Virus record (IMG/VR): IMGVR_UViG_3300021379_000877
Span: 1 to 42,218 of that record
Reading direction: 5' to 3' (one strand)
Length of the DNA: 42,218 nt
From: a virus
Shown: piece after piece, positions 1-42,218 of the stretch
Layout: each line of letters begins with the position of its first letter
Position numbering within the stretch: the stretch's first letter is position 1
Made by a program: the position numbers and the translations under genes
The notes under the pieces: model-generated
Told to the model about the DNA's origin: nothing
What the model saw: the letters and a program-made list of their open reading frames with translations, nothing else
Databases searched by the model: none

Positions 1-636
1 TCTTACAATATAACCACCATTCTCAATCATATTTTTCACTAGACCAATCCAAGCAGTGTTACCTTCTTCGATACCAGCTCTTAAGTCCATGAAAGTTTTA
101 TGTTTTACTCCACCAGTAATTGTACCGGCTAAAGTGCCTCTTGTGTCAGTAATTAAGACCGCAGTTTCTTCTCCTGGTAGAAGTGCTCTCACTTCATCAG
201 ACTCCTTCTTAGCATTTACATATACTAATTCTCTGTAGCCAATGTCTACTGTAATCCACTCTTCTGTTACACCCCAAACTTTACCTGTGTGAATCTCACC
301 TGTAAATAATTGAGATTTAATTTCAGGGCTATATTCAGTTAAGATGTCATACATCTCTTGTGCGTAAGGCTCTCTTGAGTAAACCTTATCGCCATTCTGT
401 GTTTTTACATGTGGGTTAGGTTTTCTAGTGTGGGATGGACATGTAGACTCATAGGCTTCCCATAGGAACTCTCCATTCTCATCATAAAATTCTGAGAAGT
501 CGTTACCGTCGTCCTGGTTGTCTTTTTTAGTCTCTGTAAATTCTTGGGTAGGGGTCTGAACTCTATCTAGTAGTTCGATCGATGATTCGGCTTTCACACC
601 GGCAGTTTGAATCCTGCGTCTTTTTTTGTCTGACAT
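1..636 (-). CDS. S1-domain RNA-binding protein (3' end cut by window)
   Basis: Begins ATG at 636 and reads open to base 1, giving 212 residues with the C-terminus missing. The N-terminal ~100 residues are charged and probably flexible. From about residue 112 the pattern GKVWGVTEEWITVDIGY followed by a PGEE segment matches an S1-type OB repeat, and AWIGLVKNMIENGGYIV at the cut edge looks like the start of a second repeat, as in bacterial ribosomal protein S1. The S1 family binds single-stranded RNA and recruits mRNA to the 30S subunit. A GATATATAAT box lies 30 nt upstream, so expression is probably late. Role as a translation factor or packaged RNA-binding protein is inference; an RNase E/PNPase-type S1 protein is the alternative. 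Confidence 0.7.
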   Translation of the reverse strand, partial: MSDKKRRRIQTAGVKAESSIELLDRVQTPTQEFTETKKDNQDDGNDFSEFYDENGEFLWEAYESTCPSHTRKPNPHVKTQNGDKVYSREPYAQEMYDILTEYSPEIKSQLFTGEIHTGKVWGVTEEWITVDIGYRELVYVNAKKESDEVRALLPGEETAVLITDTRGTLAGTITGGVKHKTFMDLRAGIEEGNTAWIGLVKNMIENGGYIVR

Positions 637-665
637 TTATTTTTTATTTAAAAGTATAATAACAT

Positions 666-675
666 ATTATATATC
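666..675 (-). promoter_or_regulatory. Late-type promoter box GATATATAAT
   Basis: GATATATAAT ends 30 nt upstream of the S1-like gene and overlaps the stop codon of the gene before it. The same box occurs before about nine other genes in the window, mostly structural. It resembles the T4 late box TATAAATA in base composition and in lacking an obvious -35 partner. Late timing is inferred. Confidence 0.5.
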
Positions 676-1043
676 TACTTAAGCACGCGTTTTATCCAAG
701 CGTAACGTTTTCTACCACTTAGGTAGCTTAAGTTGTCATCGTTATCAAAAGCTTCCCTTTCAAAGGAAATATTGTAGTAAGCCTGACCACCGTAAATAAA
801 CAATTTAATAAACCACTCTGTAACATACCAAATATAAAAAGGTATGATTAACATCTCTTCCTGTTGTTTAATATGAATTGTTTCATGGTTAATAATTCTA
901 GCAGCTCTTCTTCTCCAAGGCGGTGTAGAATCATAAATCTCTCTCAGGATAACAAAAGGCCAAAGAGTGATACCGCCAATTCGCATAAACAAACCGATAC
1001 GGTCTAAAAACTTGTCATTGTACTTAATGATAGGCGTTTTCAT
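675..1043 (-). CDS. Small membrane zincin-like metallopeptidase
   Basis: 122 residues. HETIH at 53-57 followed by KQQEEM and an EREAF at 95-99 fits the HExxH...E arrangement of gluzincin-like metallopeptidases. A hydrophobic stretch at about 66-85 and another near 18-35 suggest membrane attachment. The family is often seen in Bacteroidota and their phages without assigned function. It sits between an outer-membrane-like protein and an S1-like gene, and the run reads right to left. A role in envelope processing or lysis is possible but is inference. The active-site reading is from motif only. Confidence 0.6.
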   Translation of the reverse strand: MKTPIIKYNDKFLDRIGLFMRIGGITLWPFVILREIYDSTPPWRRRAARIINHETIHIKQQEEMLIIPFYIWYVTEWFIKLFIYGGQAYYNISFEREAFDNDDNLSYLSGRKRYAWIKRVLK

Positions 1044-1058
1044 AGTTAAAATCTGATT

Positions 1059-1490
1059 TTATATTGCTAACTTAACACCTGCATTAAGGTAGTTTAAATT
1101 TCTATTAATTTGCAATATTCTACTTGTAACCCAAATAGATTTATATAATTTAATGTCTCCCCCATATTGTGCAAGCATAAAACCACTATCATTATTTATT
1201 CTATATAGAGGACCTGCAAATAGCTTAACTCTTTTAATAGGTTGATATTGATAGCTGAAAAAGGTATATGCCACATTTTTATGTCCTTCGCCCATGAGAT
1301 GTACACCAAGAGACATATTATTCCAATCTGTTGAAAAAGCCGTACCAGATGCATGGAAGCAACTAACCCATGCTACTGTAAATTCCACGTCATCATTAGC
1401 TTCCCAATTTGTAACTTTATGATATGGCGAACAATCTTGTGCGAATAACATGGTTGGGATTAAGAATAAGAGTAGTAATAGCTTTTTCAT
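1059..1490 (-). CDS. Secreted outer-membrane-like protein
   Basis: 143 residues from the ATG at 1490; an upstream in-frame ATG at 1511 would add seven polar residues ahead of the signal peptide and lies upstream of the promoter box, so the shorter start is preferred. MKKLLLLLFLIPTMLFAQ is a clear signal peptide with cleavage likely after the Ala of FAQ. The mature part alternates aromatic and polar residues in short strands and closes with LNAGVKLAI, like a small outer-membrane beta-barrel. A phage gene of this type could mask a receptor (superinfection exclusion) or be acquired host DNA. No family name can be given. Confidence 0.6.
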   Translation of the reverse strand: MKKLLLLLFLIPTMLFAQDCSPYHKVTNWEANDDVEFTVAWVSCFHASGTAFSTDWNNMSLGVHLMGEGHKNVAYTFFSYQYQPIKRVKLFAGPLYRINNDSGFMLAQYGGDIKLYKSIWVTSRILQINRNLNYLNAGVKLAI

Positions 1491-1494
1491 ATAA

Positions 1495-1504
1495 TTTATA
1501 TATC
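1495..1504 (-). promoter_or_regulatory. Late-type promoter box GATATATAAA
   Basis: The box ends 4 nt before the ATG at 1490 of the secreted protein gene. If it is a -10 element the transcript would start at or inside the start codon, so the mRNA would be leaderless or nearly so. Confidence 0.45.
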
Positions 1505-1528
1505 TGTGCAAAAAACTTTGCCATTTTA

Positions 1529-1595
1529 GGCAAAATAATTGCCTCTAGATTTTTTTATGTCAGATATTTTTATTATATTAGTACTGTAATTAAAC
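1529..1595 (+). promoter_or_regulatory. Early-type promoter element, copy A
   Basis: Plus-strand copy of a ~60-bp element found six times. It holds the palindrome GGCAAAATAATTGCC (1529-1543), a T-run, ATGTCAGA (1557-1564), 9 nt, then TATATTAG (1574-1581) and GTACTGTAATTAAA. TATATTAG resembles the Bacteroidota -7 box TAnnTTTG. It drives the only two plus-strand genes. The match to copy B extends to the start codon. Confidence 0.75.
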
Positions 1596-1605
1596 GGTAA
1601 AACAA

Positions 1606-2082
1606 ATGGCTTACATTAAAAAACACACAAACCCTACCCTCGGAACTTCGTTCACAATCGAACAGAACATTAAGGGTAAAATGCACACATTCTACGTCAA
1701 AGACCTTGGTCTAGACTGGAACAAAACTAAGTACAAATACAGAAGCATCTCTAAATGTAGAGCTGGTTTCTTGACTATTAACTCAGGTGAAGGACTTCTT
1801 TGTAACCTCTTCCGTTACGAAAAGAACAAACTCTTCAACGTTGAAATTCAACTTCCTGGTTCAGACTTTTACATCTCCGTTCTTAACATGAAGAACAACA
1901 AGTTCTTGCACATCGACAAGACTGTCATTGAGAACTTGACGATCGGAGATATTCACTCTACTTTCCCTAACATGGCGGACTTCAACCATTGGAAATCTAT
2001 TGGTTCTAAGACTTGGGCTGGCTTAGCTTATGGAGAGTTGAAAGACTCTTTTGAAAACATAATTATTAAAGAAGTAGCATAA
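1606..2082 (+). CDS. Unknown early-type phage protein
   Basis: 158 residues, no recognised family. The protein is mixed alpha/beta with alternating basic and aromatic residues and no membrane segment or signal. It is the first gene behind promoter element A and its stop overlaps the next start as TAATG, so the two are translationally coupled. By eye it uses C-ending codons (AAC, TTC, GAC) more than most minus-strand neighbours, which would fit strong early expression. It stands in an inverted two-gene island between an envelope block and the baseplate block. Confidence 0.75.
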   Translation: MAYIKKHTNPTLGTSFTIEQNIKGKMHTFYVKDLGLDWNKTKYKYRSISKCRAGFLTINSGEGLLCNLFRYEKNKLFNVEIQLPGSDFYISVLNMKNNKFLHIDKTVIENLTIGDIHSTFPNMADFNHWKSIGSKTWAGLAYGELKDSFENIIIKEVA

Positions 2083-2492
2083 TGGCAAAATTTAACTACA
2101 AAGAAATCAAGTGTAACGGTATTGGTGGCTTCGGCTACCAAGCCACACTGAAACACATCAATCAGATTACTGAAATCTGTCAAGAGGTTCGAGATCTACT
2201 CGGCGATAAACTCTGGGACAAGATGATTGAACATGCTTCCGAAGTCGATACTTATACCGAGTATTATGCTGGTAGCAGATACAACACGGTTGAAGACAAT
2301 GGTTACCGACTTGCAACTGGAATTGCAAAACAAGTGTCTACATATCTTAAGGATGAAAACCTAATTGAGATGCATGTAGGTGCTGTTCTAAACAACCTAA
2401 CGATTGACGAAAAGGTTTATATGGTTCTAGATGCTCTGCGCGACTGTGCGTCTGCAGACCATTGGTATACTTTCGAAAAAGACTGGGGTTAA
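2082..2492 (+). CDS. Unknown early-type phage protein
   Basis: 136 residues, no recognised family. Mostly helical by composition, with an acidic C-terminal half ending in HWYTFEKDWG. The start ATG overlaps the stop of the previous gene (TAATG). Its stop codon overlaps the stop codon of the converging minus-strand gene by 3 nt, with no hairpin visible at the junction, so the two convergent transcripts probably run into each other. It shares the C-ending codon preference of its partner. Confidence 0.75.
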   Translation: MAKFNYKEIKCNGIGGFGYQATLKHINQITEICQEVRDLLGDKLWDKMIEHASEVDTYTEYYAGSRYNTVEDNGYRLATGIAKQVSTYLKDENLIEMHVGAVLNNLTIDEKVYMVLDALRDCASADHWYTFEKDWG

Positions 2493-4363
2493 AATACCAC
2501 TGGTACAAAACCAACCATCGGCACTGGGCCAGCTGGAGTTGGAATACCACCAAGATAAAGCAGCTTAAATTCTAGCAGGTGTATCGCATACGCGCCTGCT
2601 ACTGCTGTACTTACTGCTATTGCTGGCGGCTGTTTAGCAGGTAGCTTACTGAAAGACTTACCTGTATTCCAGGCTTTTCTTAGATTATTAGCTAGGCGAT
2701 TTGCACTACCATAATAAATTGGAATGTAGATACCACCAAGAGGAGGTACGATTAGAGCCGGTGGAGCAGATGGAGATTTCTTAAATGGCTGTACAATACA
2801 AGCATACCAATATGCAATTGTCACTCTAGCCATCATCATGTAAGGATCGCCATTAAAACCCTCATAGCCAGGTCTCCATGGATGTATAACTTCTGCTAAA
2901 TCTTCTTCACACTTCTCTGCTTGTTCTATAGCACAAAGAGCTTTATGGTATTCAAATTTAAACAGTGTACCTTGTGGAATAGGATCGATCTCAAAAAACT
3001 TTTGTTTAGGTTTATTCGATCGAGCTGCCTGTTTTAATTTAGTAGCAGGTACCTTTCTCCACTTCTTCTTGTACTCGTCGTCTCTATATTTGTTCTTTAT
3101 CCAGCCCAAAGATTTTTCAAACCTCATGTTCTGTGGGCCAGATGTAATAAATTTAGCCTCTTCATTATTTTTTACATAACCACCACCGGTGCCTTGTCTT
3201 TTACCAGGATAATATGTAAATGTAGCGATAATACTCATGGTTAAGATTTTAGGTTTTAGACTATCGTCACCTTCAAAATCTCTAGCCACCTGTAATTTAT
3301 ATCGATTAATAGGACAGTAGTCTGGAGTAATATCCGTACCATTCTCATCTTCAATTGTTGGGAATTGGATCGCCTCTTCTGCAGGTCTTTTAATTCTTTG
3401 CTTTAACGTAGAGTTAATCCCTATCCTAGGCCAATCTGTACTCCTCTCAGGATGTGCAGCCATGATACCTTCTTTTACATACTGAGATACATTATCCGCT
3501 AATAGTTTATAGTCATAGCCAGCATCTTCAATTTCATTCTTAGTTCTACTACTAAGATTTTTATAGTTGCTAGTGCCAGAGTAATTCTCTTTCCCTAAGT
3601 GACATGCCCATACAAAGTAGTTCCATCTCTCGTTAGCAGTTTCCATGAACTCATAGCCCATTAGAATTCTAGTAGCAAAGATAACTTCTAGTTCTGCCTG
3701 AGACTCTTGGCCACTTAGACAAGGAAAATGATAGAACTTAAATTTATCTAGCTTATACTCTTCTCTTCGCTCCTCAACAAATTTATTGAAGGCTTTATCA
3801 TTCTCGCTTTTAATTTCATCTACGTCTGGACCAGCAGTCTCCTCTTCAGTCGGACAGAAATCTGCATAGGCAGGATGAGACTCTTTACCCATCTCAATCA
3901 GATTACCATCTTCATCATATTGATCTTGTAGAGGTATATCACCTTCCATTAATAGTCTCTCGAAAGCCCAACCATAACCATTCTTTAGCAGAGCTTCAGC
4001 AGCTCCATTGTTCGCGTGAAATTCTGCAACATGAGTTTGTGCTTTACCCTTTGTAGCTTCAATATATCTCTCTGCAACTCTAACACCAAAATCATATCTA
4101 CCTGATTTAGGTGATGTGTTATTTGCATTTACCATAGTAGCAGGATTGGTCTTAAGCGCAGCGTTAGCAGGATTACCTACATCTGTAATTCCACCAGATA
4201 GAATAGATTTTTGACCAGACACAGTTTCACCTAATTGGTTATTAGCACCTACAGCAGGAACTGGCATACCAATCATAGTACCTGCTCCACCTGGTTTCTT
4301 AAATTGCTGGCTTGTAATATCATCTGCCAGATCTTTTATGAATTTAGGCCAAAGTGCAGGCAT
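2489..4363 (-). CDS. Large virion-associated protein next to the tail spike
   Basis: 624 residues, not assigned to a family. It lies 2 nt downstream of the gp5-like spike gene in the baseplate block, so a tail or baseplate role is likely. The N-terminus (about 1-90) is Gly/Asn/Ala-rich and low in structure; the middle (about 90-450) is charged and helical with several Trp/Tyr; the C-terminal ~110 residues are rich in Pro/Gly/Ala with hydrophobic stretches (PPLGGIYIPIYYG, PTPAGPVPMVG). Such a tail could anchor to the spike tip or interact with membranes. It could also be a tail-associated cell-wall enzyme, but no catalytic motif is visible. Confidence 0.7.
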   Translation of the reverse strand: MPALWPKFIKDLADDITSQQFKKPGGAGTMIGMPVPAVGANNQLGETVSGQKSILSGGITDVGNPANAALKTNPATMVNANNTSPKSGRYDFGVRVAERYIEATKGKAQTHVAEFHANNGAAEALLKNGYGWAFERLLMEGDIPLQDQYDEDGNLIEMGKESHPAYADFCPTEEETAGPDVDEIKSENDKAFNKFVEERREEYKLDKFKFYHFPCLSGQESQAELEVIFATRILMGYEFMETANERWNYFVWACHLGKENYSGTSNYKNLSSRTKNEIEDAGYDYKLLADNVSQYVKEGIMAAHPERSTDWPRIGINSTLKQRIKRPAEEAIQFPTIEDENGTDITPDYCPINRYKLQVARDFEGDDSLKPKILTMSIIATFTYYPGKRQGTGGGYVKNNEEAKFITSGPQNMRFEKSLGWIKNKYRDDEYKKKWRKVPATKLKQAARSNKPKQKFFEIDPIPQGTLFKFEYHKALCAIEQAEKCEEDLAEVIHPWRPGYEGFNGDPYMMMARVTIAYWYACIVQPFKKSPSAPPALIVPPLGGIYIPIYYGSANRLANNLRKAWNTGKSFSKLPAKQPPAIAVSTAVAGAYAIHLLEFKLLYLGGIPTPAGPVPMVGFVPVVF

Positions 4364-4365
4364 GA

Positions 4366-5088
4366 TTATTTGTTTCTTTGTTGGTAGTTAATATGTGTGC
4401 TAGATAATTTACCCACCACTACTGGAGTTGGTGGCATCGGAGGACCGGAAGGTCCAACACCAGTTGGATGAATATGCGCTTGATAATCATCTAATAGTGC
4501 TTGTAGCCAATCTTGTAGAGACTGACCTCTAACTGCTGGTTCAGTTTCATCTGCACCAGGTTCACCAGTATTAGATACAAATATATCTCCACAGTCTAAG
4601 AATACTTTCTCACCAGTTGAAATCTTAATGAAACCATCTTCGTCTATTTGAAGCATAGGTCTTTCTTTTTTACCCTCACCTCTTGTAATTACTAGTCCAT
4701 CTTCTGGTGAATGATAAATTCTTAAATTACGTTCTGCGTCATATACTAAAGAGATAACATCATGTGGTTTATCAGATGCTTCTAGAATATCTGCCTTTAG
4801 GTCATCATTCTGATCTACTTGAAACCAGTATTCTGGATGATAGATGTTACCGTTGTCAAATCTTACTGCAACAATATCACCAACTCTAGGTACTGCATGA
4901 GCACCAACCTGATCTCTGTTCATAGGGGTTGCCCAAGGAATCTGGTCGTCTGGTAATTTATCAAACTTACCGAATACTTTTACTCGACATCTACCTTGAA
5001 GAAGTGGGTCTTCATTAATAACTACTTCTCCGAGCCAGTGTGTTTCTCGTATATTGTCTCTAAAAAGTTCATTATTATTCATGGACAT
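4366..5088 (-). CDS. Baseplate central spike protein, gp5-like OB domain
   Basis: 240 residues. After a short N-terminal tail, LQGRCRVKVFGKFD...IPWATPM and VPRVGDIVAVRFDNGNIYHPEY match the N-terminal OB fold shared by T4 gp5 and VgrG spikes, which sits under the hub at the tail tip. Residues ~100-180 contain strand-rich repeats such as GFIKISTGEKVFLDCGDIFV, compatible with the start of a beta-helix needle. No lysozyme domain is present. The C-terminus is Pro-rich with HIHPTG, as in many phage spikes. It overlaps the preceding gene by 14 nt. An alternative start at the second Met (MNNNEL) is possible. Confidence 0.85.
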   Translation of the reverse strand: MSMNNNELFRDNIRETHWLGEVVINEDPLLQGRCRVKVFGKFDKLPDDQIPWATPMNRDQVGAHAVPRVGDIVAVRFDNGNIYHPEYWFQVDQNDDLKADILEASDKPHDVISLVYDAERNLRIYHSPEDGLVITRGEGKKERPMLQIDEDGFIKISTGEKVFLDCGDIFVSNTGEPGADETEPAVRGQSLQDWLQALLDDYQAHIHPTGVGPSGPPMPPTPVVVGKLSSTHINYQQRNK

Positions 5089-6487
5089 TCTCTTTTCCTA
5101 AATTATCATTATCAGGTGCAGTCGTACCATGTACATTATCTTTACCTAACGCTTGTTCAGCTTGACCAATACCATCGTTAAGTTCATCGAATACTTTACC
5201 TAGCTTGATGTTATCAGGGGTTGAATCAACAGGGTTATCTCCAACACCACCTAAAGGTCCTCTGTTTGTAGGAGTTTTATCATTACCTCCACGTACTAAA
5301 TTTCCAACTAGGTTACCGATTGCGTTTAAACTACCTGTTTTAATCGCAGTTGAAATATCATTAATTGTACCACCTAGACCATGTACGTTACCTAATAATA
5401 GTGCACCTGTTAAATCTTCTGTTGCTCTATCTAATAGATTTTTTACAATACCTGGTTGATCTGGATTTGCAAATGAATTGGCAATAGAATTAGCCTGAGC
5501 AGTTGCTGCATCTTTTGCATTCTGTAGAGTAGACTCAACTTTACCAATTGTTCTACCTCTAATTGCATTTAAGTATTTTTGACCAGTGGATTGTCCAGCT
5601 GTATTTGTAATGTCTTCTTCACCTGCTGCCGCAGCTTCAAGTCTAGCGTTAATAGGCTTATCAGCACCAGCTTTCTCGTTGAATAGATTAGCCCCTAACT
5701 TTTGATCTACTTGTCTACATGTGCCCCATTTAATTTTAATCGATGGCTTAGGCATTTCTGGGTTTTTTGATAGCTCTCCAAAAAAACTAGCAATAGAATT
5801 ATGGTCAAATTCACAGTGTGTAAATCTCAATCTAATAAATGGAGTTACATCAGCTGACGTAAAATCTTTATTGACATAATTTTCATGTAGATCTTTTACC
5901 GCCTGTGGTTTTGCACCAGCAATAACAGGATCTGTATCTTCAACTAGATTTATATTTTTAGCATTAGTGTCCTTTTGAAATACTCTAACTTCAGATATAA
6001 TCACATCCATCGTGAACTCTCTTAAGTTCTTAGGTACTACTTCTACATATCTTTCAAAATCAAAGCAAGATCTTTTGTAAAGATCCATTAGTCCGATGGC
6101 AGTTAACTCAACGTTCTCCTCCAAACAGACTAACTCTAACTCATTATCTGCAGAACCCCTAAAAGGCTCTGTCATATCACCGTAGTTAAGTGCGTTCTCT
6201 AAACCTTTTAAACTCTGCCAGAACCAAGGCATTTCTACATTTACCTTTCTTAAGACTCTAACAAAATTCTTTAGATTATCAGCATAGATGTTACCAATAT
6301 CATCTCTAACAACAGACCTTAAATATCTTTCTGCCTGACCATTGAGTAGGGGCGAGTGGCCAACATCATGGTGGTCATGATAGTGGAATAATAGCATAAA
6401 ACTTAGATAGGTTGGATCTTCATCTATTGTACGAAGCCTACTACCTTTTCTAAATTCATTCCTTGATTTAAAATCTATATCTGCCAT
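5075..6487 (-). CDS. Tail-tube-initiator-like baseplate protein
   Basis: 470 residues. The first ~270 residues hold a compact core with VELTAIGLMDLYKRSCFDF, VVPKNLREFTMDV and FIRLRFTHCEFDHNS, the pattern of tail-tube-fold proteins such as T4 gp19, gp48 or gp54. The C-terminal ~200 residues are low complexity, rich in Ala, Asn, Gly and Asp (GRTIGKVE, GLGGTIND, NRGPLGGVGDN), probably extended. Placed between the gp27-like hub and the gp5-like spike genes, it most likely belongs to the baseplate-tube junction. The exact T4 counterpart is not certain. Confidence 0.65.
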   Translation of the reverse strand: MADIDFKSRNEFRKGSRLRTIDEDPTYLSFMLLFHYHDHHDVGHSPLLNGQAERYLRSVVRDDIGNIYADNLKNFVRVLRKVNVEMPWFWQSLKGLENALNYGDMTEPFRGSADNELELVCLEENVELTAIGLMDLYKRSCFDFERYVEVVPKNLREFTMDVIISEVRVFQKDTNAKNINLVEDTDPVIAGAKPQAVKDLHENYVNKDFTSADVTPFIRLRFTHCEFDHNSIASFFGELSKNPEMPKPSIKIKWGTCRQVDQKLGANLFNEKAGADKPINARLEAAAAGEEDITNTAGQSTGQKYLNAIRGRTIGKVESTLQNAKDAATAQANSIANSFANPDQPGIVKNLLDRATEDLTGALLLGNVHGLGGTINDISTAIKTGSLNAIGNLVGNLVRGGNDKTPTNRGPLGGVGDNPVDSTPDNIKLGKVFDELNDGIGQAEQALGKDNVHGTTAPDNDNLGKENVHE

Positions 6488-6507
6488 AAATTATCTATCT
6501 TACTTTT

Positions 6508-8019
6508 TTATGCTAGATTACGAGAGCGACCCGGCCATTCTCTTCTAATCAGAGTGAAGTCCGTAAATATACCCTCGGATGAATCATATCTATAGTCTAT
6601 ATTTTCTACAATGTAAAAACCCGAGATAAACTTATCCATCATTTGACTTACTTCATTTGGGTCAACTTCTGGTTTTGCAGCGCCAAGCGGTCTTTCTTTT
6701 AAACCGGCCTCTTCTCTAAATCCATCTGCAATCTGTTCAGCCTCTATCGCGACACCATCGTAATGGTATAATACAACAGGTATTTTACAGAACTTATATA
6801 TAGCTGGGTTAAATCCTTGTACTGTACATTTTAACTTCATCTTTTCTAACTCCATCTGATTTTGTTTACGATGTAGTTTAGTAAAGATTGCATTCTTATG
6901 AGTATTACCTAGACCATCGTCTCCAGCATTCTGTCTACCCATATATTTGTATTTGACTTGCTCTTTATATCTCTCGTCTTTTCTATTTCCTTTTAATGGT
7001 TCATCTAACTCAGATAGTTCTTCTGTAGTTAGAGGTTCGATTGTAAACTCTTGGAATCTTTCACCCTTCTCAGAATTATTATCATAGATCTGCACATTCC
7101 TAGAGTTACCTGCTTTTAAACTAATTTTAGAAGAGTTGTTGACCAACTCATATTCCATGATGTGGCAGCTTAAACCTCTTAGGTCATTATGGTTAGTCAG
7201 AATCAGAGGGACATCTATATTATCAGCGTCGGTTTTATCTTCCGCTGTAGATTTTTGCAGCTCTGAGCTAGCGAAAGAAGTTAACACTTTCATTACTTCA
7301 TCCAGCTTAGGGTTTTTAGTATTAAAAATCTTATTAATATCTACATAGGTTAAATAGTAATACTGGTCAATATACCATTTAGCGAATGAGTCATCTGAGA
7401 TATATGAATCTTCTACAATAGATTTTATGAAGTCTAAGAAAGTTTCATAGGCTTGAATCCTAGATTGATTATCATCAGTCGAATCCACGTTGGTAGCTAA
7501 TCCAATCTCTAGATCTCTAGCTATTTTCTCTAAGTGATTTAGAGATGTGTCTGCGTCTAATACTTGACAGTCTTCTCCAAATAGTCTGGGTATTTTAGCA
7601 ATTCCAGATAGAGTAATACCGGATCCATTTCCCTGTGATGGGTCTGCAGCTTCGGTAGTAACTTCTGTAATATCAAAATCCATGTGGACTGACTTGAAAG
7701 TCTCTTGGTGTTTTGAATTAAGTAGTATTGTAAAGAAATCTCCGTCTCTTGGCATTGAGTCTACTTTGAAAGAGCCGTTGTCCATAAATGTAACTACACA
7801 CTTTGGCACATTACCGCTTAACTCTAGTTCAAAAGACTCAAGATTGTCACGTTTAACTTGCACACCATTACATAAGATAAAAGGTTCAAACGCACCAATT
7901 GACTTGGTTTGTTTATCTACATTATCTCCGCCCTCATCTTCGCCTAGGGCCTCCATCTTGATCTCGGTTGGTAGGATAGCTGGTTCTACCACCGCTAATA
8001 TATGATTTCCTAATTCCAT
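6508..8019 (-). CDS. Baseplate hub protein, gp27-like
   Basis: 503 residues. The segments ELSGNVPKCVVTFMD...DGDFFTILL near the N-terminus and YIVENIDYRYDSSEGIFTDF near the C-terminus match the paired tube-fold domains of T4 gp27 / GpD hubs, the ring that joins tail tube to spike. The middle (about 190-300) is helical and may be the insertion seen in large hubs. Conserved order hub, tube-like, spike supports this. It follows the LysM/gp53-like gene by 9 nt. Confidence 0.75.
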   Translation of the reverse strand: MELGNHILAVVEPAILPTEIKMEALGEDEGGDNVDKQTKSIGAFEPFILCNGVQVKRDNLESFELELSGNVPKCVVTFMDNGSFKVDSMPRDGDFFTILLNSKHQETFKSVHMDFDITEVTTEAADPSQGNGSGITLSGIAKIPRLFGEDCQVLDADTSLNHLEKIARDLEIGLATNVDSTDDNQSRIQAYETFLDFIKSIVEDSYISDDSFAKWYIDQYYYLTYVDINKIFNTKNPKLDEVMKVLTSFASSELQKSTAEDKTDADNIDVPLILTNHNDLRGLSCHIMEYELVNNSSKISLKAGNSRNVQIYDNNSEKGERFQEFTIEPLTTEELSELDEPLKGNRKDERYKEQVKYKYMGRQNAGDDGLGNTHKNAIFTKLHRKQNQMELEKMKLKCTVQGFNPAIYKFCKIPVVLYHYDGVAIEAEQIADGFREEAGLKERPLGAAKPEVDPNEVSQMMDKFISGFYIVENIDYRYDSSEGIFTDFTLIRREWPGRSRNLA

Positions 8020-8028
8020 TCTTTAGTC

Positions 8029-8826
8029 TTAGTTACAAGGTGCGCCGTCGTTAGCCGTACCTGCAGCGTCGTTAGTACCAGCAGGAGCATCTCCTGCACC
8101 TTTATTAGAAGGTCTTTCAGTAGCAGTATCACCTCTACCAGCACCATCGCCAGATGTAAGTTTACCTTTACCTACACCATCATCTAATAATTTGTCTAAC
8201 TGAGTTTCGGTTAAACCTCTACCACCTCCAGATCCAGATCCGGATTCAATATCAGTTGGAGTAAATTCAATATTAGCTAATTGATCGGGTGCAATATCTT
8301 GTAGAACATCTCTTACTACAGGGTCGTTTACCTCTGCGTTTTGAGCCTGCGCACCGAAGGTTACTAAACCTTTATCAAACTTATAGTTCTTATTACCGAT
8401 AGGTATCACGTTAGGCGGCAGTAACACGTCCTTATTATATTTCTTTTTCAAAGCCTCAATTCTTCTATCATCTTTCTTGGATAATCTCTTGCCTTGTAAG
8501 AATTGATTTTTAATCGGATTATCTTCTTCACCTTCAGGTCTCTCTAATTTATGGAAGGCAATTCCAGAGCTAGGTATTTCTAGTACATCACCTGGCTGTA
8601 GAGAGAAAGGATCCGAAATCCCATTGTATTTTAAAATTATGTCTGTTTTAGATTGGTCACCATAGTACTCTAGCGCAATTAAGTCAGGTCTAGTTACCTC
8701 GTCTTCTCTAACAATATGTTCACGTACTCCGGTTTGTGCTGCTTTATTAGTAAACAACATAGTCGGTTGAGTTAAGAATAACTTAACTGTACTTGAGGTT
8801 TTATTTAAAATAGTTCTTAAGTTCAT
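8029..8826 (-). CDS. Baseplate wedge protein, gp53/LysM-like
   Basis: 265 residues. Residues ~38-88 contain TRPDLIALEYYGDQSKTDIILKYN and PGDVLEIPS, the pattern shared by T4 gp53, tail protein X and LysM domains; in gp53 this region tethers wedges around the hub. The remainder has a charged helical stretch (about 110-140) and a Gly/Asp/Ala-rich low-complexity C-terminus of ~80 residues. It sits between hub and the large tube-like gene. Peptidoglycan binding by a LysM domain is an alternative reading. Confidence 0.7.
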   Translation of the reverse strand: MNLRTILNKTSSTVKLFLTQPTMLFTNKAAQTGVREHIVREDEVTRPDLIALEYYGDQSKTDIILKYNGISDPFSLQPGDVLEIPSSGIAFHKLERPEGEEDNPIKNQFLQGKRLSKKDDRRIEALKKKYNKDVLLPPNVIPIGNKNYKFDKGLVTFGAQAQNAEVNDPVVRDVLQDIAPDQLANIEFTPTDIESGSGSGGGRGLTETQLDKLLDDGVGKGKLTSGDGAGRGDTATERPSNKGAGDAPAGTNDAAGTANDGAPCN

Positions 8827-8829
8827 CTA

Positions 8830-10641
8830 TTAACCTGCTGCGAAATCAGAATTTCTCAATGCTCTATCTGGAGACATTCTGGTTCTATCTTTATTTCCGA
8901 ATTGTGATACGTCTACTACATCATCGAGTGATTTACCTTCAACTTCTGGTTGTAAGTACATTCTACCTCTACCTGCGTTAAACATAGACTCAATCTCTGC
9001 TTTATCTCTAGGTCTACCTGGTTTTAATGCAACTGTCATCTTTAGTTTACTAGGAAAACCTTCAAAACTCAATGGACCTTCAAATTCAAATTTAGCGCTT
9101 TCTAAACATAGGTTACCACACACCATCATTGGGTTCATAGGATTACCCACCGTTAAGTGCCACTGTCCAGTCGGATCACCTGTTAAGAACGCTTGAATAA
9201 TATCACCACCTGAGGGTGAACCTAATTGTTTCATTAGAGAACCACCAATTAAGTTATCTAAAATCTTAGAGTCTCCAAGTGCGTTTATACCTTTACCATT
9301 GATTAGACCATCTGCAGCTTTACCTAGATCGGCAAAACCAGCACCAAGTGAAGACTTTAACTGTGTTGCCAATGAGCCTAGATAGCCTGCATAGTCACCG
9401 TTCTTTAATTTATCAAAATCTCCAAATGGTTTACCTGTAGAACCACTTGACGTATATCTAGTTGCACCACCCCAGAAAGGAGCATTGTTATATGTAATCG
9501 CTAATAGGTTAGAAATTACATCCATAAATACTACCTTTGGAGATGTATTGTCAAATCCTCTTAAATCATAGTAGAAGTTAAGAGTAAACTCGCTGTCAAA
9601 TTTAAGACCATCCTTGTTTCTAGCCAATACAGATTTAATAGCATTGTATGGTCCATATACAAAGTTAGGATATGTTTTTGATAGAGGGTCGAATCCATGA
9701 CCTTTAGTGTGAATTCTATCTGCCTGAGCAGCCGAATACCCATTAATACCAGCCTCTACTCCTTTTGCTATAGCACTACCTTCAATCATAGCACCGATCG
9801 AACCCCTTCTTGATTGAGTATCTGCACCTGTTACCTCTTGTACATCGGCGTTAATCTCTTCCCAGCCAAAGCCAGTACCGAACCCGAGTATCTCTTTCAT
9901 TTCATTACCTAAAGCAGGTGAGAGCCACGTAATTGCCCTAGCTAAATCTGGCTCCGACTTATCAAATTCTGTACCTGAATCATCAGTGCCTACTGTATTT
10001 CTAATATCATCTCCAATAGGAAAAGCAAATCTTCTTAATGTAACTAAGAATTCATTAGATATTTGTCCATAATGCTCTGCCTGAATAAAATCTCTATATG
10101 TATAAGCAAAACCTAAACCACCGTTATTCGCAGAGTATTCCACGATACGTTTAGCTGTAGGATTTAAAATATTTTCTTTATCTGAGTGTAATACAGTTTT
10201 ATTGTATTTTCCATATTCTGGATTACCATAAATAGTACCACCTGAATAGTTTCTGTAATTCAATAGAGTCCAAGCATTTGACTTAGATCTAACAGCGTCT
10301 ACACCGGGAATAGTTTTATCAGGGTCTGTAACAGTATATGCTCTAGTTTTTAAAGCATTATTACCATATAAAGAATTAGTCTCAGTGCTTTCACCGGTAG
10401 TTGTAGTATTACCCTGTGAAACCGGTTCTTGCTGCTCTTCTAGTGTTGCACCTAATGGAGCTCTCTCAGTATTAGCCTGCGCAGAAGCATTATCAGTTGC
10501 TGGTTGTAGTGGATTACCATTAGCATCTAAAGGTGTTTCACTAGTTATAGTGTCCCCAGTATCAGTATTTTGATATTGAAATGAAGACAGTCCTCCACCT
10601 CCTGTTAACAAGTTACTAGCATCTATTAATTCACCGCCCAT
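8830..10641 (-). CDS. Large tail-tube-fold baseplate protein
   Basis: 603 residues, first gene of the baseplate run. An Asn/Thr/Gln-rich N-terminus (about 1-100) precedes a core containing YTYRDFIQAEHYG, LRRFAFPIGDDI and, near residues 490-580, WHLTVGNPMNPMMVCGN and FPSKLKMTVALKPGRPRDK. The last two fit the conserved end of tail-tube-fold proteins of the gp48/gp54 type. The large size suggests extra decoration domains. A GATATATAAT box 20 nt upstream starts the operon. T4 counterpart not settled. Confidence 0.7.
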   Translation of the reverse strand: MGGELIDASNLLTGGGGLSSFQYQNTDTGDTITSETPLDANGNPLQPATDNASAQANTERAPLGATLEEQQEPVSQGNTTTTGESTETNSLYGNNALKTRAYTVTDPDKTIPGVDAVRSKSNAWTLLNYRNYSGGTIYGNPEYGKYNKTVLHSDKENILNPTAKRIVEYSANNGGLGFAYTYRDFIQAEHYGQISNEFLVTLRRFAFPIGDDIRNTVGTDDSGTEFDKSEPDLARAITWLSPALGNEMKEILGFGTGFGWEEINADVQEVTGADTQSRRGSIGAMIEGSAIAKGVEAGINGYSAAQADRIHTKGHGFDPLSKTYPNFVYGPYNAIKSVLARNKDGLKFDSEFTLNFYYDLRGFDNTSPKVVFMDVISNLLAITYNNAPFWGGATRYTSSGSTGKPFGDFDKLKNGDYAGYLGSLATQLKSSLGAGFADLGKAADGLINGKGINALGDSKILDNLIGGSLMKQLGSPSGGDIIQAFLTGDPTGQWHLTVGNPMNPMMVCGNLCLESAKFEFEGPLSFEGFPSKLKMTVALKPGRPRDKAEIESMFNAGRGRMYLQPEVEGKSLDDVVDVSQFGNKDRTRMSPDRALRNSDFAAG

Positions 10642-10661
10642 ACAAATATGATTTCTTTTTT

Positions 10662-10671
10662 ATTATATATC
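10662..10671 (-). promoter_or_regulatory. Late-type promoter box GATATATAAT
   Basis: Lies 20 nt upstream of the first gene of the baseplate run, in a 55-nt AT-rich intergenic gap. A short stem (CTGA/TCAG) just upstream might end the previous transcript. This is the best-placed example of the box relative to a start codon. Confidence 0.6.
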
Positions 10672-10696
10672 TGACTATGTATCAGGATATTATGTT

Positions 10697-11293
10697 TTAG
10701 ACCCACTCTCCGCGGTCTAATTCATTATGGTCTGGTCTATAAAGAATAGTATCTGACCAATCCTTGCTCTTAGGGTATCTATCACCTAAAAACTTTTCAA
10801 GTGCTTTAACGTACTCACCTTTACTCTGAAATTTGAATTGGCCTGAATATTGAGTACGGCTTGTGAGCTCATAGAGTTCCTTTAGAGCCACTTCTGTCTG
10901 AAAGTCTTGTATCTTATTGAATAGTTCTACCTGCTCGCCTCTGGTCTTTACACAGAAAACTGAATCGACTGTAATGAGGTATTGCTTCCACTTCTCACCG
11001 TCAAAGACTCTGTCTTCTAATTCTTTAACAGTCTTATACTCTTGTCTCTTTAGATTAATACGAGTCTCTTTGCCCTCGAAGTCTCTGATGAATCTGCCAC
11101 CAAATAGATTTGCTTTTAAAAAGACTATATTATCATAGAACTTTTTAATACGTAGTTGATACCTAGGATTTACATCGTCAAACTTGACATCGTAAATTAG
11201 GCCTCGTATAGGAATAAGTACATTTGGGTTTTGTGTAGTTGAGATTAAAGCCTGTACATATTCACCTTTAGTAAATACTTTGTGTTTAATCAT
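10697..11293 (-). CDS. Unknown protein of the tail assembly block
   Basis: 198 residues, no family recognised. Mixed alpha/beta and basic, with two similar segments: FTKGEYVQALIST near the N-terminus and QSKGEYVKALEKFLG near residue 160, hinting at an internal repeat. Stop is followed by a late promoter for the next operon. It overlaps the preceding gene by 8 nt. Position among tail genes suggests a baseplate or tail-completion role. Confidence 0.65.
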   Translation of the reverse strand: MIKHKVFTKGEYVQALISTTQNPNVLIPIRGLIYDVKFDDVNPRYQLRIKKFYDNIVFLKANLFGGRFIRDFEGKETRINLKRQEYKTVKELEDRVFDGEKWKQYLITVDSVFCVKTRGEQVELFNKIQDFQTEVALKELYELTSRTQYSGQFKFQSKGEYVKALEKFLGDRYPKSKDWSDTILYRPDHNELDRGEWV

Positions 11294-11693
11294 GGTCTAT
11301 AAATCTAACATTATCAAACTTACTGAGTACTCCTCTTTTCGGGTAGTCGCATCTGTTGATAATAATTAGATCCATATCATAGGGGTCGCCAGTTAGATCT
11401 GCTATAAAATGTTTAAAATTTAAAACAGCGTTACTGTCTAAGTTCTTAAACATATATAGTAGCTTTGCTTCCGTATTCTCTCCTTCTATTTTATCGTTTA
11501 TTAATTTTTGAATTAATTTACGAATATACAGAGAGACGATTACATCTGATGGTTCCTCACTATAAGGGTCACTCTTAACTAGTCTATTTACAATATCGAA
11601 ATAGGATATAGTTAAATCATAATCACCAGACTTTGCTAATTTTTCAAACTCAGTCCTAGTTTTACACCAAACACCTTCTATTTTTAGTGTCAT
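11286..11693 (-). CDS. Unknown protein of the tail assembly block
   Basis: 135 residues, no family recognised. Helical middle (IVSLYIRKLIQKLINDKI) and a C-terminal half with MDLIIINRCDYPKRGV. No signal peptide or membrane segment. It overlaps both neighbours by 4-8 nt, so it is co-translated with them. In T4-like phages small baseplate chaperones sit at such positions, but no motif supports that here. Confidence 0.6.
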   Translation of the reverse strand: MTLKIEGVWCKTRTEFEKLAKSGDYDLTISYFDIVNRLVKSDPYSEEPSDVIVSLYIRKLIQKLINDKIEGENTEAKLLYMFKNLDSNAVLNFKHFIADLTGDPYDMDLIIINRCDYPKRGVLSKFDNVRFIDHD

Positions 11694-12013
11694 TTCTTTA
11701 TTTGTGCCCTCAGCAAATTCATTTCTTTTTCTAAAGCTGAGAGTTTTACTTTTATTTCTGCTTCGTTGGGCTTATACTGTGAGCCCCACTCTGTTTTTAC
11801 AACTAACTTGTCACGATCCAGTTCACTACCAGTTGCTAAGCCTAAATCTAAGATAATATCTTTTAAAAATTTAATTTGGTTTGCTCTACCTAAAGTATTG
11901 TCAAACTCATATACAACGCGAGAGGTGAATTCCTCACCTCCGCCATTGACATTATCGTCAATTAAAAACTTAACCACGCCATTATCGGCTGGTTCGATTT
12001 GGATAGTAATCAT
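11690..12013 (-). CDS. Unknown small protein with C-terminal coiled coil
   Basis: 107 residues. The N-terminal half reads as beta strands (ITIQIEPADNGVVKFLID, EFTSRVVYEFD); the last ~30 residues, KVKLSALEKEMNLLRAQIKK, form a short coiled coil. Overlaps the next gene by 4 nt. A structural or chaperone role is plausible from position only. Confidence 0.6.
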   Translation of the reverse strand: MITIQIEPADNGVVKFLIDDNVNGGGEEFTSRVVYEFDNTLGRANQIKFLKDIILDLGLATGSELDRDKLVVKTEWGSQYKPNEAEIKVKLSALEKEMNLLRAQIKK

Positions 12014-12020
12014 CGTCTAG

Positions 12021-12479
12021 TTATTTTTTGCGAGCATCTCTAGAAGCCTTTGCCTCTTTCTCTAGTGCTCTTCTCTTTTTCTTATCAGCTTGATATGTCG
12101 TCTTATCTTTTATTACACTAAGAGACCAAGCCTCTTCTAACATATCAATCTCTTTTTGGTTGTAGCCTTGTGCAGCCCAATTATCTTTTAAACCAGGTAC
12201 CTTCTCACCCTCTTCATTTGTGTAACCTTCTAGAATTCTCTCTAATCTAGTATGGTTTCTTTGCTCTTGAATATCTAAATGCTGCTGATGTAGTTTTCTA
12301 CCATTCTCTTGGTTTTGTCTCTGTAGTTTTAATCTATCAGCTAAAGGTAACTTTTGAATATATCTAGTTAACCCCTGTTGTTTCTGCATCCAACGTCTCT
12401 GTCTTCTAGTAAGTAATATCGGGCCCGGATTTTGCGGTTGTGCTTGTTCCGGTGTTTGATTTTCTGTTTGTTCTGCCAT
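12021..12479 (-). CDS. Gln-rich basic helical protein of the tail block
   Basis: 152 residues, unknown. Starts MAEQTENQTPEQAQPQ, then a strongly basic Gln/Arg-rich helix (about 24-80) and a Lys/Arg-rich C-terminus. Its start lies inside the 3' end of the previous gene (74-bp overlap, different frame). Both genes begin MAEQ. The composition resembles assembly chaperones or scaffold-like proteins rather than enzymes. Confidence 0.6.
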   Translation of the reverse strand: MAEQTENQTPEQAQPQNPGPILLTRRQRRWMQKQQGLTRYIQKLPLADRLKLQRQNQENGRKLHQQHLDIQEQRNHTRLERILEGYTNEEGEKVPGLKDNWAAQGYNQKEIDMLEEAWSLSVIKDKTTYQADKKKRRALEKEAKASRDARKK

Positions 12480-13005
12480 TGTAATAATTATTAATGAATT
12501 CTTCAGCCTGTGGCTTTAACTGTGCTTGTAGATTATCTATCTGGCTCAATACGAGCGCTAAAATTTGTTCGTGTAAATCTTCCTCGGTAATATCCATCTG
12601 ACCCTTAAACAATTGATATACTTCATGTGAAGGTATATTTAATTGTAAAGGCATTTCAATTGTGTTTTTAGCACTGAGCTTTTTCAACATCTCTAGCATC
12701 ACATTGTCTGTTTTAGTAGATGTGTTAGTCTCTTGTACTGGCGTAGCCTGAGTAGTCTCTACTACAGGTTCTACATTATCAACAATATCTTGAATACTAC
12801 CAAATGGTTTAGCGATAGATTTAGCCTGAGCCTCATCTTTTGCAGGTAACAACATCTCGTTGATTAGATTAGTTGCACATTTGGTTCCATCTGTAAATAC
12901 AATGTATTTTCCATCAGTTTTATCTACAGTTACGATGTCACCAGCACGTTCAGTTTTAGCCCAAACGTAAATTTGTTCTTTCTCTTCAGTTAATTGTTCT
13001 GCCAT
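12406..13005 (-). CDS. Unknown protein, SH3-like N-terminus and helical C-terminus
   Basis: 199 residues from the ATG at 13005 (MAEQLTEEKEQIYVW). The longer reading from 13077 would overlap the previous gene by 62 nt and is not supported. Residues ~10-50 look like a small beta barrel (GDIVTVDKTDGKYIVFTDGTK), then a Thr/Val/Gln-rich linker and a helical region around 115-180. The C-terminal 24 codons overlap the next gene in another frame. Position suggests a tail or head completion role; function unknown. Confidence 0.6.
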   Translation of the reverse strand: MAEQLTEEKEQIYVWAKTERAGDIVTVDKTDGKYIVFTDGTKCATNLINEMLLPAKDEAQAKSIAKPFGSIQDIVDNVEPVVETTQATPVQETNTSTKTDNVMLEMLKKLSAKNTIEMPLQLNIPSHEVYQLFKGQMDITEEDLHEQILALVLSQIDNLQAQLKPQAEEFINNYYNGRTNRKSNTGTSTTAKSGPDITY

Positions 13006-13015
13006 ATTTGTTTTT

Positions 13016-13243
13016 TTAAATATCTGACCAATCAAAGTCAAACTCGAGTTGACCAGTCTTTCTATAGTTATACTCACGATTTAAAAAAAGTTTAATAAAG
13101 TCATGTGACTCGGTTGGTCCACAAATCGCGTCTCTCTTTTCAAAGAGGTTTTTCCAATAGGCCGTAAAGTCTTCTTCACCCCATTGTGCTAGTTGTTCTT
13201 TTAGATGTGTTACATCTGGTAAGTTTAGTTTGTTAAATCCCAT
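13016..13243 (-). CDS. Small unknown protein
   Basis: 75 residues from the ATG at 13243 (MGFNKLNLPDVTHLKEQL), 1 nt after the TAA of the upstream gene; the longer reading to 13306 would lie inside that gene. Contains EEDFTAYWKNLFEKRDAI and ends QLEFDFDWSDI. Acidic and helical. No family recognised. Confidence 0.6.
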   Translation of the reverse strand: MGFNKLNLPDVTHLKEQLAQWGEEDFTAYWKNLFEKRDAICGPTESHDFIKLFLNREYNYRKTGQLEFDFDWSDI

Positions 13244-13244
13244 A

Positions 13245-13832
13245 TTATCGTTCTGTGTTAAAAAAGAATGTTTGAAATAATCTGCCGTTTTGTAAGTTTG
13301 TACCAAAATAGTCTAATGACGCATGGAAGTAATCACCTCTATAGATAACCAGTCTATTAAATACATTACCCACTTCAGCTGTCATTTCCCATTTAGTATA
13401 ATCTTGTGAATCTTCATATACCTTGTTTAATAAGTTCTCATCTACTGAACCGTCTGCCAGTCTAGGTGTGCCGACTAATCCAGTCTCCTTATGTCTGAAT
13501 AGACCGGTTCCGCCGCTGATTGGAGCGTTCGGTGTTCCATACCAAACTCCAGCCCATGTAGTCGTACTGTCAGCGTGAATCCAAGTTCTATCTCTAGATG
13601 TAGTATATTGATATGCACCACAGTAATTATCATCGCCTTCAGGCCATGCAATTTCACCCTGGTGAGGTCTTAGGTGTGACGCAATATACTCTTTTACACT
13701 ATCTGTTAAAAATGATTTAGTTCTGTGACCTGGATAGTTACCGTCCACATTAAAGTCTTGTGCCAATGCAAACTCTCTAACCTCTTCCGGATTACTATAA
13801 AAGTCATCTATAATAATTAAGTTATATGCCAT
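13245..13832 (-). CDS. DUF6445-like 2OG-Fe(II) oxygenase-fold protein
   Basis: 195 residues. The jelly-roll iron site is visible as H86-x-D88 (WIHADS) and H170 (GDYFHASLDYFG), with R184 (NGRLFQTFFF) as the likely 2-oxoglutarate-binding Arg. The N-terminus LIIIDDFYSNPEEVREFAL is typical of the DUF6445 group, found in bacteria and marine phages. Substrate unknown. It is the first of three oxygenase-like genes in the window. The start overlaps the stop of the helicase gene by 1 nt. Confidence 0.75.
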   Translation of the reverse strand: MAYNLIIIDDFYSNPEEVREFALAQDFNVDGNYPGHRTKSFLTDSVKEYIASHLRPHQGEIAWPEGDDNYCGAYQYTTSRDRTWIHADSTTTWAGVWYGTPNAPISGGTGLFRHKETGLVGTPRLADGSVDENLLNKVYEDSQDYTKWEMTAEVGNVFNRLVIYRGDYFHASLDYFGTNLQNGRLFQTFFFNTER

Positions 13833-15565
13833 TAGTAAATTGTTTTTATTCGTTCTTCAAATGACGGTGGAAAGAATCCCTCTTTATTTATCAGGCTTCT
13901 AAAGCACGCGTCCAAAATATAAGTGACTGCCCAGTCATCTTTAGATCTGATACTACGACCAGCTCCCTGTTGAATGGAAATACCTGTTTTCCAGTCATAC
14001 CAACCAGGGAACGCCTGCATCTTGGCTTTCACAAGTGGATCGCCTAATGATGGATATGGTACTTTAAAGAAGATCTGGAATCTAGACTTCTCGTCTTTTA
14101 AATCCAGTCCCTCTAGCAGCGATGGACCTATTAGTATTTTACCATCACTCTTATTAAATAGATCGATCGCGCCACCTCTCTCCTTTGCCACATCGTAGGT
14201 AATAAAACTGAACTTATGTTTAGAGTTACTGTTGATGTAGTTCATGAAATCATAGGAACCGGCGTGAATAATTCCACTTTGTCCTTTATGTTTCTCTAAG
14301 ATCTTGTCTAGTGTCTTTACTACTTTGGGGAGATTTTGTTCGCGTTCTCTAAAAGACAATTTGTTCCTATTGACGAAAACGATGGGGGATTTTTTGTAGT
14401 CAAAATTATTATTCATTCTAATAACTTTCGCATTACCCATTGAAGTATGTTTCGCATAAGATCTAATATCACCTAATGTTGCTGACATAAAGACTTTAAA
14501 GCCACTCTTCTTCTGTAAGAATTTATCAATCATCATTGCTTCTTCTAAACATAAGAATTGTACTTCGTTCTCTTTTCGATTAATAACGATCGCATCAGTG
14601 CCGAGCTCTTTAATTATGTCATGATAGTCATCAAACTTGCACCAAATGTCTTTTAGTCTGTCCATTCGTCCAAAAAAAGTCTGCCATTCTTTAGGGACAT
14701 CTCCATTCTTATACTGGCGTTTACTGCGAATGAGGGCCGCCGATCTGACCTTGCGATATACCACGGCAATACCTCTGAACTCGCTGATGTGCCTCATGAG
14801 CTCCTGGTGATCGTCTTCCCGCATTAAGCGGTCGACAATATCTGCTATTCTGTTCTCAGATACCCAGGCAGCATCAAGTGCGTGTTTCTGTACAAACTTG
14901 TTTACCTCTCTAAATATCTTAGGTGTACCCACATCTATTCTAGGTGAGAAGTGTGATTGTACAATACTGTCTACCTTATGTGCTTCATCAAAGAATACAA
15001 AGTCTCTCTTAGGAAATGGTATCTCTCTATCCTGTTCCATCATCTTGTCTTCTACATAATTCCTTTGTATTAGATAATATGAGTAGTTGAAGAGAGCTAC
15101 AGGTAGCTCCTTCGCGCGCCGTCTGGCTTGAAGATACCCACAGGTGTTCCAGCATGGAAGTTTCTCGGCTTGTTCATACCCAATACCTTTCATCTTACAG
15201 TCAGCAAGAGAGAAGGGTAGATCGTTTACATTACAGTTATAGTTGTCTACTCCTCTAATACTAGGCCAATCCAGTTTTAGTCTTTTAAAGTCTTCTTCAT
15301 ACTGATCTTGTAGCATTAGATCAGAGGTTACTAAATAACCTCTTTTACCAAGTTCTTTTAGAACGTGCGCGGACCACATAGCAATTAGGGATTTACCACT
15401 GCCAGTTGGGGCATCTAGGATAATAGTCCCTTCTGGATCTTGGAGATAGTGATTGCAGATAGCCTCAACGACTTCTCGCTGACCTTCTCTAAATAGAAAA
15501 GACTCACCGAATACATTCTTCTCGAGAGCATCGTCTATAATTTCGGTTACTCCGCGTTCCAACAT
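13832..15565 (-). CDS. DinG/XPD-type superfamily 2 DNA helicase
   Basis: 577 residues. Walker A APTGSGKS at 52-59, DEAH at 193-196, and QQGAGRSIR near residue 535 as motif VI. Four cysteines at 111, 123, 138 and 142 sit where XPD/DinG helicases hold an iron-sulfur cluster. These enzymes unwind DNA 5' to 3' and act on forks, R-loops or repair intermediates. Length matches a helicase without the extra exonuclease domain of Gram-positive DinG. It overlaps the dCMP deaminase gene by 19 nt. Confidence 0.85.
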   Translation of the reverse strand: MLERGVTEIIDDALEKNVFGESFLFREGQREVVEAICNHYLQDPEGTIILDAPTGSGKSLIAMWSAHVLKELGKRGYLVTSDLMLQDQYEEDFKRLKLDWPSIRGVDNYNCNVNDLPFSLADCKMKGIGYEQAEKLPCWNTCGYLQARRRAKELPVALFNYSYYLIQRNYVEDKMMEQDREIPFPKRDFVFFDEAHKVDSIVQSHFSPRIDVGTPKIFREVNKFVQKHALDAAWVSENRIADIVDRLMREDDHQELMRHISEFRGIAVVYRKVRSAALIRSKRQYKNGDVPKEWQTFFGRMDRLKDIWCKFDDYHDIIKELGTDAIVINRKENEVQFLCLEEAMMIDKFLQKKSGFKVFMSATLGDIRSYAKHTSMGNAKVIRMNNNFDYKKSPIVFVNRNKLSFREREQNLPKVVKTLDKILEKHKGQSGIIHAGSYDFMNYINSNSKHKFSFITYDVAKERGGAIDLFNKSDGKILIGPSLLEGLDLKDEKSRFQIFFKVPYPSLGDPLVKAKMQAFPGWYDWKTGISIQQGAGRSIRSKDDWAVTYILDACFRSLINKEGFFPPSFEERIKTIY

Positions 15566-16053
15566 ATTACCTCTTTAACTTCAATACCTGCTTGTTTTAA
15601 TAGGTCTACACCTGACATATCTCTGTAATCCTCTGAGTAGAATACTCTTTTAATACCTGATTGAATAATTAGTTTTGCGCAGTCAAAACACGGACATGTT
15701 GTTGTATAAAGATCTGCGCCGTCTGAGCTTAGCGTGGACTTACTGATTTTTGCTAAGGCATTAGACTCTGCGTGTAAGACTTCTCTTTTAGTTACCTCTT
15801 TAGAACAACATGCGTCGTCACAAGAGTAACCCTTTTCTTCTAGTACTCGCTTGTGGTTTTCATTTTCAATAGCTTTAATCTGATCTTCCTCACAGTCATT
15901 ATCAAAGCCATGTGGTGTACCGTTATATCCAGTTGAGATAATCTGTGTATCTTTTACAATAACACAGCCAACGCGCCTACGTTTGGCATACGAGAGCTTG
16001 GCTATTTGATAAGCCATCTGCATGTAAATTAAATCAACGGGAATTCTTGGCAT
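15547..16053 (-). CDS. Deoxycytidylate (dCMP) deaminase
   Basis: 168 residues. HAE at 94-96 and PCFDC at 121-125 form the catalytic zinc site of the cytidine/dCMP deaminase family. Extra cysteines (C54, C78, C82, C83) resemble the second structural zinc of the T4 cd enzyme. It converts dCMP to dUMP, feeding dTTP synthesis during phage replication. A hairpin terminator lies just upstream of the start, so it should have its own promoter or depend on readthrough; none of the window's two promoter motifs is visible there. Confidence 0.9.
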   Translation of the reverse strand: MPRIPVDLIYMQMAYQIAKLSYAKRRRVGCVIVKDTQIISTGYNGTPHGFDNDCEEDQIKAIENENHKRVLEEKGYSCDDACCSKEVTKREVLHAESNALAKISKSTLSSDGADLYTTTCPCFDCAKLIIQSGIKRVFYSEDYRDMSGVDLLKQAGIEVKEVICWNAE

Positions 16054-16096
16054 ACTAAAAAAGTCTATGTTTACAATGATTATACATAGACTTTCT
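16054..16096 (-). terminator. Intrinsic terminator, 11-bp stem
   Basis: Minus-strand reading gives AAAGTCTATGT, a 13-nt AT-rich loop, then ACATAGACTTT followed by TTT. The stem is perfect. It lies between the capsid-targeted gene at 16125 and the dCMP deaminase gene and nearly symmetric flanks could make it bidirectional. Confidence 0.65.
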
Positions 16097-16124
16097 TAAA
16101 AGTTTCTAAAATGTGTGCCTGTCT

Positions 16125-16460
16125 TTATCTACCTAATATCCAACCAATTGCTAGATCTCCAACTTTGTCTTCAATCTCTGAGCTATTCTTCCAAAAATCT
16201 GGATCTGCTATTGCATGACGAGTACCCTGTAGGTATGTAATAATATAAGCTGGATGTCCACCGACGTCTGTGCCTTTAAAGTCTTCAACGAATTCCCACT
16301 CGTAGTCTTTTTTGTAGTCTAGATCGTCTAGCTCATCACCAATTTCTTCAAACGAGTCTGCAGCTTTCACAGCCTTCTTTAAGGCTTTAAGCATTTTATT
16401 ACTGTCCACTATTGTGGAATACTCATTCAAGAAAGATTCAAATGTTGGTAAGTATTTCAT
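16125..16460 (-). CDS. Capsid-targeted small acidic protein
   Basis: 111 residues. Begins MKYLPTFESFLNE, matching the T4 capsid-targeting peptide MKTYQEFIAE; cleavage after LNE by a gp21-type prohead protease would release a ~98-residue mature protein. The remainder is acidic (EEIGDELDDLDY) with a C-terminal half rich in Gly/Ile. Packaging into the head and injection with DNA is inferred from the peptide. Last gene before a terminator. Confidence 0.65.
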   Translation of the reverse strand: MKYLPTFESFLNEYSTIVDSNKMLKALKKAVKAADSFEEIGDELDDLDYKKDYEWEFVEDFKGTDVGGHPAYIITYLQGTRHAIADPDFWKNSSEIEDKVGDLAIGWILGR

Positions 16461-16464
16461 AGTC

Positions 16465-16527
16465 TTAATATATTGGGTTCCATGGTTTAATCCAGTATTC
16501 CCAAAAGATTTGTTTTGCTTTTTTCAT
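16465..16527 (-). CDS. Possible 20-residue micro-ORF
   Basis: ATG at 16527 overlaps the stop of the upstream polyprotein gene as TAATG and reads 20 codons, MKKAKQIFWEYWIKPWNPIY, to a TAA 4 nt before the next start. It is basic with three Trp and could be a membrane-active peptide or only a coupling leader for the next gene. Nothing but the coupling and the tight fit supports it. Confidence 0.3.
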   Translation of the reverse strand: MKKAKQIFWEYWIKPWNPIY

Positions 16528-17579
16528 TAGTATTCAAATGGAGGTGCTTCACCGTCGTTGTTCATACCGTACCACACGCCCTTATGTTGCCAGTAGTACC
16601 ATCCGTATTTATCGTCAACAACTACCTCAAACTTACCTTTCGGTAGGTCTACGTCCTTCTTAGGCGATCTTGCAATGAACTTAAGTACTGGTACACCGTC
16701 ATCCCACGTCTTTTTAGTAGAACGAGCCTCGACTCTTTCACCATCAGCGTATGCCATGTGATATTCACCACCGTCAATCTCTTGAGCTAACATCATAGTA
16801 GGAGTTGCGTCTGACTCATTAATAGATGACTCAGCCATTTCTCTCTTATAGACTTGTTGTAACTCTTTGAATTCTGCTTTTAGTTTAGAACCAATGGTTT
16901 TCTTAATACCCCAATAGTCACCAAAAATAAGTGGAGCTACTGCGCCCATTCCAGCCTTTTGAACCTGGTTAGCGTATTTTCTAGCATAGACAGATCTATC
17001 AAACCAGTCTAACGCAGCTTGAGCCATTTCCTTTGAGATCTTCTGACCTTCAATTTCGGAAGTTGAACCCTTTGCTACCATCTTAAATAGTTTTTTAGCT
17101 GGAGCCTGTCTTGCTTCCTTTAACTCGTTTATTGACATGATGTATTTCATGGTTGGTATTGATTCATTAACCTTACCATTTTTAAACGTCCATGTGTAAC
17201 CTTTACCTTCTAATGTTCTATTACCTAGAATCCCGTACATATCTCTTTTGAAACTATCAAAGAAAATGGCGGAACCTCGCTTCCAATGTTTTGAACTCTG
17301 TACGAATTTTCTTGCCTCTTCGTCATCAGCACTCTGAAGATATACTCGATCTTCTTCCCATGACATTAAAAGTCCATCTCCCCTTAGGTCAATAGATTCA
17401 CCTTCCCACCATGTATCGTCAACCTCGTCGTATGAATCGCCTTTATCATCTGGGTCACCAAACATGTCAAAATCTGGCCATTCAGATATACCGTATTTCA
17501 GTGCTTCTTTTTCTGTCTTGAAAAAATTGATTTGAGTATATTCACTGGTCTTTTCGCTTACGTAAAATATTCTTGCCAT
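16527..17579 (-). CDS. Capsid-targeted polyprotein, three modules
   Basis: 350 residues. Sites of the form (L/I/V)xE occur at KVNE139, NELKE155 and SSINE255. The second lies in MKYIMSINELKE (144-155), an internal copy of the N-terminal capsid-targeting peptide. These sites would cut the chain into a ~139-residue first module (acidic, Trp-rich), a ~100-residue helical basic module (AKKLFKMV... to KREMAE), and a ~95-residue strand-rich module ending GWYYWQHKGVWYGM. T4 gp21 cuts after (L/I)xE. Head-internal location is inferred. Modules are not recognised. Confidence 0.7.
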   Translation of the reverse strand: MARIFYVSEKTSEYTQINFFKTEKEALKYGISEWPDFDMFGDPDDKGDSYDEVDDTWWEGESIDLRGDGLLMSWEEDRVYLQSADDEEARKFVQSSKHWKRGSAIFFDSFKRDMYGILGNRTLEGKGYTWTFKNGKVNESIPTMKYIMSINELKEARQAPAKKLFKMVAKGSTSEIEGQKISKEMAQAALDWFDRSVYARKYANQVQKAGMGAVAPLIFGDYWGIKKTIGSKLKAEFKELQQVYKREMAESSINESDATPTMMLAQEIDGGEYHMAYADGERVEARSTKKTWDDGVPVLKFIARSPKKDVDLPKGKFEVVVDDKYGWYYWQHKGVWYGMNNDGEAPPFEY

Positions 17580-17599
17580 CTTATTTTATTAATTTCGTA

Positions 17600-18262
17600 T
17601 TACTCTTTACCTGCGCCGTACATTTCTTTTAACTCATCCATTTTCTTAGCATAAGCCTCTTTCATCTCATTACAGTGAGCCTCATACATTTCTTGAGTTA
17701 ATTCTGTTTCTTTAACTTCACCGTAACCCTCTTCCATTGCTTGAGCAGCAAGAGTTGCTACTAAAGCAGCGTTCTCTTTCATATACATTTCTAGAGTATG
17801 GTCTTGGTATTCGTCATTCTCGTAAGCACATGCAGCTTCTTTTACTTTTGCGTAACCTTCAGTTAGCATTTCCTCTACTGTTGCTGGTTCTTCTGACTTG
17901 ACTTCTTCAGCTTCTTCTTCGCCACCTTCTTCAGGAGCTTCTTCAGGAGCTTCTTCATCGTCATCTTCATCTTCGTCATCATCGTCGTCGTCTTCATCAT
18001 CGTCATCGTCGTCGTCATCTTCGTCAGAATCGTCGTCGTCAGACTCTTCAGAATCATCAATATCGTCGTCAGAATCATCGTCTTCGTCTTCTATTTCTTC
18101 AGCAGGTGCTTCAGTACCTTCTTCACACTCTAAGCAATTGCCTTCTTCGTCAGTGCCACATGGGCACTCTTCGTTTTCTACTTCTTCTGTAGTATCTACG
18201 TTATCTTGCTCAGCCTTTAACTGAACCTGATACTCTTCGAATGATAGGATTTTTTTAGCCAT
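17600..18262 (-). CDS. Acidic prohead-core-like protein
   Basis: 220 residues. After MAKKILSFEEYQVQLKAE comes CPCGTDEEGNCLEC (about 34-47), a four-cysteine knuckle, then an almost pure Asp/Glu region (about 55-120), then a helical C-terminal third (EEMLTEGYAKVKEAACAYE, EMYEAHCNEMKEAYAKKMDELKEMYG). T4 gp67 (PIP), a small prohead core protein, is likewise Asp/Glu-rich and sits among head genes. The neighbouring capsid-targeted genes support a core role. The cysteine knuckle is not a known feature of gp67. A late-type box lies 21 nt upstream. Confidence 0.65.
   Translation of the reverse strand: MAKKILSFEEYQVQLKAEQDNVDTTEEVENEECPCGTDEEGNCLECEEGTEAPAEEIEDEDDDSDDDIDDSEESDDDDSDEDDDDDDDDEDDDDDDEDEDDDEEAPEEAPEEGGEEEAEEVKSEEPATVEEMLTEGYAKVKEAACAYENDEYQDHTLEMYMKENAALVATLAAQAMEEGYGEVKETELTQEMYEAHCNEMKEAYAKKMDELKEMYGAGKE
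17930..18100 (-). repeat. Asp/Glu codon low-complexity run
   Basis: Nearly uninterrupted GAY/GAR triplets inside the acidic core-like gene, appearing as cgt/cat/ctt triplets on the plus strand. It creates long false open frames (poly-Ser) in the opposite strand. Replication slippage may change its length between relatives. Confidence 0.8.
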
Positions 18263-18282
18263 TTTTATATAGTTTTATTTAA

Positions 18283-18292
18283 TTATATATTC
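18283..18292 (-). promoter_or_regulatory. Late-type promoter box variant GAATATATAATT
   Basis: AATATATAAT preceded by G, 21 nt upstream of the acidic core-like gene, inside a 39-nt AT-rich gap. Differs from the consensus GATATATAA by one base. Confidence 0.45.
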
Positions 18293-18301
18293 TTTTTAAT
18301 T

Positions 18302-19948
18302 TTAACATATCGCCACATCGTGTTTCAAGAAGAAAACACCATTACCAGACGAAGTATGTGTATTTCCAGCTGTACTTACACTAATAGTCCAGTAATCAAT
18401 ACCGTTGAAGCTAACGCCTCCTGACCCGCTTTGGTCCGGAGTTGTAATATTCATCGTCGCCATGCCGGCACTCTGGTATGAGAATGTGATCTGTAAATTA
18501 CCCACGGGATAATCATTCACACCGGGCGGTCGCGTTGAGCTTGCCATGAAACTAGGTTGAGCACCAGTATACTGTATAGGTACTGACCATGTCATCAGAT
18601 CTGTTCCGCCGATTCGGAATTTATCACTAGTCGAAGACCCTGTTCCACTACATACATTCGGACCATTGTTACTATCGGTGAAATACATAGTAGAGTACTG
18701 GATGTCAAAAGTGTCAGCTGGAGTGACAGTCGTTGTACTAGTAGTTAAAGAAGCACTTGGAGCTGTTACATAAACTGAAGCGTAGTTGCTTGCATCATTT
18801 GGGTTTTGTATAATTAAGTACATAGTACCTGCATCTTCATCGCCTACTAGCTCTAAAGTTTGTGCTACCGCTCCCTCTTCTACAAAAGGCTCATTTTTTG
18901 GACCTTGCGGACCTGTTGGTAAAGAGCCTGAAAGTGGGTCTTTAAACACAAATTCTACCAGTGCTTGATAGGTATCGCCCGTGCCTCCATAAGCATCATT
19001 TTCGTTGTTAATCTCTATACCATTCGGTTTATTAGGATCACTAACTATCCAATACGGGACTGTAGTACTGGTTGCACCCGTTGAGCTCGTCGACCAAAAT
19101 ACATCTACTGTATCTTGAACATCTACATCTGGATCTAACTGTACTCCAAGAGATATAAGAGATGTATTTGATTCGCTAGACATATCCAATGTATAACTCA
19201 TTTTACCTACGCCAGCTCCATTCCCGGAATTCGCAACTAGAGGTGGTAGAGCTACATCTAAGTATATAGTATCTGCGTCTGCAGGAATAAATTGCCCATA
19301 GATGCTATCCGTGTTACCACCCAATGAATGTTGATATAGTATCTCAAAAGACTCGCCTGCAGTAGGCCAATCAGATGTATTAGGAGATAATTGAAGCGAA
19401 ACGTTTTGTAGATTTATTGTTTCATTAAGATAACTAGGTTTGCCGGAAACATATTGTGCTTGACCGGAACCGCCACTTAACGTGTAAGCAACAAGCTGCC
19501 CTTGAGCGTCGTTGCCGTCAAATATAATTGGGTCACTTAGAGTCGAGCCTGTTCCTGAGAATGTTATTGAGTATATAGTTGGTTGAGTCGTCGTTGAAGT
19601 CGAAGTCGTCGTTGAAGTCGAAGTCGTCGTTGAACTCGTTGTCGTTTCACCTGCAGCAGACTGATATATTGTAAAGCTAGCCTCTAGTGTATTATCGTTT
19701 GCATAGTTCCAGTGTTGAGCCTTAATCTCACAATTTCTAGGAGTAGCGCCACCACCCGTATTATCTGATACTATAAAGTTAGTAGAACTTCCGTTAGTAC
19801 CTGATGTAGCAGATAGTTCTACCCATCCGCTTGGATTTTGAGCTGTTTTCTGTGCACTCGCTGGCACCACAACCCAACTATAGTCAGGTGAACCACTGTT
19901 ATTATTGTTAGCGTCAATTGTAACTGTTCTTGTATAAGTTCCGGGCAT
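18302..19948 (-). CDS. BACON/Ig-like surface protein with Thr/Ser linker
   Basis: 548 residues. Residues ~1-110 hold a BACON-type domain: SGWVELSATSGTNGS, then NTGGGATPRNCEI and a closing SFTIYQSAAG. A run of Thr/Ser (TTTSSTTTSTSTTT) at ~112-140 links it to several further beta-sandwich-like segments. BACON domains are typical of Bacteroidota and gut phages, where they are thought to bind glycans or mucin. No signal peptide, as expected for a virion surface protein. Late promoter box 19 nt upstream. Decoration or fibre role is inferred. Confidence 0.7.
   Translation of the reverse strand: MPGTYTRTVTIDANNNNSGSPDYSWVVVPASAQKTAQNPSGWVELSATSGTNGSSTNFIVSDNTGGGATPRNCEIKAQHWNYANDNTLEASFTIYQSAAGETTTSSTTTSTSTTTSTSTTTQPTIYSITFSGTGSTLSDPIIFDGNDAQGQLVAYTLSGGSGQAQYVSGKPSYLNETINLQNVSLQLSPNTSDWPTAGESFEILYQHSLGGNTDSIYGQFIPADADTIYLDVALPPLVANSGNGAGVGKMSYTLDMSSESNTSLISLGVQLDPDVDVQDTVDVFWSTSSTGATSTTVPYWIVSDPNKPNGIEINNENDAYGGTGDTYQALVEFVFKDPLSGSLPTGPQGPKNEPFVEEGAVAQTLELVGDEDAGTMYLIIQNPNDASNYASVYVTAPSASLTTSTTTVTPADTFDIQYSTMYFTDSNNGPNVCSGTGSSTSDKFRIGGTDLMTWSVPIQYTGAQPSFMASSTRPPGVNDYPVGNLQITFSYQSAGMATMNITTPDQSGSGGVSFNGIDYWTISVSTAGNTHTSSGNGVFFLKHDVAIC
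19586..19640 (-). repeat. 18-bp tandem repeat in Thr/Ser linker
   Basis: Plus-strand unit gtcgttgaagtcgaagtc repeats about three times with slight drift, encoding the TTTSTS linker. Likely a slippage-prone spacer between surface domains. Confidence 0.8.
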
Positions 19949-19966
19949 ATCTATTTAGTCTGTTTG

Positions 19967-19976
19967 TTTATATATC
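19967..19976 (-). promoter_or_regulatory. Late-type promoter box GATATATAAA
   Basis: Ends 19 nt upstream of the BACON-type surface protein start. Spacing is compatible with a short leader. Confidence 0.55.
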
Positions 19977-19980
19977 TAGC

Positions 19981-20274
19981 TTATTGATTTGCTTCGTTAT
20001 GTTGTATAATTGTAAACGACTGTTCCAAGCTTGGGTCACTTTGGTTGCCTCCATATCGGTGGTGTCTCACTGAGAACGTAACCTCTCTAGTTAGTCCAGC
20101 TGTACCTGTTACAAAATCATCTGCATCGAACTGCCATACGTTTGATCCAGGGCTTGTTTCTGTAGGAGTTACCCAACCAGTTGGACCAACCCAAGTTGCT
20201 ATCCATTCATAAGTATCTCCGTTTTCAGCAGCATCCCCTGTAAAGGTTACTGTTTTTGTTGCTACGATTGCCAT
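19981..20274 (-). CDS. Single BACON-like domain protein
   Basis: 97 residues forming one BACON-like beta-sandwich: PTGWVTPTETSPGSNVW, then GLTREVTFSVRHHRYGG and the closing FTIIQHNE. It parallels the first domain of the larger neighbour, suggesting duplication. No signal peptide. It may be a head decoration protein or an accessory adhesin. ACTATAAAC 13 nt upstream could be a weak late box. Confidence 0.65.
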   Translation of the reverse strand: MAIVATKTVTFTGDAAENGDTYEWIATWVGPTGWVTPTETSPGSNVWQFDADDFVTGTAGLTREVTFSVRHHRYGGNQSDPSLEQSFTIIQHNEANQ

Positions 20275-20290
20275 AGTTTAATTTGTATGT

Positions 20291-22372
20291 TTATAGTGTT
20301 TCAATTTGGTTATCCTTCATCCATGTTTCTAGCTTCTCAACAGCTGCGTTAAATATTCTGCTTCTGTTAGTCTCCATACCGAAGTTGTTGAAGTATTCTT
20401 TCATTAGATAATAAGCTGGTTCGATTGACTCGCCGTTCGCTTGCATATCTCTAATATGTTTACTAACTTCTAGTGCAGCCACCGCGCCCATCCAGAAGAA
20501 CATGGTGTAACCAGTTATATCATTCCAGAATCTTTGGATAAATTTGTAACCCATTTCACCGAACTCTTTCTTACCTTTATCACCATAAGCATATAGTTCA
20601 GATCTAGTCTTGTTGTCGAAAGAGCCTAACCAAATAGACATATAGTGGTGTTCACCTTTATAGACCTTGTCCATGAAACCACCATCAATAATCTCTTTTG
20701 ATTTTACTTTAATCCATTTTGGGTATTTAATCTTACCATTCTCTTTAACCCACTTGCCATACTCATAAGAGCCTAGGCTTTCGTTAACCACCGATTCACT
20801 AAATAAAGTTTCTCCAGTACCAGACTCAATGCTTATTACAGCATTAGGATATTCTTTTTGTAATTCATTAAATACTGCAGGAACCGCAGCTGGCGTATCA
20901 ACTAATTCTTGTTTAACAACCATACCACTACTAATTACTACAATACTTACAGGATAACTTCCTTTCTTTGCAGCTTTATGGATTGCACCTCTTTTAGCTT
21001 CATGTAGTGGTCTAATGTATTTCATTTGCTTTGACTCTTTCATAGCGTCTATTTCTTTTGATTTTTCAATTGCCCAATCAACACCTTCATCTCCACCCCA
21101 GATTAACCAAGCTACATAGCCGTTATCTTTCCAAGGTTCGTCTTTATGTTCTGGTGCAATTTTAGAATTCTTTCTGTGTCTATTAAATGCAGACATTCTC
21201 TTAACTGTATCTGCTGAGATCTTTTCACCTTTAGCTAGTTGATGAGCTCTTGCCCAACCAACTGGAGTTCCAGCAGGTACTTCATCTCTGCCATACTTCT
21301 CTTTCCAATCAATGGCCATCTGTGCATTCTTCTTTGCAGCAGCCGGATAATCATCATAAGAGTCTTCTTCGTTTAATACAGACTCTTTAAGGTCCATATC
21401 AAGTTCTTTACTAATTTTCTTTAGATCTTTATCATTATCGTAGAATACTTTGACCCATTCAGGCTGTTGACTCTGAGGTCTCGATACAGGTATATAATTA
21501 ATTTGAACATACTTGTCACCTCTTCTAGTTTGACCATACTCAACACCTAAATGCTGGTAAACCTTTTCCTTTTCAAGGCTATCTTTAGCATTATCTAAAT
21601 AATACTTATCTATAGACTCTGGTAGAGGTATTGAATCTTCGTATCTTAGTTTTCTATATAGTTGATTAGATAGAATGTAGTTACTAGCGAAATCTTCTAA
21701 TTCTTTTTCACTACCAAACCTACGACCACCTTTATCAATATCATGTCCTTTATAGTAAAGGTTGTAATGAGCGCCTTTTGAATCCTCTTTAGTTTTAAGA
21801 TAAACTATATCATCATTGCCAATATATTTCTTAGGCATCTTACCTTCATTAACTGACTCTTTAATAATATTATCTAAAACCATCGCATGATAAATGTCAG
21901 AACCTACACCACTTAGGTCTTCACTGCCTAAATGTTTATTACCATACTTCTTAATATAGTTATCTTCTAGATATTCAATCTTGTCCTCTATAGACATTCT
22001 ATTAATCTTGGCTCTGTTCTTGTAAACCCATTTCTGAAATTCTAAAAGGAAAAAAGAATTGTAGAGAGGCTCTTCTAAACTCTCATCCATTTTATCAATT
22101 AAGTCTTGTCTACCTAATTGTTTGTAGACTTCTTTTCTTACCTTTTCCATTTTCTCTGCGTACTCAGGATCGTCGCCTCTATTGAAAACAACTTGTTGAG
22201 TTAGAGAACCACTGATCTTCTTTACATCTTTCTTTCTGGTCTTAATTAACCATGCTGCAAGATCCTTGATACCCAGGTCTCTAAATCTACCTTCGGCATC
22301 AGGAGCATCTGAATGATGAAATTCAGGAGCGCCTTTGGGCTTCTTCTCGTTAAGTGGTTTGATAAATCTCAT
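20291..22372 (-). CDS. Capsid-targeted polyprotein, five modules
   Basis: 693 residues. Begins MRFIKPLNE. Further (L/I/V)xE sites end at E176 (KESVNE), E335 (KESVLNE), E458 (MKYIRPLHE) and E531 (SESVVNE), so a gp21-type protease could release five proteins of roughly 167, 159, 123, 73 and 162 residues. Module 3 holds a motif common in phage proteins, GTPVGWARAHQLAKGE...TVKRMSAFNRH and AWLIWGGDEGVDWA; module 4 has KKGSYPVSIVVISSG and TPAAVPAVFNELQ, also seen in other phages. Modules 1, 2 and 5 are not recognised. Starts after GATAAATAA, near T4's late box. Packaging is inferred. Confidence 0.75.
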   Translation of the reverse strand: MRFIKPLNEKKPKGAPEFHHSDAPDAEGRFRDLGIKDLAAWLIKTRKKDVKKISGSLTQQVVFNRGDDPEYAEKMEKVRKEVYKQLGRQDLIDKMDESLEEPLYNSFFLLEFQKWVYKNRAKINRMSIEDKIEYLEDNYIKKYGNKHLGSEDLSGVGSDIYHAMVLDNIIKESVNEGKMPKKYIGNDDIVYLKTKEDSKGAHYNLYYKGHDIDKGGRRFGSEKELEDFASNYILSNQLYRKLRYEDSIPLPESIDKYYLDNAKDSLEKEKVYQHLGVEYGQTRRGDKYVQINYIPVSRPQSQQPEWVKVFYDNDKDLKKISKELDMDLKESVLNEEDSYDDYPAAAKKNAQMAIDWKEKYGRDEVPAGTPVGWARAHQLAKGEKISADTVKRMSAFNRHRKNSKIAPEHKDEPWKDNGYVAWLIWGGDEGVDWAIEKSKEIDAMKESKQMKYIRPLHEAKRGAIHKAAKKGSYPVSIVVISSGMVVKQELVDTPAAVPAVFNELQKEYPNAVISIESGTGETLFSESVVNESLGSYEYGKWVKENGKIKYPKWIKVKSKEIIDGGFMDKVYKGEHHYMSIWLGSFDNKTRSELYAYGDKGKKEFGEMGYKFIQRFWNDITGYTMFFWMGAVAALEVSKHIRDMQANGESIEPAYYLMKEYFNNFGMETNRSRIFNAAVEKLETWMKDNQIETL

Positions 22373-22380
22373 ATTATTAT

Positions 22381-23397
22381 TTATCTTAGTTTAAATCCTA
22401 AATGTTTAGCTCGTGCTTCCCACTTGGTTAGGACGAGTTCTCTGGTCTTAGAGTCTACTTCTCCTAGCTCCTCTTTTGTATCTAAATATCTGTTGACAGC
22501 GTCAATCAGTTTCTCTTTTCTCTTCTTAGCTTCAAACCTTAAGCCTTGTAGATTTGCATCCACCTCTTTAGGTAGAAGCAGATAATTGTATTTAGGTAAC
22601 ATACCTGTATTAATCATCACTCTCATTATATCATCTGGCTCATTAGGTTTACCCTTTCTATAATTACCAATATCAATACCATCTTGAGTGATGTGTTCGA
22701 TCTCATGTCTTAGAGTATCTGCTAATATAAAGTAAACTTCTGACCAGTATGAAGGTAACCAATCTGGATTACAAGCAAAATCTATATTTACAAACGGATC
22801 TTGCCAATCACCATCCGAGTCCATATCACTTCCATCTGCTCCAGTAGAGTTTAAGACTTCAAAACCTTTACCCTTAAAGTAGATTGTACAGTCTAGATCG
22901 AAGGTTAAGCCTGGATTTTCTACGCTAAATGAATAATGAGAAGACTTCTTGCCTCTTTCAAAATCTAAGGCCCATTGTCTAAAGCAATCACCTAAGAGTT
23001 TATTTGAGATAGAATCTAGTTTTGTATATCTTTCAAATACATTGGACTCCATTACAAATTTATTATGTTCTAATACAAATGCTGCTGCAGTCTTTTCACC
23101 CATTCTTAACATTCTCGCTGCTCTAGAATAACCATCTAATAATTGACCTTTATAGACAACTAACTCTTGATATAAGTCATCACCACTTACTTCATACTCA
23201 TCATAGCGCTCTTCGCCAGATTTATAGTAGTCTCTAAAGTCTCTATCTTTTAATAGATCTTTTAGTTTAATAGGCTTATTCTTCCAACCATCATTAGGTA
23301 GAATATACTTGTTAATAAAATAATCCGGGATGTCAGACTCTTCTGGAGTAATATACTCAATATGATCTGCCACCTCCTGTCCAGTGAATGTATTCAT
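22381..23397 (-). CDS. ParB-like / zincin fusion protein
   Basis: 338 residues. Residues ~40-108 end in YKGQLLDGYSRAARMLRMGEK, the GxLLDGxxR pattern of ParB/sulfiredoxin-like domains. The C-terminal half has HEIEH at 231-235 and a Glu in LPKEVDAN at ~278, fitting a zincin metallopeptidase. Between them lies a beta-rich region with many Asp (GSDMDSDGDW). A GATATATAAT box 2 nt upstream and a terminator behind it make it the first gene of a late run leading into the polyprotein. The domain pair is unusual; whether both are active is unknown. Confidence 0.6.
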   Translation of the reverse strand: MNTFTGQEVADHIEYITPEESDIPDYFINKYILPNDGWKNKPIKLKDLLKDRDFRDYYKSGEERYDEYEVSGDDLYQELVVYKGQLLDGYSRAARMLRMGEKTAAAFVLEHNKFVMESNVFERYTKLDSISNKLLGDCFRQWALDFERGKKSSHYSFSVENPGLTFDLDCTIYFKGKGFEVLNSTGADGSDMDSDGDWQDPFVNIDFACNPDWLPSYWSEVYFILADTLRHEIEHITQDGIDIGNYRKGKPNEPDDIMRVMINTGMLPKYNYLLLPKEVDANLQGLRFEAKKRKEKLIDAVNRYLDTKEELGEVDSKTRELVLTKWEARAKHLGFKLR

Positions 23398-23399
23398 AT

Positions 23400-23409
23400 A
23401 TTATATATC
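23400..23409 (-). promoter_or_regulatory. Late-type promoter box GATATATAAT next to start codon
   Basis: Only AT separates the box from the ATG of the ParB-like/zincin gene. A strong terminator lies directly upstream, so this gene needs its own promoter here. Supports a near-leaderless transcript. Confidence 0.6.
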
Positions 23410-23411
23410 AC

Positions 23412-23440
23412 AAAAAAAGGGACCCCACGTTTGGGGTCCC
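23412..23440 (-). terminator. Intrinsic terminator, GC-rich 8-bp stem
   Basis: Minus-strand GGGACCCC, loop AAACGT, GGGGTCCC followed by seven T. A textbook factor-independent terminator that separates the early/repair run (23.5-27.6 kb) from the late head run downstream. Confidence 0.9.
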
Positions 23441-23476
23441 TTGCTCCTTTAGTTATCTATGTCTAGCCTAAATAAA

Positions 23477-23725
23477 TCAACTATTAACGGAGCCATCTTG
23501 AGCTACGTTCGTGCTGTCGTCTCCAGTTCTAATGAAGATCTCGTCTAATGCTTCTAAACAGTCATTAGCGTTGGCTACTTGTTCTACTAACTTCGCCATT
23601 TCTTCGATGATTTGCGGGTGTTCACCGATACCAGCTGAATTCTTAACGTATACTTCAAGGGTTGCGATTGCTTCAAGCTTCTCTGCTTGATACTTTGCTT
23701 TTAATGCGTCTACTTTTAAGTCCAT
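23477..23725 (-). CDS. Small helical unknown protein
   Basis: 82 residues, all-helical: DALKAKYQAEKLEAIATLEVYV and IIEEMAKLVEQVANANDCLEALDEIF. Resembles a short helical bundle. Ends 37 nt before the terminator, last gene of its run. Function unknown. Confidence 0.65.
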   Translation of the reverse strand: MDLKVDALKAKYQAEKLEAIATLEVYVKNSAGIGEHPQIIEEMAKLVEQVANANDCLEALDEIFIRTGDDSTNVAQDGSVNS

Positions 23726-23726
23726 A

Positions 23727-23939
23727 TTAATTTTTAGAATTTAATTTAATTTCATTGATAATGCTTTGAACTCCAGTAAAGATAATTCCAAAACCAAGAA
23801 TAGTCCAGAATTGATCTTTTCCTACATAGACAAAACTAACTAACATCCATAACAATCCAATAAAGTAAAAATACTGGTTAACGAATGATGATGTTACTAG
23901 ATTAAGTCCTGCTTTTAATGTGTTTAAAACTTTTGTCAT
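23727..23939 (-). CDS. Small two-span membrane protein
   Basis: 70 residues with hydrophobic segments at about 22-40 (YFYFIGLLWMLVSFVYV) and 45-62 (FWTILGFGIIFTGV) and charged ends. Could be an inner-membrane accessory or holin-like protein, but no lysis gene is adjacent. One base separates it from the next gene. Confidence 0.6.
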   Translation of the reverse strand: MTKVLNTLKAGLNLVTSSFVNQYFYFIGLLWMLVSFVYVGKDQFWTILGFGIIFTGVQSIINEIKLNSKN

Positions 23940-23958
23940 AATGATAATTATTTAGGGG

Positions 23959-24900
23959 TTATACTAGCTCGTTCATAAATTGTTTCACATATTTTTGAAC
24001 TGCTAACTCTTTTGCCTTCGCTTCTAGCTCGATGTCTAGATTAAGGCCATAAGTATTAATGTGTTCATAAATATAATCTGCATGTGCACGAGCCATTACA
24101 CTTGCATCCTCGTGAATTTGTTTACAAGATGAATAGTGACACAATTGCTTGATACCTTTAGGCCAAGTGGTTGAAGCCATCTTGAGAGCCTCTTCCTGTG
24201 TTAATTCACCAGGGTGACACCAGTGGTGATGATAGTCAAATGTAATTGGAATGTTAATCTTACTGTAGATACCTTGATAAAGATCTTCTACAGCATATTG
24301 TTTTTGTTTGTCGTCATTTTCTACTACAAGACGAGTACGAACTGAAGCGTCAAGTAGATGGAAGTTATCTACGAATCTCTGCATAGCCTCTTCTTTACCA
24401 CCTTGTGTAGTATTGACATGAATATTGATCGCAGCATAGGGAGTACGCGGTAGACCCATAAGGTCAAATATTTCACCGTGCTTGTTGAGATCAGCAATAG
24501 ATTTGGTGACAACGTTTTCATTTTTAGATGCGAGGACATCGAATGGTCCAGGGTGGAATGTAATCCTCTGACCGTACTCCCTAGCTAGATCGCCACAGTC
24601 TTCTAGAATAGTTTGAATAATTTTAAAGTCTTTGAGATCTGAGATATTGTACTCGGACATCCACGGCATAATATCAGAAGACATACGATAGAGCTTGATA
24701 CCATTGGCTTCATTCCATTTGATAATCTCGCGAAGATCTCGTACGTTCTGTACAATAAGTTCTGATGCATAATCCATACCCTTAGCTTCAAAGGTACGTT
24801 TAATCATAGAACGATTTGTAGTGATTGATGGCTTTTGTTGTCTGAGTTGCATATTGATGCAACAATATCCATAGTTTGTCATGTGGCTAGATTTATTCAT
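23959..24900 (-). CDS. uvsE: UV-damage endonuclease, UvsE/UVDE family
   Basis: 313 residues. TNYGYCCINMQL near the N-terminus, RMSSDIMPW, FHPGPFDVLAS, VVENDDK, FDYHHH and AHADYI are the conserved metal-site motifs of the UVDE TIM barrel. The enzyme nicks DNA 5' to UV photoproducts, starting excision repair without UvrABC. Length matches bacterial UvsE. The family usually begins at the Met seven codons in (MTNYGYCC), so the true start may be 24882. Lies in a cluster with UDG-like and nuclease genes. Confidence 0.9.
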   Translation of the reverse strand: MNKSSHMTNYGYCCINMQLRQQKPSITTNRSMIKRTFEAKGMDYASELIVQNVRDLREIIKWNEANGIKLYRMSSDIMPWMSEYNISDLKDFKIIQTILEDCGDLAREYGQRITFHPGPFDVLASKNENVVTKSIADLNKHGEIFDLMGLPRTPYAAINIHVNTTQGGKEEAMQRFVDNFHLLDASVRTRLVVENDDKQKQYAVEDLYQGIYSKINIPITFDYHHHWCHPGELTQEEALKMASTTWPKGIKQLCHYSSCKQIHEDASVMARAHADYIYEHINTYGLNLDIELEAKAKELAVQKYVKQFMNELV

Positions 24901-24909
24901 TATATGTGG

Positions 24910-25497
24910 TTATTGGTAATTGTTCCAATTTAAGAACTCTTCCCATTTGTTTTCTTTTACTAATTTCATCCAAAGATCTACATACTTTCTCTCTTTAGGT
25001 TTGAGTATGTGTCTTGGTTGTTCTGGTATTAGACGTTGTTGCTTGTCAGGATCGAACCGCTTACCTAAGGCAATTGATTTGATATGGAAGTAGAATTCTC
25101 TAGTTGTACCATCAAACTCTTCCATTTCTTCTTGAATTCGCTCTTTGCCAAGACCAAACTCTTTGTCTAATTCTTCTCTTAATTTATAGAGTAGTTTTTG
25201 CTCAGCTTCAAGGTGAGCTTTCATAATCAGATTCTGTCTCTTTCTGTATTGTTTGTTGATAGGTTGAATCTGTTCTCGGTAAGACTCTTCAGTCAACCAA
25301 GGCTTTTCTTTTCTTAGAGCTTTTTCTTTCTGTTCAAAGATTAGTTCTTCTAACATGTACTCTCTACCGAGATTGTCTACCTCATATTCACCGAACTCAA
25401 TTCTCTGTTGCAATTCACTAGCAGCCTTGTACAACATTTGCTTAGGCATCTTTCTTGTTGCCCAGAATCTTCGCCACCATGTAAACTGTCTACTCAT
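24910..25497 (-). CDS. Unknown coiled-coil protein
   Basis: 195 residues, basic at the N-terminus (MSRQFTWWRRFWATRK) and then strongly helical with Glu/Gln/Lys-rich heptads (about 40-130). The C-terminus has KPKERKYVDLWMKLVKENKWEEFLNW. No family recognised. Overlaps the previous gene by 8 nt and precedes uvsE by 9 nt, so it is co-expressed with repair genes. Confidence 0.65.
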   Translation of the reverse strand: MSRQFTWWRRFWATRKMPKQMLYKAASELQQRIEFGEYEVDNLGREYMLEELIFEQKEKALRKEKPWLTEESYREQIQPINKQYRKRQNLIMKAHLEAEQKLLYKLREELDKEFGLGKERIQEEMEEFDGTTREFYFHIKSIALGKRFDPDKQQRLIPEQPRHILKPKERKYVDLWMKLVKENKWEEFLNWNNYQ

Positions 25498-25723
25498 TTG
25501 TGTATAAGTCTAGGTTATTCTCATTCATAATACGATTGAATTCTTCTCTTACCTCTTCAAGTGTATCATATTTCTCTTGACTCATTTCATCAGGAGCATA
25601 TTTGATTTGTGCTCGTAAGTATTGGCCCATCTGCCAACAAACGTGTTTCCAATCACCGCCTTTAATGGCGTTGTTGAATTCGGGTTGGTCTTCCGGTAAG
25701 TTGAACTCTAAGATTGCTTTCAT
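25490..25723 (-). CDS. Conserved small phage protein of unknown function
   Basis: 77 residues. MKAILEFNLPEDQPEFNNAIKG, then WKHVCWQMGQYLRAQIKY and LEEVREEFNRIMNENNLDL match a pattern common in T4-like and other phage hypothetical proteins (a strand, then a Trp-containing helix and an acidic helix). Function is not known in the family. Overlaps the next gene by 8 nt. Confidence 0.75.
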   Translation of the reverse strand: MKAILEFNLPEDQPEFNNAIKGGDWKHVCWQMGQYLRAQIKYAPDEMSQEKYDTLEEVREEFNRIMNENNLDLYTNE

Positions 25724-25729
25724 ATCTCT

Positions 25730-25918
25730 TTATATTCGATCTAGTTCTGCAATTAATTCATCGATAGAACCAACTGCTAATTCACATTCATTTGCTTCAG
25801 ACTCGCCGTCTTCTACTTCGGTTACTGCTAGAAAGTATAAGTCTCTAATTTCGTCGTCAAGTTGTGGGTATTTTGCAGACATTTCTTCTGCGTATGATTT
25901 TAATTCTTGTAATGTCAT
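25730..25918 (-). CDS. Small acidic unknown protein
   Basis: 62 residues, strongly acidic and helical (LQELKSYAEEMSAKYPQLDDEI; GSIDELIAELDRI). Its start overlaps the UDG-like gene stop by 4 nt. Small acidic proteins beside a UDG-like gene recall DNA-mimic inhibitors such as Ugi, but nothing specific supports that. Confidence 0.6.
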   Translation of the reverse strand: MTLQELKSYAEEMSAKYPQLDDEIRDLYFLAVTEVEDGESEANECELAVGSIDELIAELDRI

Positions 25919-26325
25919 AGGGCTAGATAATTATTAATCTCTTCAATTGTTATAGTTTCTTGTTCGGGATTGTTCCACTTTCTGTTTAAGCCAGAAGGAT
26001 GAGGAACTTTCAAGACATGGTCGATACAGTAACCTCTACACCATTGAGCAGGCTTGTTGCCAAGACAGATTACTTTCTTGTAGTTTGCAACCTCGTATCT
26101 GTACAGGCTAATCTCTGACATCTTTGGATTTTTGCCAGGTTCATCTACTAAGTTTCTCCAGTCATATTGCTCCTCGGTGATACCACAAGCAGCCATCCAT
26201 GCCTTTACTCTCTGTACAGACTTAGACTTCTCTCTGCTACCTGCAAATCCAGGTGAAATACCTAACACGAGAATATCGTTATCAGGCATTTCGTCACAGT
26301 GTGCTGGGTATCTTTCTCTATCCAT
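25915..26325 (-). CDS. Uracil-DNA-glycosylase-superfamily protein
   Basis: 136 residues, short for the superfamily. ILVLGISPGF (18-27) corresponds to motif A (GxxPG) and PHPSGLNRKWN (108-118) to motif B (HPS/NPSGxxR) of MUG/TDG/SMUG-type glycosylases, with VICLGNKPAQW between. Such enzymes remove uracil or mismatched bases from DNA. The catalytic polar residue after motif A is not obvious, so activity is uncertain. Clustered with uvsE and a nuclease. Confidence 0.65.
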   Translation of the reverse strand: MDRERYPAHCDEMPDNDILVLGISPGFAGSREKSKSVQRVKAWMAACGITEEQYDWRNLVDEPGKNPKMSEISLYRYEVANYKKVICLGNKPAQWCRGYCIDHVLKVPHPSGLNRKWNNPEQETITIEEINNYLAL

Positions 26326-26599
26326 TTGAACTATTTCTATTGAAATTGGTTAAGTCATCTAATTGATCTCGTATACCTTCAAATCCTGGAATGTCATATT
26401 TGTACATTTGATCTGTCTCTTCTCTTGCGTCTGCCCAGTCTTCTGCAAACTTGCACATAATCTTCTTCTCTTCAGGCAACAGTCTCTTTGCCATCGCGAT
26501 TGCATATTCCAGTCCTGGCCAAACCTGTTTTGGACTGCTTTCTAATTCTTCTTGCATTGCTTCAATCAGCAATGATACTGGTGTTTTACTCTTCGCCAT
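26318..26599 (-). CDS. Small unknown phage protein
   Basis: 93 residues, helical and acidic, with LEYAIAMAKRLLPEEKKIMCKFAEDW. No family recognised. Overlaps both neighbours (8 and 14 nt), so it is translated with the nuclease and UDG-like genes. Confidence 0.65.
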   Translation of the reverse strand: MAKSKTPVSLLIEAMQEELESSPKQVWPGLEYAIAMAKRLLPEEKKIMCKFAEDWADAREETDQMYKYDIPGFEGIRDQLDDLTNFNRNSSNG

Positions 26600-27056
26600 A
26601 TACTAATTTTGCTTTTAATTGTTCTACTAATTTCTTCTCATTAAATCCAGCATGACCATTAATTGACTTACCTCCAGTTGCCTTACCTTCTAGAATTGGC
26701 ATAATAGTCTCAGTCGGCACTTCGTAGATCTTCTTGATAGTTACACCATCTCGAATTGCAAAGTACATATTGTTAGTCTGTCCGTATTTTTTGATTTTGT
26801 TCTCAGATAACCAGTGGAACTGGAAAGTACCTGCACTTTTACTTCTAAGATTAATTGCCTTATATTCTGTTGGCGTTTCAGTGGCATCTAAGGCATCGCC
26901 ACCCTGAGTATTGTTACCATACTCGTGACCTAAATGATTAGCCATAAACATCTCTACGAACCTCTCGTTGTAGAATATATTGTCTAAGTCTAACTCGTCT
27001 TTCGCGATCTGTTCTGCTTCCTGCAGAAGTGATTGTATCTTTTGTATTGCTTCCAT
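26586..27056 (-). CDS. PD-(D/E)xK restriction-endonuclease-like protein
   Basis: 156 residues. An N-terminal helix with NERFVEMFMANHLGHEYG is followed by GGDALD (52-57) and TEYKAINL (63-70), giving D54 or D57 ... E64-x-K66, the PD-(D/E)xK arrangement. TFQFHWLSENKIKKYGQTNNMYFAI resembles the core of type II restriction-like phage proteins. Cleavage of host or competitor DNA is possible; no methyltransferase partner is in the window. Motif-based only. Confidence 0.65.
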   Translation of the reverse strand: MEAIQKIQSLLQEAEQIAKDELDLDNIFYNERFVEMFMANHLGHEYGNNTQGGDALDATETPTEYKAINLRSKSAGTFQFHWLSENKIKKYGQTNNMYFAIRDGVTIKKIYEVPTETIMPILEGKATGGKSINGHAGFNEKKLVEQLKAKLVYGEE

Positions 27057-27086
27057 ATTAATATAATTACATGCTTTCTGTAAAAC

Positions 27087-27299
27087 TTACAAACTGTGGC
27101 CAATTTTTTCATGTAATCTTTTCATGTGCTTACACGGAGAGTACGGCCTGAACTCTCTTGCCATACAGTTACAGTCTACAATTTTATAGTCTGTCACTTT
27201 GACATTGTAATAGTTTAGCTTTCCAGTCTTCTTGTTTCTGGAACCCATTTCTCTATAGTACCACGATGTACCTTTTGGATGTGTGTAGAAATCTGTCAT
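27087..27299 (-). CDS. SWIM-type zinc finger protein
   Basis: 70 residues. DCNCMAREFRPYSPCKHMKRL fits the CxCx(n)CxH SWIM finger, a DNA- or protein-binding module. The N-terminal half (SWYYREMGSRNKKTGKLNYYNV) is basic and strand-rich. Stop overlaps nothing; start abuts the previous stop by 1 nt overlap. Likely a small nucleic-acid-binding regulator. Confidence 0.7.
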   Translation of the reverse strand: MTDFYTHPKGTSWYYREMGSRNKKTGKLNYYNVKVTDYKIVDCNCMAREFRPYSPCKHMKRLHEKIGHSL

Positions 27300-27601
27300 T
27301 ATGCTTCTACTCTATCGTGAACAGGAATCGGCGCATCGCCAGGGAATCTTGAATCTGAAGTGTAAACGAAGTTACCACCCATCATAGAATGAGTATTAGA
27401 TTTTACAAGTGATGCAGGTTTTGCATACCAAGCAGGTTTACCCCACAAGTTTCTTTTGATTAAGACAAGTGAATCGTCTGGAATAGAATCCACATCGTCA
27501 GTGTCAAAATAAAGATTGAAAGAATCACCTACTGAAGTCAGACCATTATTAGTACAGTCGCCAAGTGGGTGTCTGAATGGGAAAGTTAGAATTTTATTCA
27601 T
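27299..27601 (-). CDS. Conserved phage protein of unknown function
   Basis: 100 residues. Starts right behind promoter element B and uses C-ending codons like the plus-strand pair. PFRHPLGDCTNNGLTS and LVLIKRNLWGKPAWYAKP look familiar from other phage hypothetical proteins but have no known role. First gene of the run leading into the nuclease/UDG/UvsE cluster. Confidence 0.7.
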   Translation of the reverse strand: MNKILTFPFRHPLGDCTNNGLTSVGDSFNLYFDTDDVDSIPDDSLVLIKRNLWGKPAWYAKPASLVKSNTHSMMGGNFVYTSDSRFPGDAPIPVHDRVEA

Positions 27602-27607
27602 TTGTTT

Positions 27608-27679
27608 TAACGTTTAATTACAGTACTAATATAATAAAAAAAACTGACATAAAAAAATTCTATGGCAGTTTTTTTGCAA
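27608..27679 (-). promoter_or_regulatory. Early-type promoter element, copy B
   Basis: ATGTCAGT (27643-27650), 9 nt, TATATTAG (27626-27633), GTACTGTAATTAAACGTTAAAACAA up to the start codon; the part after TATATTAG is nearly identical to copy A. Upstream half is TTGCAAAAAAACTGCC. A TTGTTAACAA palindrome lies just upstream at about 27683-27692. Confidence 0.75.
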
Positions 27680-27695
27680 AAAGTTGTTAACAATT

Positions 27696-28151
27696 TTAGA
27701 AGTCTCCAGGAGCAACTTGCATACAAGTTAATCCATTGTCTCTCCACATATCGACTACTTTCTGTCTGTCATCAAAGACGCAGATAATATCATCCTTATC
27801 AGTGAAAAGTTGGTCAAGCCACATTTGCTTAAGCTTGTCGTCAGGCATGAACATGAAGTCCTTACTTGTAGGTCTCATCTTCAAGATGTCAAATGGTACT
27901 CCGAATGCTTTAAGCCAAGCTTTTGTAGCATCTTTAGTTCCTTTGCTTCTACCAGACAAGATGATAATTCTATGGCCAGCAGATTTTAAGGTCTGTGCCA
28001 TTGCAATCACAGCTTGGTTTGGTTTGTCAAGTGCAATGTTGTCTGGGTTGAAGAATACATCCCAGTCCATCTTACCACTTTTAGTGGCTAAGGCTCTCCT
28101 ATCATCGATAAGAGCCAAAGTTCCGTCAAGGTCAAAAATTACGTTTTTCAT
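27696..28151 (-). CDS. Polynucleotide 3'-phosphatase-like HAD protein
   Basis: 151 residues. DLDGTLA (8-14), ILSGRSKG, a Lys near DDKLK and VFDDRQKVVDMWRDNGL make up the HAD motifs; the last segment is typical of the phosphatase domain of T4 Pnk (PseT). No kinase P-loop is present, so it would be the phosphatase half alone. It could clean 3'-phosphates during DNA or RNA repair, including damage by host anticodon nucleases. Driven by element copy C. Confidence 0.8.
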   Translation of the reverse strand: MKNVIFDLDGTLALIDDRRALATKSGKMDWDVFFNPDNIALDKPNQAVIAMAQTLKSAGHRIIILSGRSKGTKDATKAWLKAFGVPFDILKMRPTSKDFMFMPDDKLKQMWLDQLFTDKDDIICVFDDRQKVVDMWRDNGLTCMQVAPGDF

Positions 28152-28155
28152 ATTT

Positions 28156-28220
28156 GTTTAATTACAGTACAATATAATAAAAATATCTGACATAAAAAAA
28201 TCTAGAGGCAATTATTTTGC
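28156..28220 (-). promoter_or_regulatory. Early-type promoter element, copy C
   Basis: TGCAAAATAATTGCCTC, T-run, ATGTCAGA, 9 nt, TATATTGTACTGTAATTAAA. The first part overlaps the last codons (GCA AAA TAA) of the upstream gene. Confidence 0.75.
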
Positions 28221-28418
28221 AAAAAACTTTGATATTGCAAATAAATGGTCTAGGTAATACATAATAAGTTGCTCTTCATGTGTTAGATTTTTATTTTGAA
28301 GCTCTAAGGCAGAATACTTAATAAAAATTGCTAGCTCTTTTGGAGTAGGTTTGTGGATATTGGTTTGTGAAGTTTTTAGTAAAGAGTAAATTGATTGAAG
28401 TTGTTGTAAAGTTTGCAT
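28212..28418 (-). CDS. Small helical unknown protein
   Basis: 68 residues, helical and fairly hydrophobic (LQQLQSIYSLL; MYYLDHLFAISKFFAK). Its final codons and stop form the left part of promoter element C. It has its own upstream element D. Function unknown. Confidence 0.65.
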   Translation of the reverse strand: MQTLQQLQSIYSLLKTSQTNIHKPTPKELAIFIKYSALELQNKNLTHEEQLIMYYLDHLFAISKFFAK

Positions 28419-28430
28419 AGGTTTTAGTTT

Positions 28431-28495
28431 TTAATTACCCAGGCAATATACGAAAATTATCTGACATAGAAAAATTTAGAGGCAATTATTTTGCC
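28431..28495 (-). promoter_or_regulatory. Early-type promoter element, copy D
   Basis: Palindrome GGCAAAATAATTGCC (28481-28495), ATGTCAGA, 9 nt, TATATTGC. The stop codon of the upstream gene lies in the palindrome. Confidence 0.7.
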
Positions 28496-28719
28496 ATATA
28501 ATCTCTAATAGTTTGCATGTGTGTTTCTGCATTTGCCATTTCTTCTAGTGTAAATACATCTAGGTCTTGGAACCACAAGCCATCACCACATTCCACAAAG
28601 ATAACATTATCATCTAACTTCATGACTTCATTAACTCGATATACAGTCATATCTTCTACTCTAACTACATGAGTAGTTGAAGCCAACCTCTCTATTCTTT
28701 CTTCAATTGACAAACTCAT
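28486..28719 (-). CDS. Small unknown protein
   Basis: 77 residues. Strand-rich middle (VVRVEDMTVYRVNEVMKLDDNVIFVECGDGLWFQDL) then an acidic helix ending DYMAK, whose last codons are part of element D. Overlaps the previous gene by 17 nt. No family recognised. Confidence 0.65.
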   Translation of the reverse strand: MSLSIEERIERLASTTHVVRVEDMTVYRVNEVMKLDDNVIFVECGDGLWFQDLDVFTLEEMANAETHMQTIRDYMAK

Positions 28720-28954
28720 TGAAAGATCTGTTTTTTACTTTAAGCATTTTTCTAAATTCTGCTAATTGTTTCTCACAGAATAGTGCCTGTCTTTCAGTCT
28801 TTTCAAAATGAGATAGGTATTTCTCTAGGTTAGCTACATAGTTGTAAGCGCCTTCGAGTTGTGTTATGTTTTTACATGAGCTAATTACCTTTGATGTTTT
28901 TCTCATTAGATCAAAGATATAGTCCATATTGGTTTTAAAAGTCCAATCTTTCAT
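28703..28954 (-). CDS. Small helical unknown protein
   Basis: 83 residues, helical (YIFDLMRKTSKVISSCKNI; YLSHFEKTERQALFCEKQLAEFRKM). One base separates it from the deoxyribonucleotidase gene upstream. No function can be assigned. Confidence 0.65.
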   Translation of the reverse strand: MKDWTFKTNMDYIFDLMRKTSKVISSCKNITQLEGAYNYVANLEKYLSHFEKTERQALFCEKQLAEFRKMLKVKNRSFNEFVN

Positions 28955-28955
28955 T

Positions 28956-29417
28956 TTAAGGTTCTAAATAATTTACTACACTTTCCCAATCTGGAAATGA
29001 ATCACTTCCAAACTGAATCAACTCACCACTGAATTCACCAGCTCCATTCTTAGTTCTATCATCGATGAGGTAGTCGCCCATGTTTAGGTTTTTATTATGA
29101 GACAGAATAAGTCTCTTGTAAGCGCCTTCACCTAGGTACTTGTCAACCCACAATCTTTTATGCATCCACGCCGATGGGTTTTCCCATGGAGCAGTACTTA
29201 AGATGTAGCAGTCATACTTGTCTGAGTTCACAAACTTGTTGAATGCATCTATTGCACCTTTCATTGGAGGTGGGTCTAAAAAGAGTGCAGGCATCTGATC
29301 TACTAGATCTAATTCCTCTGCTCTCTTAATTGCTTCTGGAGGGTACTCGGCTATTTTAGCTGCTAGATCTACTAGCACACCATCCATGTCAAAATAAATT
29401 ATCTTCTTACTCTTCAT
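28956..29417 (-). CDS. 5'(3')-deoxyribonucleotidase (NT5C family)
   Basis: 153 residues. IIYFDMDGVLVD (6-17) is the catalytic HAD motif with D10 and D12; LSTAPWENPSAWMHKRLWVDKYLG and DYLIDDRTKNGAGEF are typical of the NT5C deoxyribonucleotidase family. It dephosphorylates dNMPs, adjusting nucleotide pools. Works in the same pathway as the dCMP deaminase. Overlaps the next membrane-protein gene by 11 nt. Confidence 0.85.
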   Translation of the reverse strand: MKSKKIIYFDMDGVLVDLAAKIAEYPPEAIKRAEELDLVDQMPALFLDPPPMKGAIDAFNKFVNSDKYDCYILSTAPWENPSAWMHKRLWVDKYLGEGAYKRLILSHNKNLNMGDYLIDDRTKNGAGEFSGELIQFGSDSFPDWESVVNYLEP

Positions 29418-29622
29418 CTACATTTTTTATTGTTGGTTTCTTACCTGGATAAATTATCCAAAATAAAACCATCATACCAAACATTTGCCAAAACCCAACA
29501 GGGTTAGCCCATGTAACTGCACTAGTCAAAACCACATTCCATAGATATGTGGCTAAAAAGACTGATGCTGGCACAATAATAAAAATCGTAAGAAGTGGCA
29601 TCCATATTTTATTCATATTCAT
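29407..29622 (-). CDS. Small two-span membrane protein
   Basis: 71 residues with hydrophobic helices at about 7-32 and 42-58 (FWQMFGMMVLFWIIYPG) and an acidic C-terminus. First gene behind element copy E; start may be ATG at 29622 or the second Met at 29616. Function unknown. Confidence 0.65.
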   Translation of the reverse strand: MNMNKIWMPLLTIFIIVPASVFLATYLWNVVLTSAVTWANPVGFWQMFGMMVLFWIIYPGKKPTIKNVDEE

Positions 29623-29630
29623 ATTATTTA

Positions 29631-29680
29631 GTTCAGTACAAATATAATCAATTTTTCTGACATAGAAAAATTATTTTGCA
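29631..29680 (-). promoter_or_regulatory. Early-type promoter element, copy E
   Basis: TGCAAAATAA, CTATGTCAGA, 9 nt, TATATTTG, GTACTG-like tail. Its TATATTTG is a perfect match to the Bacteroidota -7 consensus TAnnTTTG. The upstream part overlaps the stop of the 43-residue gene. Confidence 0.7.
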
Positions 29681-29802
29681 CTTTTTTTGTTAGTTTTCTT
29701 TTTCTTTAGGTTCTTTACAACTTCCGCTAACGCCCCATGTCCAATACCCTGCTTTGCCATAGCTCTTAATGTTGCGATCGATAGTTGTTTAGGTTTATCC
29801 AT
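29671..29802 (-). CDS. Small basic unknown protein (43 aa)
   Basis: ATG at 29802, stop at 29671. MDKPKQLSIATLRAMAKQGI followed by a Lys-rich tail ending KKSAK. The start overlaps the previous stop by 8 nt and the stop lies inside promoter element E, like other genes in this run that end in AK. Probably a small nucleic-acid-binding protein; unassigned. Confidence 0.55.
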   Translation of the reverse strand: MDKPKQLSIATLRAMAKQGIGHGALAEVVKNLKKKKTNKKSAK

Positions 29803-30052
29803 ACTTGTTTACCACTTTCGGTTTGTTAATCTTATATTTGTGTGACCATGCCTCAATAAAGCTCTCGCCAATGCCCATTTCCACAATCTCATATTTGTGG
29901 TCAACCACAGGTTTTGTGGCTCTTGCGTTATTAAGAATATCTACATGAATATCGGTCACTATCATGTAGTGCTTGTTACTGTTCTTCTGCTTCTTGTAAA
30001 CTACTACGTTTGTAGGTTTACCTTTTTCTTGCCACGGTAGTTTCATTTCCAA
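29795..30052 (-). CDS. Small unknown protein
   Basis: 85 residues, basic, strand-rich (TNVVVYKKQKNSNKHYMIVTDIHV; VDHKYEIVEMGIGESFIEAW). The second Met (MKLPW) is an alternative start. Overlaps the membrane protein gene by 10 nt. No family recognised. Confidence 0.65.
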   Translation of the reverse strand: MEMKLPWQEKGKPTNVVVYKKQKNSNKHYMIVTDIHVDILNNARATKPVVDHKYEIVEMGIGESFIEAWSHKYKINKPKVVNKYG

Positions 30053-30387
30053 AATAATTGAATGCAGATAATAGCCACGGCTAGAATCACACAGATTGTA
30101 GTCTTCATATTAATACCTTCACCCATTAGCCACCATGTCAGGAAAGCAAATGAGGTAATACCCATTGAGAAACCAATGAATCGACCTGGCCAAAGTAAGC
30201 CGTTGTAATGTGCTGCAATCAGTGCGGTAGCGTTAATAAACATGTAAGAGATGAGTGTACCTCCTACAATTGACATTATCCATGGGTGGTCTTTAGCCCA
30301 TTTACTTAAAAATTGTCCGTTGGTCTGAAACCAAATCAGTATCTGCCCTGCTAAGAATAGGAGCATGCCTGCAATTAATCCTCTCAA
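30043..30387 (-). CDS. Multi-span membrane protein
   Basis: 114 residues with four likely membrane helices (about 3-20, 36-58, 68-88, 94-112). MRGLIAGMLLFLAGQILIWF opens the chain and AVAIICIQLFWK closes it. Similar small membrane proteins occur in large phages without known role. The start overlaps the RNase HII stop by 4 nt. Confidence 0.65.
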   Translation of the reverse strand: MRGLIAGMLLFLAGQILIWFQTNGQFLSKWAKDHPWIMSIVGGTLISYMFINATALIAAHYNGLLWPGRFIGFSMGITSFAFLTWWLMGEGINMKTTICVILAVAIICIQLFWK

Positions 30388-31010
30388 AATAGTTGATTTG
30401 TGGTAGTTAATAAATGTGAGATGAATGAGTCTCTGTGGTGCTCGGTTGCACCTGACTCTTTGATAGCTTTGATGTGTTGCTTAGTTCCATATCCTTTATT
30501 AGAACCCCAACCATATACATTACCACCTTCAATAGCTTTCATGTATGCATCTCTTTCTGTTTTTGCTAAGATGCTTGCTGCTGCGATACTAACATAAGTA
30601 TTATCTCCACCGACTACCGTTTCAAAAGGTTTGCCATCAAATCCATGAAACTGATCTCCATCAACTAGAATAAAATTGAATGGATGTTTCTGACAAGTTT
30701 CTGCCAGAGCTCTTCTCATACCTTCTAAGGTAGCTTTAAGAATGTTAGTGTTTTCTATTTCTTCTACATTTACGTGTTGAATAGAGTAGGCTAACGCGTT
30801 ATCCAGAACCATCTGTCTAGCTTCTGCACGCTGACCTTCGTTCAGTAGTTTAGAATCTTTAATTAACTCATGTTGAAATCCGTATGGCATAATGCATGCC
30901 GCTACAGTAACTGGTCCAGCGAGTGCGCCTCTACCAGCTTCATCAACACCTACTTCTACGATATTAGGATCGCCAGTGTGACTGTGCTTTAATAAAATGA
31001 TTTTGGACAT
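30384..31010 (-). CDS. rnhB: Ribonuclease HII
   Basis: 208 residues. GVDEAGRGALAGPV (21-34) carries the DE pair, DSKLLNEGQR the family motif, VDGDQF the third acid, and GDNTYVSIAAASILAKTERD the final Asp. RNase HII removes RNA from RNA-DNA hybrids and single ribonucleotides from DNA, here probably for Okazaki primers. Length matches the family. Unusual among T4-like phages, which use RNase H of the FEN-1 type. Confidence 0.92.
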   Translation of the reverse strand: MSKIILLKHSHTGDPNIVEVGVDEAGRGALAGPVTVAACIMPYGFQHELIKDSKLLNEGQRAEARQMVLDNALAYSIQHVNVEEIENTNILKATLEGMRRALAETCQKHPFNFILVDGDQFHGFDGKPFETVVGGDNTYVSIAAASILAKTERDAYMKAIEGGNVYGWGSNKGYGTKQHIKAIKESGATEHHRDSFISHLLTTTNQLF

Positions 31011-31035
31011 AGATATAAACTTTAGTAGTTATATC

Positions 31036-31512
31036 TTAAAATAGCTTATTGTTTCTAGCAGATGGGGCAAATTCTGCAGGTCTATCCCATCTCATCTGAA
31101 CTTCTTTTTTATAGAAACCACATTTCTCATAGAAACCTACTACATCTTCTGAACAGTTTAGAATTGTCTTGTAGCATTTCTTTTCAATAGAAATATCCTT
31201 TAGCTTTTCAATCAACATCTTACCAATACCTCTTGAACCTGCATGTCTTGACACCGCCACATCTTCAATTAGCGCCACACGATTACCACCTCTAATTAGT
31301 TTGTTAAGTACAATTAAAGAGGCTACGGCAACTACTAGACCATCTTGTTCTACAACGTAATAGTGATAGTGATCGTTGTCTAGAATATTCCACCACTGTC
31401 TAGTCGACTCCGTGGTTTGACCATCGAAAGCTTCAGTGTAAATATCGCAGATCTGCTCTAGGTCTTCGTACTTAGCTTTACGAACTTTTATTTGTTGTTT
31501 TGGATTTTCCAT
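31036..31512 (-). CDS. GNAT acetyltransferase, GNA1-like
   Basis: 158 residues. VALIEDVAVSRHAGSRGIGK holds the acetyl-CoA loop (R/Q-x-x-G-x-G/A), and CYKTILNCSEDVVGFYEKCG closely follows the C-terminal motif of glucosamine-6-phosphate N-acetyltransferase (GNA1). GNA1 makes GlcNAc-6-phosphate in the eukaryotic-type UDP-GlcNAc pathway. The substrate here is inferred only from this likeness; another amine is possible. Overlaps PhoH by 25 nt. Confidence 0.75.
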   Translation of the reverse strand: MENPKQQIKVRKAKYEDLEQICDIYTEAFDGQTTESTRQWWNILDNDHYHYYVVEQDGLVVAVASLIVLNKLIRGGNRVALIEDVAVSRHAGSRGIGKMLIEKLKDISIEKKCYKTILNCSEDVVGFYEKCGFYKKEVQMRWDRPAEFAPSARNNKLF

Positions 31513-32168
31513 TTATCGTATCTAGCTACTACCTCTTGTAGAATTTTAGCTCTAACTATATCCGACTCTGTGAAGATATGAGTATCAATACCCTTCACTC
31601 CACTTAATAATTCAATAAAATCCGGCAAGCTCACCTGTGAGTTTGCTATATCCGCTTGGCTGACATCACCTGTTACCACCACTTTACTATCTCTACCCAT
31701 TCTTGTGATAAACAACATCAGCTGCTTGTAGGTTGCATTCTGTGCTTCATCAAGAATCATCAGGGCGTCATCAAAAGTATCTCCTCTCATATAGGCTAGT
31801 GGTTCGAATCGAATTACTTTTTTGTCAAATAGGGTTTTAGTTAGCTCAACACCGATTATCTTTTCTATATTAGATTTGTAAGACTTCATGTACGGATCTA
31901 CTTTATCGTGAATATCTCCTGGTAAGTGACCCAACTTTTCACCCGCTTCTTGGATCGGCTTACATAACACTATTTCTTTAATCTTCTTTTCTTGCAACAT
32001 CTCCAGCGCCGTATAGCAAGCTGTAAATGTTTTTGAGGTTCCAGCAGGTCCGTAACAAAATGTAATATCATTCTTGGATATTGTCTCTACGTATGATTTT
32101 TGATTTTGTCTTAATTGTATTCTTTTCAATCCTGCTGCAATCGATGCTGCTCTAGAGGTTCTCGCCAT
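31488..32168 (-). CDS. phoH: PhoH-like P-loop ATPase
   Basis: 226 residues. Walker A CYGPAGTSKTFTA (38-50), DEAQNATYKQ and VVTGDVSQADI as Walker B/sensor motifs of the PhoH family. PhoH is common in marine phages; suggested roles are RNA metabolism and phosphate stress, neither proven. Single domain, without the KH or PIN fusions seen in some hosts. Confidence 0.9.
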   Translation of the reverse strand: MARTSRAASIAAGLKRIQLRQNQKSYVETISKNDITFCYGPAGTSKTFTACYTALEMLQEKKIKEIVLCKPIQEAGEKLGHLPGDIHDKVDPYMKSYKSNIEKIIGVELTKTLFDKKVIRFEPLAYMRGDTFDDALMILDEAQNATYKQLMLFITRMGRDSKVVVTGDVSQADIANSQVSLPDFIELLSGVKGIDTHIFTESDIVRAKILQEVVARYDKWKIQNNK

Positions 32169-32181
32169 ATTTTAAATTTTT

Positions 32182-32514
32182 TTAGTCACCAGCCATTATG
32201 ACTAGTTCTTTAAGCTTCATTAGCTTATTACACTTCTCGTACTCTTCAAGAGACTCAAAGTATTTTATCATTAGGTCAATAAACTTTGACCTTTGACCAA
32301 TCCCGTGTGGAATTTCTATTAAGCGGTCTTCATCCTTAAACGCCACAAAACGATTTACAGTCTTAGTAAAGTTTCTAGTTATTTGGTAATAACTTGCTCT
32401 CATAAGAGAGTCTTTATCTGAATTTGATACAAATCCGCTCATCGCAATTATTGGTCTTTTTATAGATGATATAAACATTATTATATATTTAAACACCATC
32501 TCCCGGAAAGGCAT
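32182..32514 (-). CDS. EEYEKC-motif helical protein (UVR-like tail)
   Basis: 110 residues. The C-terminus FIDLMIKYFESLEEYEKCNKLMKL is shared with two other small genes here (32751 and 34767) and resembles the UVR helical hairpin of UvrB/UvrC, with a conserved Cys. An internal ATG at 32478 with AAATATATAA just before it may be the true start, giving 98 residues. Function unknown. Confidence 0.6.
   Translation of the reverse strand: MPFREMVFKYIIMFISSIKRPIIAMSGFVSNSDKDSLMRASYYQITRNFTKTVNRFVAFKDEDRLIEIPHGIGQRSKFIDLMIKYFESLEEYEKCNKLMKLKELVIMAGD
32481..32490 (-). promoter_or_regulatory. Weak late-type box AAATATATAA
   Basis: AAATATATAA lies 2 nt before the internal ATG at 32478. It differs from GATATATAA at the first base and lies inside the longer reading of the gene, so it may be chance. 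Confidence 0.25.
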
Positions 32515-32559
32515 TGGAAGATGAAAAATTATTAGTATATTATTCTAATCTTCAATAAG

Positions 32560-32757
32560 TTATTGTTGCTGTTCCTTCGTACGTAGCTGTTGAATGTATT
32601 TAGCTTTCTGTAATTGAAGTCTTTTCTTCTGTGAAGGTTTGGTGAATTGCTTAAGATCTCTCAACTTTCTCATCTGTTTGGTTCTAATAACCTTTGATTT
32701 AAGTTGTTTAAGGGCTTTCTCTATATTGGTTTTCTTATTTAATTTTACTATTAACAT
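32560..32757 (-). CDS. rpsU: Ribosomal protein bS21 homologue
   Basis: 65 residues, the normal length of bS21. IVKLNKKTNIEKALKQLKSK, then the basic LRDLKQFTKPSQKKRLQ helix match the bS21 signature, in particular the F-x-K-P-S block followed by Lys/Arg. bS21 binds the 30S platform beside the anti-Shine-Dalgarno of 16S rRNA. Phage copies are known in marine phages. The start overlaps the previous stop by 7 nt. Probably competes with host bS21 to favour phage mRNAs; that is inference. Confidence 0.9.
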   Translation of the reverse strand: MLIVKLNKKTNIEKALKQLKSKVIRTKQMRKLRDLKQFTKPSQKKRLQLQKAKYIQQLRTKEQQQ

Positions 32758-33029
32758 AAATTTTGATTTACTTGTTGCTGAATCTGTAATAATTTAGCAC
32801 ACTTTTCATAATCCTCTTTTTCTTCATAATATGACAACATATTTCTTAATATCTCAAGTTTTCTCTCTGTTGGCATATCTGATAAAATAACATAGCTAGG
32901 ATGTTCCATCATAGCCTGATATAAAGCACAAAAAAATGCAGACTTATTGCTAACCATTAGGCCTTCAATAATAATATCCCATTTCGAAAGAGGTCTTCTT
33001 CTGCGATTTTTTCTAAAAAATTTATCCAT
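32751..33029 (-). CDS. EEYEKC-motif helical protein (UVR-like tail)
   Basis: 92 residues. Basic N-terminus (DKFFRKNRRRRPLSKWD), a middle with FFCALYQAMMEHPSYV, and the C-terminal LRNMLSYYEEKEDYEKCAKL, paralogous to the genes at 32182 and 34767. UVR-like helical hairpin is the nearest known fold. Overlaps DnaJ by 8 nt and lies directly upstream of bS21. Confidence 0.65.
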   Translation of the reverse strand: MDKFFRKNRRRRPLSKWDIIIEGLMVSNKSAFFCALYQAMMEHPSYVILSDMPTERKLEILRNMLSYYEEKEDYEKCAKLLQIQQQVNQNLC

Positions 33030-33825
33030 TTCTATTTTCGTGTACTTTCTTTATATATTCTAATTGGGTGGAATTTAGTTCTGGATAGCTCGCGTTTATT
33101 TTACACATTAAACTTCCACGCTCCTGTGTTTCATAATTTGGCCATCCTTTATCTCTTACTCTTAAAACCTTTCCTGGACTTGTACCCTCTGGTATATTAA
33201 TAGATATTGGTCCTTCTAAAGACTGAATCATAATCTTTGTACCTGACATAATTTCATACCAAGGAAGGCTATATTCTACCCATATATTGTTTTTTTCATC
33301 AATAATATAATCGCTATTTAACTGAACATGTACAGTTACATACAGATCTCCTGGTGGTAGTGTAGAATTAAATGGATGTGGTTGACCTTTACCTGCTAGT
33401 CTAAATCTTTGACCAGTCTTAACACCTCTTTTTAGATTAATCGTTGACTCGTAGCCATTTACTTGAAACGTTTTACTACATCCATGGAATGCTTCTTGAA
33501 AAGAAATGTGCATATCAACCTTTATATCACCACCTCTAGTCTGTTGTCGTCTCTGGCCACCAAAGAATTGATTGAATAGATCTCCGAAGTTACCGTCCAT
33601 GCCACCCATATTACCAAAGCTGGCGAATGGGTTATCTTGCATAGCATCATACTGTTGACGTTTCTGTTCATCGCCAACTACAGCATACGCGTCTGCAATT
33701 TCTTTAAACTTGTTTTCATCACCACCTCGATCGGGATGGTGTTGCATACTAAGTTTCCTATAAGCTTTCTTAATGTCTGACTGAGTTGCTGTTTTGTCTA
33801 CGCCTAAAGTTGCATAGTGGCTCAC
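33022..33825 (-). CDS. dnaJ: DnaJ/CbpA-type co-chaperone
   Basis: 267 residues. J domain at 1-65 with HPD in MQHHPDRGGDE, a Gly/Phe region (FASFGNMGGMDG, FNQFFGG), then C-terminal substrate-binding domains (GDIKVDMHISFQEAFHG; LPPGDLYVTVHV). No CxxCxGxG zinc repeats, so type II like CbpA. The start is GTG at 33825, overlapping the previous stop as GTGA; no ATG gives a full J domain. Would recruit host DnaK for virion assembly or replication. Confidence 0.9.
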   Translation of the reverse strand: MSHYATLGVDKTATQSDIKKAYRKLSMQHHPDRGGDENKFKEIADAYAVVGDEQKRQQYDAMQDNPFASFGNMGGMDGNFGDLFNQFFGGQRRQQTRGGDIKVDMHISFQEAFHGCSKTFQVNGYESTINLKRGVKTGQRFRLAGKGQPHPFNSTLPPGDLYVTVHVQLNSDYIIDEKNNIWVEYSLPWYEIMSGTKIMIQSLEGPISINIPEGTSPGKVLRVRDKGWPNYETQERGSLMCKINASYPELNSTQLEYIKKVHENRNG

Positions 33826-33983
33826 TCGTTCTCAGATTTAGATTGTCTTATTTCACGAACTTGTAAGGACTCCAGTTTAGCTTTACGCTTTTCGGCTACA
33901 AGCTCACGTTTGTTTGCAACTTCCATTGCATCGGCAATCCTCTTAAGTTGTTTTGATATTTCTTTAGCTGTCTTTTCGTCCAT
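33822..33983 (-). CDS. Small basic coiled-coil protein (53 aa)
   Basis: ATG at 33983, TGA at 33822 overlapping the DnaJ start. Helical and charged throughout: MDEKTAKEISKQLKRIADAM, then VANKRELVAEKRKAKLES. Its start overlaps the end of the preceding capsid-targeted gene by 20 nt. Looks like a short coiled coil; function unknown. Confidence 0.55.
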   Translation of the reverse strand: MDEKTAKEISKQLKRIADAMEVANKRELVAEKRKAKLESLQVREIRQSKSENE

Positions 33984-34218
33984 GTCTATTCTTTATTAAA
34001 TCGGACTCTCCATTTTGGAAATCTTGGTAAGGCAATGACTTGTCTTTCTGTCCAACATGAGGACCGTTAACCATTATAGTGTCTTTATATGGGTTTGTTT
34101 CAACGCCTTGATCTTCTAGCCATGTCATCATATCTTTCACAGAACCTTTGAATTGTCTAATCCTTTCTAACTCAGGATGGTCTGTAGCGAAGTCTTCAAA
34201 TAATTGTAAGTATTTCAT
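33964..34218 (-). CDS. Capsid-targeted small protein
   Basis: 84 residues. Begins MKYLQLFEDFATD, a variant of the capsid-targeting peptide seen in five other proteins here, though without a clean LxE. The rest is charged with MMTWLEDQGVETNPYKDTIMV. Start overlaps the stop of the next capsid-targeted gene by 1 nt (TAATG). Confidence 0.6.
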   Translation of the reverse strand: MKYLQLFEDFATDHPELERIRQFKGSVKDMMTWLEDQGVETNPYKDTIMVNGPHVGQKDKSLPYQDFQNGESDLIKNRHGRKDS

Positions 34219-34661
34219 TAGTCTAATCTGCCGTATTTACCTGAGGACATATCTTTACCAAATTGGTCGATCGCCTTAGTTCTGTAGTCAATATATGCTG
34301 GATCTTCGTGATGATTTTTACCACCAGCTCCGTAGTAAGAATTAAACCTATAAGAAGTAATTGCATCACCCTTTGCTTTAAAAGCCTTCTCCATATCTTT
34401 TACTATCTTAATAATCTTTCTCTTCTTCGATGAGTTGATAGGTCCGTCAAACTTTTCACTAGACGGTGCAAACGAAGCAGTACTAGAAGTTACCTTAATG
34501 TATTGTAGAGTTTCTGGTGCGTTCTCAATTAGCTTAATAAAGTCCTTTAAGCTATCTGCAGAACCAGCCCAAGAGGACTCAATCTTCTTACCATTAATAG
34601 TAGAGTAGGCCATTTCTACCTTCTCACTTAAGAATTTGTAATATGGTCTAATGTATTTCAT
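34218..34661 (-). CDS. Capsid-targeted basic protein
   Basis: 147 residues. Begins MKYIRPYYKFLSE; cleavage after LSE would leave a ~134-residue basic protein with SSKKRKIIKIVKDMEKAF and a Gly/Asn/His-rich loop (YYGAGGKNHHEDP). The late-type box 2 nt before the ATG and a terminator upstream fit a virion protein. Possibly a DNA-binding internal head protein. Confidence 0.65.
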   Translation of the reverse strand: MKYIRPYYKFLSEKVEMAYSTINGKKIESSWAGSADSLKDFIKLIENAPETLQYIKVTSSTASFAPSSEKFDGPINSSKKRKIIKIVKDMEKAFKAKGDAITSYRFNSYYGAGGKNHHEDPAYIDYRTKAIDQFGKDMSSGKYGRLD

Positions 34662-34663
34662 AT

Positions 34664-34673
34664 TGTATATATC
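34664..34673 (-). promoter_or_regulatory. Late-type promoter box GATATATACA
   Basis: GATATATACA then AT and the ATG of the capsid-targeted gene. Lies just after a strong terminator, so it is needed to express the gene. Near-leaderless spacing. Confidence 0.5.
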
Positions 34674-34687
34674 AGCATAATAAAGTA

Positions 34688-34752
34688 ATAAAAAAACCCG
34701 AACTTTCGCTCGGGTTTATTTCGGGGGCCCGCACTTCCGTTATGGATGTGCG
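34688..34752 (-). ncRNA. Candidate small RNA between late box and terminator
   Basis: From about 34752 to 34688 the minus strand holds no ORF but two hairpins: CGCAC T TCC / GGA T GTGCG around loop ATAAC (34730-34752), then GGGCCCCCGAAATA, then the terminator hairpin. A GATATATAG box lies 6 nt upstream of the first hairpin. Together they look like a ~60-nt transcript. It could instead be a 3' UTR of the gene at 34767. Confidence 0.4.
34690..34717 (-). terminator. Intrinsic terminator
   Basis: Minus-strand AAACCCGA, loop GCGAAAGT, TCGGGTTT followed by TTTT. Perfect 8-bp stem. Ends either the candidate small RNA or the Hsp20-side operon. Confidence 0.9.
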
Positions 34753-34756
34753 TTAA

Positions 34757-34766
34757 TCTATATATC
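34757..34766 (-). promoter_or_regulatory. Late-type promoter box GATATATAGA
   Basis: GATATATAG directly follows the TAA of the gene at 34767. No coding start follows before the terminator, which is why a small RNA is proposed. Confidence 0.45.
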
Positions 34767-35063
34767 TTAAGACACTCGCTCTAATATCTGATTGACCTTT
34801 TCTAGCTCAGATTTCATCAAAATACACTTTTCATACTCTTCGTATTCTAAAAAGTGCTTCATCATGAACTGTAATGTTTCTTTGAGTTGGGTCATCTCCT
34901 CTTTGTTCATGTGTCTTACATGCCAGTCAGAGATACCGTTCTTAGCCATGTTTTCATAGTTGTGCTCAATAGCCTCATGAATCATGCGCTCTTTGTAGTC
35001 CTCCATCTTTCTCTCGAAGTCAGGATCGTTTAGGTAGTCATCAATGTTAAAATTGTCCTCCAT
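34767..35063 (-). CDS. EEYEKC-motif helical protein (UVR-like tail)
   Basis: 98 residues. Acidic N-terminus (MEDNFNIDDYLNDPDFER) and C-terminal LQFMMKHFLEYEEYEKCILM, paralogous to 32182 and 32751. Start overlaps the previous stop as TAATG. UVR-like hairpin is the nearest fold; role unknown. Confidence 0.7.
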   Translation of the reverse strand: MEDNFNIDDYLNDPDFERKMEDYKERMIHEAIEHNYENMAKNGISDWHVRHMNKEEMTQLKETLQFMMKHFLEYEEYEKCILMKSELEKVNQILERVS

Positions 35064-35197
35064 TATGCTTTTGCGATTTTAAGATTATTAGATTGGAATG
35101 CCATTCTGTATTCTTTCAACAGATATTTAGCCTCCTTAAAAGTTTCGGCAGTGTCAACAATTTCTTTGCCGTAGTCAAAATAAAGTATATTATACAT
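35063..35197 (-). CDS. Small unknown protein (44 aa)
   Basis: ATG at 35197, TAA at 35063 overlapping the next ATG. MYNILYFDYGKEIVDTAETF then KEAKYLLKEYRMAFQSNNLK. First gene behind element copy F, 14 nt after it. Helical, neutral. The promoter and coupling support it as a real gene. Confidence 0.6.
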   Translation of the reverse strand: MYNILYFDYGKEIVDTAETFKEAKYLLKEYRMAFQSNNLKIAKA

Positions 35198-35210
35198 AGG
35201 ATCGTTTTAA

Positions 35211-35272
35211 AATTACAGTACTAATATAATAAAAATATCTGACATAAAAAAATTTTGAGGCAACTATTTTGA
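35211..35272 (-). promoter_or_regulatory. Early-type promoter element, copy F
   Basis: CAAAATAGTTGCCTC, T-run, ATGTCAGA, 9 nt, TATATTAG, GTACTGTAATT: the core is identical to copy A. It follows the Hsp20 stop by 12 nt. Confidence 0.75.
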
Positions 35273-35284
35273 AGAAAATCTCAA

Positions 35285-35665
35285 TTACTTGATTGAGATC
35301 TTCTTCGAGTTGTCTGCTTTCTTAAAGTCAATAGTAAGAACACCATTCGTCATAGAAGCTGAAATTGAATCAGTATCTACTGTGTTTGGTAATCTAAATC
35401 TCTTACTGAATGACTGTCTAAAACCTTCCTCTTTTACATCCGAGCTGATAGAAAGTACATTGCCATCAACTTCAATGTTAATATCCTTCTTGCTAAACCC
35501 AGGTAAGCTGATTTCAATAGCATTGTCTAAGACTCTGTAGTCTGTGCCAAATGAGTTAATTCCTGAAAATGTAGGTCTTACATTAGGAAAGTTAAAGAAT
35601 GAATCGAAGATACCGTCAAATGTATCTAGTGAATCGTTAAGTTTTGATAAATTTGTTAAATACAT
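35285..35665 (-). CDS. Small heat-shock protein, Hsp20/alpha-crystallin
   Basis: 126 residues. The alpha-crystallin domain spans about 38-120: AIEISLPGFSKKDINIEVDG, the FRLPNTVD loop and NGVLTIDF, with a C-terminal I-x-I (KISIK). A holdase that keeps unfolded proteins soluble. T4-like marine phages often carry Hsp20. A host-type promoter and a 5' hairpin lie upstream. Confidence 0.92.
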   Translation of the reverse strand: MYLTNLSKLNDSLDTFDGIFDSFFNFPNVRPTFSGINSFGTDYRVLDNAIEISLPGFSKKDINIEVDGNVLSISSDVKEEGFRQSFSKRFRLPNTVDTDSISASMTNGVLTIDFKKADNSKKISIK

Positions 35666-35699
35666 GTTTTAAATTATTTTTAGTTTTTGTGCAACATCG

Positions 35700-35731
35700 C
35701 ACATATACTATAGTGAAAAATGTATGCCAAA
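35700..35731 (-). promoter_or_regulatory. Host-type Bacteroidota promoter for hsp20
   Basis: TTTG (35728-35731), 20 nt, TATATGTG (35700-35707) fits the -33 TTTG / -7 TAnnTTTG consensus. Immediately downstream TGTGC-GATGTT-GCACA forms a 5-bp hairpin (35688-35703), which could stabilise or regulate the mRNA. Different from both phage motifs in the window. Confidence 0.55.
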
Positions 35732-35768
35732 GTTGTTTTTAAGACATTTCGTCACCTTTTTTAGATTT

Positions 35769-36500
35769 TTAGTGACAAATTGGCAGGCCTGCAATTTTTA
35801 ATATGACGTTTGCGGTAGCCTTAATATCTTTCTCACAATAAGTTTTAATCTCATCGTGTCTACCAGCCCAATAATATTCAGATACTTCTGAGCCAGACAT
35901 AGCGTCTTTGGGTGAAGGAATACCTAGTACTTCTGAGATGAGACCTAGTTTAGCTGAGTCCCAACCTCCAAACTGCCAAGTCTCTTTTGTATCAAGTAGA
36001 CAGTTCTCCCAAGGCTTTTGTTTATGTAAGTGAAAATGTGAAGGTACAGATACACCGTTAATAAGAGCTCTCTTAATAATGTATGGCATATCGAAACCTT
36101 TAATGAAGTGTCCTACCCATTTCATTCCTGGGTATTTCTGCATAATCTTAGAGGACATTTCGCAAAATTGTTTAAGAATATCTTTCTCGTCTTCTCCGTT
36201 GAATGAGACAGCCTTAAAACCATTAGGGAAGCCTGTTTCGTCAAACTGTAGTTGTCCTATTGAGATACAAACAATTCTACCCCACTCTGGATTAAGTCCA
36301 GCCATTCTAGGCCACATCTTATGTGGGTCTTCAAATTCTGCTAATTCAACTGGGTTCTTTTGTACCAGTTGCATAGTCTTTAGGTTCCAGTATTGTTCGA
36401 GTTCTGGGTTCTCGTCGATAATCTCTTGAAACGTCTCTTTCTGAGTTGCGGTCTCAATGTCGATGAATATCATCTGCTTTAATTCGTCTAATGTGTACAT
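35769..36500 (-). CDS. DnaQ-fold 3'-5' exonuclease (PolB-like)
   Basis: 243 residues. IFIDIETATQ (11-20) is motif I, WVGHFIKGFDMPYI motif II and TYCEKDIKAT motif III of the DEDDy class. WQFGGWDSAKLGLISEVLGI is typical of the predicted PolB-related exonuclease group in Bacteroidota. Proofreading or end-trimming in phage replication is likely. A terminator lies downstream of the preceding small gene. Confidence 0.85.
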   Translation of the reverse strand: MYTLDELKQMIFIDIETATQKETFQEIIDENPELEQYWNLKTMQLVQKNPVELAEFEDPHKMWPRMAGLNPEWGRIVCISIGQLQFDETGFPNGFKAVSFNGEDEKDILKQFCEMSSKIMQKYPGMKWVGHFIKGFDMPYIIKRALINGVSVPSHFHLHKQKPWENCLLDTKETWQFGGWDSAKLGLISEVLGIPSPKDAMSGSEVSEYYWAGRHDEIKTYCEKDIKATANVILKIAGLPICH

Positions 36501-36523
36501 ATCTTTAAATTCCTTTAAATACT

Positions 36524-36553
36524 AAAAAACCGCCTAGGTTACCCTAGACGGTT
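36524..36553 (-). terminator. Intrinsic terminator
   Basis: Minus-strand AACCGTCTAGG, loop GTAA, CCTAGGCGGTT followed by TTTT; one G-U wobble in the stem. Ends the run coming from the capsid-targeted ATP-grasp gene. Confidence 0.88.
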
Positions 36554-36571
36554 AGTTATACGTGCGAAGTC

Positions 36572-36676
36572 TTATTTGTTTCTTAAGAACTTCCAGATTA
36601 GTCCTATTAAACTATCAGCTTTAAATTTCTTGCCCTTGTAGTTTAATAAGTAATCTTTTCTTTCATTGTTTTTCAT
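36572..36676 (-). CDS. Small basic unknown protein (34 aa)
   Basis: ATG at 36676, TAA at 36572. MKNNERKDYLLNYKGKKFKA then DSLIGLIWKFLRNK: basic, with an amphipathic C-terminal helix. Fits exactly between a gene and a terminator. Too short for assignment. Confidence 0.45.
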   Translation of the reverse strand: MKNNERKDYLLNYKGKKFKADSLIGLIWKFLRNK

Positions 36677-36686
36677 AATTGTTGTT

Positions 36687-36926
36687 TTAAGTCATCCAAC
36701 CTCCAGCTGCTTCCCAGTCTTTATGGGAAGATAAAAGAGAATACGACTCAAAAGAAAGTGTTACTTCAACATAACCCCCGGTTATTGACTCCGGGCATTT
36801 AGACTCGCTCAGATACCAGTCTGGCGCATTCTTAATCCTACCATTCAGAAAATCAAATAGTGGATCTATGTGCATGTGGTGGACCCATATATTGATGTGC
36901 ATACATGCCATGTTTGCTTTACCCAT
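36687..36926 (-). CDS. Small unknown protein
   Basis: 79 residues, His-rich start MACMHINIWVHHMHIDPLFD, then LNGRIKNAPDWYLSESK and strands GGYVEVTLSFESYSLL. Overlaps the ATP-grasp gene by 8 nt. No family recognised; the His cluster might bind metal. Confidence 0.6.
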   Translation of the reverse strand: MGKANMACMHINIWVHHMHIDPLFDFLNGRIKNAPDWYLSESKCPESITGGYVEVTLSFESYSLLSSHKDWEAAGGWMT

Positions 36927-37848
36927 TGTCTACGCTAAATCTTTTTTTGTCAAAGTTAATTGTTGAATCAATATCTTTCTTTTGGTAAGTATCTATCTCC
37001 GTGCTGTCGGTAGAATTTAGTTTTTTACCATAATAATCTTGATAGACTTTTTTGTAGAAAGGTGCCATCACACCATAGAGAGGAGCAAACTCTGAGGACA
37101 TCTCTACTACCCATGGTTTCCCATCAGTATCTACCATTAAGTCAATTGAATATAGATCTAGGTTTTCATGTGCCTCGTTCATTTCCTGAAATACTTCATT
37201 CCAATCTTCTGGCATTTTATCTAGATTTTTCAATACGTACTTAAAATAGAGTTTATCCTCTTTCTTCTTTGTCATCTCTTTGGTCTCCTTGTTACCATGG
37301 ACTCTTTGTACCCACATAACAGGCTCACCTCGCCACATCATTATTCTATGTTCTTCATCGATGTCTATCTTCTCGCTGAAGACTTCAAAATCTTCTAAAT
37401 CCGCTTTCTTAGCATCCTCTAAAGTATCAAACTTTTGAATACCCATTCCTGAGTATCTGTTATCTGGTTTTGCTATGATAGGGAATTTTAACTGATCTAG
37501 ATCTTCCGGTTCAGAAACTGTCTTAGGTACATGCTTAGAGTCTTTATGAGTCTCATGCCATTTTACCTTTGATGCAATTTCCATCTTCTTTTCCTTAGGA
37601 TTATAGATTAGGTCTTTAGGAGTACCTGCATCTAATAGCCTTTGAGTGTGGATATTACAAAAGTTAATCACAGGCATATCAGACTTAAATGGCTGATCGC
37701 CCTTTGTAAAGAGTTGCATAAAATTTCTAGTGTGTGCAGATTTATCCGTTACATACTTAAAGTCTGTAAGATCTGTCGATACACACATAACAACTTTATG
37801 CAGTCCTCCACTTTTCTCGTTAAGGAATGTTTGAAAATCTTTAATCAT
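36919..37848 (-). CDS. ATP-grasp enzyme with capsid-targeting N-terminus
   Basis: 309 residues. MIKDFQTFLNE matches the capsid-targeting peptide, cut predicted after LNE. The body is ATP-grasp: LKFPIIAKPDNRYSGMG (ATP-binding Lys and Gly loop), EEHRIMMWRGEPV, and LYSIDLMVDTDGKPWVVEMSS (metal-binding Asp/Glu). ATP-grasp ligases join a carboxylate to an amine or thiol, often adding amino acids to peptides or proteins. Substrate unknown. Late-type box 2 nt upstream fits a packaged protein. Confidence 0.75.
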   Translation of the reverse strand: MIKDFQTFLNEKSGGLHKVVMCVSTDLTDFKYVTDKSAHTRNFMQLFTKGDQPFKSDMPVINFCNIHTQRLLDAGTPKDLIYNPKEKKMEIASKVKWHETHKDSKHVPKTVSEPEDLDQLKFPIIAKPDNRYSGMGIQKFDTLEDAKKADLEDFEVFSEKIDIDEEHRIMMWRGEPVMWVQRVHGNKETKEMTKKKEDKLYFKYVLKNLDKMPEDWNEVFQEMNEAHENLDLYSIDLMVDTDGKPWVVEMSSEFAPLYGVMAPFYKKVYQDYYGKKLNSTDSTEIDTYQKKDIDSTINFDKKRFSVDNG

Positions 37849-37850
37849 AG

Positions 37851-37860
37851 ATTATATATC
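37851..37860 (-). promoter_or_regulatory. Late-type promoter box GATATATAAT next to start codon
   Basis: GATATATAAT, CT, ATG of the ATP-grasp gene. The first base overlaps the stop codon of the upstream HAD gene. Confidence 0.55.
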
Positions 37861-38288
37861 TATGACGGAAAAACTTCGATCGTTCTTTCTTCTTCTACTA
37901 AATCAGCCCACTTGCCTTCGTATCTGGTAGCCTTGACAATGTGATTATCAACCCAGTGATAGTTACCACCTCTTGGTTTACCCATTAGTAGACCATGGTA
38001 TTTGAATCCATGTTTATTTAACCAAGTTTCTGTAATCTCTCTTACCTCTTCAGTTCTTGAAGTAAAGAAAGTAATTACGTGGCCTTCGTCATACCACTTG
38101 TTTAATGTTTCTTTTGCACCTGCATAAGGTAAGACTACTGACATTCTCTCTGGCTCTTCGTTTGGTACGTCATCTGTAATCGTGCCATCAATGTCAATTA
38201 GGTAGTTCTTACACCCATCGTTTAAAACAGGAGAGACTAGGTGTCCGTCATCTCCCACTAAGGAGTTTAATGTTAATTCTCTTTTCAT
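37860..38288 (-). CDS. HAD phosphatase of surface-polysaccharide type
   Basis: 142 residues. KNYLIDIDGTITDD is the HAD motif I, ITFFTSRTEEVREITETWL motif II, and GKPRGGNYHWVDNHIVKATR a segment typical of HAD proteins in capsule/LPS gene clusters. Next to two glycosyltransferase genes, so a sugar-phosphate substrate is likely. No membrane segment. Confidence 0.75.
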   Translation of the reverse strand: MKRELTLNSLVGDDGHLVSPVLNDGCKNYLIDIDGTITDDVPNEEPERMSVVLPYAGAKETLNKWYDEGHVITFFTSRTEEVREITETWLNKHGFKYHGLLMGKPRGGNYHWVDNHIVKATRYEGKWADLVEEERTIEVFPS

Positions 38289-38301
38289 ATTGTTTATTAT
38301 A

Positions 38302-39732
38302 TTAAGGCTCTAAGTGTGAGCGAATAAATGACACTATAATGTACCTCTTACCGGTAGTAATCGGTCTCGCACCGTGTCTGTGTGTTATCATACCAGGATG
38401 TAGTACTGCTGTACCTATTTCTTCTGGATTAGACAATTTTTGATACTGAGGGAACCAAGTTCCACCACCACTAAATTCATCATTTAATTTAATAACCATC
38501 GTTAGGTGGCTTCTATCATGGTGTAGGGATAGGTGTGACTGTCTTTCCGTTGTGTATCTTGCCATGAAGTTTTCATTAGAGAATCCTTCCCAGGACTTAC
38601 CCTCTAAATTCCATAAGTGAATTGCAAGAGGTCTAACCACTTCATCTAAAACTCTATTGTAAATTTCATCTAGGCCAATATCTTGTAGTAAGACGTCATT
38701 GGTAGGATAGAACTCATGTCTATCAATAGTCCAATTATCTTTAGACTCTGCTAGGGCAATTGCTTCTCTACAGAATTTAGGAGTAAACAGTGGAAATTCA
38801 AATACATTATCACCTCTATCTGAAACCATCAGTTCAAACTCATGTTTAGACGTGGATAAATTAATGTACTTCTCTTTCCAAGCTTCCCAATCAGATGTAT
38901 CTAAAATTTCATAATATGGTTCTTGTATTTCTGTTGGTATGTTATTTTGCATTTCGATATTTGTGTTGTTTTCTATTTCGTTGACATCAGCACGATTGTT
39001 TGGGCTGCCATCCTCAGGTTCTATAGTAGATCCTCCTAATTTACCACCTCTATTTTGTATGACGTAATGTGTATCTTTAGTACCTATTATATTCATATTT
39101 TGTGGAAACAATTCTCTAATATCTTCTCTTCTATGTTCATACCCAAGTGCACTAATATATTCATCAACTGGAATAACGTTTTCTTTTAAACCACCTGATA
39201 ATAATTTTTTAGCTGAGTTAGCACCTTTAATCACATAGGCATGTAGATTGTAAAAGTGTCTAGCTTTTGACCACGTGTTGTCAATAGATTCTTCTTCAAC
39301 TGATTTTTGTATAATGTCTCTACCTAAAAGAGCAATATCCCAATTAGAATCTACCGGAGGATCTGGTAGAAGTGATATATTATTCATGCTAGCATTAAAG
39401 AAGTCTTCCTCTAAAATTAAAGTTAAACCATCTCCAGACAGAATCATCTTTTCCCATGCCATTCTATGTGAAACTGCACATCCAACTTCTCCTGGTAAAA
39501 CTGGTCTAGACCACCAGTCATTCCAAGAGTGTTTTGAATCTGGACCCACGTCCCATTTATCATAAACATTATAGCCTTCTGGAATATCTCCATTTCTACC
39601 ATCAAACGCAGTTATGATTTCATAGGGGGTGTTTTCATAAAATTGAAATGTTTGCAATCTTTCCTCTATAAGATCTTGAAACCCTGGTTTAGCTGGGTCT
39701 AATGCAATAACGTAAATTCTATTAATTCTCAT
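38302..39732 (-). CDS. GT25 glycosyltransferase / lysyl-hydroxylase-like fusion
   Basis: 476 residues. N-terminal GT25 domain: RIYVIALD, PGEVGCAVSHRMAWEKM (80-96), LILEED (105-110) and PVDEYISAL (188-196). A linker (~225-290) leads to a 2OG-Fe(II) oxygenase domain with H404-x-D406 (LHHDRS), GGGTWF, distal H451 in HPGMITHRHGARP and R463 (KRYIIVSF). That second block closely follows procollagen lysyl hydroxylase (PLOD). It could hydroxylate Lys and attach sugar to it. Target protein unknown. Confidence 0.85.
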   Translation of the reverse strand: MRINRIYVIALDPAKPGFQDLIEERLQTFQFYENTPYEIITAFDGRNGDIPEGYNVYDKWDVGPDSKHSWNDWWSRPVLPGEVGCAVSHRMAWEKMILSGDGLTLILEEDFFNASMNNISLLPDPPVDSNWDIALLGRDIIQKSVEEESIDNTWSKARHFYNLHAYVIKGANSAKKLLSGGLKENVIPVDEYISALGYEHRREDIRELFPQNMNIIGTKDTHYVIQNRGGKLGGSTIEPEDGSPNNRADVNEIENNTNIEMQNNIPTEIQEPYYEILDTSDWEAWKEKYINLSTSKHEFELMVSDRGDNVFEFPLFTPKFCREAIALAESKDNWTIDRHEFYPTNDVLLQDIGLDEIYNRVLDEVVRPLAIHLWNLEGKSWEGFSNENFMARYTTERQSHLSLHHDRSHLTMVIKLNDEFSGGGTWFPQYQKLSNPEEIGTAVLHPGMITHRHGARPITTGKRYIIVSFIRSHLEP

Positions 39733-40882
39733 ATTTTATATTATAGATTTCTTCTGAATTTTGTGTAATCATATCATGCCATGTTTTAGCTACAGAATCC
39801 CATGTTTGTTTTCTGGCTATTTCTCTAGCATCTTTAATAGCCTTCTGTTTAAGGTTAGGATAATTAGCAAGACTTTTCAATACTTTTACTGCGTTGTCAA
39901 ACATTGTTTCATAGTCTGCTGTTGGTACTTTAATACCACTTTGTACAACATGATCTAGAGCTGCTTTGTCTGATGTTATACAAAGTACGTTTGACATTTG
40001 CATCTCTAGTGCAGTAATACAAAATGTTTCTTCATATTGAGTAAGATACATCCAATATGATGCTCTGGCCATAGCAGCATAGAGCTCTTGTTTAGAAACC
40101 GTACCCATATCTCTAACTCCTGAATCACTTAAGGCTGCAATCTTATCATTTATACCATCGATGTTGCGCCATGACCCATCTATTTGGTCTCCGTGTGGGT
40201 TTGAATATTTAGGATAGTAAATATCTAAAGTGGCTTCGGGCATAACCTCTTTAATTTTATGCCAATTATCTAAAAGATGTACAAGCCCTCTATCAACAGC
40301 GGAAGACCATATAAATTTATTAGGATCTTTACTTGTTTTAATGTTAAAATCTTCTGAGTTAATTCCATTTGGAATACTTTGTATAACACCTTTCCAGTCA
40401 CCTATATGCTCAACATGTGGTTTAATTATTGTTTCCATTATTTGATTACCCGCCCATTCAGAAGGAGTAATGATAGATTGAATATTATCCCAAGCACTTT
40501 TAATATCACAAACTTGACCTTTATACCATGGTTCAAATTCTGTATTGTGCATCCAAAACCATTTATATTTAGGTTCAATCATAACATCTTTACAATACTG
40601 TAAGAAATGTATGTAGTTAACACCGATAACTATATCGAATACATCTGGATTAGCAACATCCATTCTTAATTCAAAATCATCAATATCTAAATATGTAACT
40701 CCGTCGATCGGACCATCATAAACAAATGTTGTTAATACTTCACCTGCAATTGTAACCTCATGTCCGTATGTAACTAATCTTTTTGCTACCTCTAAGACGG
40801 CAGTCTCTGTGCCACCTAAACCTTCTTTAGTTTTACCATTCCATTTCTCAAAACGGTAACCTGTCCAAAATAATATCTTCAT
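39722..40882 (-). CDS. GT4-like glycosyltransferase
   Basis: 386 residues. GLGGTETAVLEVAKRL at the N-terminus, IQSIPNGINSEDF in the middle and YEETFCITALEMQMSN (E-x7-E) in the C-terminal Rossmann domain match GT-B family 4. Transfers sugars from nucleotide donors. Overlaps the fusion gene by 11 nt, so it probably acts in the same pathway. Confidence 0.85.
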   Translation of the reverse strand: MKILFWTGYRFEKWNGKTKEGLGGTETAVLEVAKRLVTYGHEVTIAGEVLTTFVYDGPIDGVTYLDIDDFELRMDVANPDVFDIVIGVNYIHFLQYCKDVMIEPKYKWFWMHNTEFEPWYKGQVCDIKSAWDNIQSIITPSEWAGNQIMETIIKPHVEHIGDWKGVIQSIPNGINSEDFNIKTSKDPNKFIWSSAVDRGLVHLLDNWHKIKEVMPEATLDIYYPKYSNPHGDQIDGSWRNIDGINDKIAALSDSGVRDMGTVSKQELYAAMARASYWMYLTQYEETFCITALEMQMSNVLCITSDKAALDHVVQSGIKVPTADYETMFDNAVKVLKSLANYPNLKQKAIKDAREIARKQTWDSVAKTWHDMITQNSEEIYNIKYEN

Positions 40883-40890
40883 AAATTATT

Positions 40891-41514
40891 TTATTTATAG
40901 TGTGAGCCTCCAACCCAAAGAACTAAAGATCTTCTAGTACCTTTAGTTACTGGAGATACTCTATGCATCATATAACTTGGAAATAAAACACCTACACCTC
41001 CACCCCTTGGGCAAGTTTGAGCTCCCCAATCATTTGAAGTGTCTCCACCAGATGTGATTTGTAATTCACCACCTTCGTACTCATCGCTTTCAGATAATTG
41101 AATTGTAATAGAAACTTTTCTTCTAGAACCTAATGAACCAGGTCCAATGTCCTGGTGCCAATCATAATGTCCGTTTTCATGAGCATAATATTCAGTGTAT
41201 TGAATATTCTCAGGCGCAGATACTAAATCAAATTTCCATAGATTATCATTTGCTTCCTCGGCCATTTCCATCAATCTTTGATATAACCAAGACCAATCTC
41301 TATTTTGGGGAATCCATTTTACCATAGAAGATCTGACTCCATTAGGATCGTTTTCTTCTACTACTTCGCCATTACTACCGATAGTTGTTGCTCTTTCAAT
41401 TGGCAGTTCGCTTGCCAACATAATTATTTTATTTACTTCTTCTTTAGTTAAAGCTGATTTAAACCAATACCACTGCTGTGGATCGTTTTCTTGTTGTTTA
41501 AAATTTAATGCCAT
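40891..41514 (-). CDS. Prolyl-4-hydroxylase-like 2OG-Fe(II) oxygenase
   Basis: 207 residues. HYDWHQDIG (H120-x-D122), YEGGELQI, SYMMHRVSPV (H184) and KGTRRSLVLW (Arg 194 or 195) make up the iron and 2-oxoglutarate sites. Resembles the PKHD/P4H group common in marine phages. The C-terminal end HYK* creates CTATAAATAA by chance. Protein hydroxylation alongside the GT25 fusion is a likely role. Confidence 0.9.
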   Translation of the reverse strand: MALNFKQQENDPQQWYWFKSALTKEEVNKIIMLASELPIERATTIGSNGEVVEENDPNGVRSSMVKWIPQNRDWSWLYQRLMEMAEEANDNLWKFDLVSAPENIQYTEYYAHENGHYDWHQDIGPGSLGSRRKVSITIQLSESDEYEGGELQITSGGDTSNDWGAQTCPRGGGVGVLFPSYMMHRVSPVTKGTRRSLVLWVGGSHYK

Positions 41515-41564
41515 TCAAAAATAAGTTTTAATGTTATACTATGAAAAATAAAAAAGTTTACATT

Positions 41565-42050
41565 TTATTTATCTAACTCAGAAACAAACAGTCTTTCAGT
41601 GTACAATTCTGCTTGTAATTCCCACGGTCTTAAAATCCAAGGTATTCTCCAAGAGAAGACTTGACCTCTCCATATTACATCTCTAGGCCTTTCTATTAAC
41701 CAACCCCTTCTAAACTGATAGACATGAACTAACTCATGAAAGAAAATTCTTTGAGCCTCTGCCAAGCTATAGCTTCCATTCATTTGAATAAAGTAAACGT
41801 CACCTACAATCTCTGTAGTTAATCCACCTATTCTAGGATGTAGTGGGCCGAATTTAACCTTAATCATTGCCTCTCTAAATGGGGCGCAGTTTAAAGAGTC
41901 TCTAATAAAAGCCTGAGTACTTTGGTTATCCCAAAGATTTTCTATTGAGTAGTTTTGAATTTTATTTGGTTTTGTCTTAATAGGACGTGTGTCTGCTAAC
42001 TGTAGAAAAATGCAGACTAATACTATCAGTAAGAAAATAAAATTACGCAA
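41565..42050 (-). CDS. Secreted or anchored zincin-like protein
   Basis: 161 residues. Start is TTG at 42050; the preceding codon is a stop and no upstream ATG exists, while the TTG gives FIFLLIVLVCIFLQLAD, a signal peptide or anchor. HELVHVYQFRRG (105-116) and WELQAE (143-148) give HExxH...E. Similar in plan to the zincin at 675. Possibly acts on the cell envelope during exit. Function inferred from motif only. Confidence 0.65.
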   Translation of the reverse strand: MRNFIFLLIVLVCIFLQLADTRPIKTKPNKIQNYSIENLWDNQSTQAFIRDSLNCAPFREAMIKVKFGPLHPRIGGLTTEIVGDVYFIQMNGSYSLAEAQRIFFHELVHVYQFRRGWLIERPRDVIWRGQVFSWRIPWILRPWELQAELYTERLFVSELDK

Positions 42051-42088
42051 TTAGATTAAGTATATTAGATAATATGTATCTAAATAAC

Positions 42089-42218
42089 TTATACGTCTGT
42101 TATAGTCGCTGTTGCAGAAACTGGAGTAACGTTATGTCTAGAACTAGATGGAGATCTTAATGTCATTATGATAGTTTCAGGACCTTCAATTTCATCATCT
42201 AAGACATAGTCTAAAGTA
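42089..42218 (-). CDS. Calx-beta domain protein, C-terminal end
   Basis: Last 42 residues of a gene that enters from the right edge; first full codon ends at 42217. DYVLDDEIEGPETIIMTLRS followed by HNVTPVSATATITDV is the calcium-binding DDE and closing strand of a Calx-beta repeat. Such repeats occur in phage fibres and adhesins. The glycosylation cluster downstream may act on it. Confidence 0.65.
   Translation of the reverse strand, partial: TLDYVLDDEIEGPETIIMTLRSPSSSRHNVTPVSATATITDV

Follow-up and report, generated by a model that had tools for sequence, protein, structure and literature searches.

A candidate cargo polyprotein with predicted prohead-protease sites between shuffled modules in a T4-type phage

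Introduction

The internal proteins of phage T4 (IPI, IPII, IPIII and Alt) are variable cargo encoded behind a conserved short N-terminal peptide that ends in a glutamate-terminated protease site, with one cargo protein per gene (PMC9026906, PMC3012670). The gp21 protease of T4 cuts after L/I-X-E, and genetic work on IPIII has assigned targeting to residues 4 and 7 of the peptide and processing to residues 8 and 10 (PMC9026906). Several prohead-protease sites in one chain, with a motif that ends in Glu, are known from T4 gp22 and gp67, SPN3US gp53 and gp54 and phiKZ gp93, where they belong to scaffold or to propeptides destined for removal (PMC10052503, PMC5694885). Polyvalent proteins of phages and conjugative elements combine many variable domains per chain and have been suggested to accompany the DNA into the host; they carry known enzyme domains and often a metallopeptidase acting in cis (PMC5512222).

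Here we analyse a marine phage gene for a 693-aa protein (P0001) in a virus record of 42,218 bases, probably a fragment, which we refer to as the window. Like the T4 internal proteins, the protein begins with a short peptide closed by a glutamate-terminated site, and a gp21-type protease is encoded by phages of the same kind, in this case its relatives. Unlike them, it joins several modules in one gene with predicted processing sites in between, and the chain's own peptide is only 9 aa long and lacks the aromatic residue at P4. Its sites differ from those of the T4 core proteins and giant-phage propeptides in lying between modules that also occur independently, and they fit a protease acting in trans. 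With no Pfam domain in P0001 (among its relatives only DUF5824 scored above the cut-off), the known effector or enzyme domains and the metallopeptidase of polyvalent proteins were not found in it. We consider it probable, at roughly 0.74, that the gene belongs to a T4-type phage and that its product is a cargo polyprotein from which the prohead protease releases separate internal head proteins.

Results

Predicted sites and products

The five glutamates that the initial annotation had proposed as gp21-type sites are where it placed them, in the contexts MRFIKPLNE9, ESVNE176, ESVLNE335, MKYIRPLHE458 and ESVVNE531 (Table 1). The recurrence of the motif held for the longer patterns only: bare [LIV]xE occurs 11 times in the protein against 11.4±2.9 in shuffles, a chance-level count for which we dropped bare (L/I/V)xE as evidence, whereas ES[LIV]{1,2}[NTSH]E was counted three times (0.01 expected) and the 9-mer [MLF][KR][YFHT][IVL][KRQ][PSLT][LF]xE twice (0 expected), at the N-terminus and at one internal position. 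LNE9 closes the N-terminal peptide, and at the equivalent position the relatives L001-L005 carry LNE or LTE, in each case a predicted prohead-protease site of the (L/I)xE form. MRFIKPLNE is similar to single-gene peptides, yet short and without the P4 aromatic that matters for T4 targeting. The internal MKYIRPLHE, previously described as a full copy of the targeting peptide on other proteins of the window, is indeed a peptide copy, but one of the chain's own N-terminus; it is shorter than the peptides of the other genes (MKYLPTFESFLNE and MKYIRPYYKFLSE) and has no aromatic residue at P4 as they do.

Table 1. Coordinates of the polyprotein gene, its predicted junctions and products, and other genes of the window
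Feature	Position	Strand	Basis or relatives
Single gene, targeting peptide MKYLPTFESFLNE	16125..16460	minus	Family F8; module also inside polyproteins L025/L054, L055, L046
Second fusion gene, 350 aa, inner MKYIMSINE at about aa 144-152	16527..17579	minus	aa 1-150 and 143-350 are separate genes in relatives
Polyprotein ORF, 693 aa (P0001)	20291..22372	minus	One ORF in interval; colinear relative L001
Predicted product E, aa 532-693, M7, all-helical	20294..20779	minus	Single gene in L008, L011, L016, L022
Junction ESVVNE, aa 526-531, 18-nt seam GAATCGGTGGTTAACGAA	20780..20797	minus	Motif; pLDDT <50 at 528-531
Predicted product D, aa 459-531, M6	20780..20998	minus	Different module instead in L002; absent in L003; present in L004, L042, L052
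Internal targeting-peptide copy MKYIRPLHE, aa 450-458	20999..21025	minus	Motif; pLDDT <50 at 446-463
Predicted product C, aa 336-458, M5, phrog_2859-like domain	20999..21367	minus	Encoded alone, preceded by MKHIKLFEQFVTE, in L017 among others
Junction ESVLNE, aa 330-335, tandem with LKE330	21368..21385	minus	Motif, breakpoints; pLDDT <50 at 330-336
Predicted product B, aa 177-335, M3 + M4	21368..21844	minus	M3 apart in L005, L045, L052; M4 in L003, L042
Degenerate junction ESID, aa 252-255, M3/M4	21608..21619	minus	Breakpoint at aa 253; relatives read ESVLNE, ESVNE or ESVVTE
Junction ESVNE, aa 172-176, tandem with IKE172	21845..21859	minus	Motif, breakpoints; pLDDT <50 at 166-189
Predicted product A, aa 10-176, M1 + M2	21845..22345	minus	M1 single gene in L016, L018, L019, L021, L022; breakpoint about aa 93, 12 supports
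Degenerate 'sealed' junction ESLEE, aa 97-101, M1/M2	22070..22084	minus	Breakpoint cluster at aa 93; pLDDT <50 at 97-105
N-terminal peptide MRFIKPLNE, aa 1-9, predicted capsid-targeting, gp21-type site at end	22346..22372	minus	Motif; equivalents MKYIQTLTE, MRYIKSLNE in relatives
Single gene, targeting-like N-terminus MKYIRPYYKFLSE	34218..34661	minus	N-terminal sequence
ATP-grasp-like protein, targeting-like N-terminus MIKDFQTFLNE	36919..37848	minus	TTL above cut-off, R2K_3 just below

The AlphaFold2 model of the whole protein has a mean pLDDT of 66.6, with low-confidence segments that include residues 1-27, 97-105, 166-189, 229-276, 330-336, 446-463 and 528-531. All five sites and both degenerate junctions lie within segments of pLDDT<50, to which a thin alignment at the junctions may contribute; given 63 glutamates, the chance of all four inner sites falling in such segments is 0.0065. 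M7 modelled alone is all-helical with a pLDDT of 94.7. In the PDB, no structure matched the full model below 1e-3 and none matched the M7 model, and a sequence search with P0001 returned no match. Residues 342-468 match phrog_2859 at 1.3e-12; in the polyprotein, this head-associated domain of M5 is one module among several. The M5 domain shares 57% identity with a stretch of the HGTV-1 prohead protease gene product and resembles domains in prohead protease, XkdF-type, portal and capsid genes of other phages. It also matches inside genes annotated as major capsid in Roseobacter CRP phages and Synechococcus S-CBS1 and S-CBS3 (H10-H13, H17, H20-H22, H28). Basic charge as a hallmark of DNA-bound internal proteins did not prove general among the products (pI 5.8-8.5).

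Module shuffling among relatives

A scan of IMG/VR returned 25 relatives, and further scans with other polyproteins added arrangements. L001 is colinear with the 693-aa protein at 88%. Across the 23 related polyproteins compared (466-1337 aa), among them L002, L003, L004 (1247 aa), L005 and L025/L054 (1337 aa), modules are gained, lost or reordered. M1 (aa 10-94), M5 (aa 336-441; L007, L012, L013, L017) and M7 (aa 532-693) each occur as single genes as well, and most single-module genes start with peptides such as MKHIKLFEQFVTE or MKYIKLFESFVN, which bears out the expectation that modules would be shuffled in relatives and present alone behind MKYI/MKHI-type peptides. In two further relatives (L020, 9986-11137, and L024, 9953-10906) M1 is fused to a region that, judged by eye, is PAP2-type-phosphatase-like. 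Cutting the 23 polyproteins at their junctions gave 143 module instances; these fall into 48 families, of which 17 are shared.

We then compared the breakpoints, defined as ends of shared segments with at least 3 supports, with the positions of the motif. Within 6 residues of [LIV]xE lay 130 of the 167 breakpoints, against 33.7±5.2 expected for random positions in the same 23 proteins (maximum 50 in 2000 trials), although the 167 are not all independent, as some are common to related polyproteins. The polyproteins had been picked by their junction motifs; since the permutation keeps the motif density of each protein, this selection does not account for the excess. The ends of shared segments peak at the P1 glutamate. 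In the 693-aa protein the breakpoints fall at about 93, 174, 240-253, 328-337, 440-459 and 521-533, so that the chain consists of seven shuffle modules and not of the five originally counted. The number five stands for the products predicted from the four inner sites, because M1 and M2, like M3 and M4, are joined by degenerate junctions: ESLEE (about 97-101) and LPESIDK (about 252) are without the second site of a full junction.

Junction form and the DNA seam

Many junctions carry sites in tandem, for example IIKE↓SVNE↓, GVDE↓SVVNE↓ and TLEE↓SVVTE↓, and in 61% of 87 contexts the first junction glutamate has L, I or V at P3, compared with 22% in general (p=1e-14). The junctions are variable at P2 and P4, and E or K occasionally occupies P1'. 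These tandem junctions resemble the end of targeting peptides (KLFE-SFVNE). An aromatic residue at P4, however, is present in 78% of 85 single-gene N-terminal peptides and in 1% of 70 inner junctions (p=5e-25). In the T4 peptide MKTYQEFIAE we take residue 7 to be P4, residue 8 P3 and residue 10 P1. Because the aromatic P4 is missing, and given the roles of the IPIII residues, the inner junctions look like targeting peptides that have kept the processing half and lost the targeting half, which fits an origin by fusion of once-separate targeted genes.

The ESVV(N/T)E junctions are also alike as DNA, where they form an in-frame seam of 18 nt. Codons agree between different junctions of one protein at 88%, compared with 51% expected and 50% in the control, and this agreement ends at the edges of the 18 bases. 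A search of IMG/VR with the 18-mer GAATCAGTAGTTA(A/C)TGAA found at least 120 stretches. Among the matches listed, 167 of 171 copies were in frame within an ORF, and the seam-bearing ORFs (at least 111 distinct) had a median length of 584 aa and up to 11 junctions per chain. Such conservation suggests that the seam may help modules to recombine; it could instead stem from recent spread of the junctions. That the system is a set of cassettes in marine T4-type phages, the 18 nt serving at once as recombination seam and, in the translated form ESVV(N/T)E, as the place where the prohead protease would free the modules in the head, is a tentative proposal to which we give somewhat less than even odds.

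The protease and capsid protein of the relatives

The window, as a fragment, is uninformative on the absence of a gp21-type protease, which was not found in it. A protease was anticipated for the complete genome, and long relatives do encode it, including a 212-kb record that also has the 1337-aa polyprotein. In all, 19 of the 25 records of at least 89 kb that carry modules or the seam contain a PF03420 (gp21-type, S77) protease; about a quarter of the records of this length gave no PF03420 match, nor did the shorter fragments searched. In the five long records checked in the first set, gp23 adjoins the protease. The catalytic-type motifs GELDHP (HP) and ISSR (SSR) are kept in 19 of the 19 copies read. 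All 19 also carry (V/I)NE↓(S/A) 38 residues after ISSR, just past the protease domain, and this is the same motif as at the cargo junctions. It is plausible from this sequence likeness that a gp21-type protease accepts Val at P3, since the protease's own junction reads (V/I)NE↓(S/A) throughout. Around residue 43, the capsid protein of the relatives reads LYE↓DA or LNE↓GF; its match to mature T4 gp23 lies downstream of this point.

In five records (G006, G021, G022, G024, G025) and in Tenacibaculum phage PTm1 gp300 (L105), a single ORF combines the gp21-type protease with a long scaffold-like region. Two records of 234-236 kb, G033 (L240) and G031 (L241), have a second short PF03420 match, in a 132-aa open frame, beside the full protease.

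Isolates and packaged-protein candidates

The phage collection yielded no isolate that encodes a polyprotein of this kind. PTm1 was considered and set aside, having the protease-scaffold fusion and no clear polyprotein, as were pelagiphage HTVC008M and the Melnitz phages, with which only the DUF5824 region is in common. Runs of genes with similar N-termini (MQGFKTFLSE, MLSFKQFVSE) occur in Kyanoviridae (HTVC008M, L086; Melnitz-3, L087; phage C48C1, L088); they include a cytidyltransferase-DUF5824 protein and are perhaps packaged proteins too. In the window itself, the ATP-grasp-like protein may be a ligase that is perhaps packaged in the head.

Discussion

Our reading of the gene as a source of modular cargo, which the initial annotation had put forward, gains from the shuffling, the single genes and the protease in relatives, with the number of modules corrected to seven. 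We infer cleavage, packaging, delivery and a function for the products along the following lines. The short N-terminal peptide would bring the chain of modules into the prohead core, where the gp21-type prohead protease would cut after (L/I/V)xE in the flexible junctions. Five internal head proteins of about 8-20 kDa would be released and stay in the capsid, and upon infection they would pass into the next host cell together with the DNA.

An uncut multidomain protein would account for part of the same data if ES(V/L)xE were a flexible linker and a good place for recombination, with one working chain in the head or in the infected cell. The ESLEE and ESIDK junctions persist without the full double site, and the conservation of the 18-nt seam as DNA is explicable by recombination alone. 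However, the linkers keep P3 and P1 of the protease rule, often in tandem; where other chains have ESVVNE, L002 has ESNQLNE, so that LxE is kept and the remainder changed; and the protease carries the same motif at its own junction, all of which makes an uncut chain unlikely. The chain might also be cut in the prohead and serve assembly, as a core or scaffold-type protein whose pieces are digested or expelled like those of T4 gp22, gp67 and gp68. T4 core proteins are indeed cut several times by gp21 (PMC9026906), and M5 has its counterparts in the prohead protease or capsid genes of other phages. Yet M7 is a confidently folded domain, modules are swapped freely among relatives, several of them being single targeted genes, and the 48 module families look like variable cargo; we regard a core role as quite unlikely.

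Injected multidomain proteins are known in phages (PMC5512222), and the gene could in principle encode an effector of the polyvalent type, one that is injected in one piece and is then processed in the host or by a different protease. With neither a peptidase nor any other known enzymatic domain found in the chain, and with sites that match the phage's own prohead protease, we hold this to be very unlikely. Expression of separate proteins from internal starts, such as the ATG of MKYIRPLHE, was rejected as next to negligible: Met is the first residue of the inner copy in this protein and in L001, L005 and L025, but it is not conserved, being replaced by Leu or Phe in L002, L003, L004, L055 and L056, and the ES-type junctions have no start codon. 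A cargo polyprotein cut by the prohead protease is thus the reading that we prefer.

Conclusions

In RNA viruses it is standard for one polyprotein to give rise to several mature proteins; in the open-access literature we found no report of a tailed phage that delivers a shuffled string of internal proteins in this way. New here are junctions that appear to have retained the half of the T4 targeting peptide that serves processing and lost the half that serves targeting, and a conserved 18-nt in-frame seam. If our reading is true, it would explain a large class of unannotated marine phage genes, predict the mature termini of some 48 module families and provide a sequence tag by which head-borne phage proteins could be found, and it would make the loading of a T4-like head with several proteins from one gene directly testable. 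Should the cassette proposal also be true, each phage could rearrange a multi-protein payload within a single gene.
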